A stretch of 64,000 nucleotides of DNA, taken from positions 2,879,001 through 2,943,000 of the forward strand of contig NZ_BSDR01000001.1 of the NCBI RefSeq assembly GCF_027925305.1, read 5' to 3'. The stretch comes from Desulforhabdus amnigena. GTDB taxonomy: Bacteria > Desulfobacterota > Syntrophobacteria > Syntrophobacterales > Syntrophobacteraceae. Positions 1 to 64,000 of this stretch are shown piece by piece. The first letter of the stretch is position 1. Every line of letters starts with the position of its first letter. The notes below the pieces were generated by a model. The model saw only the letters and a program-made list of their open reading frames with translations, was not told the origin of the DNA and searched no databases. Both the position numbers and the translations under genes were made by a program.

Positions 1-224
1 TTGATAGCAGACGGAGCGATCCCTATCTGGACGATCTTCATCACAAGCGAGGTAAAATCCATCCCGCTTCCGGCATCGACCAGGATGGCTTCTCCCTGAT
101 CGACAATGAGGTACGGATTGATCATCCATTTATCGGCAGGTTCACGGGCACCCATCCAATAGATATTCTCAGCTACCTTAATGGGACGATCATAGTCCAA
201 CTTTCCACTCCGCAAACCTTCCAT
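1..224 (-). CDS. Metallo-beta-lactamase-fold protein, N-terminal part (runs off the window)
   Basis: A minus-strand frame opens with ATG at 224, preceded by a GAGGAGTG ribosome binding site, and leaves the window at base 1, so only 74 residues are visible. They contain VAENIYWMGAREP and then NPYLIVDQGEAILVDAGSG, the typical first beta strands of metallo-beta-lactamase-fold proteins, nearest in style to the FprA/ODP-like di-iron branch (oxygen or NO reduction, or thiol hydrolysis). The metal-binding HxHxDH motif would lie beyond the edge, so the subfamily is not settled. It is followed on the same strand by nothing visible; its upstream neighbour is the MshEN/PilT-type ATPase. Confidence 0.6.
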   Translation of the reverse strand, partial: MEGLRSGKLDYDRPIKVAENIYWMGAREPADKWMINPYLIVDQGEAILVDAGSGMDFTSLVMKIVQIGIAPSAI

Positions 225-260
225 AAGAGCCACTCCTCTCCTCGAGGAAGTATCTGATCG

Positions 261-345
261 GAAGTTGTCTAACATTCTCGAGCCTTATTGATTATGTCAT
301 TCCGGCCTGCTTTTATCCGGAATCCAGCCCCACGGCAAATCTTAT
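261..345. repeat. Dispersed repeat D, copy 1
   Basis: This stretch carries TAACATTCT, then GTCATTCCGG and CCGGAATCCAGCC. The same string order recurs at about 33061-33170. The CATTCCGG and CCGGAATG-like halves form a small hairpin. It fills the gap between the first two genes. No coding potential is seen. Confidence 0.55.
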
Positions 346-404
346 GGAAAAAAGGCTCATGGTTCATAACAACATCGATTTTCAAGAGTGTTTTGCGATG
401 AGTT

Positions 405-2072
405 TTACGCATCCGCTAAACACTCCGGGTTGTCCGCAACGGCGATAGCCCTCTGCCGGCATAACCTCCCCGACTCGACGAGTTGTTTGAGACAGAGATC
501 AAAGGGACAAAAATCTTCTGTCTCTTTGGGAACTTGAGTCCTGAGCTGTCCCAATTTGTTTTCCCGGATATAATTCCTCACGCGACTGCTGCCGATCAGT
601 TTCTCGTAAGCAAGAACCATCGAGTCTCCATCTTTGGAATTCAAAAGCCTTTGAGAGAAAACCAACAAAAGAGACTCCGCCAGTTGCTGTCTCATTTGCG
701 CCTGCCGATGAAGCGGAAACCGATTGACCATATTTTCAATGGCGGAAGTGGTATTGGTCGCAAGAATAGTGCTCAAAACCAGCTGCCCTGAGCAAGCCGC
801 ATCGAGGGCCATTCCAAAAACATCCTCGTCCCGGATCTCGCCGACCATGACGATATCCGGTGCGTAACGGGATATGTCTCGCAACCCTGTCGCTAAAGAA
901 GAGGCATCGGCTCCCACTTCCCTCTGGTTGATATTGCCTTTTTCAGGGCGGTGCAGGTACTCAATGGGATCTTCCAGGGTGATGACATTACAGGCCCTTG
1001 TTTTGTTTGCCAAATGGATCAGGGCGGAAACAGTTGTCGTCTTCCCCTGCCCCGCCGGCGCAGCAATCAATATGAGGCCCTGAGGCTTTGACATGAAATT
1101 TTCCAGCCACTGAGGAAGCCCGAGAGCCTCCAGGGAGGGAATCATCTCCGGAATCCGACGGATCGCAAGGGAAACCATTCCCCTCTGACTGTAGGCGCTC
1201 ACCCGAAAACGTCCTATTTTCTTATATTCGCTGGCAAAAACGAGCTCTTTATGCGTCCGAAAATATTCCCATTGAGCTTCACTCATCAGCGCTTTAGCAT
1301 ATGCCACGCATTGAGCGGGAGTAACAGGCGGCATTTCCGCCCGGTCAAGCCCCCCATGGATTTTCAATGTCGGGGATACACCTGCGGTAATGAGCAGATC
1401 GGACCCCTGGGACTGAACGAGATGCTCCAGCAGGGTCGGAATGGTCATGGGCCCTTTGAGGTTCTGCTGAATCTCCAGACCCGAAAAGGATTTTCCTCCC
1501 TTTTCTTCGATATGGCGGATAACGAGATCCATCTGAAAGGACGTCACGGTCAACGGATGTACGACCCTGCCCGTCAAGAACTCCACTTCATGAATGGCTT
1601 CCACATTCTGGGGATTCTCCATCGCCAGGTGAAGCGTCCTGCCCTCCAACTTGAAGGGTATTGCCCGATATTTTTGGATAATTCTGAAAGGAAGCAGGTT
1701 CAGCACCTCTTCACTGATATCCACATGAAAAAGGCTGACACCCGCAACCTCATTCTTCTTGCTCAGTACTTTCAAAAAATCTTCATCAGAGATGAAACCC
1801 ATGTCAATCAAAACGGAACCGATTTTCCCGCCATTTTTCGATTGACGTTCGAGAGCCATCTCCAACTGGTCGGGAGAAATCAATCCCTCCTGAACCAAGG
1901 CCTTTCCAACGGGAATCTGCGTAAAATCATCCGTCCGAGCGGCAAGCCGTTGCTTTTCAAGCAACAGCATTTTGATCTCTTCTTGAGAGATCTTCCGATT
2001 TCTCGAGGTACCTATCTTCTCATCTTCGATGATTTCCTCAAGGATCTTAGGAAGATCATAAACTTCAGACAC
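405..2072 (-). CDS. MshEN-domain / PilT-type secretion ATPase
   Basis: A 555-residue protein of the type II/IV secretion ATPase superfamily. The N-terminal third holds an MshEN (GspE-N) domain with two tandem motifs, VGKALVQEGLISPDQLEMAL and KIGSVLIDMGFISDEDFL, a fold that in MshE binds cyclic di-GMP. The C-terminal half is PilT-like: Walker A APAGQGKTTT, an ITLEDPIEYLH Asp box, and Walker B DIVMVGEIRD. PilT/PilU proteins power pilus retraction, while MshEN is usual in assembly ATPases, so the mix is less common. Translation starts at GTG 2072 with AGGAG seven bases upstream. No pilin or secretion gene is nearby, so it is an orphan here; motor function is inferred from family only. Confidence 0.8.
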   Translation of the reverse strand: MSEVYDLPKILEEIIEDEKIGTSRNRKISQEEIKMLLLEKQRLAARTDDFTQIPVGKALVQEGLISPDQLEMALERQSKNGGKIGSVLIDMGFISDEDFLKVLSKKNEVAGVSLFHVDISEEVLNLLPFRIIQKYRAIPFKLEGRTLHLAMENPQNVEAIHEVEFLTGRVVHPLTVTSFQMDLVIRHIEEKGGKSFSGLEIQQNLKGPMTIPTLLEHLVQSQGSDLLITAGVSPTLKIHGGLDRAEMPPVTPAQCVAYAKALMSEAQWEYFRTHKELVFASEYKKIGRFRVSAYSQRGMVSLAIRRIPEMIPSLEALGLPQWLENFMSKPQGLILIAAPAGQGKTTTVSALIHLANKTRACNVITLEDPIEYLHRPEKGNINQREVGADASSLATGLRDISRYAPDIVMVGEIRDEDVFGMALDAACSGQLVLSTILATNTTSAIENMVNRFPLHRQAQMRQQLAESLLLVFSQRLLNSKDGDSMVLAYEKLIGSSRVRNYIRENKLGQLRTQVPKETEDFCPFDLCLKQLVESGRLCRQRAIAVADNPECLADA

Positions 2073-2630
2073 TTGAATTCTCCTGACTCACTGCGGGCGG
2101 AGAACATTCTTTTTTTTCGCCTGCAATGCACCGTTCCAAAGAACGAAAAGAACATTTGGAAAGGACACCCCCCACACATTCTGAGCGGCATTGCACCGGA
2201 CACGCAATTACGCACAGCGACTCACTCCCCTATTCCCGGTCCAGAGCAAAACGGTTCCACAATAAAGATCGGCTTTTATGGAAATATCTTTAATCTGTGT
2301 GCCGCTGAAGATAAATATGCTGTGAACGGTTGAAACCCTGACTTCTGGAGGGCCATCAAGAAGTCGGGGTCTCACCTTCGCGGAGTATAGAAGGGGGGTG
2401 AAGAGGTAAAAATGAGGAGGAACAGGCAAAGGAGGGTTTGAGGCGTATCAAAGAAGCCACAGGCGCACCTCGACAAAAATGCGGCTCCCATTGTGAATGG
2501 CCGGCTTTTTTCATCTCCTTTTCCCGCCGGGAGTGGAACGGACGGGGAGCATCCCGCCCCTAGCGCCAGAACCCTCCTGCACAGAGGGAAACAACCCTTC
2601 GGATGGGAAGAATGACGATCCGAAAATCTA
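2073..2630. other. Non-coding gap between the ATPase and rpoH
   Basis: This gap of about 560 bases lies between two minus-strand genes. It contains one copy of dispersed repeat E (2316-2375) and no frame with a plausible protein. The long plus-strand frame that enters it from 1251 is antisense to the ATPase gene. I see no tRNA or recognisable RNA element. Confidence 0.5.
2316..2375 (-). repeat. Dispersed repeat E, copy 1
   Basis: Read on the minus strand it gives GAGACCCCGACTTCTTGATG, then GCCCTCCAGAAGTCAGGG and TTTCAACCGTTCACAGC. This matches, with scattered substitutions, the plus strand at 46283-46345 upstream of etfB. Function unknown. Confidence 0.6.
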
Positions 2631-3635
2631 TCATATCTCGATCATGCTCTCCTGTAGCAGATCCAGATCTTCAATTTCTTCCTCGAGATAGGCTTTCAGT
2701 TTTTTCTTGAGCCGGCTTTCGATCTGCCGCACCCGCTCACGGCTGATCCCAAAACGGTCCCCGATTTCCTGCAAGGTCAACGGCTCTTCTGTGAGGAGGC
2801 GTTTGTCAAAAATAACCGCTTCCTTTCCTTTGAGCTGTTCTCTGAAAAGCATGAGCTTATCATGCAGGATCGCCTTGGCTTCCCGGTCTGCAATCAGGTC
2901 GTCCACGGGCAAATCGTCCGAGGGAAGAAAAGATTTGTGCGTATCTTCGGAATCTTCTTTGAGGGGGCTGTCCAGTGAAATTTCCCAGCTGTTCAAACGC
3001 TGGTCCATCTCCACGATTTCAGATTCCTTCACATCCAGGCGGCTGCTGAGGAGTTTGGTGGAAGCCTCGATCCCCTGAGCTTCCAGCCGCTCCTTTTCTT
3101 TGCGCAAGTTGAAAAAGAGCTTTCGCTGCGCCTGGGTCGTTCCAATCTTGACCAGCTTCCAGTTGTCCATGATGAATTTGATAATATAAGCTTTAATCCA
3201 GAAAGAAGCATAATAGGAAAACTTGTAGCCACGATAGGGATCAAACTTTTTCACCGCTTGCATCAAACCGACATTGCCTTCCTGGATGAGGTCGTTCAGA
3301 TTCTGCATCCAATACCGCTGAAAATCCATAGCGATTTTAACGACAAGCCTCAGGTTGGCCGTGATGAGCCTGTACCCGGCTTCGACATCGTCCTTTTCGC
3401 GATAGCGAATGGCCAGCTCCCTCTCCTCTTCCCGGCTCAATAGGGGATATCTCTTGATTTCTTCCAGGTAGAGGCGAAATGGATCGAAAGTGACGGAGCG
3501 CGACCTTTCCGGCGCAGCGACAACAGGAGCTGCGACGTTCCTTTCTTCCTCGATTTCATCCAAAGAAGAATTCTCTTCTTCAAAGTCTTTCGATTCTTGA
3601 ACTTCTATGGCTTTTTCCCTTTTATTTTTCGTCAT
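2631..3635 (-). CDS. rpoH: RNA polymerase sigma-32-type factor (RpoH)
   Basis: A 334-residue sigma-70 family factor. After an acidic N-terminal extension of about 50 residues come region 1.2/2.1 (DPFRLYLEEIKRYPLLSREE), region 2 (NLNDLIQEGNVGLMQAVKKF and YASFWIKAYI), and the diagnostic RpoH box AQRKLFFNLRKEKERL. Region 4 ends with the helix-turn-helix SLQEIGDRF-like TLQEIGDRFGISRERVRQIE. RpoH factors direct heat-shock transcription; the RpoH box is what separates it from RpoD or RpoS. The ATG at 3635 has GAGGA eleven bases upstream. It is transcribed away from cmk across a long gap. Confidence 0.9.
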   Translation of the reverse strand: MTKNKREKAIEVQESKDFEEENSSLDEIEEERNVAAPVVAAPERSRSVTFDPFRLYLEEIKRYPLLSREEERELAIRYREKDDVEAGYRLITANLRLVVKIAMDFQRYWMQNLNDLIQEGNVGLMQAVKKFDPYRGYKFSYYASFWIKAYIIKFIMDNWKLVKIGTTQAQRKLFFNLRKEKERLEAQGIEASTKLLSSRLDVKESEIVEMDQRLNSWEISLDSPLKEDSEDTHKSFLPSDDLPVDDLIADREAKAILHDKLMLFREQLKGKEAVIFDKRLLTEEPLTLQEIGDRFGISRERVRQIESRLKKKLKAYLEEEIEDLDLLQESMIEI

Positions 3636-4369
3636 AAAAAAACAGTTCCTCGTCTTGCAAGTAATTCGTGATGTTTGTGGCAGTAACCTTCACTATCCTT
3701 TGTATATCTGCAGATTACCCAGATACTGCAGAAAGAAAGGGGAAAACAGCCCATTTTTGAACTTTTCTTATTCTCTGCGCTCCCTGCGTCCTCTGCGGTG
3801 AACGGTCACTGTGGTAGGAATGATCTCCCCATGCATGAATGAAAAGTTTAAAAATTATAGGGAATTTAAGGTATAAATATTAATATAGCTTACCCCTTAA
3901 AACAAGATGAAAAGAAAATCGGAACCGAAGCACAGAGCGCCAAAAAGTCATTGCTTTCTGTGTATTCTTTCTTTATTAAAGTCCGAGCAGATCTTCAAGA
4001 AAGGGGCGCTTGCCACTTTGGAATTTCAGTCCTTACACTCAAAATACGAACCCGTGGAATTCCGCGTTTCAAGTCCGGTTATGACTTCCGTTCCGTACCC
4101 ATCCGGCAAGATCCCGAAAAGACTGAGGAACAGGCATGGACGAAAACACCGCTTATTGGGAAAGAGTTCGCCCATCTTAGGGTGCCTCAGTGCGATACGG
4201 TTCAATAACCGGATATCAAGTCCGAGTAGCGCTCATGGGGTGAAGAATTCCTGGGACAAGAATCGGAATGGCGAGACCAATGCGGAGATCTTTTCGGAAG
4301 AGAAGCTCCTCATGCATCGGTCGATTCATTCCCTTTTAAAAATAGAACACGGTTTTTGAATAGATCACT
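3636..4369. other. Long divergent intergenic region rpoH / cmk
   Basis: About 730 bases between the divergent rpoH and cmk. Near 3770-3815 lies a decayed piece of the CACGGAG-type dispersed repeat (CTGCGTCCTCTGCGGTGAAC). The stretch 3838-3905 is AT-rich and could hold promoters, but I cannot pick one with confidence. Two overlapping frames at 3907-4359 look non-coding: no ribosome binding site, no recognisable motif, basic low-quality composition. Confidence 0.45.
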
Positions 4370-5044
4370 ATGATAATAGCCATCGACGGCCCTGCGGGGG
4401 CAGGGAAAAGCACGGTTTGTCGTCTTCTCGCCAAAGAATTGGGATACGTTTACCTGGATACGGGCGCCATGTATCGCGCCCTCGCCTGGGCTCTTCTCGA
4501 GGAAGGTTTGACTTGCAAAGAAGAGTCGCAATGGGCCAAATACCTTCCCGATCTTTCTCTCCGTTTTGCAATCAAAGAGGGTGTCCTCACCATTTCCTAC
4601 AGAGGAAAACCATTGGATGAGGAACTGCGTCAACCCGAAATCGCGCAGAAGGCATCCCGAATTTCACAGTCGGCATCTGTGAGAACGTTTCTGACGCACT
4701 GGCAGCGCACGTTGGCTCTGGATGGACGGATTGTCGCCGAAGGGCGTGACATGGGCACCGTTGTCTTTCCTTATGCACCCGTGAAGGTTTTTCTCACAGC
4801 AGACCTGGCCACCCGCACAAAGAGACGGATGGCTCAATACCTTGAAAAGGGCATTTCTGTTGAATATTCCGCTCTGGAAGCGCAAATCCGGGAAAGGGAC
4901 GAAGCCGATCAAAAGAGAGCCCTGGCCCCGTTGAAACCAGCTCAGGGGGCTCTTCTTCTCGATACTTCGGGAATGGATATTTCGGGAGTCATGACCAGGC
5001 TGCTGGAATTTGTTTTAGAGAAAACCGGGCCCGGCAAGAAGTAA
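4370..5044 (+). CDS. cmk: Cytidylate kinase
   Basis: A 224-residue (d)CMP kinase that phosphorylates CMP to CDP with ATP in the cytosol. The N-terminus [19 protein letters not shown] is the P-loop, followed by [14 protein letters not shown], the CMP-binding signature, and later [17 protein letters not shown] and [13 protein letters not shown] typical of the family; length is normal. The ATG at 4370 has no good Shine-Dalgarno sequence, which is unusual next to its neighbours. It precedes rpsA by about 110 bases, the common cmk-rpsA order in Proteobacteria. Confidence 0.93.
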
Positions 5045-5153
5045 ACACCGCTGATTTCAGATTTAAATATTGCTGTTTTTTTCATTATTTGATATATTTT
5101 TTAATTCAAAAGCGGCTTGCGCCGCAAATTTGGACAAGGGGGTAACGAACTCA

Positions 5154-6941
5154 ATGGTTGACAAAGAAGAAAAGAAACAAGTGATGGCTGACGACATGGA
5201 TATGGAAAGTTACATGGAAGAAGACTCTGATTTTGATGCTGACATGATGGAAGATATGGACACCATGCAGGATCTTTACGAGCAGAGCTTCAGAAATATC
5301 CAGGAAGGCGAAGTCATCCGCGGCCACATCGTCCAGGTCAGCGACGATTTTGTTATGGTGGACATCGGATACAAGTCCGAGGGGCAGATTCCCATCCATG
5401 AATTCAAAGATGAAACAGGGGTTGTGCAGGCGGCCATTGGAGATGAGGTCGATGTGCTGCTCGAATTCCATGACGATGAAGACGGCTCCATCCACCTTTC
5501 GAAAGAAAAAGCTGCCAAAATCAAGGTGTGGGACGATATCAGCCGAATTTACAACGAGGATGGAATCATCGAAGGGAAGGTGGTTTCAAAGGTCAAAGGC
5601 GGATTGGCCGTCGATATCGGCGTACAGGCCTTCCTGCCGGGTTCCCAGGTAGATCTCCGTCCCGTTAGAAACCTTGAATACCTGATCGGACAGACCTTCC
5701 CGTTCAAGGTGCTCAAGTACAACAAAAAGCGAAGAAACGTCGTTCTTTCCCGCCGTGCACTGCTTGAAAAAGAACGCGAGGAGATGAAATCCCAGACCCT
5801 CGCCAATCTCGAAGACAACAAGGTTGTGGAAGGAATCGTCAAAAATATTACGGACTACGGTGTATTCGTGGACCTGGGCGGCATTGACGGACTGCTTCAC
5901 ATTACGGACATGAGCTGGGGCCGTGTGGGACATCCTTCGGAAATGTTCCAGATCGGGGACAAGATCAACGTCATGGTCCTGAGTTTCGACCGCGAGCACG
6001 AACGCGTCTCCCTGGGGCTCAAGCAGTTGATCGCCGATCCCTGGACTCAGGCCGAAGCGAAATATCCCATTGGCACTCAAGTGAAGGGCAAAGTGGTGAG
6101 CCTCACCGATTACGGCGCATTCGTTGAAATCGAAGAAGGCGTTGAAGGACTCATTCACGTTTCCGAAATGTCCTGGACCAAGAAAGTGCGTCACCCTTCC
6201 AAGGTTCTCAATGTGGGTGACGAGGTTGAAGCGGTCGTTTTGAGCATCAATCCCGAAAACAAGCGCATTTCCCTCGGCATGAAGCAACTGGAACCCAATC
6301 CCTGGGATGTGATTGCTCAGAAATACCCCGTCGGAACCACCATCGCCGGCAAGATCAAGAATATTACTGATTTTGGAGTCTTCATCGGCATTGATGAGGG
6401 CATCGACGGTCTGGTTCACATTTCAGACATTTCCTGGACCAAGCGTGTAAAACATCCTTCGGAAGTTTTCAAAAAGAACCAGGAAGTCCAGGCTATCGTT
6501 CTCAATATCGATAAGGAAAACGAACGCTTCTCCCTCGGAATCAAACAGCTCGAACCGGATCCCTGGGAAAGCATTCCCGATCGCTACCCCTTGGGCAGCG
6601 TGATTACCGGCCCCGTCACCAACGTCACCGATTTCGGCCTTTTTGTCGAGCTCGAGGAAGGGATCGAAGGGCTGGTTCACGTTTCTGAAATCAGCAAGGA
6701 GAAAATAAAGTCTCCGATAGGCCAGTACAAACCCGGCGACAAGATCACCGCCAAGGTGATCAATATTTCTCCCAAGGATCGGAAAATCGGCCTCTCCATC
6801 AAGAAGGTCGAAGAACAGGAAGAGCGCACCAACTACGATGATTATCTGAACAGCTCCAAGGCCGCTACTTCCAACCTGGGTGAACTGCTCAAGGAAGAAA
6901 TGGAAGCGAAGGCCAACAACCCTGCTTCCGATAAAGAATAA
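5154..6941 (+). CDS. rpsA: 30S ribosomal protein S1
   Basis: A 595-residue protein with an acidic N-terminal tail (about 45 residues) and six S1 RNA-binding domains in a row, seen as repeats of the type ITDYGVFVDLGGIDGLLHIT, LTDYGAFVEIEEGVEGLIHV and ITDFGVFIGIDEGIDGLVHI, with NPWDVIAQKYPVGT-like linkers. S1 helps mRNAs load on the 30S subunit. I start it at ATG 5154, which has AAGGGGGT at the right distance; an upstream in-frame ATG at 5070 lacks one and would add a hydrophobic stretch. The long minus-strand frames opposite are shadows. A clear terminator follows at 6976. Confidence 0.94.
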   Translation: MVDKEEKKQVMADDMDMESYMEEDSDFDADMMEDMDTMQDLYEQSFRNIQEGEVIRGHIVQVSDDFVMVDIGYKSEGQIPIHEFKDETGVVQAAIGDEVDVLLEFHDDEDGSIHLSKEKAAKIKVWDDISRIYNEDGIIEGKVVSKVKGGLAVDIGVQAFLPGSQVDLRPVRNLEYLIGQTFPFKVLKYNKKRRNVVLSRRALLEKEREEMKSQTLANLEDNKVVEGIVKNITDYGVFVDLGGIDGLLHITDMSWGRVGHPSEMFQIGDKINVMVLSFDREHERVSLGLKQLIADPWTQAEAKYPIGTQVKGKVVSLTDYGAFVEIEEGVEGLIHVSEMSWTKKVRHPSKVLNVGDEVEAVVLSINPENKRISLGMKQLEPNPWDVIAQKYPVGTTIAGKIKNITDFGVFIGIDEGIDGLVHISDISWTKRVKHPSEVFKKNQEVQAIVLNIDKENERFSLGIKQLEPDPWESIPDRYPLGSVITGPVTNVTDFGLFVELEEGIEGLVHVSEISKEKIKSPIGQYKPGDKITAKVINISPKDRKIGLSIKKVEEQEERTNYDDYLNSSKAATSNLGELLKEEMEAKANNPASDKE

Positions 6942-6975
6942 TCGACCGACAGGCCGTTCTACCTTTAAACGATTG

Positions 6976-7019
6976 CACCCGGTTCATGCTTCATGCTTGA
7001 AACCGGGTGTTTAATTTTC
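6976..7019 (+). terminator. Rho-independent terminator after rpsA
   Basis: CACCCGGTT (6976-6984) and AACCGGGTG (7001-7009) form a perfect 9-bp stem, followed by TTTAATTTT. It ends the cmk-rpsA unit and implies that sppA has its own start downstream, supporting the later sppA start codon at 7035. Confidence 0.8.
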
Positions 7020-7034
7020 GAAGAGCGGAAACTC

Positions 7035-7907
7035 ATGCGACTCCGAAGTTTTTGGTTCCTGGGTCTCATCGCGGTACCGGCCGCCATGATATTGTTTTGG
7101 ATGGGGGCATCGGATCTCAATTTCTTTGCCAAACCCAACCAGATTGCCGTCATCGAGATTCGCGGCCTGATAGACGATGCTCAGGAAACGCAGAAAGCCC
7201 TCAAGAAGTACCGCGAAGATGACAATGTGAAAGCCATCCTGGTGCGCATCGAATCTCCGGGGGGAGGCATCGGGCCTTCCCAGGAGATAGTCCGTGAATT
7301 GAGGCGAACCAGCAAGGAAAAACCGGTCGTAGCTTCATTGGGAGGCATCGCCGCATCAGGGGGATACTATATCGCTTCCGCCGCCAACCGCATTATTGCC
7401 AATCCCGGCACCATAACGGGAAGCATCGGAGTGATCCTCTCCTTTCCCAATCTCAAAGAGCTATTCGACAAGGTCGGCTACTACACCAACGTCATCAAGA
7501 GCGGCCCTTTCAAGGATGTGGGAAATCCCGGCCGGGAAATGACGCCGGAGGAAAGAGCCCTGCTCCAGGAAACCATCGATGAAGCATACGGTCAGTTCGT
7601 AAAAGATGTGGCCCTGGGACGCAATTTACCCGAGGAAAAAGTGCGACAGATCGCCGACGGCCGCATCATCCTGGGAGAAACAGCTCAAAAACTGGGCTTG
7701 GTGGATGCACTGGGAAACTTTCAGGATGCGGTGGATGCAGCGGCATCCCTCGGAAAGATTGAAGGGAAACCTGAAGTCATTTACCACAAAAAAAAGAAAC
7801 GGTCCCTGCTGGACTACCTGCTCGGCAGTGAAGCCGGCGAAAGCCTTTCTTATTTTCTCAATGGCTCGGCAAACTTTTTGCGGTACCAATCGCCGTTTTT
7901 TCCGTGA
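7035..7907 (+). CDS. sppA: Signal peptide peptidase SppA, 36K type
   Basis: A 290-residue S49-family serine peptidase anchored in the inner membrane, which degrades cleaved signal peptides. An N-terminal membrane segment (FWFLGLIAVPAAMILFWMG) is followed by the domain core: AILVRIESPGGGIGPSQEI, then SLGGIAASGGYYIASAANRI with the nucleophile serine in ASGGYY, and GSIGVI; the lysine partner lies in the KSGPFKD segment. It is the short single-domain form. Start chosen at ATG 7035 because the earlier in-frame start at 6993 lies inside the rpsA terminator. It converges with the YciO-type gene. Confidence 0.88.
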   Translation: MRLRSFWFLGLIAVPAAMILFWMGASDLNFFAKPNQIAVIEIRGLIDDAQETQKALKKYREDDNVKAILVRIESPGGGIGPSQEIVRELRRTSKEKPVVASLGGIAASGGYYIASAANRIIANPGTITGSIGVILSFPNLKELFDKVGYYTNVIKSGPFKDVGNPGREMTPEERALLQETIDEAYGQFVKDVALGRNLPEEKVRQIADGRIILGETAQKLGLVDALGNFQDAVDAAASLGKIEGKPEVIYHKKKKRSLLDYLLGSEAGESLSYFLNGSANFLRYQSPFFP

Positions 7908-8031
7908 CGGGAACTCCTGGCGGTCCCGGCAACCTGTGCGGAAGCCCGGCGGCCGCATCGGATTTTTTAGACGGCCTCCCCTCGGCAGGTGTGTTGTGCC
8001 GTTCCCGATATTCCGATGCTTTGAGGTTTAC

Positions 8032-8655
8032 TCATTCTTTAAAGAGGCTGACATCCCCTGCCCCTTCACGGATGATTTCAGGGATATCGTCGATGAGAGA
8101 GATGACACTCGAAGGTTTTCCGGGCACGGAGGCTCCAGCGTCAACGATCAGATCGATAGCGTGCCCGATCTTGTCCTTGATGTCAGTCGGACCGAACAAG
8201 ATCTCCCCTGTTTCAGGGTCGGTAGCACTCGTGCTGATGATGGGATGCCCCAGTTCCTGAACGATGGAAAGGCAAATCTGATGATCCGGGACACGTATTC
8301 CGACAGTCTGGCGCTTGGTCAACATGATCTTGGGAACCAGCCGTGAACCTCCGAGGATGAATGTGTACGGACCCGGCAGGAGCCTCTTCATGGTCTTGTA
8401 GGCGTAATTGGAGACCTGGGCGTATTCGCTGATATTTTTAAGGTCACTGCAAATAAAGCTGAAGGGCTGATTGGGCGAGCGACGCTTCAGTTTGTAGATT
8501 TTTTCAATGGAATTCTTATTCAACAGATCACAACCTATCCCGTAAAAGGTGTCTGTAGGGTATGCTATGATTCCCCCGTTCGCCAGAATATCCACGATCT
8601 TCTTGATCTTTCTCGGTTCAGGATGTTGTGAGTTGATTTCCAGAATCACTGCCAA
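8032..8655 (-). CDS. YciO/Sua5/YrdC-family protein
   Basis: A 207-residue YrdC-domain protein. Motifs are ILANGGIIAYPTDTFYGIGC, KIYKLKRRSPNQPFSFIC, LPGPYTFILGGSRLVP, QTVGIRVPDH and GHPIISTSATDPETG. The family includes threonylcarbamoyl-AMP synthases for the tRNA t6A modification; the arrangement and length here are closest to YciO, a paralogue whose exact role is unclear, so I avoid a gene symbol. The start is taken as TTG 8655 because AAGGAG sits six bases upstream; an earlier TTG at 8670 would place that ribosome binding site inside the gene. It faces sppA tail to tail. Confidence 0.85.
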   Translation of the reverse strand: MAVILEINSQHPEPRKIKKIVDILANGGIIAYPTDTFYGIGCDLLNKNSIEKIYKLKRRSPNQPFSFICSDLKNISEYAQVSNYAYKTMKRLLPGPYTFILGGSRLVPKIMLTKRQTVGIRVPDHQICLSIVQELGHPIISTSATDPETGEILFGPTDIKDKIGHAIDLIVDAGASVPGKPSSVISLIDDIPEIIREGAGDVSLFKE

Positions 8656-8884
8656 AGTCTTCTCCTTCAAGGTTTCAGGAGTTCTCCTTCTAAGGGCGGA
8701 GGCTTTTCAAACCCCTGGTGAGCCATCAAGATGATATGGAAGTCTCAATAAGAAAAGAAATTCGAGGACATATTAAAAGATTAGGGGCATGCCTCAAACC
8801 AGCTATGCCGGACGATATTTCCTAAAGAAAATAACTGGACTACTCATTCAATGTCAAGATAAGAAAAGGAGCGGCCGCCCAACC

Positions 8885-9904
8885 ATGGCCTCACAGAACG
8901 ACCACTTCGCATCCATCGACATCGGTTCACATACCATCCGCTTACTCGTTGCCCGATCCAATGAAAAGCTGGAAATCTATCCCCTGCGCCTTGAACGCCG
9001 TATTACCCGGCTTGCCAGGAATTTCCAGGAGGGGCAGACGCTCAAAACCCCAGGCATTCGAGAAAGCTTGCGAGTCCTGGAAGAATACGCTGGAATACTG
9101 AAGTGCCATGGAGTGAGCGATGTCGCCTGCGGGGCTACCGGTGTTGTGCGCAAGGCCGGGAACGGAGAGGAATTCCTGGCGGAAGTCCGCCAAAAGACGG
9201 GTATTGCGGCGGAAATTCTTTCCGAAACATCGGAGGCCCTGCTCTCTGCCAAGGGCGTCTTGAGCGTCATTCCCAGAACCGAAGGATATATTCTCTCATT
9301 TGACCTCGGCGGGAGCAGCACGGAATTCCTGCTTCTCGACACACGACGCGAAAAGCCCCTCTGGCACACAAGCGTTTTCATTGGTGCAGCCACCATAACG
9401 GAGCGATTTCTCTCTGAAGATCCGCCTCCCCTGGAGGCTGTCAGCCGGGCCGTGGAAGCCATCCAGGATGCACTGGCACCCGTTTTTCAAGCCATCGGCT
9501 CCATCCTGCCGGCACCCCCCACCCCCTTTCCCCTTCAGGTCGTAGGAACAGCGGGAACGGCAACCACACTGGCAGCCATGAACCTCAAGATGACAGATTA
9601 CTGCCCCAGCCGCATCAATGGTCTCCCTCTCACTGAAAACTGGCTCACAGCAACCATTGAGCACCTGGTGCGTTCCACTCTTGCCCTCCGGCGGGAAATT
9701 CCGGGCTTGGAAGCGGGCAGGGAAGACATCATTCCGGCAGGGGCTCTTATCGTACGTGAAATTTTGAGAGGCCTGAAACAGACCCATCTCATCGTCAGCG
9801 ATGCGGGGCTTCTGGAAGGGCTTCTCCTGGATCTCATAGAAAAGAAATACGGCCGGCCTCAAGCTCTGGTAAGTCCCTTGACATGGCGGATGCAAAAGGG
9901 TTAA
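8885..9904 (+). CDS. Ppx/GppA-family phosphatase
   Basis: A 340-residue member of the exopolyphosphatase / pppGpp phosphohydrolase family with the sugar-kinase/HSP70 ATPase fold. Visible motifs: FASIDIGSHTIRLLVA (phosphate 1), ACGATGVVRKAGNGEEFL, YILSFDLGGSSTEFLL (phosphate 2), and VVGTAGTATTLAAMNL (adenosine-like). It is a short form without the C-terminal HD domain of E. coli Ppx and GppA. It could act on polyphosphate or pppGpp; sequence alone does not decide. The ATG at 8885 has AGGAG about 14 bases upstream, a long spacing. It lies upstream of guaB with a 52-base gap. Confidence 0.85.
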   Translation: MASQNDHFASIDIGSHTIRLLVARSNEKLEIYPLRLERRITRLARNFQEGQTLKTPGIRESLRVLEEYAGILKCHGVSDVACGATGVVRKAGNGEEFLAEVRQKTGIAAEILSETSEALLSAKGVLSVIPRTEGYILSFDLGGSSTEFLLLDTRREKPLWHTSVFIGAATITERFLSEDPPPLEAVSRAVEAIQDALAPVFQAIGSILPAPPTPFPLQVVGTAGTATTLAAMNLKMTDYCPSRINGLPLTENWLTATIEHLVRSTLALRREIPGLEAGREDIIPAGALIVREILRGLKQTHLIVSDAGLLEGLLLDLIEKKYGRPQALVSPLTWRMQKG

Positions 9905-9956
9905 AGGCCTCACCAAAACAGAAACGGAAAAAAATCAGACATGACGGAGAAATTGA

Positions 9957-11435
<1,479 letters not shown>

Positions 11436-11493
11436 GGGGCAAAAACTGCAACCCGCTCGCCAAAGAGGCGAGGGATGTTTTAGGAAAAGATTG

Positions 11494-13050
11494 ATGAAAT
11501 TCGATCACCTGCATGAAGAACGCATTTTGATTCTGGACTTTGGTTCCCAGTACACCCAGCTCATCGCCAGGCGCATTCGGGAAAGCCATGTCTATTGTGA
11601 AATCCATCCCTACAATATTACTCTCGAAGCGGTAAAGGACTTCCAGCCCAAGGGAATCATCCTTTCGGGAGGCCCTTCCAGCGTGCATGACGACGGCGCC
11701 CCTCTCTCCGATCCCGAGATCTTCTCGCTCGACATTCCCATTCTGGGAATCTGCTACGGCATGCAACTCATGGCTCACCAACTGAAAGGAGCCGTGGAAA
11801 AGGCCGACCGCCGGGAATACGGTCCCGCCACTATCGACATTGACGACGCCGGCGATCTCTTCCTTGACGTCGAAAAAGAAGGGGTTCGCGTGTGGATGAG
11901 CCATGGCGACCGCATCCTGAATCTGCCACAGGATTTCAAGGTGCTCGCCCACAGTGAAAACTCTCCCATTGCCGCCATGGGGCTCCCTGCCCGCCGCTTT
12001 TACGGCGTACAGTTCCATCCGGAAGTGGTGCACACCCCCTGCGGCAAGACCATCCTGGAAAATTTCCTCTTTCGCATCTGCCGCTGCCAGTCTTCCTGGA
12101 CGATGAAGTCCTTCGTAGAATCCGCCATTCAAGCGGTCCGGGAGGGAGTGGGGGAAGATCAGGTAATCTGCGCTCTGAGCGGTGGCGTCGACTCTTCCGT
12201 GGTTGCGGTTTTGCTTCACCACGCCATCGGTAGCCGCCTGCATTGCATTTTTGTCAATAATGGCCTCCTGCGCAAAGGCGAGGCCGAAAGCGTGCAACGC
12301 ATTTTTCGTGACCACTTCCAATTGAACCTCATTTATGTGGATGCGTCCAAGCTTTTCCTCGATCGCCTCGCAGGGATCGTCGATCCCGAACAGAAACGCA
12401 GGATCATAGGAAATCTTTTCATCGAATTGTTTGAAAAGGAAGCCGGTCGACTGGCCAACGCAAAGTATCTGGCCCAGGGCACCCTCTACCCGGATGTCAT
12501 CGAAAGCGTCTCCTTCAAGGGGCCTTCCGCCACTATCAAGACACACCATAACGTGGGGGGACTCCCCGAACGCATGAAACTGAAGCTTATTGAACCCCTG
12601 CGCGAGCTTTTCAAGGATGAAGCACGGCTCGTAGGAAGAGAGTTGGGACTGCCGGAACGGGTCATCATGCGCCATCCCTACCCCGGGCCGGGTCTCGCCA
12701 TACGCATCATCGGAGAGGTCACGCCTGAAAACCTGGCAATTCTTCGGGAAGCGGACGCCATCGTTCTCGAGGAAATGGAAGCCTCGGGCTGGTATGATCG
12801 CGTCTGGCAGGCTTTTGCGGTGCTGCTTCCCGTCCGTTCCGTGGGAGTCATGGGAGATGAGCGCACCTACGATCAGGTCATCGCCGTACGCATCGTGGAA
12901 AGTGTAGATGCCATGACAGCCGACTGGGCACGGGTTCCTTACGACGTACTCGGCAAGATTTCCAATCGCATCATCAATGAAGTGAAGGGCATCAACCGGG
13001 TGGTTTACGATATTTCATCCAAACCCCCCAGCACGATTGAATGGGAATAG
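11494..13050 (+). CDS. guaA: GMP synthase (glutamine-hydrolysing)
   Basis: A 518-residue enzyme converting XMP to GMP using ATP and glutamine. The N-terminal class I amidotransferase domain shows [18 protein letters not shown], the nucleophile motif [16 protein letters not shown] and the catalytic His in [10 protein letters not shown]. The ATP pyrophosphatase domain starts near residue 205 with [17 protein letters not shown], and the dimerisation domain ends in [15 protein letters not shown] 11494 has AGGAAA at good spacing; a TTG directly before it is also possible. Separated from guaB by 58 bases. Confidence 0.96.
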
Positions 13051-13111
13051 TCCAAAACAGGGGCCTCCAAAAGGGTCCCTGCCCTTTCCTGAGGAATTCC
13101 CGGCAGACTCG

Positions 13112-13846
13112 ATGAAAGACAAAAACCAACGATTTTACCGCTATCAACACCAAAGCAAGGAAGGCTGGTTCGCTTTTCAAACCCGCTACAGGGAAACGGA
13201 CCTCTGGATACGTGCCAGGCGGGATGTCGGTAAAGAAGCTTTGACCGCCGTACTCAACTACCGACACCAACTGGAACGTTATATTTCACAACACCCGGAA
13301 TTCCTCACTTCCCTGGCGCCCCTTCCCGAAGATCCTCTTGCCCCTCCCCTCGTCCGCCACATGATCGAAGCCTCCCGGAAGGCGGGAGTAGGCCCCATGG
13401 CCGGCGTGGCGGGTGCCATGGCACAGTTTGTCGCCCGGGATCTCAAACCTCTGACTCCAGCCATCATCATCGAAAACGGAGGAGACTGCTACCTGGATAT
13501 CCAGGAAGAGATGCGGATCGGCATTTACGCGGGGCCGGATTCCCCTTTCAGCGGACGGATGGCTCTGCGCTTCCCCCCCGAGCGATTTCCCCTGGGAATT
13601 TGCACGTCATCGGGCACTATCGGGCATTCCCTGAGTTTCGGAAGGGCAAACGCCGTGACCGTCGTCTCCCAAGATGCCGTTCTGGCCGACGCAGCGGCCA
13701 CAGCACTGGGAAACCTTGTTCGGCGGCCGGAAGACATCGCCCGCACCCTTGAAAAGGCGGCAGGCATTCCATCCGTCGAAGGGGTCCTCATTGTGGTGAA
13801 AGATAAAATAGGCATATGGGGAGATCTGGAACTCATCCCCCTCTGA
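13112..13846 (+). CDS. UPF0280 family protein (ApbE-like fold)
   Basis: A protein of about 244 residues of the UPF0280 family, related in fold to ApbE/flavin-transfer proteins; its function is not established. Conserved features visible are VGPMAGVAGAMAQFVARDL, IIIENGGDCYLDI, GICTSSGTIGHSLSFGRANA and AATALGNLV. I start it at ATG 13112, giving the usual family length; an earlier TTG at 13037 would overlap the guaA end and lacks a ribosome binding site. It sits between guaA and a phosphoesterase gene, all on the same strand. Confidence 0.8.
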   Translation: MKDKNQRFYRYQHQSKEGWFAFQTRYRETDLWIRARRDVGKEALTAVLNYRHQLERYISQHPEFLTSLAPLPEDPLAPPLVRHMIEASRKAGVGPMAGVAGAMAQFVARDLKPLTPAIIIENGGDCYLDIQEEMRIGIYAGPDSPFSGRMALRFPPERFPLGICTSSGTIGHSLSFGRANAVTVVSQDAVLADAAATALGNLVRRPEDIARTLEKAAGIPSVEGVLIVVKDKIGIWGDLELIPL

Positions 13847-14005
13847 AGTCCATCCTTAAAGGAATTTCTTCTACGAGCATAAGGGCTCCCCTTGTAAAAT
13901 ATACCTTGAGTTTTCAAACCCGGTTGATATAGTAACGGCTTCATTCGATAACCATTGGATAGTAAATGGAATTTGAAGGCAACCCTTTCCACTGCGTCAT
14001 GTGCT

Positions 14006-14482
14006 ATGAAAATTGTTGTAATGTCAGACACTCATCTGCGGCAGGTGACGGACGAATTTCGCAGGATATGCAGCCGCTATTGTGACGACGCCGATATGGT
14101 GATCCATTTGGGCGACTGGGCAAGAAGCTCCATCCTGGATTTTATGGAACAATATCCACTGGAGGCCGTTGCTGGAAATACGGACGATCATGTGATTCAA
14201 GACCGTCTTCCCACAAAGAAAGTGATTCGAGTTGGCAGCCATCGCATCGGCATCGCCCATGGTTGGGGGGCAGCCTCAGACCTCCCCAAAAGATTGCGCA
14301 ACGAATTCATTGGAGTAGATGCGGTTCTCTTCGGACACACGCATGTTCCTTTAAATGCGGAAGAGAACGGTATCTTCTGGTTCAATCCCGGTTCTGTATT
14401 TTTAGGTCGAGGGAGTTCTGAGAGAACTTTGGGAATCCTTCACATCAATGAACGCATTCAGGGTGAAATCATTCGATTATAG
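14006..14482 (+). CDS. YfcE/MJ0936-type metallophosphoesterase
   Basis: A 158-residue calcineurin-like phosphoesterase. Metal-binding motifs are all present: MKIVVMSDTHLRQ (DxH), VIHLGDWA (GD), AVAGNTDDH (GNxD), RIGIAHGWG (H) and AVLFGHTHVPL (GHTH). Such proteins hydrolyse small phosphodiesters in vitro; the physiological substrate is unknown. The start is ATG 14006, where the conserved beta strand begins; an earlier in-frame start at 13955 adds residues with no family match. It ends nine bases before the HIT-protein gene. Confidence 0.85.
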   Translation: MKIVVMSDTHLRQVTDEFRRICSRYCDDADMVIHLGDWARSSILDFMEQYPLEAVAGNTDDHVIQDRLPTKKVIRVGSHRIGIAHGWGAASDLPKRLRNEFIGVDAVLFGHTHVPLNAEENGIFWFNPGSVFLGRGSSERTLGILHINERIQGEIIRL

Positions 14483-14491
14483 GAGAAATTC

Positions 14492-14992
14492 ATGCAGAAT
14501 CTATGGGCTCCGTGGCGTATAGATTATATTTTAGGAAAAAGAGAACCTTACTGTATATTCTGCCCCGAGGGTGACGGACATTCCGACGAAGAACGGCTCA
14601 TTCTGCACAGGGGAGAGCGGATCATGGTCATGATGAACAAATATCCATACAACAATGGACATTTGCTGGTCGCGCCCTGGAGGCATGTCGCCGCCGTCGA
14701 AGAGCTCGAAGCGGATGAAATGCTGCACCTGATGCAATGGATCCAGACATGCATCGTTATTTTGAAAAAAGTCATGCATCCGGAAGGCTTCAACGTGGGA
14801 TTGAACCTGGGAACCGTGGCGGGAGCCGGGGTAAAAGATCACCTCCACTTTCATGTGGTTCCCCGCTGGAACGGAGACACGAATTTCCTGCCCGTTCTCG
14901 CAGACATTCGCAGCATCCCCGAGCATCTCAAGGCGACCTACGAGAAGCTGCTGCCCCATTTCCTGAAGGAGGGCGGGCATGAAACTGTTTAA
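14492..14992 (+). CDS. HIT-domain nucleotide hydrolase/phosphorylase
   Basis: A 166-residue histidine-triad protein. The N-terminus MQNLWAPWRIDYIL with the CIFC pair matches the branch close to Ap4A phosphorylases; the triad is HLHFHVVPRW near residue 112-121, preceded by GFNVGLNLGTVAGAGV. It probably splits dinucleoside polyphosphates or similar nucleotides. GGAGAAATTC precedes the ATG. It overlaps the following LapA-like gene by 14 bases, so the two are probably translationally coupled. Confidence 0.88.
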   Translation: MQNLWAPWRIDYILGKREPYCIFCPEGDGHSDEERLILHRGERIMVMMNKYPYNNGHLLVAPWRHVAAVEELEADEMLHLMQWIQTCIVILKKVMHPEGFNVGLNLGTVAGAGVKDHLHFHVVPRWNGDTNFLPVLADIRSIPEHLKATYEKLLPHFLKEGGHETV

Positions 14993-15410
14993 ATTGGTCC
15001 TGACGTTATTGGTTTTAGGTTTTGTGGGTCTTTTCGGCTGGCAGAATCTTTCCGCCTTCAAACAGACCGTTTCCTTTACCCTGAACATTTACCTGCGTGA
15101 ACCTCAGAGCTGGGAATATCCCATCTATGTGATTCTCCTCGTCGCGGCGATGCTGGGCCTCTTCGCAGGGCTCCTGCTCATGCTGAAACCCTACTTCAAG
15201 GTACGGCGTCAGCTGATACAGGAACGGCAGGAAAAAGATCAACTGCTGGCCGCTCAGGAAGCCGCAAAGGCTCAAAAACAGGCTCCCCCCGCAGCGGAAT
15301 CCCGTGAGGAACCTGCACCGGCCTCACACGCCGAACCGGCAACCGCACCCTCCGCCGATCCTGCGACCGAAGAACAACCGGTGGAACCACGCAAGGCCGG
15401 CCAGGAATAG
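14979..15410 (+). CDS. LapA-family (DUF1049) inner-membrane protein
   Basis: A 143-residue membrane protein with two transmembrane segments (LFKLVLTLLVLGFVGLFGW and YPIYVILLVAAMLGLFAGLL), a short coiled-coil stretch (RRQLIQERQEKDQLL) and a Pro/Ala/Glu-rich cytoplasmic tail. In E. coli the related LapA works with LapB in lipopolysaccharide assembly control; no lapB is seen here, so function is inferred only. The start lies inside the HIT gene with GGAGGGCGGGC as ribosome binding site. Confidence 0.75.
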   Translation: MKLFKLVLTLLVLGFVGLFGWQNLSAFKQTVSFTLNIYLREPQSWEYPIYVILLVAAMLGLFAGLLLMLKPYFKVRRQLIQERQEKDQLLAAQEAAKAQKQAPPAAESREEPAPASHAEPATAPSADPATEEQPVEPRKAGQE

Positions 15411-15475
15411 GGCCTCTTTTCTTGTCATCGAAAACGTTGAGACGAGCTTCGTTGGGCAGCGGGGCCTTGAATCGC

Positions 15476-16117
15476 TCACTCGGTGATAATGCCGTGTTTG
15501 ACTGCAAACCGCACCAGCTCCGCAGAGCTCTTCAAACCAAGAGCCTCCATCATGCTGTATTTATGAAATTCCACGGTCCTTGTGGAGATTTGCAAGATAG
15601 CGGCTATTTCCTTGACAGAATGCCCCTCGGCCAGCAATTGCAACACTTCGCGCTGGCGGGAAGTGAGCCTGGCGATTTCGCCCTCTTCGCTCTGCGGCTT
15701 TTTTTTGTGATACTGTATGAGTTCGCCGGCGAGCAAGGGAGTGATATAGGTTCTTCCCTTGAGTGCGCTCTTGATGGCCGTAACGAGTTCGGATGGAGCT
15801 GAATGTTTCAGAACGTAGCCTGAGGCTCCCACTTCCAGAGCGCTGGCGGCATAGGCCACATCCAGGTGCATGGTCAGGAAAACAACGGCGATATTCTTGT
15901 TTTTTTTCTTGAGCAGGCGCACAGCGTCGATCCCGTTGAGCAACGGCATGGATACGTCGGCCACCACCACATCGGGCTTATGCTTGTCGACAGCCTCGAG
16001 CATCGCCCGCCCGTCCTCCACGATCCCCACAAGCTCGAATTCGGGTTCCAGTAAGCCTCTCAGTCCTTCTGCAACAATGCGGTGGTCGTCCGCCAAAAGG
16101 ATTTTTGCCCGTTTCAT
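15476..16117 (-). CDS. NarL/FixJ-type response regulator
   Basis: A 213-residue response regulator. The receiver domain begins KRAKILLADDHRIVAEGL, with the phospho-acceptor Asp in PDVVVADVSMP and Lys in GYVLKHS; the C-terminal LuxR-type helix-turn-helix reads LTSRQREVLQLLAEGHSVKE and ISTRTVEFHKYSMMEALG. ATG 16117 has AGAGGAAGAA upstream. It overlaps the histidine kinase stop codon by four bases (ATGA), so the kinase-regulator pair is translationally coupled. Confidence 0.9.
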   Translation of the reverse strand: MKRAKILLADDHRIVAEGLRGLLEPEFELVGIVEDGRAMLEAVDKHKPDVVVADVSMPLLNGIDAVRLLKKKNKNIAVVFLTMHLDVAYAASALEVGASGYVLKHSAPSELVTAIKSALKGRTYITPLLAGELIQYHKKKPQSEEGEIARLTSRQREVLQLLAEGHSVKEIAAILQISTRTVEFHKYSMMEALGLKSSAELVRFAVKHGIITE

Positions 16118-17940
16118 TTCTTCCTCTTTTCCAGGGGCACGGATACTTCGATCTCGGTCCCTTTTCCCGGTTCGGAACGAATGTCGAATTCGCCGTTTAC
16201 ATACTGTACCCTCTCTCTCATGCTTGCCAGCCCGATGCCTGGAGTATGCTGAGCGCACTGGGGAACAAAGCCCATGCCGTCGTCTTCGACCTTGAGCAAA
16301 ATGTTGCCCGGCACGCCCTTTAAAGAGACCTCGACGCGTCCGGCGCGGGAATGTTTGGCAATGTTTCTCAAGCTCTCCTGTATGATGCGGTAAATGCAGA
16401 GCGAGATATCCTCCGGTATCGCCTCGGGAATATCCTGAGAGTGGAAATCAACGGAAATGTTTTCCCTGTCGGAAAAGCTCATGCACTGGGATTTGATGGC
16501 CCGCACCAGCCCAAGGTCCTTGAGGATTGCGGGGTGGATCTGACGGGAAATCGCGTGGACATCCTCCGACAGACCGATCAACTGCCCTTTGATGTGCCCA
16601 ATCTTCTGAAGAACAGACGTCTCGATGTGACGTGACTGCAACTCCAGAGTGCCGGCTTCGATGGCAACGGCGGCGAGCCTTTGCGCGAGATCATCATGGA
16701 ACTCTCGGGAGAGGCGACTCAACTCCTCCTCCTGGGACGAAATCAACCGGCCGGCAAGCATCTTGAGGTCCTGACGACTATTACGAAGCTCGACTTCCGC
16801 CTTCTTACGCTTCTGCAGATTGATCACCAACGCGATGATCAGTATGGATTCAAGGACAAACGTGGAGACGACCCCAATGATATAGGATTTATAGAGATCC
16901 CATAGAGTAGCCTCCCGGTACATCACTTTGCTGCCGACCGGCAGGTCGTTTTCACTGATTTTCCAGCGTTTCAACTGCCGCCAGTCATAAGCGACGATAA
17001 AAGCCCCTTCACCGTCATCGAAGGGAACGGCAGCGGGAGATTTCCCCTGGAGAACCATGGCGGCCATCTCAGCCGCCTTTTTCCCCTGTGCCGTCATACT
17101 GATCAGGCATCCACCGACAATTCCGTGTCCCAAATACATCTCATAGAGGCCAAAAACCGGGGCATCCGATGCATCAGAGATCATTTTGAGCACGTCCCGC
17201 GGTATGAAACTCCGGCCGATGCCGTCGACAAAGAGGGTCGAGTAAAAAATGATGGAGTCGCGGGGCAATTTCTTGATTCGATCGAGTAGATTCTCTATGG
17301 GAAGCCCGGTCAAGTCGATGAGCTCGAGCCTGTCGCCGAACGCCTCAATGGCCTTGCGAAAACCCTCTGCTCTGACCCGGTCGTTTTCAAAAGCGCCGGA
17401 AATCAGGACGGCATATTTTGTAGCAGGCTTGAATGAGAGCGCTGATTCCACGAGAGTTCTTGCGTTCATCGGCTCCAAAATGCCGCTCGTCCTGGCCCTG
17501 AGCGGTGAAGCCTCCAGGCGCTCCGCAAGATGCTTTGGAATGTCACACATGATGATGGGGATCTTCGGAAAGATGTTTTCCGCATTTTCCAGCAAGAAAT
17601 GCGCGGCTGGCACATCCACGCTGATAATGAGATCCATTCCGCCCTCTCCATACCTGTGCCGCAGGAGTTCCGCCAGGGCCGTCCTCTGTTTGATATCGCG
17701 GAATCGCGACAGATTCAGATACTCGGAGAACAGTTGGATATGAAAGGCTGTATTGTTAAAGAAACCTTCACGAATCCCCCTTTCGGTCATTTCCGTCGCA
17801 GGGAAATCGAGTGGTCCGGAATACAATACCACAACCTTCTTGATCTGCCTGGAATCAAAGGATGGTTCGAAGGCGGACAGGGGCGAAAAGGAAAGCAGCA
17901 AGAATATCCCTGTGAGCCAAAAGCGATAAAAAAGAGACAT
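16114..17940 (-). CDS. Sensor histidine kinase with ABC-type periplasmic sensor
   Basis: A 608-residue kinase. A signal or anchor segment (FWLTGIFLLLSFSPLSA) leads a periplasmic domain of about 300 residues that resembles ABC substrate-binding proteins of the BMP/DUF534 kind (VVVLYSGPLDFPATEM, LIISVDVPAAHFLLE, GIVGGCLISMTAQGKKAAEM). A transmembrane helix near residues 355-378 precedes a HisKA_3 domain with the phosphorylated His in REFHDDLAQRLAAV (about residue 413) and a HATPase domain (VEDDGMGF, GIGLASMRERV). This NarX-like core pairs with the adjoining regulator. The ligand is not known; the sensor type suggests a small periplasmic solute. Confidence 0.88.
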   Translation of the reverse strand: MSLFYRFWLTGIFLLLSFSPLSAFEPSFDSRQIKKVVVLYSGPLDFPATEMTERGIREGFFNNTAFHIQLFSEYLNLSRFRDIKQRTALAELLRHRYGEGGMDLIISVDVPAAHFLLENAENIFPKIPIIMCDIPKHLAERLEASPLRARTSGILEPMNARTLVESALSFKPATKYAVLISGAFENDRVRAEGFRKAIEAFGDRLELIDLTGLPIENLLDRIKKLPRDSIIFYSTLFVDGIGRSFIPRDVLKMISDASDAPVFGLYEMYLGHGIVGGCLISMTAQGKKAAEMAAMVLQGKSPAAVPFDDGEGAFIVAYDWRQLKRWKISENDLPVGSKVMYREATLWDLYKSYIIGVVSTFVLESILIIALVINLQKRKKAEVELRNSRQDLKMLAGRLISSQEEELSRLSREFHDDLAQRLAAVAIEAGTLELQSRHIETSVLQKIGHIKGQLIGLSEDVHAISRQIHPAILKDLGLVRAIKSQCMSFSDRENISVDFHSQDIPEAIPEDISLCIYRIIQESLRNIAKHSRAGRVEVSLKGVPGNILLKVEDDGMGFVPQCAQHTPGIGLASMRERVQYVNGEFDIRSEPGKGTEIEVSVPLEKRKK

Positions 17941-17956
17941 GATTCCTATTAACCTT

Positions 17957-18211
17957 TCAAGAGATTGTCATGCCGGAAGTCGGAAGCAAAAGTGCCACGG
18001 CCAGTCCCGCGACCCATCCTGCCATGGGGAGTGTGCCACTGCGCCCGATAGGCAGGAATAAGGAAAAAATAATAATAAAGAGAAGCCTGGGCAGACGCCT
18101 TTCGTTGAAATGCAACAGTTCCGCAATTCTTGTCTCAATTACTAAAAAATATATCATAAAAATGACTGCAGGAAGAGACTCCAGAAAAGCGGTATCCATC
18201 TGGAATCCCAT
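17957..18211 (-). CDS. Small membrane protein, unrecognised
   Basis: An 84-residue frame with three hydrophobic stretches (LPAVIFMIYFLVIE, LPRLLFIIIFSLFLPIG, AGWVAGLAVALLLP). It ends 16 bases before the histidine kinase start and would be the first gene of that operon. The first ATG (18211) has a poor ribosome binding site; an inner ATG at 18199 has AGGATGGGA upstream. I do not recognise a family. It could be a small membrane partner of the sensor, or a chance frame. Confidence 0.4.
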   Translation of the reverse strand: MGFQMDTAFLESLPAVIFMIYFLVIETRIAELLHFNERRLPRLLFIIIFSLFLPIGRSGTLPMAGWVAGLAVALLLPTSGMTIS

Positions 18212-18269
18212 CCTGGTGTGGTGAAAATCGGGCTAAATCGATCCGCAGATTACGCAGAATGCACGATTA

Positions 18270-18411
18270 AGGGAGTGAGTCGCTCTTAAAATCCCCATTT
18301 ACCACGGAGGCATAGAGATCGCAGAGGAATTCCATAAGAATTCTAAAATCTTCTCCGTGCCCTCCGTGTCTCCGTGGTGAATAACGGGATATTGGAATCC
18401 GCCAACTCCCT
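18270..18411 (+). repeat. Palindromic dispersed repeat A, copy 1
   Basis: About 142 bases bounded by AGGGAGTGAG and CAACTCCCT. The inside holds TTACCACGGAGGCATAGAGA and CTCCGTGTCTCCGTGGTGAA, so the element folds on itself. Near-identical copies lie at 23975-24116 (same orientation), 27619-27750 and 29129-29276 (opposite orientation). No frame or transposase is present. Confidence 0.85.
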
Positions 18412-18497
18412 AAATAAATCCCACCAATCCGATTCTCAATCTGCGAAAATCTGGCAATCTGCCGATAAAAACAGACAGAATGATTTCTGTCGCAATA

Positions 18498-19883
18498 CTA
18501 CTCTATATCTTCAAGACTCTTTCCCCCGGTCCGCATGCCCCAGATGAGCAACGGGATGACGGGAATCAGGTACAAAATACCTACGGAATTGAACACGCCC
18601 GCAAATCCATACGTTTGATGAATAATGGGAATCAGGGGCTGTGAGGCTGAAACGGAAAGTCGCGCCAGGCCGTTATGGAAGCCGGTCGCTGTATTGCGCA
18701 TTCGAGTTGGGTAGGATTCAGCCGTATAGGAGAAAAGTATGAAGTTAATGGCAAGGTTAAAGACGCTCAGTGCAAAGCCCGTAGTGGTAAGACCGGTCAG
18801 CCCGTCCATAAAAGCAAAAGCGAACCCACCAAAACCGCACAGCACTCCGAGCATCATGAGCGGGACCTTCCTGCCTCCCAGGTCGGATACGAGGGAAGCA
18901 AGGTAACAGCCGGCTGGCACCCCTATGCTGATGATCGTCGTGGCGGTGAGACTGTCTGAAACTGAAAATCCTTTCATTTTAATAAGCTGCGTGGTCCATG
19001 TCGTAAAAAGGAATCCAGCCGGGGTGATCGTTATGAACAGAAGAATGAGCAGCAGCGTTCTGGCAATATAGCGCTTTGACAGCATGCCGATGAGCACTTC
19101 AGAAACTTTTATTTTCGTCTCGACTTTTTTGGCTGCCTCCGTCAGGTCAATTTTCTTATGGGTCAAGAACTCCATGATTTCTTCGGCCTCAGCAATGCGA
19201 CCGTGCGAAACGAGCCAGCGGGGTGATTCCTTGAGATACTTCAGCCCTACAAAAAAACCGACAATTCCTATACCGCCGACATAAAGAATGATGCGCCACG
19301 CTTCGGGCGACATGAGAATGATCACTCTGCACAAGAAGGCGACCAAGGGAACAGCGCAAAAGCCTACTGCCGCAACTCGCCCTTGCCACATCCCCCTGCT
19401 TTCCGCTGGAGCCATTTCCGCAATATAGGCCTGTGAGGTCACCATCAGGCAAAAAACGCCAAAGCCGGTGAGTGCTCTGAAAATGGTGAAGACGATGAAG
19501 TTGTCAGTGAAGCCGGTCACTACAGAGGCTATGGAAAAGACAAGTATGGCGCCCAGAAAGGTCTTTCGCCTGCCGATAAAGTCAGAAATGACTCCCCCCA
19601 GAAAACCGCCGGTGGTCATGGCAACAAAATACCAAAACACGATCATGGCGATATCGGTCATTTGCAGATTCCACGACTGAGCAATCGCGGGAGCAATGAA
19701 TCCAAAATTCCAGTTGTCCAACTGTTCAAAAAAATAGGCTCCCATGATGATAAAAAAAAGGAGCTTGTGCACTCCGGTCACAGGAATGCCGTCAAAATAG
19801 TTGTTGACGATCCTTGCCGTTGCCCTTATTTCACCCACGGCAATCCTGTCGCCCGCTGCAATGGTTGCCACATTTTCAGACAT
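18498..19883 (-). CDS. MFS transporter, metabolite:H+ symporter type
   Basis: A 461-residue major facilitator with about twelve membrane helices. Signatures: GGFLGGVISDFIGRRKTFLG between helices 2 and 3, RALTGFGVFCLMVTSQAYIAEM, ESPRWLVSHGRIAEAEEI in the central loop, and SLVSDLGGRKVPLMM in the second half. These fit the sugar/organic-acid symporter side of the superfamily; the substrate is unknown. Start ATG 19883 has AAGGAAAATAAT upstream, better than an in-frame start ten codons earlier. It lies downstream of the thioredoxin-reductase-like gene, separated by repeat C. Confidence 0.8.
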   Translation of the reverse strand: MSENVATIAAGDRIAVGEIRATARIVNNYFDGIPVTGVHKLLFFIIMGAYFFEQLDNWNFGFIAPAIAQSWNLQMTDIAMIVFWYFVAMTTGGFLGGVISDFIGRRKTFLGAILVFSIASVVTGFTDNFIVFTIFRALTGFGVFCLMVTSQAYIAEMAPAESRGMWQGRVAAVGFCAVPLVAFLCRVIILMSPEAWRIILYVGGIGIVGFFVGLKYLKESPRWLVSHGRIAEAEEIMEFLTHKKIDLTEAAKKVETKIKVSEVLIGMLSKRYIARTLLLILLFITITPAGFLFTTWTTQLIKMKGFSVSDSLTATTIISIGVPAGCYLASLVSDLGGRKVPLMMLGVLCGFGGFAFAFMDGLTGLTTTGFALSVFNLAINFILFSYTAESYPTRMRNTATGFHNGLARLSVSASQPLIPIIHQTYGFAGVFNSVGILYLIPVIPLLIWGMRTGGKSLEDIE

Positions 19884-19941
19884 ATTATTTTCCTTCTTTC
19901 CCCCGTGGCTCACTCCGGAAACTTTTCCTTTTGACCGTTAA

Positions 19942-20046
19942 AAGCCTATCCCAAAACCTATTCTTGGCAGCGCCCCCCAATCCCCCCTCGAGGGGGAGGA
20001 TCAAGGGGGGAGTCCAAAGTCCACAGGTGGTTTCCGGATAGGCTGT
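19942..20046 (-). repeat. Palindromic dispersed repeat C, copy 1
   Basis: About 105 bases bounded by GCCTATCC and GGATAGGC, with an inner CCCCCCTCGAGGGGGAGGAT region and TCAAGGGGGGAGTCC. It is inverted relative to the copies at 33254-33367 and 51861-51972. It lies between two minus-strand genes. Confidence 0.8.
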
Positions 20047-20056
20047 TGGAGTCTTT

Positions 20057-20980
20057 TCAGCCTGGATTGGAGCGGACATAGCGCTCACAGGCCAAAGCGG
20101 CAATGGTTCCATCGCTCATGGCGGTCGTGAGCTGTCGAAATTGCTTGCGGTTGAGGTCTCCCGCCGAAAATACTCCCGGAATGCTGGTGCTCATGTCCTC
20201 TTTGGCCAGGACATACCCGTAGTCATCCAGATCCACGATGTCCTTCAAGAACTCGGTCGTTGGATTCTGGCCCATGAACACAAAAACGCCGTCAACCTCA
20301 AGGGTCTCCCTTTCACCCGTAGCCACGTTCTCCAGCACCACTCCCTGGACCTTGCCGTTCTCATGAAGGACTTCCAGCACCTTGGTGCTTTTGCGGGCAT
20401 CCACATCGCCACACTTCAACAATTCATCCTGTGCGGACTGGGCCGCGAAAAAGCGATCCATCACTTCCACCAGAGTGAGGTGCTTGATGCCTATACGCAT
20501 GAGGTAGAGGCTTTCGTCAAAACCGCTGTTCCCTCCCCCAACGACAAGCACCCGCTTGCCCGCATAGGTGAATCCATCACATACGGAGCAGTAATGGATC
20601 GCTTCGCCCCCGGGAACATCGAGCAAAATGGGTTTTCGCCCCGTGGCCACGATCACGGCCGTACCCTTGTAAATCGCTTCATCCGTTTCAATGATCTTTT
20701 CCCGGCCGGTGATATCCAGCCGCTCGATCTCGCACACCTCCTCGACGGCAACTCCCAGGTAGTCCACGTGTTCACGAACCTTCTGCATGAGATCCATGCC
20801 GTGAATGGAGGGATAGGAGGGGAAATTTTCCACAACGTAGGTATAATTGCAGAGCCCACCGCAGATGGCCTTTTCCAAAATCACGGCCCTGACATTGGCT
20901 CTGGCGAGATAGATGGCCGCCGTCATTCCGGCGATGCCGCCCCCAATAATCAAAACATCAAATGAACGGGTTTCTTTCAT
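20057..20980 (-). CDS. Thioredoxin-reductase-like FAD/NAD(P)H oxidoreductase
   Basis: A 307-residue flavoprotein. The FAD site is DVLIIGGGIAGMTAAIYLAR, the redox disulfide is HYCSVCDGFTYAG (CxxC), the NAD(P)H site is RVLVVGGGNSGFDESLYL and the second FAD motif is TSIPGVFSAGDLNRKQFRQL. It transfers electrons from NAD(P)H to a thioredoxin-like partner. ATG 20980 has AAGGGTGATT upstream; an earlier in-frame start is not supported. The thioredoxin gene 33 bases upstream on the same strand is the obvious partner. Confidence 0.88.
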   Translation of the reverse strand: MKETRSFDVLIIGGGIAGMTAAIYLARANVRAVILEKAICGGLCNYTYVVENFPSYPSIHGMDLMQKVREHVDYLGVAVEEVCEIERLDITGREKIIETDEAIYKGTAVIVATGRKPILLDVPGGEAIHYCSVCDGFTYAGKRVLVVGGGNSGFDESLYLMRIGIKHLTLVEVMDRFFAAQSAQDELLKCGDVDARKSTKVLEVLHENGKVQGVVLENVATGERETLEVDGVFVFMGQNPTTEFLKDIVDLDDYGYVLAKEDMSTSIPGVFSAGDLNRKQFRQLTTAMSDGTIAALACERYVRSNPG

Positions 20981-21012
20981 GGAATCACCCTTTATTCGCT
21001 GCGAAGTATCTA

Positions 21013-21321
21013 TCAGGCGGCCTCGTAGAACGCCGCCATTTCCCTGGGATTCATCAACCCGGTTTTTTGGGCTGTTATCTTCCCGCTTTTTACAACACAA
21101 ACCGTGGGAGCCCTTTCCACCGTCAGCGCAGTCATGGATTCCGGGCATTCCTCGATATCCGCCGTGTAAATGGAGACACCGGGGACGATTTTTTGAAATT
21201 TTTCAAACATTTTCAGCATGTTCTTACAATGGGGGCAGAGCTTCTTGACAAAAATGACAACCCCGTTGTCAGTAATCTGGACCGTCGAAGAAAAATCGTT
21301 GTCTGTCAGCGCTTGATACAT
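21013..21321 (-). CDS. Thioredoxin/glutaredoxin-like protein
   Basis: A 102-residue thioredoxin-fold protein. The active site is VIFVKKLCPHCKNMLKMFEK with a CPHC pair, and the cis-proline loop is VERAPTVCVVKSGKITAQKT. It has CPHC in place of the CGPC of standard thioredoxins, so it may serve a special redox partner. AAGGAGAAGTC precedes the ATG. It is co-transcribed with the reductase-like gene directly downstream. Confidence 0.85.
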   Translation of the reverse strand: MYQALTDNDFSSTVQITDNGVVIFVKKLCPHCKNMLKMFEKFQKIVPGVSIYTADIEECPESMTALTVERAPTVCVVKSGKITAQKTGLMNPREMAAFYEAA

Positions 21322-21410
21322 GACTTCTCCTTGTTCAATAATGGGTTACGTTATTTGCTGATGCACAGAGCCGGCGCATGGTCTGGCTACTGGCCCCGCA
21401 CAGTCGATCT

Positions 21411-22949
21411 CTACGAACTCTTCAATTCACCGATAGTTTCTTTCAGCTGCCGGAGCAGCTCCTCTGCCTTTTCAGGCTGTTCCTTAATGAGGTTCTTGAG
21501 TTGAAAGGGATCGTTGCGGCGATCGTACATTTCATCGCTATCGGGTACTTCCTGTTTTGCTCCGGCCGTACATGACCACATGGCCTCGTCCTTCATGGTT
21601 TCCTTGCCGGGGTTGCTGGTGCTGGTGTAATCTCGCTGGCTGGCATCCTTGAGGATCCAGTGGATGTAGCTGTAATCCTCAGTGATGAGAGACCACGACA
21701 TGCCAAAGTACCCTGCAATGGCATAGTCACGGATCCTGTCCACCTCGCCGCTGACGAGAGGCAAAAGGCTCTGGCCCTGCATGTCCAAAGCGTCGTAGAC
21801 CGGAAATCCGTGCCCGCTGTCAATGCTTTCCGCCTCGAGCAATCCCAGCGCATCCAGAATGGTGGGGGCGATATCGACGTTCTGCACGAAGCCCTTGATG
21901 CGCTTGCCTCCATCCAGACCGGGGATGTGCATCATGAGGGGCACATGCACCAATTCCTCATAAGGCCAGGGGCGGCATTTGCGCATGATGCCGTGGCCGT
22001 GCTCCCCCTTGCCCATGGGCTGGCCGTGATCGGAGGTGATGATGATCATGGTCTCGTCCCAGAGACCCTGATCTCTGATGGAGTCGAGCAGCTTGCCGAT
22101 CTGCTTGTCCACCAGGGTGATGTTTTCGGCGTAGAGGGCGCGGATATGCTCCGCCTCGGCATCGGTGATTCGCCCTTCCACCGGGGTCCAGGGAGCCAGA
22201 AGGATGGGGTTTCCCTCGTAATCGGGATTGTAGGGGCAGGGTTCACCGGTCCACACGGACGGTGGATCCCAGGGTTCGTGCGGATCGAAGGAATCAACCC
22301 AGAGCATGAAGGGGCGGTTCTTGATCCGCCTCTCGCGCAGCCAATGATCTGCTTCTCTGGCCACCACACTGATGTAGTTGTCGTCTTCGGAGCGCCAGTT
22401 CTGCCGGAAGCGCAGGAAGCAGTCGATTTCCTCCAAAAGAGCCTTACTGGCGTCATCGATGAACTCACCCTTTTCGTTGTAGACCATGGTAGGGGAGGTG
22501 TAGTCGATGGCCTGCATACCGGGATCGAGGGGGTCGTCCTTGTAAGTGGTGTGATCGAGTTCGTGTCCGGGGCAGAACTTCACGTAGTCGAATCCCCGGG
22601 AATAGCCATACTTGGGAAGGCGCATGGGGGGGGTGTCGTAAATCAGGGCGGTCTGCACCTTGCGGCCCCAGAGAATGTCGGTGATGGTAGTATCCTCATG
22701 GGAGAGCGGTTGCCAGCCTGCGACCGGCAGGGTGAATCGGCCGGTCATGATTGCGCGGCGAACGGGAACGGTGGGCAGACCCTCACTGTAAGCGTTTTCG
22801 AACAGTATCCCATTGCGGGCAAACCGGTCGAAATTAGGAGTCTTCACCGTTTTGTTCCCATAACACCCCAGATAGTTGTACTGAAGGGTGTCGAGCATAA
22901 TGAAGACAACATTCTTGATAGAGCTTTCCTTACTGTTGTTGTTGGTCAT
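21411..22949 (-). CDS. Sulfatase-fold hydrolase with Thr at the nucleophile position
   Basis: A 512-residue protein of the alkaline-phosphatase/sulfatase superfamily. Metal-binding motifs are NVVFIMLDTLQYNYLGCYGN, KTPNFDRFARNG and IIITSDHGQPMGKGEHGHG; the region VDSFDPHEPWDPP is also typical. Classical sulfatases have Cys or Ser in C/S-x-P-x-R, converted to formylglycine; here the motif is GLPTVPVRRAIMTGR, with ACC (Thr) at that position. This suggests a phosphatase, phosphodiesterase or phospho-transfer activity that needs no maturase, or an inactive enzyme. No signal peptide is visible, so it is probably cytosolic. AAGGAG precedes the ATG. Confidence 0.85.
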   Translation of the reverse strand: MTNNNSKESSIKNVVFIMLDTLQYNYLGCYGNKTVKTPNFDRFARNGILFENAYSEGLPTVPVRRAIMTGRFTLPVAGWQPLSHEDTTITDILWGRKVQTALIYDTPPMRLPKYGYSRGFDYVKFCPGHELDHTTYKDDPLDPGMQAIDYTSPTMVYNEKGEFIDDASKALLEEIDCFLRFRQNWRSEDDNYISVVAREADHWLRERRIKNRPFMLWVDSFDPHEPWDPPSVWTGEPCPYNPDYEGNPILLAPWTPVEGRITDAEAEHIRALYAENITLVDKQIGKLLDSIRDQGLWDETMIIITSDHGQPMGKGEHGHGIMRKCRPWPYEELVHVPLMMHIPGLDGGKRIKGFVQNVDIAPTILDALGLLEAESIDSGHGFPVYDALDMQGQSLLPLVSGEVDRIRDYAIAGYFGMSWSLITEDYSYIHWILKDASQRDYTSTSNPGKETMKDEAMWSCTAGAKQEVPDSDEMYDRRNDPFQLKNLIKEQPEKAEELLRQLKETIGELKSS

Positions 22950-23289
22950 TTTATATTCTCCTTTTCAAAGTCACGGATGAACACCGCCGTTCTTGTCAGA
23001 GCAATCGAAGCATTGGGTGATGATGCTGTGCATTAAACCAGAGATTCGGGACCGGTACAGCTCGGGAAATTACCAGGTTTTGGAGTTTTTTTTTCGAGGG
23101 TCAGCCAGGAGAGGTTTACGTCAGGGAGGGCATGCCTTGCGCGGCTGAGAACCGGACCTTCTGCGGGAGTGTTTACCCTTCAAATTTTAAAGGTCCGGAG
23201 CTCAGCCGTTTGCAGTACAGCAAAGGTCTTCAAATTTCTTATAAATATTCGGAAAGCCCGGTTGTGGACGGGCCAGTGGGGAAATTTGG
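22950..23289. other. Intergenic region upstream of the sulfatase-fold gene
   Basis: About 340 bases between two minus-strand genes. It must hold the promoter of the sulfatase-fold gene, but I see no convincing -35/-10 pair, no known riboswitch and no dispersed repeat. There is a T-run at 23087-23094 without a strong stem before it. Confidence 0.4.
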
Positions 23290-23961
23290 TCAGGAACGTT
23301 GTTCCCCGAGGATAGACGCCAGTTCTTCCATGCGTGATTGATGGACCACGGCTAAAACTTCATCGGAGGCCTGAAGCACGGTATCGCCATGGGGGATGAT
23401 GAGCCGCCCGTCGCGGATCACCGCCGCCAGAATACACTCGGCCGGAAAAGGCAGATCTTCCACCCTCCTGCCGGCGGCAACGGCTGCAGGATGCACTTTT
23501 TCTTCAACCAGGGAGTACTGCCCCTTGTGAAGCTTGAGCAGCGTAATCATATTTCCCAGCGACATCTCCTCGGCGATCAGATGCGCCATGAGATCCGCCT
23601 GACTCAGTGCTACATCGACTCCCATGACCGAGGTGAACATCCAGGCGTTCTTTGGGTCCTTCACACGGGCAATGGTGCGAGGCACACCAAATTCGAACCG
23701 CGCAAGGCTCGTAACGACCAGGTTCGCTTCATCCCTGCCCGTCACGGCTGCCACGACGTTTGCCTCCCTTATGCCTGCCGCTTCCAGAACGGCCGGATCT
23801 GTTCCGCTTCCGGACATCACGCTTTCCGTCGGAAGATCCTCATGGAGATGCCGGACCTCCCTCACATTGGCTTCAATGATTTTCACCTGGTGCTTTTCGG
23901 CCAGGAGCAGTGAAGCGAGATGCGTCCCCATCTTTCCCCCACCTACGATGATCACTTTCAT
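23290..23961 (-). CDS. TrkA/RCK-type potassium transport regulator 1
   Basis: A 223-residue protein with an N-terminal RCK/TrkA-N Rossmann domain (KVIIVGGGKMGTHLASLL, then SGSGTDPAVLEAAGIREANV and AAVTGRDEANLVVTSLA) and a C-terminal TrkA-C domain (LPFPAECILAAVIRDGRLII, GDTVLQASDEVLAVV). Such proteins bind NAD(H) or nucleotides and gate K+ channels or transporters. The start is ATG 23961 with GGAGG upstream. It follows a second RCK gene and a P-type ATPase on the same strand, with repeat A inserted between the two RCK genes. No TrkH/KtrB membrane subunit is in the window. Confidence 0.88.
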   Translation of the reverse strand: MKVIIVGGGKMGTHLASLLLAEKHQVKIIEANVREVRHLHEDLPTESVMSGSGTDPAVLEAAGIREANVVAAVTGRDEANLVVTSLARFEFGVPRTIARVKDPKNAWMFTSVMGVDVALSQADLMAHLIAEEMSLGNMITLLKLHKGQYSLVEEKVHPAAVAAGRRVEDLPFPAECILAAVIRDGRLIIPHGDTVLQASDEVLAVVHQSRMEELASILGEQRS

Positions 23962-23974
23962 CGTTTTCCTCCAT

Positions 23975-24116
23975 AGGGAGTGAGTCGCTCTTGAAATCCC
24001 CATTTACCACGGAGGCACAGAGATCAAGGAGGAATCCCTTAAAAACTCCAAAATCTTCTCCGCGCCCTCCGTGTCTCCTTGGTGAATAACGAAATATTAG
24101 AATCCACCAACTCCCT
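23975..24116 (+). repeat. Palindromic dispersed repeat A, copy 2
   Basis: Same orientation and length as copy 1, bounded by AGGGAGTGAG and CAACTCCCT. Its right end overlaps the stop codon (24116-24118) of the upstream RCK gene, and its left end is 13 bases from the start codon of the next RCK gene, so it fills the junction exactly. Confidence 0.85.
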
Positions 24117-24766
24117 CATGTCAACGCCAGTATCGCTCTCAGACGTTCAGAGGAAGCCGTCAAAAGCGCTATGTGCAACGAATCGTTTTTCTGAAAAATG
24201 GTTTCCGAAGTCGGAAGAAAGGCTTTCCCCCTGCGGCTGACCGCAACGACGTGCACTTCGCCCGGGACCGTAACGGCACTCACCTTGCGCCCCACGAGCA
24301 GCACAGGGATTTCCATTTCCACGATCTCCACTTCGCCGTCGCCCAAGCTCAGAATTGTATCCAGTTCGGAATAGGAAAGGAGATCGGCAAAGCGATTGAT
24401 GCCCCATGAGTCCGGGGCGACGATCTGGACGCCGAGCTTTTGGTAGGCTTCCACCTTACGAGGTTCGTAGAGGCGGGCGACGACTCTCGGGACTTGAAAA
24501 ACGAGCCTGGCAATGCGTGCAACGACAATATTGGTCTCATCGTTGTCCGTAACCGCAGCCAGACCATCCGCACGTTCGATGCCCGCTTCGAGAAGCACTC
24601 CCCTTCCAAATCCGCTCCCGACAATCGTCTTACCCCGGAAAGAATGTTTCAGACGCTCCATCGCATCCCGATCCTCATCCACCACGGTTATCGTGTGACC
24701 ACGTGAACTGAGGACCCTGGCGAGTCCGGCTCCCATGCGCCCACAGCCGACGATGATAAATCTCAT
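24116..24766 (-). CDS. TrkA/RCK-type regulator 2
   Basis: A 216-residue RCK protein: MRFIIVGCGRMGAGLARVLS (GxGxxG), VVDEDRDAMERL, VGSGFGRGVLLEAGIERADG, AAVTDNDETNIVVARIA, and a TrkA-C domain (VGRKVSAVTVPGEVHVVAV, ETIFQKNDSLHIALL). It starts at ATG 24766 with GGAGGGAACGC upstream and overlaps the P-type ATPase stop codon by four bases (ATGA), so the two are translationally coupled. This coupling suggests that the RCK protein controls the ATPase or a K+ system working with it. Confidence 0.88.
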   Translation of the reverse strand: MRFIIVGCGRMGAGLARVLSSRGHTITVVDEDRDAMERLKHSFRGKTIVGSGFGRGVLLEAGIERADGLAAVTDNDETNIVVARIARLVFQVPRVVARLYEPRKVEAYQKLGVQIVAPDSWGINRFADLLSYSELDTILSLGDGEVEIVEMEIPVLLVGRKVSAVTVPGEVHVVAVSRRGKAFLPTSETIFQKNDSLHIALLTASSERLRAILALT

Positions 24767-27594
24767 GCGTTCCCTCCATACAGCTTCTTTCGTTCCCAGG
24801 TGCGCAATAGCGCCTTTCTGCACTCGTCGGCAATGAAAAGCAACGGTGCCCACATAAACAAGAACAACCAGTTTCCAGGAGAAAAAGCCGCTGTCCCGAC
24901 GATATCCTGCAAGGGCGGAACGTAGACGACCATGAAAATGATCATGAGTTCGCTGACGATACCGATCCACACCAACCGGTTGCCGAACAGGCCGATTCGA
25001 AACACCGAACTGCGCTCCGTCCGCTGGGCGAACAGATTGCCAATCTGCGTGGTCACAACACAAGCCAGAGCCATGGCGGTTGCGGACTCGTAGAGAGTGC
25101 CGCTCGACGGCAGATTCAGCCACTGCCCCCAATAGCCGTGGGTCCAGTACTGAAAGTAAAAAGCCGCCATTACCGCCAGGCTCTGCAGAGGACCCAGCCA
25201 GAGGTAGGCGCGAAGCAGAAGGGAGCGCGTAATGACATGCTCCTTCAAACTTCGTGGCGGATTCTCCATAAGACCGGGCTCCGGGGGTTCCGCTCCGAGC
25301 GCAAGGGCGGGCGCCAGGTCCGTGCCGAGGTCAACGGCAAGGATGTGCATCACATTGAGAGCGAGTGGAATCCGCGCACGGCTCAGAGCGAAAAGAATGA
25401 AAGGCACCGCTTCCGGGGTGTTGCTGGTGAAGATATAAGCGGTAAATTTCTTGATGTTGGCATAGACGGCCCGTCCTTCTTCAATGGCATTGACTATGGA
25501 TGCAAAATTGTCATCGATGAGGATCATGTCGGAAGCTTCTCTGGCCACATCGGTTCCGGATATGCCCATGGCTACTCCGATATCGGCCTTTTTAAGCGCA
25601 GGGGCATCATTTACGCCGTCTCCCGTAACGGCCACCACATGCCCCATACTTTGCAGGGCAGTAACGATACGCAGTTTATGCTCGGGAGCGGCCCGCGCGA
25701 AAAGGACCTCACCCTGAAGGGCTTCCTTCAATGTCTCATCGTCCATAGCATCCAGATCGGCACCGCTCAAGACCTTGGAGTCATCCTCCCGGATGATGCC
25801 GATTCGACGCGCAATGCTCTCCCCAGTGAGTCCGTAGTCTCCCGTAATCATTATGATGCGTATGCCGGCCCGGTGGCATTTTTCCACCGCCTCGGATACT
25901 TCCGGTCTGGGCGGATCCATCATGGCAATCAACCCAAGGAAGGTAAGCTCCCGTTCAACGGTTTCAGGAGTATATTCGGAGAGGCGCAAACCGGGCCCGG
26001 AGGAACTCTCGACGATGGTACGCTGCGCAACGGCCAGTACCCTCAGTCCACCGCGGGCATAGGCATCGTTCGCCCTCATGATTTGCTCCCGTAGAGGTCC
26101 AGGCAGTGGTTCCTCGGACCCGTTCATGAAGACGCGTGTGCTCCGTCCGAGCACCTCCCTAGGGGCACCCTTGACATAGACCGCCATGGAAGAACGATCG
26201 GCGCGGTGAATGGTGCTCATCCTCCTGCGTCGGGATTCGAAGGGCAGTTCCCGCAGACGAGGGATCTTTTGCCTCAAAGAATCCAGGTCCAGACCGGCTT
26301 TTTGCACCAGGACGAGGAGAGCGCCCTCGGTGGGATCTCCCAGTATCGTCCATCGAGGGGTCTCGCTGTCGGGGGGAAGCAATCGAGCGTTGTTACAGAG
26401 TCCTGCAGCGAGGAGCAGCCTGCACAAATCGCTTTCTTCGGATACGGCAAGGGAGCGGCCGGCAAACAGAATTTGCCCCTCGGGGGCGTAGCCGGTTCCC
26501 GTAACGCTCAAACTCCTGCCGGCCAGCCAGATGTTCCTCACGGTCATTTCATTCTGAGTGAGGGTTCCGGTTTTATCCGTGCAGATGACGGAAGTGGAGC
26601 CCAAAGTCTCTACGGACGATAGGCGTTTGATGAGCGCATTTCGCTTTGCCATGCGCTGGACTCCCATGGCAAGAGAGAGCGTTACTGTCGGGAGAAGCCC
26701 CTCGGGCACGAAGGCAACGATCATCCCCATTCCGAAGATAAAACTCTCGGCCAGGTCTACACCCGCCAGGACCACGGCCAACAGAAAGAATGCAAATCCT
26801 ATGGAGACTGCGATTGCCGTGACGAGTTTCGTCACCCGCTGCATCTCTTTTTGGAGAGGACTGGCCTCGCCGCCGAGGCTCTGAGTGAACCGCGCAATTT
26901 TTCCGAACTCGGTTTCCATACCGGTCGCGAAGACGACCGCCTTGCCGGCGCCGGAAACGACGCTGGTTCCTGTGAAGACAATATTTTGAACTTCGCTGCG
27001 GGTGGGGCTCTTGGTTTTGGTTGCGTCGCTGGTCTTGCGCACCTGCAGGGATTCTCCCGTCAGGGTGGATTGATCCACGCGCAGTTCGGCATCCTCCACC
27101 AGCCGGGCATCGGCTGAAATGCGGTCGCCTTCCGCAAGCAACAGGACATCTCCCGGTACGAGCTCCTGAGCCTGAATGCGTTGCATCTCACCGTCTCGCA
27201 GGACCCGCGCATAAACGGGGAGCAGCCGGCGCATGGCTTCAGTGGCCTTTTCCGCCTTGTACTCCTGCCAGAAACTGAACGCCCCATTGATGAGGTTGAC
27301 CGTCCAGATGGAGACGGCCAACTGCGGCATTTGAGCGACAAGAGCGACCAGGCCCGCAATCCACAGCAGTATGGCCATAAGATGTATGAAATTGGCCAGA
27401 AATTTGAACAGAAGGGATGTCCCCCCGACTTCTCTTATGGCATTGGACCCGAAAAGATGCAGACGCTCTTCGGCCTCTTGCCGGCTCAGTCCCTCAGGCC
27501 CCGTCCCGAGAACGGCATAGACCTCCGAGGCAGGTATCCTTTCAATGGATACTGCCTTATCTTCTTGATGATATTGATTTATTGAGCCGTTCAT
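24763..27594 (-). CDS. P2-type cation ATPase resembling Na+,K+-ATPase
   Basis: A 943-residue P-type ATPase. Motifs: TGES in the actuator domain, phosphorylation site CTDKTGTLTQNE, hinge TGDGVNDAPALKKADIG. Membrane helix 4 reads VPEGLLPTVTLSLAMGVQRM, helix 5 FTSNTPEAVPFILF and helix 6 AVDLGTDLAPALAL. These match the Na+,K+/H+,K+-ATPase (P2C) pattern, including the Glu of helix 5 and both Asp of DLGTD, more closely than the Ca2+ pump pattern. Transport of Na+ and/or K+ is therefore likely but not proven. I start it at ATG 27594 (GGAAG upstream); upstream in-frame codons are only repeat A. It is coupled to an RCK gene. Confidence 0.88.
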   Translation of the reverse strand: MNGSINQYHQEDKAVSIERIPASEVYAVLGTGPEGLSRQEAEERLHLFGSNAIREVGGTSLLFKFLANFIHLMAILLWIAGLVALVAQMPQLAVSIWTVNLINGAFSFWQEYKAEKATEAMRRLLPVYARVLRDGEMQRIQAQELVPGDVLLLAEGDRISADARLVEDAELRVDQSTLTGESLQVRKTSDATKTKSPTRSEVQNIVFTGTSVVSGAGKAVVFATGMETEFGKIARFTQSLGGEASPLQKEMQRVTKLVTAIAVSIGFAFFLLAVVLAGVDLAESFIFGMGMIVAFVPEGLLPTVTLSLAMGVQRMAKRNALIKRLSSVETLGSTSVICTDKTGTLTQNEMTVRNIWLAGRSLSVTGTGYAPEGQILFAGRSLAVSEESDLCRLLLAAGLCNNARLLPPDSETPRWTILGDPTEGALLVLVQKAGLDLDSLRQKIPRLRELPFESRRRRMSTIHRADRSSMAVYVKGAPREVLGRSTRVFMNGSEEPLPGPLREQIMRANDAYARGGLRVLAVAQRTIVESSSGPGLRLSEYTPETVERELTFLGLIAMMDPPRPEVSEAVEKCHRAGIRIIMITGDYGLTGESIARRIGIIREDDSKVLSGADLDAMDDETLKEALQGEVLFARAAPEHKLRIVTALQSMGHVVAVTGDGVNDAPALKKADIGVAMGISGTDVAREASDMILIDDNFASIVNAIEEGRAVYANIKKFTAYIFTSNTPEAVPFILFALSRARIPLALNVMHILAVDLGTDLAPALALGAEPPEPGLMENPPRSLKEHVITRSLLLRAYLWLGPLQSLAVMAAFYFQYWTHGYWGQWLNLPSSGTLYESATAMALACVVTTQIGNLFAQRTERSSVFRIGLFGNRLVWIGIVSELMIIFMVVYVPPLQDIVGTAAFSPGNWLFLFMWAPLLFIADECRKALLRTWERKKLYGGNA

Positions 27595-27618
27595 GAGCTT
27601 CCGGCCTTCGTACTGGAT

Positions 27619-27750
27619 GGAGTTGGCGGATTCCAATGTTTCGTTATTCACCACGGAGGGTACGGAAAAGAATTTGGAATTCTTATGGAATTCCTCTCTG
27701 ATCTCCCTGCCATTCGTGGTGAATGGGGATTTCAAGAGCGACTCACTCCC
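27619..27750 (-). repeat. Palindromic dispersed repeat A, copy 3 (inverted)
   Basis: An inverted copy relative to copies 1 and 2, bounded by GGAGTTGG and AAGAGCGACTCACTCCC. It lies 25 bases upstream of the ATPase start codon and is more diverged internally (GTACGGAAAAG in place of the usual core). Together with copy 2 it brackets the ATPase-RCK gene pair. Confidence 0.8.
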
Positions 27751-28731
27751 CAGGATACGGTTCTCTTTCCTTCCTGGATCTATATCGAGTAATATGAACT
27801 TTCTGTATCAGAAGCCGTTGGTCTGTCAAGAATCTTCTGCTGTGTCTCCTCACCTCCCTATTTTGAGGCGATCTGCCGGATCGAACAATAATCTTCACCA
27901 AGCATTTCGACTAAACAATATTAGTCAATAACAGTCAAGATATTGATATAAATGGAATAATTTTATAGACAACGATCTTTTTTCTTCTAAAACCCTACCA
28001 AACCTGAAGGATATTGTCTAAAACAGCTTTTCTGCTGAAAAGTATCTCATGGTGCTCAATCCCTTATTCAAAGGCCTTTTTTTAGACTCCTGGCGATTGG
28101 TATGTTCATTGCAATTAGGAGATTCTGAAAGCAAAGTTGAAAGAAGACCTCCTCGTTCAAAGTTGATCTTGTGCTGTACAGGTTCTCCGTTCTGTTGAGT
28201 CTCTTGTTGATGTTGGATATGTCGCTCTGCTCTCTGGGAAATTCAAGGTTCATACGACTAGGCTCTTACGCGCAGATTTAAAGCTCATGATCTTGCTCTC
28301 GTGATCGTTCTTGTTGTTTGTTGTTTTTTTCTGCTCTTGCTGATTCTCTTGTTGAAACGCAAAGTTCGTCGCTCTTGGTTGCAGTGGAAGCGGTTGTTGC
28401 TGAGATTCATCCTGAAGTGGTATCGTGATATTCCTGTTGCTGATCGAAAGCCGTTGCCCGTTCCGGTTGTGAAATTGAGAGGTTTTCTTTCTAAAAGACG
28501 AAGGCCAAGGGTCAGACACCCTTGGCCTTCGTCTTTTATGCGCTTTCCCCGCCTGCAATCCATTCATCGGGGTGGAAAAACAAAAGAAACCATACCCCCT
28601 TTTTCAACTTCAATATCGAATAGAGCCGGTTTTTTCCGGCAGATGAACGCATGGTATGCGTGAAACGCAGCAATACTATCCTACAGATGGTGTATTCTCA
28701 CGATAAAAAAATTTTATCGGCAGAGTGGACT
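27751..28731. other. Gene-free region with strong strand asymmetry
   Basis: About 980 bases with no convincing gene. From about 28100 to 28490 the plus strand is rich in G and T (many GTTGTT and CTTGTTG runs) and the minus strand in A and C. Minus-strand frames at 28250-28567 (Gln/Asn-rich, overlapping the hairpin) and 28068-28253 overlap by four bases but have no ribosome binding site or recognisable domain. The region ends at the hairpin at 28493-28537. It could be decayed coding DNA or an RNA gene; I cannot decide. Confidence 0.4.
28493..28537. terminator. Perfect 20-bp bidirectional hairpin terminator
   Basis: AAAAGACGAAGGCCAAGGGT (28493-28512) and its exact reverse complement (28518-28537) enclose the loop CAGAC. 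Each strand therefore ends the stem in TCTTTT. It would stop transcripts leaving the receiver-protein gene on the minus strand, about 195 bases after its stop codon, and anything arriving on the plus strand. Confidence 0.8.
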
Positions 28732-29109
28732 TCACGGCATGAGTCCGAGCACACTTCTAAGTTTATTCAACAGTTCCGCCGCATCGCTTCGGCCTGGATT
28801 CACCGGTAGACGTGCAAGAACACCTAATCCTTCACTCGCTTCGTGGAATTCCTCTTCGCTGAGAGGACTTATGAGAGCGGTATTGACCATTGCATTCACC
28901 GCCAGCAGCTCCTGAACCAGAGTCAACGGCTTGATATCCGGCAGATCGGTGTCAATGACCACAAGATGAGGGGATAGGGTGCGCGCGAGGCTCAGAGCTT
29001 CCGATCCGGAGCTCACCCGATCGAGGCGCACCTCAGGTTCCGCAGTCAGGGCTTCAGCAAAAGAATGAACGCTTTCCGGCAAAGAGGTGACCAGTACAAT
29101 ACGCAGCAT
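28732..29109 (-). CDS. Stand-alone receiver-like protein
   Basis: A 125-residue CheY-like receiver domain without an output domain. It begins MLRIVLVTSLPESVHSF, where the usual pair of acidic residues after the first strand is missing (VTSLP), while the acceptor region HLVVIDTDLPD keeps an Asp. The family phosphorylation Lys region (LARLPVNPG) has no clear Lys. It is therefore a degenerate receiver that may not be phosphorylated. GAGGAG precedes the ATG. It lies downstream of the NifX-like gene, separated by repeat A. Confidence 0.65.
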   Translation of the reverse strand: MLRIVLVTSLPESVHSFAEALTAEPEVRLDRVSSGSEALSLARTLSPHLVVIDTDLPDIKPLTLVQELLAVNAMVNTALISPLSEEEFHEASEGLGVLARLPVNPGRSDAAELLNKLRSVLGLMP

Positions 29110-29128
29110 AACTTCTCCTCATCAATTG

Positions 29129-29276
29129 GTAAGGGGGTTGACGGATTCTAATATCCCGTTATTCACCACGGAGACACGGAGGGCACGGAGAAAATTTTGG
29201 AATTCTTATGGAATTCCTCCGTGATCTCTGTACCTCCGTGGTAAATGGGGATTTCAAGAGCAACTCACCCCCTTAC
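29129..29276 (-). repeat. Palindromic dispersed repeat A, copy 4 (inverted)
   Basis: Bounded by GTAAGGGGGTTG and CAACTCACCCCCTTAC, with the inner pair TTCACCACGGAGACACGGAG and CTGTACCTCCGTGGTAAATG. It has the same orientation as copy 3. It lies between the NifX-like and receiver genes. Confidence 0.85.
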
Positions 29277-29295
29277 CCTTTTTCTCCCTTGATGA

Positions 29296-29694
29296 TCAGA
29301 ACCTGCCCGACTGAGGGGCACCTCCACCTCCGCAGGTATATTCGGGTGTGAACTGCTGCAACTGCCCGGCCAGGTAAGCATCCACCGCTTCCCGCACGGT
29401 CTGTGCGCTCCCTCCATGGAGAACGGAAATTCCCACCTGTGTGAACCCCATGAGCGGCCTCATGCCCATGCCCCCCGCAATGAGAACCTGGACGCCGTTC
29501 TGAGCCAGGTGATTGACCGGAGCCATGCATCCACCCTGTGCGTGCGGGACATTGGGAATGACACGAATATCCTTCACCTGACCATCAACGACTTCAATCA
29601 GCGTGTAAAGATCGCAGTGGCCGAAATGTGCACCAAGAGCGGCTGCAAGTCCTCCTGGATGGGATGATGGAATGGCAACGATTGTACTCTTCAT
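29296..29694 (-). CDS. NifX/NifB-C-like dinitrogenase cofactor-family protein
   Basis: A 132-residue protein of the dinitrogenase iron-molybdenum cofactor biosynthesis family (as in NifX, NafY and small archaeal homologues): IVAIPSSHPGGLAAALGAHF, GHCDLYTLIEVVDGQV, then NHLAQNGVQVLIAGGMGMRP and a Gly-rich Cys tail (TCGGGGAP). Small stand-alone members are common in sulfate reducers and other anaerobes without nitrogen fixation, where they are thought to bind metal-sulfur clusters. AAAGGAG precedes the ATG and overlaps the stop codon of the cysteine-rich frame upstream. No nif genes are present. Confidence 0.85.
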   Translation of the reverse strand: MKSTIVAIPSSHPGGLAAALGAHFGHCDLYTLIEVVDGQVKDIRVIPNVPHAQGGCMAPVNHLAQNGVQVLIAGGMGMRPLMGFTQVGISVLHGGSAQTVREAVDAYLAGQLQQFTPEYTCGGGGAPQSGRF

Positions 29695-29705
29695 GGCAAT
29701 CTCCT

Positions 29706-30140
29706 TTAAATATCACTTAAATGCTTCTTCATTAAACCTCTGGGGAGAAAGAGCTTCCACATCTTCCCCTGATCATCTGCTTCTCCGGAAACCGGACGGC
29801 CTGAGGCAGGGCAACGGGCAGCGCATACCTTACAGCCCTCCATCTCATGCCCGCAACAAGAAAAATCGATTCCCTCCCCGCCGTTCGCTCCGCACCTCCA
29901 TATGGACACACGGAGGCCGCATCGATTGCGCCTTTCATACTTCGGCAGGGCACTTTGTTTCGCTCGAAAGATTTTACCCTGAGGATCACTTCCTGCAAAG
30001 GGCTCTGTTTCCAAAACTTTGATGCTTCCGAGGTAGAATCGCTTTTTGCAATCCAGGAGAGGACAATCCGGGCAGGTAAATGCAAATGGTATGCCGAGAT
30101 AAAGGAAAGCGTACAACTCATGAAAAATGCAGGAAAGCAC
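29706..30140 (-). CDS. Possible cysteine-rich protein, unrecognised
   Basis: A 144-residue frame with several Cys groups: FTCPDCPLLDCKKR, RNRCGLRVSIWRC and DFSCCGHEMEGCKVCAARCP. Its TAA stop overlaps the ribosome binding site of the NifX-like gene, which suggests real translational coupling. The start is unclear: only GTG 30140 opens the frame and has no ribosome binding site, so the gene may begin further in or be 5'-truncated. The Cys spacing would suit metal or iron-sulfur binding. Two other frames overlap the same stretch, so this call is tentative. Confidence 0.35.
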   Translation of the reverse strand: MLSCIFHELYAFLYLGIPFAFTCPDCPLLDCKKRFYLGSIKVLETEPFAGSDPQGKIFRAKQSALPKYERRNRCGLRVSIWRCGANGGEGIDFSCCGHEMEGCKVCAARCPASGRPVSGEADDQGKMWKLFLPRGLMKKHLSDI

Positions 30141-30305
30141 TGGATTTGCATGAAGATTTCATCTTGGAAACAGTTTGGTTAAAGAAACAAAATGCACCCA
30201 TTCAGGGAAATGGATAAGTTCAAATTGTTCCCATATGCAATGGGTCCCAATGCAATTGTCTCTTGACTCACTCCCCCAAATTTCGCCGTGAAAGGAATCC
30301 CAAAT

Positions 30306-30758
30306 CTATTCCAAGTCTTTCTTGAGATTGATGAAATTACTTCTTTCAAAACCCATGGTTTTGAAAAATGAAAGGATATCGGTGGAATCCCATCGGACTG
30401 AGGTATAAACGCGAGTAATGCCCTGGGATTTATAAAACTTGAAGATCTCCCCGGTCATCCCCCTTCCAATGCCCTTCCCCATGTGCTTGGGATGCACCCC
30501 CATCGTCGCAATGTAAGCGCTTTTTTCCGCTCCAAATCCCAAGGGGAGAATGTAGCTGATGATAAATCCTACAACTCTTCCTTCGAACTCCGTGACAAAA
30601 TGGGCCTCATGCGCCTCTTTCCGGGCATGTTCTCGAACCACTCTCTTAAAATCCTCATTTGCGGCTGTCTGGGTGATGAGGCTGTAAATTTCGCTGATCG
30701 CATCCGCATCCTCTGCTCGTAACTTTCTGATGGTTACTTCTTTTACCAGTGAATTCAT
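30306..30758 (-). CDS. GNAT N-acetyltransferase, cassette copy 1
   Basis: A 150-residue GNAT protein. It begins VTIRKLRAEDADAISEIYSL; the acetyl-CoA binding core reads IATMGVHPKHMGKGIGRGM, and the C-terminal part SVRWDSTDILSFFKTMGFER is almost identical in the second copy at 31327-31785. GAGGGAAAA precedes the ATG. It lies 17 bases downstream of a DUF2080 gene and the pair is repeated just upstream. Substrate unknown; a role in protein or small-molecule acetylation is inferred from the fold. Confidence 0.85.
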   Translation of the reverse strand: MNSLVKEVTIRKLRAEDADAISEIYSLITQTAANEDFKRVVREHARKEAHEAHFVTEFEGRVVGFIISYILPLGFGAEKSAYIATMGVHPKHMGKGIGRGMTGEIFKFYKSQGITRVYTSVRWDSTDILSFFKTMGFERSNFINLKKDLE

Positions 30759-30775
30759 TTTTCCCTCGGATGGTT

Positions 30776-30988
30776 TCAGTCTATACGAATGATCTTGACC
30801 CGATGTCCAACCCAGTCAGGAGGCAAGTAAACCCTGCCGCTGTTGCCGCTAAGCTTGACCTCCTTTTCCAGCATTTCCTCACCATATACTTCAAATTTCA
30901 CCTTTGTGCGGGCAGTTTCGGCTTCACCGGGTGATTCAATTTCGGTATGGGCTCCCTTTTCTTCTTCCACATCTTTCTTTTCCATGAC
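30776..30988 (-). CDS. DUF2080-type small protein, cassette copy 1
   Basis: A small protein whose C-terminal 40 residues (KVKFEVYGEEMLEKEVKLSG, then NSGRVYLPPDWVGHRVKIIR) match DUF2080, a family often labelled transposon-encoded and resembling AbrB/SpoVT-like DNA-binding strands (GNSGRVYLP). I favour ATG 30988, which has AAAGG eight bases upstream, giving 70 residues; an in-frame ATG at 31042 lies inside repeat B and would add 18 residues. The GNAT gene follows 17 bases downstream. No transposase is near. Confidence 0.75.
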   Translation of the reverse strand, partial: VMEKKDVEEEKGAHTEIESPGEAETARTKVKFEVYGEEMLEKEVKLSGNSGRVYLPPDWVGHRVKIIRID

Positions 30989-31036
30989 CATATCTTCAAC
31001 CTTTGCATTGGGACCGATACCTGTCGGCAAGTAACT

Positions 31037-31147
31037 CGACATTGTCGGATTTCATCTGAACCACGGGGACACGGAGATTTCATTCGAGAGTCTTTCTCTG
31101 CGCTCTCTGTATCTCTGTGGTTAATGCGACAATGTCGCAGTAAATTC
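31037..31147. repeat. Dispersed repeat B, copy 1
   Basis: Perfect terminal inverted repeats CGACATTGTCG (31037-31047) and CGACAATGTCG (31137-31147) enclose GAACCACGGGGACACGGAG and CTGTATCTCTGTGGTTAATG. The core resembles repeat A but the ends differ. It lies between the two DUF2080-GNAT cassettes, and its left end contains a possible start codon of the first DUF2080 gene. A relative lies at 42310-42402. Confidence 0.75.
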
Positions 31148-31326
31148 AAAGAGGAAAAGGCGACATTCAATTGTCGGCATATCGGTTGCTAACCATAGCA
31201 GCCGCGGATAGATGGGTCAAGATTTTTGCAGCTACAATGAATCCCTTTTGCAGCTACCATTGCAGCCCGCCGTAATTCATCATCCGGTCGGGTATGTTTT
31301 GAAGTCCCCCTTTCAGACGTATCAGA

Positions 31327-31785
31327 CTACAAGACATCCAGGTCTTTCTTGAGGTTGATGAAACTGCTCCTCTCAAAGCCCATGGTTTTGAAAAATGAAA
31401 GGATATCGGTGGAATCCCATCGGACCGAAGTACAAACGCGGGTAATTCCCAGGGCTTTATAGAAACTCAAAACCTCCCGGGCTATGCCGGCGCCGACCCC
31501 CTCCCCCATGAACCGGGGATGGATTCCCATCGTGGCGATATAAGCACTTTTCTCCGCTCCAAACCCCAGGGTAACGATGTAGCTGATCATAAATCCTATG
31601 ACTCTGCCATCGAGCTCAGCCACAAAAGGCGCCTCATGCTCATTCTCTTGCGCATGCTCTTGAACCAGCTTTTTGAAATCGGCATTTACGGCTTTCTTGG
31701 TGATGAGGCTGTAAATTTCGCTGATTGCATCGGAATCCTCTTCCTTCAGCCTTCTGATGCAGATCTTTCTTTCCATGAAATCCAT
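31327..31785 (-). CDS. GNAT N-acetyltransferase, cassette copy 2
   Basis: A 152-residue GNAT protein closely similar to the copy at 30306-30758: ICIRRLKEEDSDAISEIYSL, IATMGIHPRFMGEGVGAGIA, and SVRWDSTDILSFFKTMGFER. Start ATG 31785 has GGGGGA upstream; an earlier in-frame start at 31842 would run into the DUF2080 gene. It lies 17 bases downstream of the second DUF2080 gene. The acetyl-CoA loop differs from copy 1 (GEGVGAG against GKGIGRG), so the copies may have different partners. Confidence 0.85.
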   Translation of the reverse strand: MDFMERKICIRRLKEEDSDAISEIYSLITKKAVNADFKKLVQEHAQENEHEAPFVAELDGRVIGFMISYIVTLGFGAEKSAYIATMGIHPRFMGEGVGAGIAREVLSFYKALGITRVCTSVRWDSTDILSFFKTMGFERSSFINLKKDLDVL

Positions 31786-31802
31786 TGTTCCCCCGGATGA
31801 TT

Positions 31803-32021
31803 TCAATCTATTCTTATGATTTTCACTCGATGGCCTACCCATTCAGGCGGCAGGTAAACTCTTCCGCTGTTACCGCTATACTTGACGCTCTTTTCCAGCA
31901 TCTCCTCACCGAAGACCTCAAACTTGACCCTGGAGTGGACAGTTCCCCCTGCAGCAGCTTGTGCCCTTACGACATCGTTATCTTGATTTTCTTCGACATG
32001 GATATTCTTCACTGCCATCAT
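31803..32021 (-). CDS. DUF2080-type small protein, cassette copy 2
   Basis: A 72-residue protein ending RVKFEVFGEEMLEKSVKYSG and NSGRVYLPPEWVGHRVKIIR, nearly identical in its C-terminal half to the copy at 30776-30988; the N-terminal halves differ. Start ATG 32021 has GAGG eight bases upstream, in the same relative place as in copy 1. An upstream in-frame GTG at 32054 is possible. It lies between the esterase gene and the second GNAT gene, all on the minus strand. Confidence 0.75.
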   Translation of the reverse strand: MMAVKNIHVEENQDNDVVRAQAAAGGTVHSRVKFEVFGEEMLEKSVKYSGNSGRVYLPPEWVGHRVKIIRID

Positions 32022-32061
32022 TTCTTGAACCTCTATATTGTGATTGGCAGGCACAGGAATC

Positions 32062-33006
32062 TTATAAGATAGTCGGGCATGCCAGGAATGCGGCCCTCAA
32101 ATGAGCGGCTGCATCCTTTAAAGCATGTTTTCCTTTATCCAAGCGCCCGGCCAGAACCGTGAATCCGTGCATCATGCCGTCAATCCGCTGCAAATGGACC
32201 CATACGCCGGCTTCCCGTAAACGCATGGCATACCTTTCACCTTCATCCCGCAGGGGATCATACTCAGCCGTCATGACCAATGCAGGGGGAAGCCCACTCA
32301 AGTCCCTGCACCGGAGAGGAAAGAGATACGGATCATCTCGATCGAACTCTTTGGGCAAATAGTGGTCCAGGAACCACTTGACCGCGGTCGTTGTCAGAAA
32401 ATAACCCGACCCGTTCTCTTCGTAGGAAGGCGTGCCCGGCAGGTAATAATCGGTCATGGGATAAAACATGAGCTGGTAAACCAGTTCCGGCCCACCTCGA
32501 TCACGAGCCAGGAGAGCCACTGCAGCCGCAAGACTTCCTCCGGCGCTATCCCCTCCCACGGCAATGCGCTGGGGATCGCCGTCAAAAGAAAGGGCGTTTT
32601 CGTAAACCCATCGGGTTGCCGAGAAACAATCATTCAATCCTGCCGGGTACTTATGCTCTGGAGCCAGTCGATAATCCACCGAGACGACCATGCACTGGGC
32701 CCCCTTTGCGAGAGTGCGACAGACGGCATCATGCGTTTCCAGATTGCCCACCACGCCGCCCCCGCCATGAAAGAAAACCAGGATGGGGAGCGGCGGCTCA
32801 TTCCTGGGAGTATAGATTCGAAGGGGTATTTCCGTATCGGGACCCGGGATGGAACGATTCTCCACCCTCAGAACACTCTCCGGCTCGCCCCTTCTTCCAA
32901 AAGCTTGAAGAAATCTTGCACGGACCTCCTGGACGGAGAGGGTCTCAACCGGAGGTAATCCTTCGGTGGCATCCATGAGTGCTCTGGCCTGTGGATCGAG
33001 AGGCAT
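32062..33006 (-). CDS. Alpha/beta hydrolase, HSL-type esterase
   Basis: A 314-residue esterase of the hormone-sensitive-lipase family. The oxyanion motif is [18 protein letters not shown], the nucleophile elbow [18 protein letters not shown], the acid residue in [11 protein letters not shown] and the His in [24 protein letters not shown] is a further family signature. It is cytosolic, without signal peptide, and probably cleaves short acyl esters or amides. GAGGACGATGCC precedes the ATG. It could release acids feeding the neighbouring acyl-CoA pathway, but that link is inferred. Confidence 0.88.
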
Positions 33007-33060
33007 GGCATCGTCCTCTATGCGCTCTTGTTTTCAGGATTCCGGATATAATTACCTGAC

Positions 33061-33170
33061 CGGAAGCGATTTAACATTCTTGGTTGCAGGTTACGTCATT
33101 CCGGAGTGCTTTCAGCCGGAATCCAGCCACACGGCACATTCTCCGGATACCGGCTTTCGCCGGTATGACG
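33061..33170. repeat. Dispersed repeat D, copy 2
   Basis: TAACATTCT, GTCATTCCGG, CCGGAATCCAGCC, then CCGGATACCGGCTTTCGCCG, which forms a strong local hairpin. The first part matches 261-345. It fills the gap upstream of the esterase gene. Confidence 0.6.
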
Positions 33171-33253
33171 GTTTGAAAATGTTAAGAAATTTCTGCCCGG
33201 ATACTTAAGAAAAAAATGCCCTTGGGGTTACGCAATCAAGATCCTAAGGACTA

Positions 33254-33367
33254 AGAACCTATCCGGAACCTCCCCTGTGGACTTTGCGACACCCCCCTTC
33301 AATTTCCCCCTTGAGGGGGGACCAAGGGGGGTGTCCGCTGCCGAGGTAGGTTTTCGGATAGGCTCTA
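33254..33367 (+). repeat. Palindromic dispersed repeat C, copy 2
   Basis: About 114 bases from AGAACCTATCCGGAA to TTTTCGGATAGGCTCT, with CCCCCTTGAGGGGGGACCAA and GTGTCCGCTGCCGAGG inside. Its right end overlaps the stop codon of the MaoC gene: the TAG at 33365-33367 is the last triplet of the repeat read on the minus strand. Confidence 0.85.
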
Positions 33368-33814
33368 AAAAGGCCTTCTGGCCACCAGGATCGTGACGAT
33401 GACGGAAAAGACCACTTCGTTGTGCTGATTGGTCAGCGAACGCCGGTATCTGACGATTCCCCGATCCGCCTTGGAACGGGATTCACGTTTTTCCAGGCAC
33501 TGTATGTCGCACGATAACGTGTCCCCGGGCCGAACCGCACGGTGCATACACATCTGGTCGAACCCCAGAGCCGCCAGTGTTGCAGTACGCCCCTGGCCCC
33601 GAGACGCGAACCAGGAGAGGATGGAAAATATGTGAGCCGAGCAGGCTGCTAGTCCTCCAAAGATCGATGCAGCCGCAGCATCTTCGTCTATGTGGAAAGG
33701 ACGGGGGTCCCACCGGCGGGCAAATTCAATGATTTCATCTCGCGTAACCTCATAGGTCCCCGGTTCAGCGACCTTCCTTCCTACTTCAATGTCTTCAAAA
33801 TAGATGCCGTTCAT
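33365..33814 (-). CDS. MaoC-like (hot-dog fold) dehydratase
   Basis: A 149-residue MaoC/hydratase-2-like protein: MNGIYFEDIEVGRKVAEPGT, EFARRWDPRPFHIDEDAAAA (the catalytic Asp/His region), FGGLAACSAHIFSILSWF and VRPGDTLSCDIQCLEKRESR. Such enzymes hydrate enoyl-CoA to 3-hydroxyacyl-CoA, though some are thioesterase-like. The context of beta-oxidation genes supports the former. Its stop codon is supplied by the end of repeat C, so the original C-terminus may have been altered by that insertion. Confidence 0.82.
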   Translation of the reverse strand: MNGIYFEDIEVGRKVAEPGTYEVTRDEIIEFARRWDPRPFHIDEDAAAASIFGGLAACSAHIFSILSWFASRGQGRTATLAALGFDQMCMHRAVRPGDTLSCDIQCLEKRESRSKADRGIVRYRRSLTNQHNEVVFSVIVTILVARRPF

Positions 33815-34135
33815 TGCAAATGACTCTTCCCCTTTTTACTTCTGAATTGTTGAGTTTTTCCTCAGCCGAATACCGACAGGAGGATCCGGTGGATAAGTGT
33901 TGGAGCAGGTATGATATCAGAGTGTAAATGGATTGAGAACCAAGCCGGGAGGAAGAGCAGATTCCCCCTTTTTCAGGGAAGGGAATTTTTTGGGCACTCA
34001 AGATCGCAATGACGCGATCTATTCCAGGGAGGGCACGGCCAACTTGTTGGCCGTGCCCTCAGAGCAGACCTTTTGTGCTGCAGCAAGACATCGATATCGC
34101 TCTATTTCAGGCTGGTCGATGTTCTTTCCGCAGGA
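33815..34135. other. Intergenic region between acyl-CoA dehydrogenase and MaoC genes
   Basis: About 320 bases on the minus-strand side of the acyl-CoA dehydrogenase. It holds the hairpin at 34029-34060. I see no gene; the upstream promoter of the MaoC gene should lie here but cannot be assigned. Confidence 0.45.
34029..34060. terminator. Hairpin after the acyl-CoA dehydrogenase gene
   Basis: GAGGGCACGGCCAA (34029-34042) and TTGGCCGTGCCCTC (34047-34060) form a perfect 14-bp stem with the loop CTTG. There is no T-run on the minus strand, so it is a terminator-like or mRNA-stabilising hairpin at the end of the degradation operon. Confidence 0.6.
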
Positions 34136-35890
34136 CTACACAATATATTTTCCTGCCGCTGATACTTCCGCTGCGATCTCCCGCCTGAGAGAGATCAGGT
34201 TGATGGGTGTGTACTGCAGGAGACTGGTCAACTGAGCTTGAAGTTCCACCCATTCACTGCCGACGGCCAGCGACATGAGGATTTCCCTGGCGGCGCGCGC
34301 AATCTGTTCGAGCGAATCGTAAATGAACAACCTGGCCATGTTGCTTTTATGTTTAGCTCCGTTGTGGCCGTTGTTTGCCGCAGCCTTCTGTGCCCGCAGC
34401 CAGGAACTCTCCATACCGTACGCCCAAATGGCCAGGTCGGCCAGACGGCTGAGGATTTCCTGCTGTTTCAGCAGATCTTCGCCGTGCTTCTCCCGTGCCG
34501 CTCCCAGCGCAAACAAGAAAACATCCTTGGCCGCCTGTATCAGATCATCGGCATTTTCCCGGACCGGAATTCCGGAACCCATGCGCGCCCTCAGTTCTGC
34601 AACAGCTTCCAGCAGGGGCAGATCTCCTTTGGCCGCCCTGCGCATGAGGGTGGTGGGGATGAGGTTCCTGTTGATTTCGTTGGTTCCCTCGAAAATCCTT
34701 CTGATGCGAGCATCCCTGTAGAGCCTTTCGACAGGATATTCAGCGATGAATCCATAGCCACCGTGAATCTGCACCCCTTCGTCGACTGCAAAGGCCTCGA
34801 CTTCGCTGGCAAAGACTTTTTCCAGCGAGCACTCCAGGGCATACTCCTCGATCCCCTTCGCGGTGACCCGGCCCCCGTCAGGGCCGCTCCGATCCAGGCT
34901 GTGCAGCATGTCGTTGAGAAGCCCGCCAGTCCGGTAGATCATGCTCTCGGCTGCATAGATGCGGGCCGCCATCTCGGCAAGCTTCTCCTTGATGAGCCCA
35001 AACTGGGCGATGGGGACCTTGAACTGCTTGCGCTCGTTGGCGTAATTGGCCGACTGGTCCAGGGCGAGCTTGGAGGCGCCCACGGCATTGGCGGCCACCT
35101 TATGCCGCCCGATATTGAGAATGTTGAAGGCCACTACATGGCCCTTGCCCGCTTCAAAGAGTAGGTTCTCCACCGGGACCTTTACATCGTCAAAGTAGAC
35201 GCTGCGGGTTGAAGAGCCCTTGAGTCCCATCTTCCTCTCCTCCGCTCCGGTGGAGAGGCCTTCGGAGTCGCCGTCGACAATGAAGGCACTGAACTTGTCC
35301 CCGTCGATCTTCGCGTAGACGATGAAGATGTCGGCCATGCCGGCATTGGATATGAAAGTCTTGGCCCCATTGAGGACATAGTGCTTCCCGTCGGCACTCA
35401 GCACCGCCTTGGTCTTTGCCGACAGGGCATCGGAACCGGAGCCCGGTTCCGTCAAAGCGTAGGCTGCTATCTTCTCGGCGGTGACGATGGAAGGGAGATA
35501 GGCCTCTTTCTGCAGTTCGTTTCCAAAGAAAACGATGGGCAGGTTGCCGATACCGGTATGGCCCCCGTGGGCAATGGCGAACGAACCCGCAGCTCCCACC
35601 TTCTCGGCAATAATGGTGGAGCAGATCTCATCGAGTTCCGCGCCGCCGTACTGTTCGGGGATGTCGGCTCCCAGAATCCCGAGTTCCCCCGCCTCCACAA
35701 GGAGTTCCCGCATCAGGCCGTCTTTCTTGGCATCCACTTCTTCCAACCGGGGAAAAACCTTTTCCGCCAGAAAACGCACCATGGTGCTTTCAATCATTCG
35801 ATGTTCTTCGGCAAAATCTTCCGGAGTGAAGATGCTCTGAGGAGTCGCAGCCTCCAGAAGGAAACTTCCACCTTTGGGTAAATTCGACAT
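34136..35890 (-). CDS. Acyl-CoA dehydrogenase, long VLCAD/ACAD9-like form
   Basis: A 584-residue flavoprotein. The core is typical: FLAEKVFPRLEEVDAKKDGL, AYALTEPGSGSDALSAKTKA, TFISNAGMADIFIVYAKIDG, EERKMGLKGSSTRSVYFDDV, IHGGYGFIAEYPVERLYRDA and the catalytic-Glu segment RRIFEGTNEINRNL. About 180 extra C-terminal residues make it like very-long-chain dehydrogenases. It oxidises acyl-CoA to enoyl-CoA and passes electrons to electron-transfer flavoprotein, for which genes lie at 46.5-48.3 kb. It appears to be the last gene of the operon headed by the CoA-transferase. AAAGGCG precedes the ATG. Confidence 0.92.
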   Translation of the reverse strand: MSNLPKGGSFLLEAATPQSIFTPEDFAEEHRMIESTMVRFLAEKVFPRLEEVDAKKDGLMRELLVEAGELGILGADIPEQYGGAELDEICSTIIAEKVGAAGSFAIAHGGHTGIGNLPIVFFGNELQKEAYLPSIVTAEKIAAYALTEPGSGSDALSAKTKAVLSADGKHYVLNGAKTFISNAGMADIFIVYAKIDGDKFSAFIVDGDSEGLSTGAEERKMGLKGSSTRSVYFDDVKVPVENLLFEAGKGHVVAFNILNIGRHKVAANAVGASKLALDQSANYANERKQFKVPIAQFGLIKEKLAEMAARIYAAESMIYRTGGLLNDMLHSLDRSGPDGGRVTAKGIEEYALECSLEKVFASEVEAFAVDEGVQIHGGYGFIAEYPVERLYRDARIRRIFEGTNEINRNLIPTTLMRRAAKGDLPLLEAVAELRARMGSGIPVRENADDLIQAAKDVFLFALGAAREKHGEDLLKQQEILSRLADLAIWAYGMESSWLRAQKAAANNGHNGAKHKSNMARLFIYDSLEQIARAAREILMSLAVGSEWVELQAQLTSLLQYTPINLISLRREIAAEVSAAGKYIV

Positions 35891-35943
35891 GGGATTCGCC
35901 TTTCGTTATATGCACCCTCACGAGGCGCAGAGGAGATGAAATA

Positions 35944-37209
35944 TTATGAGGAGGCTTTCTGACTCAGCACTCCCGTTGCAAGCTCATTCCCGTTGATCGC
36001 GGCATGCATTCTTTTCTTGAGAAGCCTGCGCGCCACGACGGTGAGGCCTATGCCTACAACACTGAGAATGCTTGCGATGAGGAACGCCTGCGAATAGCTC
36101 CCCGTGTTGACCTTGATACTCGCGGCCAGCCTCGGACCGGTAAAGGAGGCGAGACCGAAGGGAACAAACATGACTCCAAAGTTCACGGGCAGATACTTGG
36201 AGCCGAACGCATCCGCAGTGAGCGATGCAAGCTGTCCCATGAAACCACCGAAAGCCATGCCCACGATCAGTACGGGAATGATTACCCCAAAAGGAGTGGA
36301 TGCAAGCCAAAACATGGCCGTTCCAAGGATGATGTAGATGACGACCATGGTCGGCATACGGCCAAAGCGGTCGGAGATGATGCCCCAGCCCACTCGCCCT
36401 CCGGAGTTGCAAAGCGCCAGTATCCCCACCCACGACCCTGCTGCAATGGCGGAATAACCGCCGACGGACTGAAGAATGGGTGAAGCGTGGGCAATGATCA
36501 TCATCCCTGAAATGGCGCCCAGAACGATGATCGCGGCCAGGCAGTAATAAAGAGAATCACCCAGCATCCCACGCCAGTCCTTGTCGGGAACGTTCAGGGC
36601 CCGCTGCGAGAGCTCCGACGGCTTCCACCCGGCAGGAGTGAATCCCGCGGGAGCGACCTGCATCAGCAACGCGAGGGCACAGAGACTGACGAGATAGAAC
36701 CCACCCAGCATCTTGAATGTGGGAAGTACGCTGTATTCCTTGATCATGTAAGCGGCGATGGGACCCCAAAGGATAGGGGCGGATCCCACACCAGCGGCCA
36801 ATATTCCGGATACCAGGCCCCGACGGTCCGGGAAGAAGCGTACCAGGTTGGGAACAACTCCGGAATAGATGGTCCCCATGGAGAGCCCGCCCATAACTCC
36901 ATATGCAAAATAGAGCTGGTTCAGGGTCTCCACATACCCTACACCCAACATGCCCAGTCCGTAGGTGAGACCACCGGTAAGAAGGATATATTTCGGCTGA
37001 ACGTATTCCTGCAATTTACCGGCAATGATGATGGGAATGCAGGATATGGAATGAAAAATGGCGAATGCGACAGACACATCAGCCAGGCTCCACTTGAAAT
37101 GCTCAGAAAGCGGCAGTACAAATACGCTCCAGGCATAAGTCTGGCCGATGATGACATTGATCACCGTGCCCAGCACCAGGTAAAACCATCGCTTCTCTTC
37201 TATTCTCAT
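35944..37209 (-). CDS. OFA-family MFS transporter (oxalate/formate antiporter type)
   Basis: A 421-residue transporter with about twelve helices. The N-terminus FYLVLGTVINVIIGQTYAWS, then YGLGMLGVGYVETLNQLYFA, LVRFFPDRRGLVSGILAAGV and GWGIISDRFGRMPTMVVIYI, is typical of the oxalate/formate antiporter (OFA) family, which moves small mono- and dicarboxylates. In this setting it probably imports the acid substrate or exports a product. GAAAGGTTCC precedes the ATG. It lies between the thiolase and acyl-CoA dehydrogenase genes. Confidence 0.85.
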   Translation of the reverse strand: MRIEEKRWFYLVLGTVINVIIGQTYAWSVFVLPLSEHFKWSLADVSVAFAIFHSISCIPIIIAGKLQEYVQPKYILLTGGLTYGLGMLGVGYVETLNQLYFAYGVMGGLSMGTIYSGVVPNLVRFFPDRRGLVSGILAAGVGSAPILWGPIAAYMIKEYSVLPTFKMLGGFYLVSLCALALLMQVAPAGFTPAGWKPSELSQRALNVPDKDWRGMLGDSLYYCLAAIIVLGAISGMMIIAHASPILQSVGGYSAIAAGSWVGILALCNSGGRVGWGIISDRFGRMPTMVVIYIILGTAMFWLASTPFGVIIPVLIVGMAFGGFMGQLASLTADAFGSKYLPVNFGVMFVPFGLASFTGPRLAASIKVNTGSYSQAFLIASILSVVGIGLTVVARRLLKKRMHAAINGNELATGVLSQKASS

Positions 37210-37294
37210 GTCTTGGAACCTTTCATCAATCAGTGAGGAACGAGCGGCGAGAGAAACGACACCCCGCCGACTCCCTCCTCACTTCCGAGATGTA

Positions 37295-38482
37295 CTAGCC
37301 GACTTTCAACACCAGCGCAGCCCCTGTGTCGCCGGCCGCACAACCGGTAATGAGCACATAGCCGCCCCCACGGAGCACCGCTTCTTCGATCCCTTCGATG
37401 ACCAGGCGAGCGACGGTAGGCGCCTGCGGGTGGCCCCAGATCATGGAAGACCCGTAGTTGTTGAACCCGTTGACATCGATGCCGAATTCCTTTGCCAAAA
37501 AAAGGTCGTTGGCGGCGAACGGATTGTGAGTCTTTATGACCGACACATCTTTTATACCGATGCCGGCCCCATCGAGAGCCATTCTGGCCGCAGGGACCGG
37601 AGCCGCCGGCATATGAGCCTTCTCCACGCGGGCAAATCCGTAGGAGAGAATTTGAATGGTCTTGCTCGGATCACTGCTCAGGCTCCTCGCGCGGTCTTTC
37701 GTCGTCACGAGAATCCCAGCGTTTCCATCGGCCGGATGCGTTTGCGAGGCGAACGTATGGATGCCGCCCGGCATGACGGTCTTCAGTTTGGAAATGACTT
37801 CCAGGTTAGCGGGGGTAATCCCCTCATCGGCCTCGACCGTCACCGTCTTCTTGCGGGTGACTTTCACTTCCACGGGGAACATGTATCGCTTCTGGAAGGC
37901 GCGATCGTCTTTCAAGGCGTCGAGGTACTGTTCATAGCGCCGGACCGTCAGTTCGTCCGCCTGCTCACGGGTGGCGCCCGCTTTGCGCGCCACGTTTTCG
38001 GCGGTGACCAGCATTCCGAAGCCGGTTGAAGGATCTGAGTTGATATTGTCCATGTTCCAGTTTTCGGAGATGACCTCTCCGCCCGGCCCGTTGGGATTGG
38101 GCCATATGAGGTGCGGGGCGTTGGAACATCGGTCCGCCAGCAGGCAAAAAGGCGTCTTCTGCAACCCCTGCTCGACGGCAAGGGCGGCATTGTTGATGCA
38201 AGTCGTCGCAGTCGAACAGGCCTGCATGATGGTGACTCCGGGCGTTTCCGCGCCGATGATGGCATTGGCCCAGGTGCTCCCGTAAAAGCACCTGTTTTGA
38301 GCCACGGTGATTCCGTGATAGGTGTAATCGAAAACCGAAGCGTCCCATCCTTTGGACGCAAGCCATCGTTTGGCCGTTTCGGCGCCGAGCACGATGGAAT
38401 TCTCGTTGGCAAGACTTCCCTGCCACTTGGAAAAGGGAGTGCAATAGTAACCCTTGTAAGGGATATACGCTTTTTCAAACAT
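37295..38482 (-). CDS. Thiolase-family acyl-CoA acetyltransferase
   Basis: A 395-residue thiolase. The acyl-accepting Cys is in TIMQACSTATTCINNAALAV, the catalytic His in VIKTHNPFAANDLFLAKE, the GHPQAPT loop follows, and the C-terminal Cys lies in LITGCAAGDTGAALVLKV. The C-terminal motif differs from the standard CGGGG(M/Q)G form, and the N-terminus differs from the usual (R/K)TP(I/V)G start, so it belongs to a less-studied branch and may act on a particular acyl chain. It cleaves 3-ketoacyl-CoA to acetyl-CoA in this pathway (inference). GGAGG precedes the ATG. Confidence 0.85.
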   Translation of the reverse strand: MFEKAYIPYKGYYCTPFSKWQGSLANENSIVLGAETAKRWLASKGWDASVFDYTYHGITVAQNRCFYGSTWANAIIGAETPGVTIMQACSTATTCINNAALAVEQGLQKTPFCLLADRCSNAPHLIWPNPNGPGGEVISENWNMDNINSDPSTGFGMLVTAENVARKAGATREQADELTVRRYEQYLDALKDDRAFQKRYMFPVEVKVTRKKTVTVEADEGITPANLEVISKLKTVMPGGIHTFASQTHPADGNAGILVTTKDRARSLSSDPSKTIQILSYGFARVEKAHMPAAPVPAARMALDGAGIGIKDVSVIKTHNPFAANDLFLAKEFGIDVNGFNNYGSSMIWGHPQAPTVARLVIEGIEEAVLRGGGYVLITGCAAGDTGAALVLKVG

Positions 38483-38624
38483 GATTTGAGGACCTCCATC
38501 CCTATGGAAATCTAAGTTTAACCCACCAGTACATCTCGGCAGAAGTCATTATCCTGCCTCGAACTTCCCGAAGTCCCCCTTTGAAGGGGGATTCAGGGGG
38601 ATGTCTCTGACAAAGGCAAATGCC
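38483..38624. repeat. Short palindromic element between thiolase and fused HAD/ECH genes
   Basis: The 142-base gap holds AAGTCCCCCTTTGAAGGGGG followed by ATTCAGGGGGATGTC, a common type of intergenic hairpin repeat (roughly 38567-38603). It could attenuate expression between two genes of the operon. Confidence 0.5.
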
Positions 38625-40664
38625 TTATTTCCCTTTGTATTGAGGCGGCTTTCCACCGACCGAGCTAAGACCGGCCAGAGCATCTTCCGTGGAGAACATG
38701 TAACGGAGCTCGGCCAATTCCAGCTCGATGGCCTCTGGGATCGATACCTTCTGCTGCGCGTCCATGAGCTCATTGGCTTTCTTCAGCGCCAGCGGGGCTT
38801 TTCGAGAAATGGCCTTGAGCGTCGCCTCCGCCAGGGAATCGGAGACCCCTTCAGGCTTTTTCCCGGCCAGAAGAGCCTGAACATTGTCCGGGGAACAAAC
38901 CTTCGCCATCTCCTGGAATTTTGCAGGGATCTCTCGAGCACGGTACTTGTCGGGCTTGCTTCCGGAACAGACTTCCCGGATGGCATTGTCGAGTTCCTGG
39001 GGACGGACCAGTTTGGTGACGATGCCAAGATCGAAGGCATCCTGAGCGGAAATGCCCTTGCCGGTGAAAACGTAGTATTTGGCAAGGTCCGTTCCCATGT
39101 GGCGCGCGCTGCGAATCATCCCGCCAAGACCCGGAAAGATCCCGATGGCCGTTTCAGGAAAGCCCATGGACCCCGCCGGTGTTGCCACGATGGCCTGACA
39201 GGCCAGGGCCAGCTCACTTCCTCCGCCAAGAGACAGTCCATCCAGGACGGCGACGGTGAGCTTCTTGGAATTCTCGATCTTGAGAAAAAGTTCATGGCCG
39301 AATCTCGTGAAAGCTTCGGTGGCGTCAATGCGGTTGTTCTTGATATTGTCGATGAAATAACGGATGTCCGCGCCGGCCACGAAAGCTTTTCCCGCCCCCT
39401 GGAACACAATGGCCTTCACATCGGGATTGGCTTCGGCGGCGGCAAACTGCTCGGCGAGCTGCTTGACCGTCACCTCATTGAGGGCGTTCATGGCTTCGGG
39501 TCTCTTGATCGTGATATAGGCGATGCCGTCTTTCACGGCCTGATTGACATAATGAAATTCGAAAGGCTTTCCCAGCTCGCGCTGCTTGATCAGGATCTCC
39601 GGCATCTTGAAGTCCTTGTACCGCTTGGTCATGGCCTCCACCAAACGATAGGTCTTCTCAATGCCGATGCGGTTCATGATCTCGAACGGCCCCTGCTTCC
39701 AGCGGAGCCCGACCTTGGCGCCTAAATCGGTATCTTCGATGGATGCGATCCCTTCACTCACCAGGGCTGCCGCAGCTCCCAAGCAGGCTCCGTACAGACG
39801 ATCCTGGACCATCTCGAACTTGGATTCGTCCGGCTCACCGCTGAGATCATAGGGCGTACCTTCCTCCATCTTCGCCGGAAGCGACCTGGGCGTGCCGTAG
39901 AGCGATCCCAACTCTCGTCCGAAGGTCGCCGAGGCGTGTACCGAAATGGGAATTCCCGTCACGTTCATGAGCTCAAACGGTCCCATGCCGATCTCGAACG
40001 CACGCTTGGCCGCTTCTTCGATCGTGGGAATATCCGCGATTCCATCGTCCAGGATCTGGACGGCTTCCGTGAGGAGGGGAGAGAAAAACCGGTTGACGCA
40101 AAATCCCGAGGCGTCTTTCACGAGAATGGTGGTCTTGGCATGAAGACGTCCTACTTCCAGAGCACGCTTGACCGTTTGTTCACTGGTCCCGGCGTGGGGA
40201 ATGACCTCCAACAGCCGGTTCTTGGCGGGATGGTAAAAGTAGTGAAATCCCACGAAGCGGTCGGGCCGCGAGGTCGCTTTTGCCAGCTCGGCAACGTAAA
40301 AACTGGAGGTATTGCTCGCCAGGATGGTATCCTGAGCACAAACCTGGTCGAGGTTCTTGAAGAGATCCTTCTTGACCTTTTCATTTTCGAATACCGCTTC
40401 GATGACCATATCCGCATTGGCAAGGGCCTTCAAATCCGTGCTCCCATGAAGACGCCCGATGGTTGCATCCACCTGTTCCCGGGAGAGTATTTTTCTGTCG
40501 ACACCCTCTCCCAGGATTCGACGAATTGTGCCAAGACCGCGATTCACGAACTCTTCCTTGGTATCCACCAGGATGACGTTCAGCCCCTCCATGGCCAGCT
40601 TCTGAGCGATTCCCGAACCCATATTCCCTGCGCCCACAACTCCTACTGTCGTAATTTCTTTCAT
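38625..40664 (-). CDS. Fused 3-hydroxyacyl-CoA dehydrogenase / enoyl-CoA hydratase
   Basis: A 679-residue bifunctional enzyme. The dehydrogenase part comes first: TVGVVGAGNMGSGIAQKLAM (NAD site), AVFENEKVKKDLFKNLDQVC, SNTSSFYVAELAKATSRPDR, FVGFHYFYHPAKNRLLEVIP, followed by the C-terminal dehydrogenase domains. The enoyl-CoA hydratase domain starts near residue 395 (YITIKRPEAMNALNEVTV) with AGADIRYFID and GGGSELALACQAIVAT. The order is opposite to FadB and matches the form common in archaea and Desulfobacterota. It hydrates enoyl-CoA and oxidises the 3-hydroxy product. Start ATG 40664 has GAGGGAAAA upstream; an earlier in-frame ATG lacks one. Confidence 0.92.
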   Translation of the reverse strand: MKEITTVGVVGAGNMGSGIAQKLAMEGLNVILVDTKEEFVNRGLGTIRRILGEGVDRKILSREQVDATIGRLHGSTDLKALANADMVIEAVFENEKVKKDLFKNLDQVCAQDTILASNTSSFYVAELAKATSRPDRFVGFHYFYHPAKNRLLEVIPHAGTSEQTVKRALEVGRLHAKTTILVKDASGFCVNRFFSPLLTEAVQILDDGIADIPTIEEAAKRAFEIGMGPFELMNVTGIPISVHASATFGRELGSLYGTPRSLPAKMEEGTPYDLSGEPDESKFEMVQDRLYGACLGAAAALVSEGIASIEDTDLGAKVGLRWKQGPFEIMNRIGIEKTYRLVEAMTKRYKDFKMPEILIKQRELGKPFEFHYVNQAVKDGIAYITIKRPEAMNALNEVTVKQLAEQFAAAEANPDVKAIVFQGAGKAFVAGADIRYFIDNIKNNRIDATEAFTRFGHELFLKIENSKKLTVAVLDGLSLGGGSELALACQAIVATPAGSMGFPETAIGIFPGLGGMIRSARHMGTDLAKYYVFTGKGISAQDAFDLGIVTKLVRPQELDNAIREVCSGSKPDKYRAREIPAKFQEMAKVCSPDNVQALLAGKKPEGVSDSLAEATLKAISRKAPLALKKANELMDAQQKVSIPEAIELELAELRYMFSTEDALAGLSSVGGKPPQYKGK

Positions 40665-40731
40665 TTTTCCCTCGTTTTCCATGTTTTGTATGAAAGCTGT
40701 GAAAGTCGTTTGCCTGACCCAAAGCGATCGC

Positions 40732-42060
40732 CTAGTCGATGATGCCTTTGCCTTTCAAACCTTGGATTTCACTGTCACTGTAGCCCACGAGCGTCTTGAG
40801 AATCGCCTCGGTATCCTGTCCGATCCTTGGCGCGCCCCGCCATACCCGCTGCTTGGTTCTGCTCATTTTCGGAACAAACCCATAGGTCGTGATGGTTTTG
40901 CCGAGGGTTTGGTCTTCGTACTGGATCCAGTTTCCTCTCTTCTGATAGTGTTCGCTGTTCACCAGCTCAGCAGCGGTCCGGGGGATACCGCACGGTACTT
41001 TGAACTTTCGGAATTGTGCCGCGGCCTCCTCGGAAGTGCGGGCGGCCATCCACTCTTCGATGAGGGCATGAAGCTCCCTGCCGAGTTCCGAGTCTACAGC
41101 CTCCTTGGAACCACCGGCTTTTTCATGGGGGTACTTTTCAACATCGATATCCATGGCCTTGAGGGTGCGCCCGTACACGGCGGGACCATAGGCGCCGATA
41201 AAGAGGTAACCGTCCTTGGTTTTGAAGAGGTTTGCCGGCTGAAAGATAGGGATCTTGTTGCCTCCCCTGTTTTTCACCATGCCCAGAGTGAAATAGTTGA
41301 CGAAGGTATCGTTGAGGCATCTACTCATGCATTCGGTCTGGGCCACATCGACGACTTGCCCCTGTCCCGTCACTTGAGCATTGATGTAGGCCACCAGAAT
41401 TCCACTCACGCAAAACATGGCGGTCACATAATCGTTGATGAAAGCCCCCCCAAGGGAAGGAGGCATGTCGGGATAGCCGTTGAGGTGCATCCAGCCGCCC
41501 TCGGCCTGGCCGATGGCGTCGTAGGAAGGCCGGTCGCACTCTTCAGGCACGCCGCCGAACTGCGGCCTTCCGAAACCGCTGATATGGGCGATGACCAGCT
41601 TCGGATTGACCTCGAACAACATTTCATCGGTAATCCCCAGCTTCTCCGTCCACACCATGTTTTCCAGCCATACGTCACAGTTCTTGATGAGGGAGAGAAA
41701 GATCTCCTTGGCTTCGGGTTTTTTCAGGTTCACCTCCAGCGTGAAACTCAACTTGTTCCTGGCATCCTGGATCCACCCCGTGCTGACCTTTTCGTGAGCC
41801 GGGACCTCGGGACCTGCCAGCTCGAACGGCTTCCCTGAACCATTGCCGTTTGTGATCACCGGGGCCTGGCCCCGGAAGGGATCTCCCCACCCCGGACGCT
41901 CCACATGAATGACCTCCGCTCCATGCTCGGCCAGGATGGTTGCAGAAAACGGTGCCGACACCACGCTTCCGGTCAGCAGCACTCGCATTCCCGACAATCC
42001 GCCGTAGGCAGGAATCAAAGCCGGGGCAGGAACTCGTTCGATTTCTTTCCATCTTTCCAT
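40732..42060 (-). CDS. CaiB/BaiF-type (class III) CoA-transferase
   Basis: A 442-residue family III CoA-transferase: GMRVLLTGSVVSAPFSATIL, AEHGAEVIHVERPGWGDPFR, GFGRPQFGGVPEECDRPSYD, GGWMHLNGYPDMPP and the catalytic Asp in AFINDYVTAMFCVSGILVAY. Members move CoA between carnitine, oxalate/formate, bile or aromatic acids; a CoA-transferase at the head of this operon would activate the imported acid. Start ATG 42060 has GAGG at six bases; two earlier in-frame ATGs are less well placed. Its promoter carries the shared TAGCTA motifs. Confidence 0.88.
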   Translation of the reverse strand: MERWKEIERVPAPALIPAYGGLSGMRVLLTGSVVSAPFSATILAEHGAEVIHVERPGWGDPFRGQAPVITNGNGSGKPFELAGPEVPAHEKVSTGWIQDARNKLSFTLEVNLKKPEAKEIFLSLIKNCDVWLENMVWTEKLGITDEMLFEVNPKLVIAHISGFGRPQFGGVPEECDRPSYDAIGQAEGGWMHLNGYPDMPPSLGGAFINDYVTAMFCVSGILVAYINAQVTGQGQVVDVAQTECMSRCLNDTFVNYFTLGMVKNRGGNKIPIFQPANLFKTKDGYLFIGAYGPAVYGRTLKAMDIDVEKYPHEKAGGSKEAVDSELGRELHALIEEWMAARTSEEAAAQFRKFKVPCGIPRTAAELVNSEHYQKRGNWIQYEDQTLGKTITTYGFVPKMSRTKQRVWRGAPRIGQDTEAILKTLVGYSDSEIQGLKGKGIID

Positions 42061-42128
42061 GTGCATCCTCTCTTTTTTCAAAATCTCGCTTCCCTGGTTT
42101 CGCCCAATGCTCATACACTAAACCCACA

Positions 42129-42198
42129 CAGCTACAAACTGGCCATGATATAGTTACTATGTAGCTATATAGTTAAATTGTAGCTATAGAGATGTCAA
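42129..42198 (-). promoter_or_regulatory. Promoter with TAGCTA operator repeats, CoA-transferase operon
   Basis: On the minus strand TTGACA (42193-42198) and TAACTA (42170-42175) are separated by 17 bases, and the spacer holds CTATAGCTACAATT. TATAGCTACATAGTAACTAT follows downstream, and TGTAGCTGTG at about 42129. The arrangement is homologous to that before the MFS gene (44060-44133), even into the flanking CCAATGCTCATAC. I take the reiterated TAGCTA units as an operator. Confidence 0.65.
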
Positions 42199-42309
42199 GC
42201 AAAAAAATCGATTTTTCCGATCTTGTTTTCTTCTTTTGCGACCTGGACTCGATTTGAGCCTGAGGAGTGCTTGCAGGGAAAGGCCGGAAATGATTCCAAA
42301 CAGGAGCCA

Positions 42310-42402
42310 GATATTGCCGGGCTTCGTCTGAGCCACAGAGACACGGAGAAGGACTCTCAAATGAAATCTCCGTGTCTTCCGTGGTTCATGTGACAATGTC
42401 GC
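42310..42402. repeat. Dispersed repeat B, copy 2
   Basis: Carries TCTGAGCCACAGAGACACGG, CTCCGTGTCTTCCGTGGTTC and the end GACAATGTCGC, matching repeat B at 31037-31147. The left inverted end has decayed to TATTGCCGG. It lies between the MFS gene and the CoA-transferase promoter. Confidence 0.65.
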
Positions 42403-42474
42403 ACCATCCAAAAAGGAAAAAGGTGCCCAAAGAATGGCGGGAAGGGAAGCGGTCTGTACCGTAGTTACAAATTC

Positions 42475-43866
42475 TTAAATATTGGGATCGGTTCCCAACT
42501 CGACGGGTGTCACAACAGCAGTTTTGGTCTTTACAACACCGACGGCCACGTGTCTTTGCAGGAGGACAAGAACTCCTGCTGTAAAGAGCCCGACCAAAGC
42601 GTTTGCACTGCAGAGTTGACTGACACTCCAGTTTCGGCTGAGGAGAAATCCCCCTACCAGAGGGGCAAGCATGGCACCGATTTTGGCAACGGCGTACGCC
42701 CAGCCGATGCCGGTGCCTCTGATGTCTGAAGGATAAGAAACCGTGGCAATCGCCAGGGTACCTGTCTGGCTGCCGTTTATACAAATCCCGCAGATGACGG
42801 ACAAAATAGCGATCACCATGAACGAACCGCTGCTCGCACCGATCCCGAATGCCGTCAGGCTTAAAAAAGCGAGAATAAACCCAACTCGCAATACAATGAA
42901 CGGGTTAAACCTGTCCATCAAACGACCTACGAAGATAGAGGAAACGGCAGCGCCGAAACAGAGGTAAGCATAGGCCAGGCTGTATTGCTGGACGGTAGCG
43001 CCGCTCTTGCGCAGTAAAGTGGGTGACCAGGTATTGAGTATCCAGAGCAGATAGAGAGCTCCAGTACAGATTGTCCACAACAGCACTGTTGTGAGTGCAC
43101 GCCCTTCCGTAAAAAGACGTTTGACGGGCACACCGGGAACCTTCTCCACGGTGGAGACAAACTGCACTCCACTATCGTTGGCCAGGGCTGGTGCGATTCT
43201 GGAAATGATCTTGTGAACCCTTACGCAGTCTCTCCCCTTGTTTCGTCCAACCAGAAACTGCAGCGACTCGGGAAGAAGCAGTGCAACCATAAGACTCGTC
43301 AACATAGGAGCACAGCCCCCCAGGAAAAAAAGGGACTGCCACCCGTAATGGGGAATCAGGTAGGCGGAGATGAGACCGCCCACCATGGCCCCCGCCGGCA
43401 TACCCGCGTACATTGTGGCAACAATGCCTGCACGCGCGCGACTCGGAGCATATTCAGCACCCAGGGTAAGAGCGTTCGGGACGGCTCCACCCAACCCGAT
43501 CCCGGCGAGAAAGCGATATAACGCCAGTTGCTCCACGCTGGTGATAAATGCCGTAAGCAGAGTGAACACACCGAAAATCACGGAAGAGACAAACAACATC
43601 CACTTGCGGCCCCAACGGTCTGCAAGCATGCCTAAGACGACCGCACCAATCAGCGGCCCGAACTGGCCGGCACTCAATGCCAATCCGAGGGCGCTCGGTT
43701 CAGAATGCAAGAAATCCGCGATCTTGGGCAACGCCACCCCGACAACCGTCAAATCCAGTCCGTCCAGGAACGTGACAAGAAAACAGAGGCTGCAAACGAG
43801 ATACTGGTACGCACTGAATCGACTCTCATCCAATACCCTGCGTATACTTATTTCCTTACTCGCCAT
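42475..43866 (-). CDS. MFS transporter, aromatic acid:H+ symporter type
   Basis: A 463-residue major facilitator with about twelve helices. LVTFLDGLDLTVVGVALPKI in helix 1 and LGMLADRWGRKWMLFVSSVI match the aromatic acid:H+ symporter (AAHS) family (the DxxD-containing first helix and DG(L/F)D motif), with RFLAGIGLGGAVPNALTLGA and LLPESLQFLV further along. A benzoate-, hydroxybenzoate- or similar acid is a likely substrate, but fatty or bile acids cannot be excluded. ATG 43866 follows GGAGGGGTGGAG. Its promoter shares the TAGCTA operator. Confidence 0.85.
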   Translation of the reverse strand: MASKEISIRRVLDESRFSAYQYLVCSLCFLVTFLDGLDLTVVGVALPKIADFLHSEPSALGLALSAGQFGPLIGAVVLGMLADRWGRKWMLFVSSVIFGVFTLLTAFITSVEQLALYRFLAGIGLGGAVPNALTLGAEYAPSRARAGIVATMYAGMPAGAMVGGLISAYLIPHYGWQSLFFLGGCAPMLTSLMVALLLPESLQFLVGRNKGRDCVRVHKIISRIAPALANDSGVQFVSTVEKVPGVPVKRLFTEGRALTTVLLWTICTGALYLLWILNTWSPTLLRKSGATVQQYSLAYAYLCFGAAVSSIFVGRLMDRFNPFIVLRVGFILAFLSLTAFGIGASSGSFMVIAILSVICGICINGSQTGTLAIATVSYPSDIRGTGIGWAYAVAKIGAMLAPLVGGFLLSRNWSVSQLCSANALVGLFTAGVLVLLQRHVAVGVVKTKTAVVTPVELGTDPNI

Positions 43867-44325
43867 CTCCACCCCTCCCATAAATCCGATATCATGGTTT
43901 CATGAATCCCAATACACTCTGCGTCTTGCGATCAACTCGCAGGACTCATCGATAATCCCCTATTCTCCAGGCTCTAGGAATCCCTGGTCAATTCCCGTTC
44001 TAGACACTCTTCCAAGGATCTGACGTCACTGATTTCCCCCAATGCTCATACCTCACCCAATTAAAGCTATAATACGGCTACTATAAAGTTACTATATAGC
44101 TAAACAGCTAAATTATAGCTATAAGTGTGTCAAGTGAAAAATCATTCTCTTCATCTCGTTTTCTTCTTTTCTGACTGAATTCGATCTGCGGCTGAAGATG
44201 TCTGCAGCAAGCGCGGACCGCAAGCGGAGGTGGAGTATGCTTAGATGGCTCCATGCCAATGGAAATCAAGAAAGGAGAGATGCGCTTCAGGTATGATAAA
44301 ATGAAACGGGCAGAGAGATAACGGC
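43867..44325. other. Intergenic region upstream of the aromatic-acid MFS gene
   Basis: About 460 bases. The part 44060-44133 holds the shared promoter/operator. A plus-strand frame that enters from 43370 is antisense to the MFS gene and I do not count it. No terminator is clear after the ligase gene. Confidence 0.45.
44063..44133 (-). promoter_or_regulatory. Promoter with TAGCTA operator repeats, MFS gene
   Basis: On the minus strand TTGACA (44128-44133) is followed after 17 bases by TAGCTG (44105-44110); the spacer contains TTATAGCTATAATT. Downstream come TTTAGCTATATAGTAAC, TATAGTAGCC and TTATAGCTTT. This is a diverged duplicate of the CoA-transferase promoter at 42129-42198. Confidence 0.65.
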
Positions 44326-45882
44326 TTAGAGAGGCAATTGCTCTTTAAGTTTGTATTTCAACAACTTGCCGGTTGGACTCATGGGCAGGCTATCCACAAA
44401 GTAAACCCTTTTAGGCACTTTGTATCCCGCAATCTCCTTTTTGCAAAAACACGTGATATCGTCCATGGTGACCACCGAATTTTCCTTCTTCACTACAAAG
44501 GCGGTGACAACCTCCCCCCATTTTTCATTCGGCATGCCGACGACTGCCGCCTGACTGACGGCCGGATGTTTGTACAGGACGCTCTCCACCTCGGCCGGGA
44601 AGACATTCTCTGCACCCGTGATGATCATGTCCTTTTTTCTGCCCACGATATACACGAATCCCTGCTCGTCCCTCCTGCACAGGTCCTCCGTATAGAACCA
44701 CCCGTTTTTGAAAGCCTTTTTGGTATCCTCTTTGTTCTTCCAGTAGCCCTGTGTCATCCCCGATCCCCGTACTCGAATCTCACCTATGACGCCGGGGGGC
44801 ACAGGATTGTCATTTTCATCCACTACCTCGACCTGCATATCGGTATAGGATTTGCCGCAGGAACCGAGGATTCCCATCCTGCCCTCCGCCATGGCTGAGG
44901 CAATCTCATCCGTCCCCAGAATACATATGGAGCCCACCGTCTCCGTCGTGCCGAAACCGTGGATGAATATGTTGCCGAACCTTTCTATGGCTTTCTTGAA
45001 AACAACAGGGGTTACGGGAGCGCCGGCAAAGAGGATTTTTTTCAGGCTGCTCAGGTCATACCGGTCTATGTGCGGATGTTCCACGAAAAAGAGCAGCATC
45101 GGGGTTGCGAGCACTCCCGTGGTTACCTTGTAGTGTTCTACAAGCCGCATGAATTCCTCCACATCCCAGCGAGGCATGATGACCGTGCTGATTCCGCTGT
45201 AGACCCCGTTCATAAGGATCACCAGGCCTGCGGCGTGAAACAAGGGGGTGGGGATGATTGCCGCGTCCTCGCGCTCCATCTTCATCTCGAAGGCCAGGCT
45301 TTTTCCTGCATGATAGAAATTGCGGTGAAGGACCATACAGCCTTTGGGAACGCCGGTAGTGCCGCTCGTGTACATCAGAGCGGCCAGATCGTCCTCGGCG
45401 ATCTCAACGGCCGGTTCGTGGGGAGAGGATTCTTCGATCAGTGTCTCATAATGATGCCACCCTTCAGGGAGACCGGCCTTTTTCCCAATCAGTATATAGT
45501 GCTTTACGAAGGTGAGACGGGAGCCTATTTCCTCTATCCTGTCCAGGAATTCCTCGTGCACCATGAGCACCGAAGCCTGGGCATCGTTTAGAACCCCCTC
45601 CAGTTCAGGGGGAGCGAGCCTGAAGTTGAGCATCACCAGGACCAGGCCGGCATTGGGTATACTGAAGTACGACTCGGCATTCTCCATACTGTTCCGGCTC
45701 AAAATGGCTACCCGCTCCCCCTTTTCGGCGCCCAATCCCAACAGCGCGTTCCCCATCCTGCGGGTGCGGTCCGTAAAATCCCTGAAGGTCCACCGCCTCT
45801 CGCCTTCAATGAACGCAGCCTTATCAGGATGGTATTCCAGGTTTCGCGCCAGCAGGGTCCTGAGAGTACATATGCCTTGCAT
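44326..45882 (-). CDS. AMP-forming acyl-CoA (fatty-acid/aryl) ligase
   Basis: A 518-residue adenylate-forming ligase. Motifs: LAALMYTSGTTGVPKGCMVL (P-loop), IHGFGTTETVGSICILGTDE, GYWKNKEDTKKAFKNGWFYT, EDLCRRDEQGFVYIVGRKKD and PMSPTGKLLKYKLKEQLPL with the catalytic Lys. It activates a carboxylic acid with ATP and CoA; chain length or aromatic preference cannot be read from the sequence. Start ATG 45882 has GGGAGGGAAATAAT upstream; the frame extends 28 codons further without support. It is divergent from etfBA and both have the shared operator. Confidence 0.9.
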   Translation of the reverse strand: MQGICTLRTLLARNLEYHPDKAAFIEGERRWTFRDFTDRTRRMGNALLGLGAEKGERVAILSRNSMENAESYFSIPNAGLVLVMLNFRLAPPELEGVLNDAQASVLMVHEEFLDRIEEIGSRLTFVKHYILIGKKAGLPEGWHHYETLIEESSPHEPAVEIAEDDLAALMYTSGTTGVPKGCMVLHRNFYHAGKSLAFEMKMEREDAAIIPTPLFHAAGLVILMNGVYSGISTVIMPRWDVEEFMRLVEHYKVTTGVLATPMLLFFVEHPHIDRYDLSSLKKILFAGAPVTPVVFKKAIERFGNIFIHGFGTTETVGSICILGTDEIASAMAEGRMGILGSCGKSYTDMQVEVVDENDNPVPPGVIGEIRVRGSGMTQGYWKNKEDTKKAFKNGWFYTEDLCRRDEQGFVYIVGRKKDMIITGAENVFPAEVESVLYKHPAVSQAAVVGMPNEKWGEVVTAFVVKKENSVVTMDDITCFCKKEIAGYKVPKRVYFVDSLPMSPTGKLLKYKLKEQLPL

Positions 45883-46048
45883 ATTATTTCCCTCCCAAAA
45901 TCGTCTATTCGGAGGCAACGCTTTTTTGAAGAGCAGGACGAGAAGAGCGGGACTAAACCAGAACATTGAGCAGGCAAACGTTGCGCCGGTCCAGTATTGG
46001 TGGTCTTGTCTTTATGTTTCCTCTCCGAAGGGTTGAAACTAAAGCTTC

Positions 46049-46099
46049 ATTGGAGCTATATAGTAGCTATTATTTAGCTCCAATGAAAGGCCAAGTCAA
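46049..46099 (-). promoter_or_regulatory. Promoter with palindromic TAGCTA operator, acyl-CoA ligase
   Basis: On the minus strand TTGACT (46094-46099), 17-base spacer, TAAATA (46071-46076). A perfect 10-bp inverted repeat, ATTGGAGCTA (46049-46058) and TAGCTCCAAT (46075-46084), overlaps the -10 box, with AATAGCTACTATA inside. This is the clearest dyad among the four related promoters. Confidence 0.7.
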
Positions 46100-46201
46100 T
46101 AGTTTTTCAAAGGGAGAACATTGAAAAAAATCATTCCATTCTAACCGCCGCAGGAGTGCGTTCACAGTGGGAAAAAGGTTAGGGAAGGGGAAATTTGATC
46201 C

Positions 46202-46240
46202 TTGACTAATTACATTATAGCTTTATTATAGCTTATGCTA
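46202..46240 (+). promoter_or_regulatory. Promoter with TATAGCT repeats, etfBA
   Basis: Plus strand: TTGACT (46202-46207), 16-base spacer, TATTAT (46224-46229). TATAGCTTTATTATAGCTTA overlaps the -10 region, with two TATAGCT units 11 bases apart. It resembles the three promoters upstream of the CoA-transferase, MFS and ligase genes. Confidence 0.65.
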
Positions 46241-46282
46241 AATGATACATCTCGCAGTTGCGAAGTTTGTGCTTCGCGAGGA

Positions 46283-46345
46283 TGAGATTCCGGCTTCTTG
46301 ATGGCCCTGCAGGAGTCAAGGCATCAACCGTCCACGGTATAAAAA
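46283..46345 (+). repeat. Dispersed repeat E, copy 2
   Basis: GAGATTCCGGCTTCTTGATG, GCCCTGCAGGAGTCAAGG and CATCAACCGTCCACGG, matching the minus strand of 2316-2375. It lies in the untranslated leader of etfBA. Confidence 0.6.
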
Positions 46346-46488
46346 GCGACCGCAGAATTACTGTTGGCAGCAAAAAAACGGTTTCACCCTCTCCGGCATC
46401 AAAAAAGAGTGCTCTTCGCAAAGAGCGGGTCACTAGCAAAAGAGACAGAATGTCGAAAAGCTCAGCAACGGCAGGAAAGGACAAAACA

Positions 46489-47286
46489 ATGAATGTGGTG
46501 GTGGTATTGAAACAAGTTCCGGACACGGAATCCGCAATTCGCATTGCCGGCGACGGCAAGTCCATTGCAACGGAAGGAATCAAATGGATCGTCAATCCCT
46601 ATGATGAATTTGCAGTGGAGGCCGCCCTTCGATTGAAAGCTAAACACGGCGGGAAAGTCACCATCCTGAGCTACGGGCCCCAGCGCGTCGTGGAATCCAT
46701 CCGGACGGCCCTCGCCATGGGAGCTGACGATGCGGTGCTGATCGGCGAGGACGACATCGAAAGCAGCGGTCGCCTGCAGTTGGCGAAAGCCATGGCCGCC
46801 GCCATCCGGTCATTGAATCCCGATCTGGTCATCATGGGTTTTCGTGCGGTCGACAATGATATGGCTCAAAGGGGACCGATGATCGCCGAATACCTCGGGT
46901 GGCCGCACCTCGCTTTTGCCGTCTCGATCGAATCGGATGGTAATCAGGTCACGATCAAGCGTCCCATCGAAGGGGGCAGCGTAACCCTGGAATCCACTCT
47001 GCCGGCGCTGGTGACGCTCGGAGGATCGCATGCGGTCTGGAACCCGCGATTTGCCTCGCTGCCTGGAATCATGAAGGCCAAGAAAAAACCCCTGGCAGTG
47101 AAGAAGCTTTCCGATTTCGGTTTGGACCCTGCGCAATTTGCACCGGGTGCGGGAAAGACTCGCGTCATTTCCCTTGAAATGCCCCAGGAAAGACAGCCGG
47201 GACGTATCGTCGACGGGGGACTGGATACGGAAGGCAAAGCACGGGAGCTTACACGGTTGCTGCATGAAGAAGCCAAAGCCATCTAA
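46489..47286 (+). CDS. etfB: Electron transfer flavoprotein beta subunit
   Basis: A 265-residue EtfB/FixA-type subunit: MNVVVVLKQVPDTESAIRIA, WIVNPYDEFAVEAALRLKAK, ALAMGADDAVLIGEDD, VIMGFRAVDNDMAQRGPMIA and the typical ARELTRLLHEEAKAI end. With EtfA it carries electrons from acyl-CoA dehydrogenases to the membrane. The start is ATG 46489 (AGGAAAGG upstream), where the family N-terminus begins. It lies 19 bases before etfA and shares the TATAGCT-type promoter with the degradation genes, fitting a role with the acyl-CoA dehydrogenase at 34.1 kb. Confidence 0.93.
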   Translation: MNVVVVLKQVPDTESAIRIAGDGKSIATEGIKWIVNPYDEFAVEAALRLKAKHGGKVTILSYGPQRVVESIRTALAMGADDAVLIGEDDIESSGRLQLAKAMAAAIRSLNPDLVIMGFRAVDNDMAQRGPMIAEYLGWPHLAFAVSIESDGNQVTIKRPIEGGSVTLESTLPALVTLGGSHAVWNPRFASLPGIMKAKKKPLAVKKLSDFGLDPAQFAPGAGKTRVISLEMPQERQPGRIVDGGLDTEGKARELTRLLHEEAKAI

Positions 47287-47305
47287 GGATGCAAGGAGAT
47301 TGAAA

Positions 47306-48295
47306 ATGGGAAAAAGCGTGTGCGTGATCGCTGAGTTTCGTGGAGGAGACCTGCGACGGGTTTCATATGAGGTGGCCAGCGAGGGAAAAAGGATTGCGGA
47401 TGCCCTTGGGAGCGATCTCTGTGCCGTGGCTTTGGGTTCCGGCATTGCGGAGAAGGCCGCCGAACTGGGCCGCTACGGAGTGAAGAAAGTTTATATCGTT
47501 GATGATCCCGCTCTGGAAAACTATCTGGCCGAATCCTACGTCCCCATCATTGCGGACATCATCCGGCAATGCGACCCGGCAGCGGTCCTCCTGTCGGCAT
47601 CGGTGGACGGCAAGGACCTGGCGGCGCGGCTTTCTGCGCGGCTCGATGTCGGCCTGGTACAGGATTGTACCGAGATCCTCGTCGAGGATGGAAAGATCCG
47701 GGTGAAGAAACCCATTTTTGCCGGCAAGTGTTTTGCCTGGAATGAATGGATCGAAGGGGCCATGCCGCTCATCTCCTGCCGCCCCAACGTGATGCAATGC
47801 CTCACGCTGAGCGAAGATCAGCGGGCCGAAGTGGAGCGGGTGGACATTCCTGTTCCGGAAACCCGCTCCCGTTTCAAGTCGATGGATCTGGATACTTCGG
47901 GAAGGGTGGGGCTCTCGGGAGCCGAGATCATCGTGTCGGGTGGACGCGGCATGAAAGAGGCGCAGAACTTTGCCATGCTGGAAGATCTGGCGAAATTGCT
48001 CGGTGCTGCCGTGGGAGCATCCCGGGCCGCCGTGGATGCGGGATGGCGCCCTCATGCGGACCAGGTGGGACAGACGGGGAAGGTCGTGAATCCCAACGTT
48101 TACATCGCCGTAGGCATTTCGGGAGCCATTCAGCATCTGGCCGGTATGGGAACATCCAAATACATTGTCGCCATAAACAAGGATCCCGATGCGCCCATAT
48201 TCAGCAAGGCCGATTATGGAATCACGGAAGATCTTTTCAAGTTTGTCCCCGCTTTTACGGAGGAGGTCCGTAAGCTCAAGAGCACCTGCTCATAG
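47306..48295 (+). CDS. etfA: Electron transfer flavoprotein alpha subunit
   Basis: A 329-residue EtfA/FixB-type subunit: MGKSVCVIAEFRGGDLRRVS, LLSASVDGKDLAARLSARLD, VGLVQDCTEILVED, the FAD-binding domain EIIVSGGRGMKEAQNF, VGASRAAVDAGWRPHADQVG, QTGKVVNPNVYIAVGISGAI and INKDPDAPIFSKADYGITED. It has no extra N-terminal ferredoxin domain. CAAGGAGATTGAAA precedes the ATG at 47306; the frame continues upstream over the etfB end without support. Cytosolic, partner of EtfB. Confidence 0.94.
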   Translation: MGKSVCVIAEFRGGDLRRVSYEVASEGKRIADALGSDLCAVALGSGIAEKAAELGRYGVKKVYIVDDPALENYLAESYVPIIADIIRQCDPAAVLLSASVDGKDLAARLSARLDVGLVQDCTEILVEDGKIRVKKPIFAGKCFAWNEWIEGAMPLISCRPNVMQCLTLSEDQRAEVERVDIPVPETRSRFKSMDLDTSGRVGLSGAEIIVSGGRGMKEAQNFAMLEDLAKLLGAAVGASRAAVDAGWRPHADQVGQTGKVVNPNVYIAVGISGAIQHLAGMGTSKYIVAINKDPDAPIFSKADYGITEDLFKFVPAFTEEVRKLKSTCS

Positions 48296-48669
48296 GCGAG
48301 ATCACAGGCATTCCGATGAGATGGGCTTGAAAATGGAGCTATTCGGCCGAACTGAAGGGATCGGTAACCTTCTTTGATACTGACCGGTACGTTCGGCCGG
48401 ATAGAACCGGCACCATCCATACTTCCTGCTTCTGAAGGAGGGAACCGATCCTGAAAACTTGTGCCGTAACTGGAGGGAATTGAAAAAAATATTTGTAGAT
48501 TTGAAAAAAGAGGCCGGAAAGGCTTATATTGGTTCCGGGCGGTGCTTCTTCCCCATAGGGGGACGCTCAGCAGGTTTACCCTGGGGAATGTGCCCATCGG
48601 TCGGTGGGCTGGGTGTGTTTGAAGGGATGATAACAAAACCCGGGAGCCAATGGTCGGAAAATTTCTGAA
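48296..48669. other. Intergenic region after etfA
   Basis: About 370 bases with GC-rich, hairpin-prone parts (48390-48420 and 48540-48620), but no stem followed by a T-run and no riboswitch that I recognise. The stretch 48605-48660 holds no clear ribosome binding site for the next gene. Confidence 0.4.
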
Positions 48670-49338
48670 ATGGACAAAATGGGATTCACAAAAAACCTGT
48701 ATATTATAATCATCTTATCATTGTTTGCATTGTTTGTTTTTAAGAGCCCTGTAAAAGGGAATACAGTTTCAGCAGGAAAAGAAAATACCCAGTTTCCCGG
48801 GACGTCGATTCTCGCGCAATCTCAGGATGAGGGTAAAAACACCGTCAAAGTTCAGATTTATGACGTGAACCTCAATGACCAGGATGGAAACGTTGTCAAT
48901 TTCAAAAACGATATCATCGGAAACCGGGTTGCAGTCATTATTCCATTTTATACTACCTGCCCATCGTCCTACCCGATACTGATTTTTGTGCTCTCACGCC
49001 TCCAGGCGCTTTTGGGTGAACGGTTGAACACAGACGTTGTCCTGGTCTCCGTAACGGTTGACCCCAAAACGGACACTCCTCTAAGGCTGAAAGCTTATGC
49101 TCGCCAGCAAAAAGCCCGACCGGGCTGGTTTTTTCTCACGGGAGATAGGGAAAATCTAACCAAAGTGCTGGTGGGGAGTCATCTACTGTTATCCGACAAT
49201 CTCGATAATCACAACCATATTCCCATCACGGTGGTAGGTCGGAATGGGGATGCATGGCGACAATTCCACGGCTTTCCAACTCCGGAGCAGCTGCTGGAAG
49301 AAGTCGAAAAGTATCTCGGTTTGGAAAAACCGGCCTAG
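48670..49338 (+). CDS. SCO1/SenC-like thioredoxin-fold protein lacking the second Cys
   Basis: A 222-residue exported protein: an N-terminal membrane or signal segment (YIIIILSLFALFVFKS), then a SCO/redoxin domain (YDVNLNDQDGNVVNFKNDII, VLVSVTVDPKTDTPLRLKAY, LTGDRENLTKVLVGSHLLLS, PITVVGRNGDAWRQFHGFP). SCO proteins bind copper through CxxxC and a distal His. Here the motif is FYTTCPSSYPI: the first Cys is present and the second is Tyr (TAC), and the distal His region reads DNHNHIPI. It is therefore unlikely to be a standard copper chaperone; a one-Cys redox function is possible. Confidence 0.75.
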   Translation: MDKMGFTKNLYIIIILSLFALFVFKSPVKGNTVSAGKENTQFPGTSILAQSQDEGKNTVKVQIYDVNLNDQDGNVVNFKNDIIGNRVAVIIPFYTTCPSSYPILIFVLSRLQALLGERLNTDVVLVSVTVDPKTDTPLRLKAYARQQKARPGWFFLTGDRENLTKVLVGSHLLLSDNLDNHNHIPITVVGRNGDAWRQFHGFPTPEQLLEEVEKYLGLEKPA

Positions 49339-49626
49339 GCGAGACGACAGCCCACAAACGATGCCATCGTATCTGCACATAATCATTTTTCAAAATGCAT
49401 CTTTCCCGGCACTTCATGGTTGAACTCACCACAAAAGAAGTCCATAGTAAATCCCACCTCATCCATTGCTCTTTCGCCTCTCTTTCCACTCAAACAAAGG
49501 GAGACGATATTAAAAATAAGGACAAAACCATCGCTGTGAAATCCTACAACGGTCCCCAAAATGCATCATAGGCCATGAATGTACCTGACTTGATCGAGTC
49601 CATTTCATTTAACCAGGGAGGAGGCC

Positions 49627-49725
49627 ATGAGACGATTTCGTACTATCTCGGTAATACTTTCTTTGTGCGTTCTATTGGCGGTTCCGGCCTTTGCAGACGG
49701 GATCCCCTTTGAGAAGGAGGTTTGA
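49627..49725 (+). CDS. 32-residue exported micro-protein upstream of the molybdoenzyme
   Basis: ATG 49627 follows GGGAGGAGGCC, a strong ribosome binding site. The product begins MRRFRTISVILSLCVLLAVP and has a textbook signal peptide ending in AFA, leaving only about nine residues (DGIPFEKEV). Its last codons contain the AAGGAGG that serves the next gene and the stop is five bases before that gene's ATG, so the two are coupled. It may be a leader peptide, a tiny exported peptide, or the 5' remnant of a secreted-protein gene. Confidence 0.6.
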   Translation: MRRFRTISVILSLCVLLAVPAFADGIPFEKEV

Positions 49726-49730
49726 TTGCC

Positions 49731-51809
49731 ATGGCGGAAGAAATTCGCTGGGTTAAAACGCACTGCGCACGGATGGATCATGGCGGTTGTGCTCTGATGG
49801 TGGGTGTCAAGGATGGCAAGATCCTTCAGATCAAAGGAGATCCCCAGGGCTATTTGAACAAGGGATATACCTGCTACAAAGGGAGGGTCTCGGCGGATCG
49901 GCTCACTCATCCGGATCGTCTCCGGTATCCCCTGAAGCGCGCAGGGAAGCGCGGCGAGGGGAAATGGCAGCGCATCTCCTGGGAAGAAGCACTTGATGAA
50001 ACGGCGAAAAATCTTCTCAGGATCAAGGAAAAATACGGTGCGCGGGCGGTCGGATTCGGCGTCGGCATGCCCAAGGGGCTGGAACACTTCGTTTTGATTC
50101 GGCTTGCCAATATCTTCGGTTCACCCAATGTAATCGCCTCACAGGATGTGTGCCATGCACCCCGGGAGATCACGGGTATCCACACTTGTGGATTCTACCC
50201 CGTTGCCGACCTCCACAACCCGACAAAGTGCATCCTCGCCTGGGGCAGCAACGTTCTTTCCACCAACGAAGAAGGACAGATAGGCAGTCTCACCCTGGAA
50301 CAGCTCAAAAACGGCGCCAGGCTGATCGTTGTCGATCCCCGCAAGACAGATCTTGCCGAAAGAGCCGACCTGTGGCTGCAGCTCAGGCCCGGAACTACAC
50401 AGGCGCTTGCCCTAGGCTTCTTAAACGTCATCATCGAGGAATCGCTGTATGATAAGAAGTTTGTCGGAAAACATACCTACGGTTTTGAAGACCTTGCCCG
50501 GCACGTGAAACAGTACACCCCGGAGGCTGTTTCTGAAATAACCTGGGTACCATCCGAACTGATACGCAAAGCCGCTCGAATGTATGCCACGGCAAAACCG
50601 GCCGCCCTCCAGTGGGGCAACGCCATCGAGCACAACATCAATGCCTTCGATGGCATTCGCTCGTTGGTTTGCCTCATGGCAATCTGCGGAAATCTCGAGG
50701 TGCCCGGCGGCAACATCAACGCCCACGACCCGAAAATCATGGGGCTGGCCGAATTTGTGCGAGCCGATCTCATCCCGGATAAACGTAAAGAGATGATCAG
50801 TGCCTATCACGGCACCATTCCAAGATTGATGACGGTGGCGCCGGCTTATTTCCGGAAGGCGGTGCTTGAAGAGGTCCCCTACCCTGTCAGAGGATACTAC
50901 GGCATGTGTACCAATCCTCTGGTGGCCTGGGCGGAGAGCGCTGTCACCCATGCAGCGTTTATGAGCCTCGATTTTATCGCCGTAGCGGAAATATTCATGA
51001 CACCTACCGCCTCCCTGGCCGATATTGTCCTTCCGGTTGCACACCAGTACGAAATGAACGACATTGGCCATTACGGCATCGGACACGGCCTGATATTTGC
51101 CCGGCCAAAGGTTGTCGAGCCACCGGAGGAGTGTTGGCCCGACATGAAGATCATGAACGAACTGGGTAAGCGGATATCACCCCCTGAATACTGGCATGAT
51201 GATTTTGAAACGTTTCTCGAAGATGTGCTCAGGCCTTCGGGCTTGACCTACAGCGAATTCGCCGCGAAAGGCTATTTGAAGGGGCCTGACCGCTTCAGGC
51301 TCCATGAGGAGAAAGGCTTTCGCACGCCTACCGGAAAGGTGGAACTGAGATTGAGCACCGCTGAGAAGTTCAAACTCAAGCCGCTCCCCGAATTCACCAC
51401 TCTTCCCGAAGACGAGGATCCCGAATTCCCGCTGATTTTGATCAGCGTAAAGAGCCGGTACTATCTCCATTCTTCCTACCGATGGGTAGAAAAACTTCGG
51501 CAAAAACGGCCGCACCCGACCGTTGAAATCCATCCCGAAACGGCAGCCGCCCATGGGATCGGCGATGGTGACAACGTAACCATTGAAACAAAGTACGGAT
51601 CAATAGTCCAGGTGGCAAAAATCACAGACATCGTTCACCCGCGCGTGATCAATGCAGCCATTGGATGGTGGTTCCCCGAAGCGGATGCTGCCAGGCAATT
51701 CGAATGGCAAAAGTCGAATTTCAATATCCTTACCTCCATCAGAAAGCTGGGCAAAGAATTTGGAACCCCGAACTTAAAGGATCTTCCCTGTAGGATACGC
51801 AAACTATAG
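49731..51809 (+). CDS. Molybdopterin-dependent oxidoreductase (DMSO-reductase family)
   Basis: A 692-residue catalytic subunit of the DMSO reductase superfamily. The N-terminal cluster region reads HCARMDHGGC and GYTCYKGR: the usual CxxCxxxC is replaced by CxxxDxxxC plus the later Cys, so a cluster with an Asp ligand or no standard cluster is expected. Further motifs are GEGKWQRISWEEALDE, VIASQDVCHAPREITGIHT, LAWGSNVLSTNEEGQ, LIVVDPRKTDLAERADLWLQ and TASLADIVLPVAHQYEMND; the C-terminal guanine-dinucleotide domain includes HPETAAAHGIGDGDNVTIET. There is no Tat signal, so it is cytosolic. No electron-transfer subunit adjoins it. ATG 49731 has AAGGAGG at ten bases. Confidence 0.88.
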   Translation: MAEEIRWVKTHCARMDHGGCALMVGVKDGKILQIKGDPQGYLNKGYTCYKGRVSADRLTHPDRLRYPLKRAGKRGEGKWQRISWEEALDETAKNLLRIKEKYGARAVGFGVGMPKGLEHFVLIRLANIFGSPNVIASQDVCHAPREITGIHTCGFYPVADLHNPTKCILAWGSNVLSTNEEGQIGSLTLEQLKNGARLIVVDPRKTDLAERADLWLQLRPGTTQALALGFLNVIIEESLYDKKFVGKHTYGFEDLARHVKQYTPEAVSEITWVPSELIRKAARMYATAKPAALQWGNAIEHNINAFDGIRSLVCLMAICGNLEVPGGNINAHDPKIMGLAEFVRADLIPDKRKEMISAYHGTIPRLMTVAPAYFRKAVLEEVPYPVRGYYGMCTNPLVAWAESAVTHAAFMSLDFIAVAEIFMTPTASLADIVLPVAHQYEMNDIGHYGIGHGLIFARPKVVEPPEECWPDMKIMNELGKRISPPEYWHDDFETFLEDVLRPSGLTYSEFAAKGYLKGPDRFRLHEEKGFRTPTGKVELRLSTAEKFKLKPLPEFTTLPEDEDPEFPLILISVKSRYYLHSSYRWVEKLRQKRPHPTVEIHPETAAAHGIGDGDNVTIETKYGSIVQVAKITDIVHPRVINAAIGWWFPEADAARQFEWQKSNFNILTSIRKLGKEFGTPNLKDLPCRIRKL

Positions 51810-51860
51810 CGTTATACCGCGAACAGTTCACCTATGGGAAACACCGGCCTCTCACCGTCT

Positions 51861-51972
51861 TAGAACCTATCCGGAACCCCCTGTGGACTTTGCACCCCCC
51901 CTTCAGTTCCCCCCCCTCGAGGGGGACCAAGGGGGGTGTCCGCTGCCGAGGTAGGTTTTCGGGTAGGCTCTT
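51861..51972 (+). repeat. Palindromic dispersed repeat C, copy 3
   Basis: TAGAACCTATCCGGAA to TTTTCGGGTAGGCTCTTA, with CCCCTCGAGGGGGACCAAGG inside. It is nearly identical to 33254-33367. It lies at the truncated end of the cbiZ-like remnant. Confidence 0.85.
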
Positions 51973-51999
51973 AGTCGCCATGATCCGTCTCCTCGAGGT

Positions 52000-52166
52000 T
52001 CAGCTCCGGCCATTTCTCCTTGGATTGTAGATGCAGGCCAGGTCGTCCCTGATCCCTCCCGCCGCCCACAGGTCGAAATCACCCGATGAGGCGCCAGGAA
52101 TTTCCCGAATATGATCTTCTCCTCACGATGAATTTCTACACCGTCATAGAAAACGCCAAGCAACAT
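52000..52166 (-). pseudogene. Adenosylcobinamide amidohydrolase (CbiZ-like) remnant
   Basis: A good start (GGAGGAACTC before ATG 52166) opens a frame reading LGVFYDGVEIHREEKIIFGK and FLAPHRVISTC, which I recognise as the N-terminus of CbiZ-type proteins used in corrinoid salvage. Near 52062-52072 one base appears to be missing: the neighbouring frame continues WAAGGIRDDLACIYN, the expected next motif, and then stops at 52000. The rest of the gene is absent, and repeat C follows. I judge it a frameshifted and truncated pseudogene. Confidence 0.6.
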
Positions 52167-52267
52167 GAGTTCCTCCGCTTGTTGAAATGATCGATCTCCT
52201 CTCCCTGCTGGCCGATGAAGACGCGCAACGCATGCCCCGAGTAAACGCAGTACGCTCATCGCTCCAG

Positions 52268-52791
52268 CTACTTCAATTGGAACAGCATGGGGAGACCGGT
52301 CTTACAAAAGACTGGTCTCCCATTCAATCTTGCCGGCTTGAAGGTCGAGCTTTTCACGGCCAGCAGGGCTTCCTCGTCAAACCTGGACCCGGCTCGCGTG
52401 ACCACCTCCACGTGGACGAAACACCCGTTCTCATCTATGGTGAGCTGCAGAACCACGGTCTCCTCCTTTCCCATCTCCCTGGCAAGCAGAGGATACCTGG
52501 AGAGGACCCGGGTGGCGAACCGGGGGCCGTCTCCCGATCCGAAGGGCGCGTTGAGTGGGCCGTACCCTCCACCGGAGCCGACTCAAGAGCCGGCGCCAGG
52601 GCATTCTCCCGACTGCTCTTTTCCATGGCCTTCGCCATCCGGCCACCCAAACCATTCGCCGCCGCCTTTCACATCTTGAAGACGGAGAAGGCTGACTGTA
52701 CAAAGTGGCGAATCTGCACTCTCGGGAGGTATCAGTTACACGCAACCCCCACCGCCAACAGGCGGAATATATGATCCAAATGGCTCTCCAT
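52268..52791 (-). pseudogene. TonB energy-transducer pseudogene
   Basis: The C-terminal 80 residues are a clear TonB C-terminal domain: RFATRVLSRYPLLAREMGKE, TVVLQLTIDENGCFVHVEVV, DEEALLAVKSSTFKPARL. Upstream, the same frame has a stop in the Gly-rich linker at about 52585, while another frame supplies a linker-like SSRENALAPALESAPVEG. A hydrophobic N-terminal start (ESHLDHIFRLLAVGVA at 52791) ends at a stop after 19 residues. It therefore looks like one tonB gene broken by at least two lesions. It would have energised the BtuB receptor encoded at 58-60 kb. Confidence 0.6.
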
Positions 52792-52917
52792 GAGCCCTTC
52801 GCTGTGCTCGCGCACCCACTCGAAGGGCTTCTCTTCTATGAACAGGTCAGCGAATGTTTCCGATTGTGAACAGGTCAAAACGGGCTCAGCCGAATTTGCG
52901 CAGACAGCTTTCCTCAT
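52732..52917 (-). CDS. Small protein coupled to cobN, unrecognised
   Basis: A 61-residue frame that starts with ATG overlapping the cobN stop by four bases (ATGA), typical of coupled translation. The sequence (CSQSETFADLFIEEKPFEWV, REHSEGLMESHLDHIF) matches no family that I know. Its last 19 residues coincide with the supposed N-terminus of the broken tonB gene, so it may itself be a fusion left by the deletion process. Confidence 0.35.
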   Translation of the reverse strand: MRKAVCANSAEPVLTCSQSETFADLFIEEKPFEWVREHSEGLMESHLDHIFRLLAVGVACN

Positions 52918-55900
52918 GCGGATGTTCCTTTCACACCTGCCGGCGCGGCCGCCTCCACCGCCTCTTCAATATCCCCTTCGATATCGAGATAGGCGTCGCG
53001 CAGCTTTTCCCGCATGTCGTCGTCGGCGTCCCACATGCCGCGTTCTATCACCTCTAACAGCTTGTCCAAAATATTTTGCAGAGCATAGGGGTTCACTTCC
53101 TTCAGCCACTTCTGCATCTCGGGGTCCAGTCCGTACCGGTTGGCCACCCGCTCGTACATCCAGTCCTCCATCACGTCGGCAGTGGCATCCCAGCCGATGA
53201 TGATGTCCATAACCTTGGAGATGTCGCCAGCGCCTTTGTAGCCGTGCCGCTTGAGGCCCTCCAGCCATTTGGGGTTGAGGAGCCGCGAGCGCAGCACGTG
53301 CTTGGTTTCCTCTTGGGTGGTGCGGAGAAGAACTCGTCGGGGATCCGAGGAATCCCCCACCAGGGCGAAGGGCATCACTCCGCGGACGGTGGCCGATGCG
53401 GCGATAAGTCCCCCGTAGTAGTTGTAGAAATCAGTGCAGGAGAGCATGTCGTATTCACGCGAATCTTCGTTCTTGACGGTAACGTCCATGCGGGAGAGAA
53501 GCCGCCTGAAGACTGCCGGGGTATGTGTGCCGTAGTGTCCCCGGCCGTAAGCATGAGAGGAATAGCGGATGTAGGCTTCACCCAGGTCTTCCCGGGTTTT
53601 CCACTGCTTGGATTCCACCAGCTCCTCCACCCCGGCGCCATAGGTCCCCGGCGGACAACCGAAGACGCGCAGAGTGGCAAGCCGCCAGGCATCCTGCTCA
53701 CTCAGGCCTTCGCCCCGGTAGTTGTCCCGGTCGGCCAGCACATGCCGGCGGATGAAATTGGATTCGGGCGGTTCTTCCAGGGCGGCGACCATGCCCACGG
53801 CATGGTCGATGAGCTGCACGAGATTCGGGAAGGCATCCCGAAAGAAGCCCGAGATGCGGGGGGTCACGTCGATGCGCGGGCGGCCGAGCTCTTTGGCGGG
53901 AATGATCTCGAGCCCCTCCACCACACCGTTGCTTCGCCATAGAGGCCTGACGCCCAGAAGATAGAGGACCTCGGCGACGTCGTCGCCCCGGCTGCGCATG
54001 GTGGGGCAGCCCCAGACAATGATACCGATGTTGTCGGGGTATTTCCCCTGCTCCTCGAGGCAACGCTTTATGAGCGTATCCCCAAGCGCCTTGCCCACTT
54101 CCCATGCTGCGGGAGAGGGAATGGTGCGCGGGTCGAGCGAAAAGAAGTTGCGGCCTGTGGGAAGAATGTCTGCCTGGCCGCGAGTGGGAGCGCCGGATGG
54201 TCCAGGAGGAACGAAGCCCCCGGAGAAAGACGAAAGGGCAGCGCTCATTTCTTCTTTCGTGCGCATAATATTGGGAGTCAGAATATCAGTTATGTAACGC
54301 AGGACCCGTTCGATGCGGGGAAAGGCCTTTCCCTGGAAAGCTGTTGCCAGCTCCGGAATGGCTTCGGGATCATAGCCGCGAGCGTCCAGGGCGCGAATGA
54401 GCTCCCGGGCACAGTTATGGGCGCGCTCGATGAGCTTGCCTCCTGTCATGCCTCCCGATCCGGGGACGGCTTCGCCCCGCCGGTCCAGCAATTCGTCGTA
54501 GCGGAAGCCCATGGCCGCAACGATCTCTTCCCGAAGCGACGGGACATCCCCGTTGGGAAGCCGGGTCAACTGCGCCAGAAATTCCACCAGCCGTTCGCCT
54601 TCAGGAGGTTCTCCCAGAACGTGAAGGCCGTCACTGATCATGGTGTCCGAAAGCTCGCTCAGATAACTGTGGAGCCTGGCCAGGAAAGCATCCATGTCTC
54701 CGAGGGCCTGTTCGCGCGTGAACGCAAGATCGTGCTGCAGGTCGGCGGCCTCGACGGCATCCCACAAAAGGCCGGCCAAGACGGGCAGTTTCCCGGGATC
54801 CTGGCGAGCGGCCTGGGTGTAATCGTCGAGGGTCCGCTCCACGTCCGTCAGCTCTTCGTACAGATCGGCATTGGTGTAAGTCGGGGTCAGGTGATCGATG
54901 ATGCAGCAATAGGAGCGGCGCTTGGCCTGGGTTCCCTCCCCGGGATCGTTGATGATGTAGGGATAGATGTTGGGAAGGTCCATGATGGAAAGATCGGGAT
55001 AGCACTCCTCGCTGAGTCCCAGAGCCTTTCCCGGCAGCCATTCGAGGGAGCCGTGCTTGCCCACGTGCATGACGGCGTCGGCCTTGAAGACGTTTTTCAG
55101 CCACCGGTAATGAGCCAGGTAATGATGGGGCGGAGACAGGTGCAGGTCATGGAGTATCGCTTCGGGGTTCTCCAGCTTGCCTCGGGGGGGTTGAATGGTC
55201 AGAAACACGTTCCCGTTGGCCAGTCCCGCAAAGAGGAGCCTGTCCTCATGAACAAACAGCTCGCCCGGCATTTCGCCCCAGTTCTCCGTCATCTTCCGGC
55301 GGACGATTTCGGGCAGGGCTTCGTGCCAGGGCATGAAAACGCTCCGATCGGCCGTCGCTTCCGCCCGGTCGGCCATCTGGTCCGGAGTGAGCCACTTCCG
55401 GTCACAGGTCATGCGCTGCAGCAACTCGTTGGCCAGTTCATCCCCGCTCTCGTAGCGACGCTCGATGCGGTAGCCGCTCTCGGCCATCACGTCCAGCAAC
55501 CGTTTGACGGCGGTGAACGTATCGAGCCCGGCGGCACACCCGATCCGGTCGTTTCTCGGCGGATAGTGGTGAAACACGATGCCGATGCGTTTCTCGCTGT
55601 TGGGCTTGCGCCGAAGGTTTGCCCAGTTGAGAGCGAGCTTCACAAAAGCGGCCGTGCGTTCGGGAATGGGGCGATAACAGGAGAGGAGTGCTCCCGTGAC
55701 GGGATCCACCGTGTCCTCCTCCCGGGAGGCCACAGGAAAGGTGATCAAGTTGCCGTCGAATTCCGGCTGGGCGGCCTGGAAAGTGACGTCCATGATGGAC
55801 AAGCCCTGGATGCTCTCTTTCCATACCGCATAGGGATTGAGGGTACACATGGCCTGCAAAACGGGGACGTTCAAGCCGGGAAAAACAGTCGCATAGTCCG

Positions 55901-56723
55901 GCTGGGTCATGGTCATGGACATGGCCATGGCGCTCACCAGGACATCAATGCGCGGCTTTTCGCCGTCCATGAAATACTCCTTCACGACCTCGTCGGAGCC
56001 CCGGTTGCCGATGGCCGCATCCTTGAAGCGCATGCTGAAGACGGGCAGCACGTTGGCGCCGCGCGCCTCGATCTCCCGGATAAGGGCATCGATGTGCGCC
56101 AGGTTTCCGTTCAGCCAGTAGGTTTGGTTGAACCAGATCCCAACGGTAGGTTTTTGGCGATTGATGTACTCGCCGGCGTAAAGGCCGAAGTCGGCCACAT
56201 GCCCCGCCTCCGGGTGGTAGATTCCTTCCTGGACCACGGGCTGGGGAGGCGGAACGTCTGTCACGGGTCCACCCGTCAGCATGGCGGAAAGGTACGCCAG
56301 CGCCCGTTCGACGTTCACCGGCCCGCCGGCGGTCAGGTAGCGGCAGAGGGCCTCCCAGGTCCCGTCGTTCATCCCGTCGGAATACTCCCGCGCGGCCAGG
56401 ATAGCCTCGTCGTCACTTCCGGTCGGCTGGATGTACAGGTGGGGAACGGGCTGCCCCGCCGCCCGGTGCTCTTTGAGGGCGGAGACAAGGGGCTCGAAGG
56501 CCGGGCACGACGCCTTGCCTCCGTGGAGGGCTACGATCACGGCATCGGAGCGAAGAGCGTCGGCCACAAAGGCTCTTGCCCGCGCCTGATCGAAAAGCTG
56601 CGTTTGAGTCCGGGCCGATACCTCCACCTGACCTCCACCGTCACGGAACCTCGACACACCACGGCTCAGGGAAGGGAGCTCCGTCGCCGTCGCGCTGAAA
56701 TAGCTGATCTGAATTGTCTTCAT
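52914..56723 (-). CDS. cobN: CobN-type cobaltochelatase large subunit
   Basis: A 1269-residue CobN/BchH-family protein, full length. Recognisable segments: VGIWFNQTYWLNGNLAHIDA, FHHYPPRNDRIGCAAGLDT, SPPHHYLAHYRWLKNVFKAD, VMHVGKHGSLEWLPGKALGL, SIMDLPNIYPYIINDPGEGT and RVFGCPPGTYGAGVEELVES, plus SSHAYGRGHYGTHTP. CobN inserts Co2+ into hydrogenobyrinate a,c-diamide in the late-cobalt pathway with CobST, which are absent here; in organisms with early-cobalt genes, as here, CobN-like proteins beside btuB may serve corrinoid or metal handling. AAGGAGG precedes the ATG. Unlike its neighbours it is intact. Confidence 0.92.
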   Translation of the reverse strand: MKTIQISYFSATATELPSLSRGVSRFRDGGGQVEVSARTQTQLFDQARARAFVADALRSDAVIVALHGGKASCPAFEPLVSALKEHRAAGQPVPHLYIQPTGSDDEAILAAREYSDGMNDGTWEALCRYLTAGGPVNVERALAYLSAMLTGGPVTDVPPPQPVVQEGIYHPEAGHVADFGLYAGEYINRQKPTVGIWFNQTYWLNGNLAHIDALIREIEARGANVLPVFSMRFKDAAIGNRGSDEVVKEYFMDGEKPRIDVLVSAMAMSMTMTQPDYATVFPGLNVPVLQAMCTLNPYAVWKESIQGLSIMDVTFQAAQPEFDGNLITFPVASREEDTVDPVTGALLSCYRPIPERTAAFVKLALNWANLRRKPNSEKRIGIVFHHYPPRNDRIGCAAGLDTFTAVKRLLDVMAESGYRIERRYESGDELANELLQRMTCDRKWLTPDQMADRAEATADRSVFMPWHEALPEIVRRKMTENWGEMPGELFVHEDRLLFAGLANGNVFLTIQPPRGKLENPEAILHDLHLSPPHHYLAHYRWLKNVFKADAVMHVGKHGSLEWLPGKALGLSEECYPDLSIMDLPNIYPYIINDPGEGTQAKRRSYCCIIDHLTPTYTNADLYEELTDVERTLDDYTQAARQDPGKLPVLAGLLWDAVEAADLQHDLAFTREQALGDMDAFLARLHSYLSELSDTMISDGLHVLGEPPEGERLVEFLAQLTRLPNGDVPSLREEIVAAMGFRYDELLDRRGEAVPGSGGMTGGKLIERAHNCARELIRALDARGYDPEAIPELATAFQGKAFPRIERVLRYITDILTPNIMRTKEEMSAALSSFSGGFVPPGPSGAPTRGQADILPTGRNFFSLDPRTIPSPAAWEVGKALGDTLIKRCLEEQGKYPDNIGIIVWGCPTMRSRGDDVAEVLYLLGVRPLWRSNGVVEGLEIIPAKELGRPRIDVTPRISGFFRDAFPNLVQLIDHAVGMVAALEEPPESNFIRRHVLADRDNYRGEGLSEQDAWRLATLRVFGCPPGTYGAGVEELVESKQWKTREDLGEAYIRYSSHAYGRGHYGTHTPAVFRRLLSRMDVTVKNEDSREYDMLSCTDFYNYYGGLIAASATVRGVMPFALVGDSSDPRRVLLRTTQEETKHVLRSRLLNPKWLEGLKRHGYKGAGDISKVMDIIIGWDATADVMEDWMYERVANRYGLDPEMQKWLKEVNPYALQNILDKLLEVIERGMWDADDDMREKLRDAYLDIEGDIEEAVEAAAPAGVKGTSA

Positions 56724-56778
56724 AGCCCCTCCTTCTCACCTGCCAGGCATTCGATGATGTTGAGCCCGGACAGAGCTG

Positions 56779-56991
56779 TTAGTGATGCGCGCCGGCATAA
56801 TCAGCCCAGGCGAACAGCTGGAGCCCACGGTAGGTCGCTCCGGCGCTTCCCCGAGTGCGCTCGTGCACGTCCGGGAGACTGTCCAGGCTGACTCCAAAAG
56901 AAATGGAGTAGCGTCGGCAAAACTCGATGAACCGACTGTCGATGAGCGTACCGTTTGTCTGCGCCGCCAGGAGAACGATCCATGTCGCCAA
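56779..56991 (-). pseudogene. Radical SAM/SPASM protein remnant
   Basis: A 70-residue frame contains LAAQTNGTLIDSRFIEFCRR and YSISFGVSLDSLPDVHERTR, the strand-4/5 part (QTNGTLID, then SLDG-like, H.RTR) of anaerobic sulfatase-maturase-like radical SAM proteins. The N-terminal CxxxCxxC cluster motif and the SPASM end are missing, and no frame continues on either side. It is an internal fragment between cobN and the substrate-binding-protein gene. Confidence 0.6.
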
Positions 56992-57042
56992 CCCGCGGGA
57001 TTGGGCCGGCGACTCCTTGCATGGCAGCGGGCGTATGGAGCT

Positions 57043-57714
57043 TCACTGCTTTTCCTCCGCCAGAGCCGGCAGTTGCCGGTACCAGATACGCCGATACTCT
57101 GTAACGAGCTCGGGGTGGAAGATGCTGATGAGATCGGCAAGCACGAGGTCTGGGCGTGTGATGCCGGTTTCCCAAAAATCGTTGCCGCCTTCGGCATTGA
57201 CCCTGGCGTCATTATTGAAGACTTTTCCCGAGCAAAATGACGAAAAACGCTCGTAGCGATCATCGATTTCCCGCAGCTCCGCAAGGGAGCGGCACATCCC
57301 AGTGTCGACCCAGAATTCCGCCGCCCTCGCCCGCTCCACAACGGTTTCGATGGCGAGGGGAATGCTTCCCGGCGTCTTGTCGTCGCGCCAGAGGTAGTGC
57401 GCTCCGGCATCCTCCAGGAACCGGGCGTTGTAGACCAGAATGTACACGAAGGTCTCCCTGGCGTTGCGCCAGGGTGTAAGCACCTCCAGCCGCTTGTAGG
57501 TCCCGTGGTATTCGATGGTAAAGCATCGCGCGAAGCGAAGCCGGGCTTTGTGGGGAAAGAGATCGACCGATTCCGCGGCGGGGGCAGATTCCCCCGTTGT
57601 GACGGAACCGGGACTGCCCCAAGTGATGGGATGCATGCCCATGCAAAGCAGCCACGCCGCCACGAACAGGATTAACCTCCATCGTTTTTTCAAGGTTATT
57701 GCAATCTGTTGCAA
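57043..57714 (-). CDS. ABC transporter substrate-binding protein with internal deletion
   Basis: A 223-residue frame from TTG 57714 (AAGGA upstream). It has a signal peptide (RLILFVAAWLLCMGMHPITW) and the conserved start of iron/corrinoid-type binding proteins (FTIEYHGTYKRLEVLTPWRN, FVYILV). It then jumps directly to the C-terminal part (ARFLEDAGAHYLWRDDKTPG, NNDARVNAEGGNDFWETGIT, RPDLVLADLISIFHPELV). Full-length relatives have well over 100 residues between these blocks, covering the first lobe and hinge. The join is in frame near residue 96. It is probably non-functional, yet still an open frame. Confidence 0.7.
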   Translation of the reverse strand: MQQIAITLKKRWRLILFVAAWLLCMGMHPITWGSPGSVTTGESAPAAESVDLFPHKARLRFARCFTIEYHGTYKRLEVLTPWRNARETFVYILVYNARFLEDAGAHYLWRDDKTPGSIPLAIETVVERARAAEFWVDTGMCRSLAELREIDDRYERFSSFCSGKVFNNDARVNAEGGNDFWETGITRPDLVLADLISIFHPELVTEYRRIWYRQLPALAEEKQ

Positions 57715-57800
57715 GCAGAATCCTTCCCTTCTTTTTCGCTGAGTCGGCGCTTCGAAAAACCGCTAAAGGCTGTCAAACGATCCACCTATTCACCGATTTA

Positions 57801-57931
57801 TCAAAGCATGCCCGGAACGGCGTTCACGATTTTTTCCACCAGGTGCGCCGCCCCTTCGGCTCCAAGGAAAGGTTGGCCGCAAGTGTGGACTTCCCGACGC
57901 CTCCTTTGCCGTACACAGCAATCCGTTTCAT
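57801..57931 (-). pseudogene. NifH/BchL-like ATPase gene with its middle deleted
   Basis: ATG 57931 follows GGAGGTGAGGAA and encodes MKRIAVYGKGGVGKSTLAAN with a perfect deviant Walker A of NifH-type ATPases. About 70 bases in, another frame takes over and encodes AEGAAHLVEKIVNAVPGML before a stop at 57801, which fits the C-terminal end of such a protein. Only 131 bases remain of a gene normally near 800, so the centre has been lost with a frameshift at the join. A partner of CobN or of a corrin-related reductase is plausible. Confidence 0.65.
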
Positions 57932-58176
57932 TTCCTCACCTCCTGAGCCGTTTTCCTATGGGCCTTTCCACAGGCCTCGCAACTCATGGTCCCGTCATAG
58001 GCGTACTTCACGAAACCAGTCTCACAATCCCTGCAAGCAACCTTGGTCTTCATGGTTCGGGATTTCTGCATGCCCGCAGGGCCCGACTGGTACTCCGCCC
58101 AACGGTCGAAACAAGCAAGGTCGGGGATGTAAACGCCGCAATGTCCGGCCGAATCGCGGCTGCAAGCCGCTCCCAC
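57928..58176 (-). CDS. Small zinc-ribbon-like protein, frameshifted near its start
   Basis: A frame of 82 residues containing CGVYIPDLACFDRWAEYQSG and a C-terminal zinc ribbon (VACRDCETGFVKYAYDG, MSCEACGKAHRK). It overlaps the NifH-like start by four bases (ATGA). The frame is open further upstream (GKGRIPEFPLDLVGAACSRD) to within a few bases of a good start, GAGGAG-ATG at 58217 right after the btuB stop, but that ATG is one base out of phase. A single missing base next to ATG 58217 would restore a protein of about 96 residues. Whether this is mutation, sequencing error or true GTG initiation at 58176 is open. Confidence 0.45.
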   Translation of the reverse strand: MGAACSRDSAGHCGVYIPDLACFDRWAEYQSGPAGMQKSRTMKTKVACRDCETGFVKYAYDGTMSCEACGKAHRKTAQEVRK

Positions 58177-58225
58177 AAGGTCCAGGGGGAATTCGGGAAT
58201 TCGACCTTTGCCGGCATAGCTCCTC

Positions 58226-60310
58226 TCAGAAAGCCAGCTTCACGCCCCCGCTGAACGTCCTTCCCGGCATTGCGTAACCGCTCTCCGTATAGTCTTCATC
58301 GAAAAGGTTCTGGACGCTGAGGAATGCTGAATACTTCTTGAGAAAGGTATAGGTGAGCGCCGTATCGACGGTGACTGCAGAAGGCTCTTCCCAGCTTACC
58401 CTGTTCCAGTTGTTGTCATACAGGGGAACAATCTTCTCATCCTGCCATGCTACCCGCACGGATGTGGTGAGGTCACGGGGCAGCTTCAAGGTGAGAAGGC
58501 CGCTGATCTTGTTCCGGGGCATGTAGGTGCTTCGAACCCAGTCTCCGTCATCCTCGACCTTCGAATCGACATAGGTATAAGCGAAGTTCAGTTTCAGCCA
58601 CTGCCACGGTGTGATGTCGACGTATGTTTCAATGCCCTGGACCCGTGCCTCGTCGGCGTTCACATACTTCATAGTGAAGCCGTCATATTGGATCAGGCTA
58701 TCGAAATCCGTATGAAACCAGGTCAGTCCCGCCGTAACCTTCTTGTCGAGCAGCGTCTGCTCTATGCCGACCTCATAGCCGACGCTCTCCTCAGGCGTCA
58801 AGTCGGGGTTCCCGATCGTGTAGAGGTAACCGTTCCAGACATACCCCCCATAGACTTCGTAAAGGGACGGCGTGCGGTATCCGGAGCCCACATGAGCGTG
58901 GACCTTGGTGCCGAACTGTTTAAAGAGGTAGGCTGCGGAAGCTTCCCCAACGAGCTTGGAATCAAACTCCTCGGGGTAATTGAAGCGGCCTCCGAAATTG
59001 AGGAAGAGAGACTCATCCAAAAACTTGAGGCTCGCCTGGGTGAACAGGTCCCAGTTGTACCAGTCTTCTTTGTAATACACGGGGCTGTAGTCATCGTTGC
59101 TGGGATTGTTGGGTTCACGACCGTCGTAATCGGCCTGCTTGAAATCGAGACCACTGATAAGGGTGAGCCAATCGGTGACCTGGATGTTTTGCTGTGTTTC
59201 GATGTATCCCGTGGAGCCGTCGTAGTTGGAATGGTTTCCGTTCACAGTCGGCGTCCAAAAGTAATGGCGCTCGGTTTCCGCGTAGGAGCCTTTTATGGAA
59301 TAGTTCCAACAGCTAGAAACGGCATGGTTCATTGTGAGGCCGTACAGAGCTGAGAGGCCTTCCCGGTGTTGATCGGGATCGGCGGTTTGTGTCACGAGCT
59401 TGCCGTTGGCATCCAGACTGGGAGTGGTTTCCGTCAAGGCGAGGTCGGAATCGAAGTAGAGGGAGGTGAATTCGAGGGTGATGTCCGGAGTGATGCGGAA
59501 TCCAGCCCCGCCGGAGAAGCCGAGGTTGTCGTACCAGAAGCCGTATTTTCCACCGAATTTCTCACCGTCCGATGTGACATAGATCGGGTTAAAATCAATA
59601 TAAAACGAGCCCTGTCCATGGTAGAATCGCCCATTCTCAATAAATGTGCCATACTCCCCGAATTCGCTGCGGACTTCCGCTCCGGTGCCGCGCTTCCATT
59701 TGTCGGAAATGATGTCGATGACGCCGCCCATGGCTTGCGATCCGTACAGGGTGCTCTGTGTGCCCTTGAGGATTTCGATCCGCTGCATATTGCTTGGCGA
59801 ATACAAATCCTCAAGGAAGTAGGTAAACGCACCCTGGGGGTCTGCCTCGTCCTTGAGGGGGAATCCATTGTACTGAAACTGGATGTATTGGCTCGGCACG
59901 CCCCGGATGTTCAGATGGGCCCACTGTCCCGTTCCGCCAAGGCGCCGGAGATAAACGCCCGGCTCGTAGTCAAGGAGACCAGGAATAAAATAATCCTCCT
60001 GCGCGTCTCTTTCTTCGCTGGTCACAACGCTCACGCTTTTCGTCACTTGCGAGAGCGGCGTTTCGACTCTTGTCGCCGTAACGACCACAGGCTCCAGGTT
60101 GGCGGTTCCTGTAGCTACGACGCTGGCTTCCTCCTTTCGGGAAGTGTCGTCGGCCTCTTGCGCTTCTTTCCCTTCGGTCGTTTCCTGTTTGGTTTCTTCC
60201 TGTTTGGTTTCTTCTTGAGATTGGGAGGGCAAGGGATTGTGCGCCAAAACAGCAAAAAGAACGACCAGTGCAAGGATGAGCTTCGATGTCCTCAGTAGTG
60301 AAAAACGCAT
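58226..60310 (-). CDS. btuB: BtuB-type TonB-dependent receptor
   Basis: A 694-residue outer-membrane receptor. Signal peptide (SKLILALVVLFAVLAHNPLP), then a Glu/Lys/Thr-rich linker (about residues 31-65), TonB box LEPVVVTATRV, the plug domain (GVYLRRLGGTGQWAHLNIRG, RIEILKGTQSTLYGSQAMGG, VIDIIS), and a 22-strand-type barrel ending in RTFSGGVKLAF with the terminal Phe. Two cobalamin riboswitches directly upstream make corrinoid uptake very likely. AAAGGAGGTTGTCTCA precedes the ATG. The matching tonB and substrate-binding-protein genes in this window are damaged, so uptake would need copies elsewhere. Confidence 0.92.
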   Translation of the reverse strand: MRFSLLRTSKLILALVVLFAVLAHNPLPSQSQEETKQEETKQETTEGKEAQEADDTSRKEEASVVATGTANLEPVVVTATRVETPLSQVTKSVSVVTSEERDAQEDYFIPGLLDYEPGVYLRRLGGTGQWAHLNIRGVPSQYIQFQYNGFPLKDEADPQGAFTYFLEDLYSPSNMQRIEILKGTQSTLYGSQAMGGVIDIISDKWKRGTGAEVRSEFGEYGTFIENGRFYHGQGSFYIDFNPIYVTSDGEKFGGKYGFWYDNLGFSGGAGFRITPDITLEFTSLYFDSDLALTETTPSLDANGKLVTQTADPDQHREGLSALYGLTMNHAVSSCWNYSIKGSYAETERHYFWTPTVNGNHSNYDGSTGYIETQQNIQVTDWLTLISGLDFKQADYDGREPNNPSNDDYSPVYYKEDWYNWDLFTQASLKFLDESLFLNFGGRFNYPEEFDSKLVGEASAAYLFKQFGTKVHAHVGSGYRTPSLYEVYGGYVWNGYLYTIGNPDLTPEESVGYEVGIEQTLLDKKVTAGLTWFHTDFDSLIQYDGFTMKYVNADEARVQGIETYVDITPWQWLKLNFAYTYVDSKVEDDGDWVRSTYMPRNKISGLLTLKLPRDLTTSVRVAWQDEKIVPLYDNNWNRVSWEEPSAVTVDTALTYTFLKKYSAFLSVQNLFDEDYTESGYAMPGRTFSGGVKLAF

Positions 60311-60353
60311 TGAGACAACCTCCTTTCCCCCCTCGGGGAATGTTGAAAGGTTT

Positions 60354-60508
60354 ATGCATCCACTCAGGTCTCCTGGCTCACGTTCATCCTATTCGCCGCG
60401 CCTTCCCATCACGCCTTGGGCGTGACAGTGACATCCTTGCGGCTTTCGTCCCGATCACAGTCGCGGGGCGGCGGAAGATTCCCACTTCCTTCCCTTAAGC
60501 CGATGCAT
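60354..60508 (-). promoter_or_regulatory. Cobalamin riboswitch 1 (proximal to btuB)
   Basis: On the minus strand, closed by GATGCAT (60502-60508) and ATGCATC (60354-60360). Core elements in order: GGGAAGGAAGTGGGAA, CGCCCCGCGACTGTGATCGG, GACGAAAGCCGCAAGG, GTCACTGTCACG, GATGGGAAGGCG and the B12 box GAGCCAGGAGACCTGAGTGG. It ends 43 bases before the btuB ATG; a TTCCCC-GGGGAA hairpin next to the ribosome binding site fits control of translation. It represses btuB when cobalamin is plentiful. Confidence 0.9.
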
Positions 60509-60635
60509 TTTACTGTAGTGTGGCTATACGGTTCTATCGTTGATGCCTATTCCTCAAGGTCTTTCAAAAGCACTCCTTCGCGTCCCGGTGCCTGTTCACC
60601 CAGTCACCGATTCATCTCCGAAATGGAATTCAGCC

Positions 60636-60671
60636 AAAAAAAAATCCTTAGAGCTTTTGGCCCTAAGGATT
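60636..60671 (-). terminator. Intrinsic terminator downstream of riboswitch 2
   Basis: On the minus strand AATCCTTAG, loop GGCCAAAAGCT, CTAAGGATT, then a run of T (60636-60644). It lies about 65 bases after riboswitch 2 and before riboswitch 1, so it is the likely expression platform of the first switch. Confidence 0.8.
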
Positions 60672-60735
60672 GCACCCTGGTTCTCTTGGTCCTTTAGCGG
60701 TCCATCCGGTATTACCACGTACCGATCGACCCTAC

Positions 60736-60899
60736 ATCATCAGGCAGGTATTCTGACTTACGGATCAATCTACTCTCTGTGCCTTCCCATTTCGCTTGCG
60801 CAAAACAGTGGCTCTATCGGATTTCGTCCCCGTTTACAGCGGCGGGACCGTTCCCGGATTTCACGGGATTCCCTATTAAACCTTGCGGTACCTGATGAT
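60736..60899 (-). promoter_or_regulatory. Cobalamin riboswitch 2 (distal, upstream of terminator)
   Basis: On the minus strand, closed by ATCATCAGG (60891-60899) and CCTGATGAT (60736-60744). Core elements: AATAGGGAATCCCGTGAAA, CCCGCCGCTGTAAACGGGG, ACGAAATCCGATAGAGCCAC, GAAATGGGAAGGC and the B12 box GTCAGAATACCTGCC. No gene separates it from riboswitch 1, so both act on btuB in series, this one probably through the terminator at 60636-60671. Confidence 0.9.
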
Positions 60900-60925
60900 T
60901 CACTTATTTTCACGTAGCCGGTACC

Positions 60926-60952
60926 TCTATAACAGCCGAAAACTTTTGTCAA
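60926..60952 (-). promoter_or_regulatory. Candidate promoter of the btuB transcription unit
   Basis: Minus strand: TTGACA (60947-60952), 15-base spacer, TATAGA (60926-60931), about 25 bases upstream of riboswitch 2. The spacing is short, so the call is moderate, but it is the only good -35 box in the gap between cobJ and the riboswitches. Confidence 0.5.
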
Positions 60953-60998
60953 TATTCAAATAAACACCTCTCTAAAATCAGCGCATTCTTATCTTGCG

Positions 60999-61913
60999 TC
61001 ATTCCGAAAGGTTATATTTGTCCAAGTATCCCCTGGGAGTCACCATCCAGCCGTTCCAGACGTAGGTTTTGCTGTTTCCCACGATGAGAATGGATTGCAT
61101 GTCCACTTCCTCGAAGGGAATCTCGGCAAGAGTCGTGATGCACTTCCACTGCCCGCCGCGCATGGCCTTTCGAATGATGGCCACGGGGGTTTCGGGGGCC
61201 TTTTCGCGGAGGATCACTTTCTGGGCTTTTTCCAGCAGATCGGGGCGCGTTTTGCTCCTGGGATTGTAAATGGCCATGACGAAATCCGCGGATGCGGCCG
61301 CCTGCAAGCGTTTTTCGATCAGTTCCCAAGGGGTGAGATGGTCGCTCAGGCTGACCACCGCAAAATCGTGCATGAGAGGGGCTCCAAGGATGGAAGCCGC
61401 CGCATTGAAGGCGGCCACCCCCGGAATCACTTCCACAAAAAGATCCGGAGGAACCTCCCCCTTCTCATCCCGAAGGTCCGCCGGCTCTGTTGAAGGGGTG
61501 CGGTGGGGAGGACTCGAAACGCGCAGGCTCCGTTCACGGCAAATGTCGAAGACCAAACCCGCCATCCCATAAATCCCGGCATCACCACTCGATACCAACA
61601 CCACGCGGTGTCCCTCGAGGGCACGATCAATGGCGAGCCCGCAGCGGTCCACTTCCTTTCGCATTCCGCTGGAAAGGACTTCTTTGCCTTCCAGCAATTC
61701 TTCGATCAAGCCCAGATAAGTTTTATAGCCGAGTACCACTTCCGCCGAAAGGAGGGCATCCAGAGCTTCGGGCACCATATAGGAACGGTAGCCGGGCCCG
61801 AGGCTTACAATGGATAGCCGACCCGTGCTATGGCGAGAGTTACATTGAACGTTTTCTGCTTGGGAACAATGAGGGTTTGGCTCCCGGCGCTCAGAAGAGC
61901 TGTCGCTTCGCAT
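60999..61913 (-). CDS. cobJ: (Cobalt-)precorrin-3B C17-methyltransferase
   Basis: A SAM-dependent corrin methyltransferase of about 270-304 residues, forming the ring-contracted intermediate (CbiH in the anaerobic pathway). Motifs: LSIVSLGPGYRSYMVPEALD, SAEVVLGYKTYLGLIEEL, VVLVSSGDAGIYGMAGLVFD, VIPGVAAFNAAASILGAPLM, DFAVVSLSDHLTPWELIEKR and IYNPRSKTRPDLLEKAQKVI. The start is uncertain: the only ATG (61913) gives a 109-base overlap with cbiG and about 30 unmatched residues, and no good start lies nearer the conserved LSIVSLGPG. A 25-residue insert-like stretch (SPPHRTPSTEPADLRDEKGE) follows CRERSLRV. Confidence 0.88.
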   Translation of the reverse strand: MRSDSSSERREPNPHCSQAENVQCNSRHSTGRLSIVSLGPGYRSYMVPEALDALLSAEVVLGYKTYLGLIEELLEGKEVLSSGMRKEVDRCGLAIDRALEGHRVVLVSSGDAGIYGMAGLVFDICRERSLRVSSPPHRTPSTEPADLRDEKGEVPPDLFVEVIPGVAAFNAAASILGAPLMHDFAVVSLSDHLTPWELIEKRLQAAASADFVMAIYNPRSKTRPDLLEKAQKVILREKAPETPVAIIRKAMRGGQWKCITTLAEIPFEEVDMQSILIVGNSKTYVWNGWMVTPRGYLDKYNLSE

Positions 61914-62905
61914 ACGCTTTGAACTCCTATGTGCTTGGCCACCTGAGTGGATGGATTGGGCACGGTTATGTTTTCGATCTCTTTGCGGGAATAAAAATGA
62001 ACAGGCCTCTGAAGCATTGCCGCCGTTTCGATGATCCCCGCCTCATCGGATTTGAGATCGACGCTCACAAGATTTCTAATGGAGAGTGGGGAGAGCTTTT
62101 CACGGGCGAAGACCCTTTGCAACCATTCCATGATTTCCTGGGCCGGCGTACCCCGGTTGCACCCGATCCCGACGACCAGATTCCGGGGGCGCAGCACCAG
62201 GCATTTCAGAAACGCGGGAACCAGGGCCTCCGAAACCCAGACGCCCACTCTCTCCATCAGGGTCGACATGAGGGATGGGGGGGAAGAGAGGACCTCATGC
62301 AGCCAGTCGATGTTCCCCTGGCTGGCCAAATCCCTCTTCAACCGGCCTTCAGGATCGTAGATCCAAACGGGTTCGTCTTCCAGGAAAGCCCTCGCCAGCC
62401 GACTGAGCATTTCAATGTTTTCGATCTCGAGACCCGCCGCCCGCGCCATCAGATCCAGAGCAGGCTTATCTTGAACATCCGAAGCGGTGGTGATGACCGC
62501 ATGTCCTCCGGTAATGCGGGCGACTTCTTTCGTGAGGCGGTTCGCTCCTCCCAAATGGCCGGAAACCAGGCTGATGACATACTCTCCCCTCTCGTCCAGC
62601 ACGACCACAGCGGGATCTTCCTTCTTATGGCGCAGATAGGGGGAGATCTGACGGACCACTATGCCGGTGGCCATGATGCAGACCAGCGCGGAAACCCTGG
62701 GCCAGATTTCCCTGAGCAGGTCCGCCATTCGCTGAAACCCCACGGCCCCCATGGCCAGGGCAAACTGATGCCGCACCGGCACATAACAGGCGCTGCCGGG
62801 AAGCTTCCCCTGCAACTGCAGCGCAAGGTCGGCTCCGTGGCGGGTCAAAGCCACAATGGCTATGGAGGAAGATTCAGGAGGAAACCCGGGCTTTTCGAAA
62901 TCCAT
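61805..62905 (-). CDS. cbiG: Cobalt-precorrin-5A hydrolase
   Basis: A 366-residue CbiG, which opens the delta-lactone and releases acetaldehyde from cobalt-precorrin-5A; it marks the early-cobalt (anaerobic) route. N-terminal domain: IAIVALTRHGADLALQLQGK, ALVCIMATGIVVRQISPYLR, KKEDPAVVVLDERGEYVISL, VSGHLGGANRLTKEVARITG. C-terminal domain: LVVGIGCNRGTPAQEIMEWL and SVDLKSDEAGIIETA. It overlaps cobM by 32 bases upstream and cobJ downstream, so the block is one tight operon. Confidence 0.93.
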   Translation of the reverse strand: MDFEKPGFPPESSSIAIVALTRHGADLALQLQGKLPGSACYVPVRHQFALAMGAVGFQRMADLLREIWPRVSALVCIMATGIVVRQISPYLRHKKEDPAVVVLDERGEYVISLVSGHLGGANRLTKEVARITGGHAVITTASDVQDKPALDLMARAAGLEIENIEMLSRLARAFLEDEPVWIYDPEGRLKRDLASQGNIDWLHEVLSSPPSLMSTLMERVGVWVSEALVPAFLKCLVLRPRNLVVGIGCNRGTPAQEIMEWLQRVFAREKLSPLSIRNLVSVDLKSDEAGIIETAAMLQRPVHFYSRKEIENITVPNPSTQVAKHIGVQSVCEATALLSAGSQTLIVPKQKTFNVTLAIARVGYPL

Positions 62906-63653
62906 GTTCGAAGGACTCGTCGTATAATTTGGATTTTTTCAATTCTTTCCCGGAGCGGGCATTGAAGACCTCTCCCACCATGATGATCGCCTGGCGGCCG
63001 ATACCGCTTGCTTTGACCTTTTGAACGATGTCGTCCAAGGTACCCTTCACAATGAGCTCATCGGGCCACCCCAATCGATAGGCAACCACCACCGGAGTCT
63101 CAGGGCCGTAACAGGGACTGACCTCGGAGACCACTTTTTCGATCTGCTGCACACTGAGATAGATCACCAGGGTCGCCCGATGTTGCGCGAGCGACCGAAG
63201 GTCTTCCCCTTCGGGAACGGGGGTTCGACCCGCCATACGGGTCAAGATCAGGGTTTGAGAAACTTCCGGCAGAGTCAGCTCCTGGGTGAGAGCCGCTGCC
63301 GCCGCGAAGACGGCCGACACGCCCGGCACCACGCTGTAAGGAATCCCATCCCGGTCCAGGAGTTCCATCTGTTCCTGAATGGCCCCGTAGAGGGCGGGGT
63401 CTCCCGTGTGCAGGCGGACCACCCGTTCGCCCCGTTCATACCCTTCCCGCAGGAGTGCATGCGTTTGCGGGAGGGTCATGGAAGCGCTGTTGTGAATGGC
63501 GGCGCCCGGTTTCCGATCCTGCAGCAAGGCCTCGGGAACAAGAGAACCCGCATAGACGATGCAGTCCGCTTCCTGCAAAAGCCTCTTCCCCTTGACCGTG
63601 ATGAGCTCAGGGTCGCCGGGACCCGCTCCGACAAAATGAATAGGATATTTCAT
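62874..63653 (-). CDS. cobM: Precorrin-4 / cobalt-precorrin-4 C11-methyltransferase
   Basis: A 259-residue CobM/CbiF: MKYPIHFVGAGPGDPELITV, KGKRLLQEADCIVYAGSLVP, VVRLHTGDPALYGAIQEQME, YSVVPGVSAVFAAAAALTQE, TLPEVSQTLILTRMAGRTPV, LAQHRATLVIYLSVQQIEKV. It methylates C-11 of the corrin ring using S-adenosylmethionine. The start is ATG 63653 with GAGGAACTCT upstream. It follows the cbiT gene by 49 bases and overlaps cbiG. Confidence 0.94.
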   Translation of the reverse strand: MKYPIHFVGAGPGDPELITVKGKRLLQEADCIVYAGSLVPEALLQDRKPGAAIHNSASMTLPQTHALLREGYERGERVVRLHTGDPALYGAIQEQMELLDRDGIPYSVVPGVSAVFAAAAALTQELTLPEVSQTLILTRMAGRTPVPEGEDLRSLAQHRATLVIYLSVQQIEKVVSEVSPCYGPETPVVVAYRLGWPDELIVKGTLDDIVQKVKASGIGRQAIIMVGEVFNARSGKELKKSKLYDESFEHGFRKARVSS

Positions 63654-63702
63654 AGAGTTCCTCGAATCTATCTGTTTATAGAGGGAGGTTTCCGGACAGT
63701 CC

Positions 63703-64000
63703 CTAAATGGGCTTCGGCCAGACACTCACCACAAAAACCGGATTGAGCGCCTCGAACCTCACCGTTTTTCCGATAGGCACAGACCGGCTGACCTGCAGTT
63801 GCGTAATCTGCATTTCATAGGGTTTATCGCTCCAGAAAGCCCGAACGGCTTCCAGAGTATCCAGGGTCGCTGCGGTGACGACCACTCTTCCACCAGGACG
63901 CATGCGCCGCAGGAGGTTCTCGAAAATCTCCCGCAGGTCCCCTCCGCTTCCTCCGATGAAAACACGGTCCGGATCGGGGAGCGCATCCAGCACTTGGGCG
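63703..64000 (-). CDS. cbiT: Cobalt-precorrin-6B methyltransferase/decarboxylase (CbiT domain), partial
   Basis: The last 98 residues of a minus-strand gene that enters from the right edge. VLDALPDPDRVFIGGSGGDL and GGRVVVTAATLDTLEAVRAF are the end of a CbiT/CobL-C methyltransferase domain, which methylates C-15 and decarboxylates the acetate side chain at C-12. The frame is open at base 64000, so the glycine-rich SAM site lies outside. It may be a stand-alone cbiT or the tail of a cbiET (cobL) fusion. It heads the visible part of the cobM-cbiG-cobJ operon. Confidence 0.85.
   Translation of the reverse strand, partial: AQVLDALPDPDRVFIGGSGGDLREIFENLLRRMRPGGRVVVTAATLDTLEAVRAFWSDKPYEMQITQLQVSRSVPIGKTVRFEALNPVFVVSVWPKPI

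Follow-up and report, generated by a model that had tools for sequence, protein, structure and literature searches.

Why do two large genes, one for a BtuB-like receptor and one for CobN, stand intact among the remains of their neighbours? The locus lies on the minus strand, from 51975 to 60910 of a 64,000-nucleotide stretch of the Desulforhabdus amnigena genome (hereafter the window). Two cobalamin riboswitches are followed by the intact receptor gene, a short zinc-ribbon gene and the intact cobN; between and beside these lie the scarred remains of nifH/nifK-like, ABC binding-protein, radical-SAM, tonB and cbiZ genes, and an anaerobic cobalamin biosynthesis operon adjoins the cluster. In the direction of reading, the features are:

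60726..60910, minus strand: cobalamin riboswitch 1 (RF00174, 115.9 bits)
60346..60517, minus strand: cobalamin riboswitch 2 (88.1 bits), directly before btuB and of another sub-type than riboswitch 1
58226..60310, minus strand: intact gene for a TonB-dependent receptor, BtuB-like, 694 aa (open reading frame, profile and structure matches)
57928..58053, minus strand: open gene for a putative zinc-ribbon microprotein, 41 aa, with a possible longer start at 58176
57801..57931, minus strand: scar where a nifH-nifD fusion (5' end) runs into a nifK-like gene (3' end) after loss of about 3.4 kb
57043..57714, minus strand: scar of an ABC substrate-binding protein gene, with in-frame loss of about 192 codons
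56779..56991, minus strand: scar of a radical SAM gene, internal piece (about 340 aa in relatives)
52914..56723, minus strand: intact cobN, class I cobaltochelatase large subunit, 1269 aa (open reading frame, profile and structure matches)
52268..52582, minus strand: scar of tonB, C-terminal domain (relatives carry a longer colinear gene)
51975..52166, minus strand: scar of cbiZ, N-terminal pieces in two frames

An undeleted counterpart exists in a relative (G003), where a colinear cluster of about 24 kb, spread over two contigs (C130 and C88), holds a NifH-NifD fusion, a NifK-like protein, an ABC transporter, a nitrilase and two chelatase ATPase genes. BLASTN blocks run colinearly between this cluster and the window, and at least six deletions, about 16 kb, set the two apart: what remains in the window is a corrinoid uptake and processing cluster cut back by these losses, and the decay is real. 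Six deletions took out two thirds of the cluster and missed both large genes. Also gone from the window are the permease, the ATPase, a binding protein-CbiZ fusion, the nitrilase, the two chelatase ATPase genes and most of NifHDK, of which comparison of open reading frames and BLASTN with the relatives recognised nothing beyond the listed scars.

The initial annotation had counted at least five broken neighbours and proposed aligning them with related loci. In that alignment, each remnant covers just a portion of a gene that is longer, and colinear, in the relatives, and the count holds for the tonB, cbiZ, radical-SAM, binding-protein and NifH-like pieces. The last of these, read as a NifH-like ATPase, is a remnant, but of a different kind: a single deletion junction, at which the first ~27 codons of the NifH-NifD fusion meet the last ~20 codons of the NifK-like gene. 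The binding-protein gene lost its codons in frame, so that an open frame of 223 aa out of about 415 remains, with start and stop kept; the full proteins of three relatives and of the genome's own paralogue span 428 to 467 aa, counted between stop codons. The doubt that the radical SAM gene belongs here was unfounded, as it lies directly before cobN in all four relatives of this cobN clade for which that stretch was available (G003, G004, G008 and G005). Amino-acid change in the tonB remnant is accelerated with one of two outgroups.

One supposed casualty is no casualty at all. The small protein described as frameshifted (57928-58217) carries no lesion: 58053-57928 is an open, conserved 41-aa CxxC...CxxC frame, whose stop overlaps the nifH start (ATGA). 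Copies are present in 8 of 26 family genomes, its own included, and C7, C10, C25 and C28 are invariant in ten sequences, making up two CxxC pairs within some 40 aa. A phylum-wide search matched 10 of 297 genomes at E 0.01; only four matches are strong (E < 1e-17), in G000 and G008, the other eight being at E 1.4e-4 or weaker. Matches of its profile in the PDB are mostly generic zinc fingers, and literature on zinc ribbons, cobalamin riboswitches and small proteins yielded, at the level of titles and listings, nothing on this protein. Judged by its sequence, it is a putative zinc-ribbon microprotein of B12 loci.

Neither riboswitch was mentioned in the earlier reading. Both score above the RF00174 gathering cut-off of 31.5 and span the full model (1-189); the first is followed by a terminator-like hairpin with a T run (60671-60643), a type of site found 5 times in the region overall against 10.4 expected in shuffles. 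In the gap between the two, comparison of open reading frames gave no coding match besides frames lying on riboswitch sequence. A second cluster of the genome has both riboswitch types flanking CbiK, and the tandem was considered as a deletion product; we rejected this, as the arrangement is recurrent, with seven close pairs (<400 bp, same strand) in 6 of 26 family genomes, this one included. Titles and listings on tandem cobalamin riboswitches and TonB gave nothing.

A 45.6-kb stretch with the locus at its end is absent at this site in all four relatives examined, and may be an insertion or a rearrangement. Transfer of the whole segment as one mobile element was considered and set aside: G001 carries an 80% orthologue of the oxidoreductase adjoining cbiZ on a different contig, where the stretch fetched has no neighbours in common, and the window contains no tRNA. 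A dispersed repeat at 51912-51935, tried as a junction, occurs as a single copy within the window.

What, then, are the two genes that were spared? The frame of cobN is complete, as first reported, and its product exceeds both cut-offs (TIGR02257, 963.5 bits against 822.05; PF02514, 1316.5 bits against 24.5). HVGKHG stands at residue 553, in keeping with the HFG(T/A)HG-like motif of domain III, with its conserved second His, that the available excerpts of PMC12583661 describe for the CobN superfamily. The protein is thus a predicted cobaltochelatase-type large subunit, for which cobalt insertion is predicted. No ChlI/ChlD or CobS/CobT partner was recognised beside it at this locus; ChlI/ChlD-type pairs with open frames lie at two other loci of the same genome. 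The receptor frame is complete as well. It reaches 144 bits against TIGR01779 (TonB-B12), below the cut-off of 599.7, and passes no NCBIfam B12-receptor cut-off; its best model, a heme-receptor subfamily at 172 bits, is also under its own cut-off. Its best solved match is E. coli BtuB (80 bits), and the riboswitch at 60346-60517 lies directly upstream of the gene, likewise in G003.

Have these two genes been kept, or have they just not been hit yet? The test first proposed, dN/dS, finds cobN under purifying selection (0.126 against G003), but the fragments are low too (0.116 to 0.338); breakage must therefore be recent, and continued selection is not proven from sequence alone. We dropped dN/dS as the sole selection test, and because it is low in fragments and intact genes alike, the argument is carried by a model of deletion placement. 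With deletions placed at random, 14 of 200,000 trials left both btuB and cobN untouched, and genes of at least their total length escaped in 0.052% of trials, in a test devised after the pattern was seen and run on a gene map in G003 coordinates with some gene starts estimated. The model assumes that C130 and C88 join inside cobN, as suggested both by their colinearity with the window and by the way the genes are ordered in G004 and G008; in these two genomes cbiZ and tonB stand the other way round. Excess amino-acid change in cobN appears with none of four outgroups, and, of the columns that do not vary among the other five sequences, the window CobN departs at 21/526, comparable with 18/523 to 39/544 for the four orthologues, each left out in turn (own paralogue, 69/574). 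The initial view of uneven decay with selective keeping of receptor and CobN is thus backed by the deletion pattern and by the lack of excess change in cobN, and given the rarity of the outcome in the random trials and the purifying selection on cobN, retention of the pair looks selected. Ongoing neutral decay, with nothing selected at present, would have to accommodate both the 14 trials and the unremarkable column count, and we consider it unlikely. Yet it finds some footing: the fragments still look conserved and the decay is recent, and the receptor is accelerated with one of two outgroups. With G005, codon changes are 47 N/52 S vs 20 N/56 S (p = 0.005) and residue changes 81 vs 54 (p = 0.025), an excess that is unclear with the own-genome paralogue as outgroup (p = 0.73; residues 69 vs 51, p = 0.12). 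G016, another family genome, has a copy with the receptor in pieces too and no CobN match, one cobN match in G034 carries stops, and G001, of the same genus, has no CobN match, so CobN is dispensable in this genus.

Could the receptor and CobN instead be a self-contained pair that removes metal from a tetrapyrrole without ATP, like HmuR/HmuS of Bacteroides? A CobN relative with an ATP-free reaction is described in the available excerpts of PMC12583661 (PDB 9d26), the receptor scores slightly higher against the heme than the B12 receptor model (172 vs 144 bits), and both cases combine a TonB receptor with a CobN-superfamily protein in an anaerobe, here with no ChlI/ChlD neighbour left at the locus. 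The protein itself, however, departs from HmuS as defined in those excerpts. In place of the family motif LSLDHxxEFMGG, the window protein, G004 and G008 have LSCTDFYNYYGG, so that, by eye, the HmuS His and Glu are replaced; hydrophobic terminal membrane anchors are absent, with low hydropathy at both ends of the window CobN; and CobN structures give far higher scores (802 and 694 bits vs 371 for HmuS). With ChlI/ChlD-type frames present in the genome and cobalamin riboswitches controlling the unit, such a pair appears improbable. Still less credence goes to the short forms as functional reduced proteins. This holds for the zinc-ribbon protein, and in the 223-aa binding protein frame, start and stop are all preserved, with no sign of acceleration; against this, the binding proteins of the relatives and of the own paralogue are long, and what is left of nifH/nifK, radical SAM, tonB and cbiZ is missing its ends or its frame. 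Assembly error we regard as next to negligible, as the genome is a single contig (99.44% complete, 2.57% contamination), kilobase deletions at several places are untypical of base-calling errors, and an Oxidored_nitro search of the genome returned, apart from what look like the ordinary nif genes, a single weak hit that falls short of the cut-off.

The search for intact second copies, suggested at the outset, turned up the second cluster (C1:2374553-2398507), which holds a full-length transporter (binding protein, permease and ATPase), btuB, radical SAM and ChlI/ChlD-type genes, two cobN and the genome's only other CbiZ. TonB_C genes are present elsewhere, and a further ChlI/ChlD-type pair lies beside another cobN. 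The suggestion that CobN has a role independent of the lost parts is therefore not supported: with these genes present elsewhere in the genome, no such role need be invoked. To our knowledge, the role of CobN in anaerobes using the anaerobic B12 route is unsettled. We think it likely that the locus is a decayed corrinoid cluster in which selection keeps btuB and CobN and redundancy covers the rest, rendering the other genes dispensable. Abundant cobamide would act through the riboswitches to switch the unit off. Corrinoids would cross the outer membrane by way of the BtuB-like receptor, with a TonB from another locus; the inner-membrane and remodelling steps would fall to the BtuFCD-like transporter and CbiZ of the second cluster; and CobN would insert or re-insert cobalt with the ChlI/ChlD-type ATPases of that cluster or of the other cobN locus. 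Selection would preserve a second receptor and an additional CobN, which probably serve another corrinoid or work at another affinity.

The cluster resembles BtuB/BtuFCD/CbiZ salvage loci in its TonB-dependent receptor, Peripla_BP_2 protein, FecCD permease, ABC ATPase, CbiZ and cobalamin riboswitch, but adds CobN, two ChlI/ChlD-type genes, nitrilase-family and radical SAM genes and, in G003, a nitrogenase-like module; the window version is mostly deleted. With class I cobaltochelatases it shares a CobN that passes TIGR02257 and PF02514, as well as a ChlD-like protein in G004 that passes TIGR02442 ('putative cobaltochelatase'); unlike them, it is linked to uptake genes, and ChlI/ChlD is deleted here and found elsewhere in the genome.

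In G003, NifH and NifD are one 753-aa polypeptide, which scores 308.6 bits against the CfbC model (cut-off 402), 305.8 against nifH (394.35) and 29.3 against CfbD (268.4); the NifK-like protein reaches 42.6 bits against CfbD (268.4). Among the NCBIfam models, for the fusion its best 25 of 28 families, the G003 proteins reach no CfbC/CfbD, NifH or BchLNB cut-off. Group IV nitrogenase-like enzymes (CfbCD, MarHDK, IsrHDK) likewise have NifH-, NifD- and NifK-like parts, but the G003 enzyme differs in its fusion, its corrinoid locus and its sub-threshold scores; the window keeps a scar only. NifH-NifD fusion enzymes occur near corrinoid genes in two lineages. Within the portion of the literature available, we found no paper tying a nitrogenase-like enzyme to a CobN uptake cluster. 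Very tentatively, the undeleted cluster might encode an undescribed tetrapyrrole route, in which CobN, two ChlI/ChlD-type ATPases and the NifH-NifD-fused reductase would act on imported corrinoids, together with the zinc ribbon. Such a route would parallel Mg-chelatase/DPOR and Ni-chelatase/CfbCD, the window genome having lost the reductase and kept the receptor, chelatase subunit and zinc ribbon; we hold this reading as a whole to be rather doubtful.

A large uptake cluster is thus being whittled down to a receptor, a chelatase subunit and a small zinc-ribbon gene, with a paralogous cluster covering the rest. The case offers a natural test for those parts of a CobN-linked corrinoid system that cannot stand in for one another. 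Through the undeleted relative, a nitrogenase-like enzyme joins the CobN question, and with it comes a concrete, testable hypothesis.

The genome of Desulforhabdus amnigena is a single contig of 4.54 Mb, of which the window is C1:2879001-2943000. Its corrinoid (vitamin B12) uptake locus is encoded entirely on the minus strand; immediately upstream, at 60999-63725, come cobalamin biosynthesis genes that we take to be cobJ/cbiH, cbiG and cobM/cbiF. The initial annotation described an intact cobN and btuB amid remnants, and the layout of the locus bears this out:

60910-60726, minus strand: cobalamin riboswitch 1 (115.9 bits; gathering score 31.5)
60517-60346, minus strand: cobalamin riboswitch 2 (88.1 bits; gathering score 31.5)
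after riboswitch 2 in transcription order, minus strand: TonB-dependent receptor, 694 aa
58053-57928, minus strand, after the receptor: short zinc-ribbon frame
after the zinc-ribbon frame, minus strand: nifH/nifK scar (a scar being a gene remnant left by deletion)
after the nifH/nifK scar, minus strand: binding-protein scar
after the binding-protein scar and before cobN, minus strand: radical-SAM scar
after the radical-SAM scar, minus strand: cobN, 1269 aa
after cobN, minus strand: tonB scar
after the tonB scar, last in transcription order, minus strand: cbiZ scar

Close tandem cobalamin riboswitches occur at 60346-60910 and also in two further stretches, L119 (11079-11710) and L118 (9391-10086). 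Seven pairs less than 400 bp apart were found in 6 of 26 family genomes, two of them in the genome studied here; of these, the window pair alone was examined for sub-type, and its two members differ.

Searches with the window CobN hit 26 of 59 genomes, counting its own, and 25 distinct loci in named genomes; its orthologues share 77% (G003), 73% (G005), 69% (G004) and 68% (G008) identity with it. Alignment with a related locus, as the initial annotation had suggested, revealed a colinear, undeleted version in G003, where the BLASTN blocks on contigs C130 and C88 are:

C130, 220-2368: receptor
C130, 2419-2499: nifH start
C130, 6058-6257 and 6881-7282: binding protein
C130, 13299-13411: radical SAM
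C130 from 14086, and C88, 9-379 (its end): cobN
C88, 5144-5761: tonB-cbiZ

Between these blocks G003 carries a NifH-NifD fusion of 753 aa, which scores far over the cut-offs of both PF00142 (295.5 bits) and PF00148 (198.5 bits), and a NifK-like protein of 437 aa (162.5 bits for PF00148). Homologues of a FecCD permease, an ABC ATPase, a binding protein-CbiZ fusion, a nitrilase and a radical SAM protein are there too, followed by two ChlI/ChlD-type genes; for the permease, the fusion, the nitrilase, the radical SAM protein, ChlD and CbiZ, the models were run on the G004 or G008 homologues. Of the 24 kb in G003, about 16 kb are missing from the window, in at least six deletions. In the nifH/nifK scar the NifH start is fused directly to the NifK end (window GAEGAAHLVEKIVNAVPGML, G003 GAEGTALLVEKIVNAVSGM), and the binding-protein scar has lost about 576 bases in frame. 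Another genome holds a second decayed copy of the cluster (G016:C39, L114 3905-7950), in which an open zinc-ribbon frame and two riboswitches are surrounded by broken btuB, binding-protein, nitrilase, radical-SAM, ChlD and ChlI genes. Periplasmic binding protein and CbiZ form one polypeptide in G008 (L062 372-2384) and apparently likewise at C1:2396339-2398507 (L081), in the second cluster of the window's own genome.

Could chance have spared the two large genes? Six deletions placed at random spared both in 14 of 200,000 trials (7e-5), and spared genes of at least the same total length in 5.2e-4 of trials, in keeping with the earlier suggestion of uneven decay with receptor and CobN kept. Substitution rates are less discriminating. 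Against four outgroups, cobN showed no excess amino-acid change (p 0.28 to 0.59; with G004, window 46 N/142 S versus G003 39 N/149 S), and the receptor was mixed (with G005, p = 0.005 by codons and 0.025 by residues; with the paralogue of its own genome, 0.73 and 0.12). The binding-protein fragment showed no acceleration (p 0.53 to 1). The tonB fragment was faster by residue count (16 versus 3, p = 0.004 with G008; 13 versus 5, p = 0.096 with G004) and unaccelerated in the codon test (p = 0.19 and 1). The radical-SAM piece was borderline: 22 versus 10 with G004 (p = 0.05), against p = 0.47 and 0.18 for the remaining two outgroups. The initial annotation had proposed to test whether dN/dS sets the intact genes apart from the fragments. 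Pairwise values against G003 are 0.126 for cobN and 0.198 for the receptor, and for the pieces 0.248 (binding protein), 0.310 (radical SAM) and 0.116 (tonB); kept and lost genes are thus inseparable by sequence rates alone.

Second copies with full-length frames do exist; intact ones had been proposed earlier as something to look for. The genome has four cobN genes, and a second cluster (C1:2374553-2398507) encodes, in order, a riboswitch, CbiK with an apparent signal peptide, a riboswitch, binding protein, permease, ATPase, a cobO-like gene (by its looks presumably cobO), btuB, radical SAM, two ChlI/ChlD-type genes, cobN, a second cobN, a nitrilase and a binding protein-CbiZ fusion, and holds the only other CbiZ match in the genome. 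Its frames are each about as long as in relatives, with identities of 53-55% for btuB and 62-63% for cobN. Besides the scar, the genome has four other TonB_C matches, of which two score high (78.7 and 77.3 bits), and a further locus combines cobN, ABC genes and two ChlI/ChlD-type genes. Substitutes for what was lost are thus available, the nitrogenase-like module excepted: PF00148 matches comprise a run of four (1268455-1274663) next to a NifH match at 1275710, which we read as ordinary nif genes, and one weak match below cut-off at 3647111.

The stretches compared in G004, G005 and G008 gave no nitrogenase-like match, so that within this set only G003 and the window locus share the module. 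The window's scar shows that the module was already present in the common ancestor of the two loci. When the G003 fusion was searched against 297 phylum genomes (at most three candidates scored per genome, G003 itself being absent from the sample's table), 223 matched, and among the matches listed nearly all were weak or covered just the NifH part; those of G129 (51%) and G090 (46%) were full-length fusions. In G307 a match at 34% (residues 2-641, one stop) turns out to consist of separate matches, to NifH and, weakly, to NifD. A NifH-NifD fusion followed by a NifK-like protein occurs at:

L071, 2434-5998: G003
L108, 48-3372: G129
L109, 10913-14403: G090

G129 has three cobalamin riboswitches, together with BtuFCD-like genes, within 16 kb; in G090 no riboswitch was found and no corrinoid gene recognised among the neighbours. 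With two lineages for and one against, a link of the module to corrinoids is suggestive. PMC11423573 describes the known Group IV nitrogenase-like enzymes and their H, D and K subunits; the words 'fused' and 'cobalamin' do not occur there.

The small protein at 57928-58217, earlier called frameshifted, is not broken. The frame 58053-57928 encodes MKTKVACRDCETGFVKYAYDGTMSCEACGKAHRKTAQEVRK and has homologues in relatives; in L113 and L117 a stop sits one or two codons ahead of the ATG, so there the short form is the gene. This zinc-ribbon microprotein of about 40 aa was seen in the window (57928-58053), L107 and L112-L119. Ten copies were found in 8 of 26 family genomes, own included (with a model built from the same ten), and their alignment has six invariant positions, including all four cysteines. 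Each copy is preceded, on its own strand and contig, by a cobalamin riboswitch, the distances being about 298, 425, 1061, 1473, 1484, 1508, 2293 (window), 2387, 3937 and 11483 bases; neighbours include btuB, CbiK and presumably PduO-type adenosyltransferases. The window copy matches no Pfam family above cut-off. It differs from the other copies at two positions that are otherwise nearly invariant (G11, R24), so some relaxation may have occurred. A start further upstream is possible in four loci, including the window's. In L117 (5302-5889, G008:C3) the frame continues, judged by eye, into an OmpR-type response-regulator-like piece.

The corrinoid locus adjoins the cobalamin genes at the right edge of an extra segment. 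Window 2.6-15.3 kb and 61.0-63.7 kb adjoin in G001, a genome of the same genus without a CobN match, and likewise in G003, G006 and G008, where about 0.5 to 1.8 kb separate them; window 15.4-61.0 kb is therefore extra. This adjacency holds in 4 of 4 genomes with enough flank (the marker gene is present in 8 of 9 searched; the count omits G004, G005 and G011 as well as G002, whose contig stops short of the site). The 45.6 kb at 15411-60991 are absent at the same site in those four. In G003, uptake cluster and cobalamin genes lie on different contigs.

Gene content, riboswitches, scars and substitutes are observed here; as to mechanism, the receptor would import corrinoids and CobN would insert cobalt with ATPase subunits encoded elsewhere in the genome. 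An earlier proposal that ChlI/ChlD products replace CobS/CobT is cited in PMC9227772. The HmuR/HmuS precedent of PMC12583661 is of a CobN relative able to act without ATP; however, the family residues and membrane anchors of HmuS, a CobN-like heme dechelatase, are absent from the window CobN. Related BtuS proteins, according to PMC6460266, influenced iron removal but were not required for it. The locus is a genuine and well-preserved example of a redundant corrinoid cluster reduced by deletions, in which receptor, CobN and zinc-ribbon gene appear to be selectively retained. Such reduction is ordinary in kind; the bolder reading applies not to the window but to the undeleted cluster.
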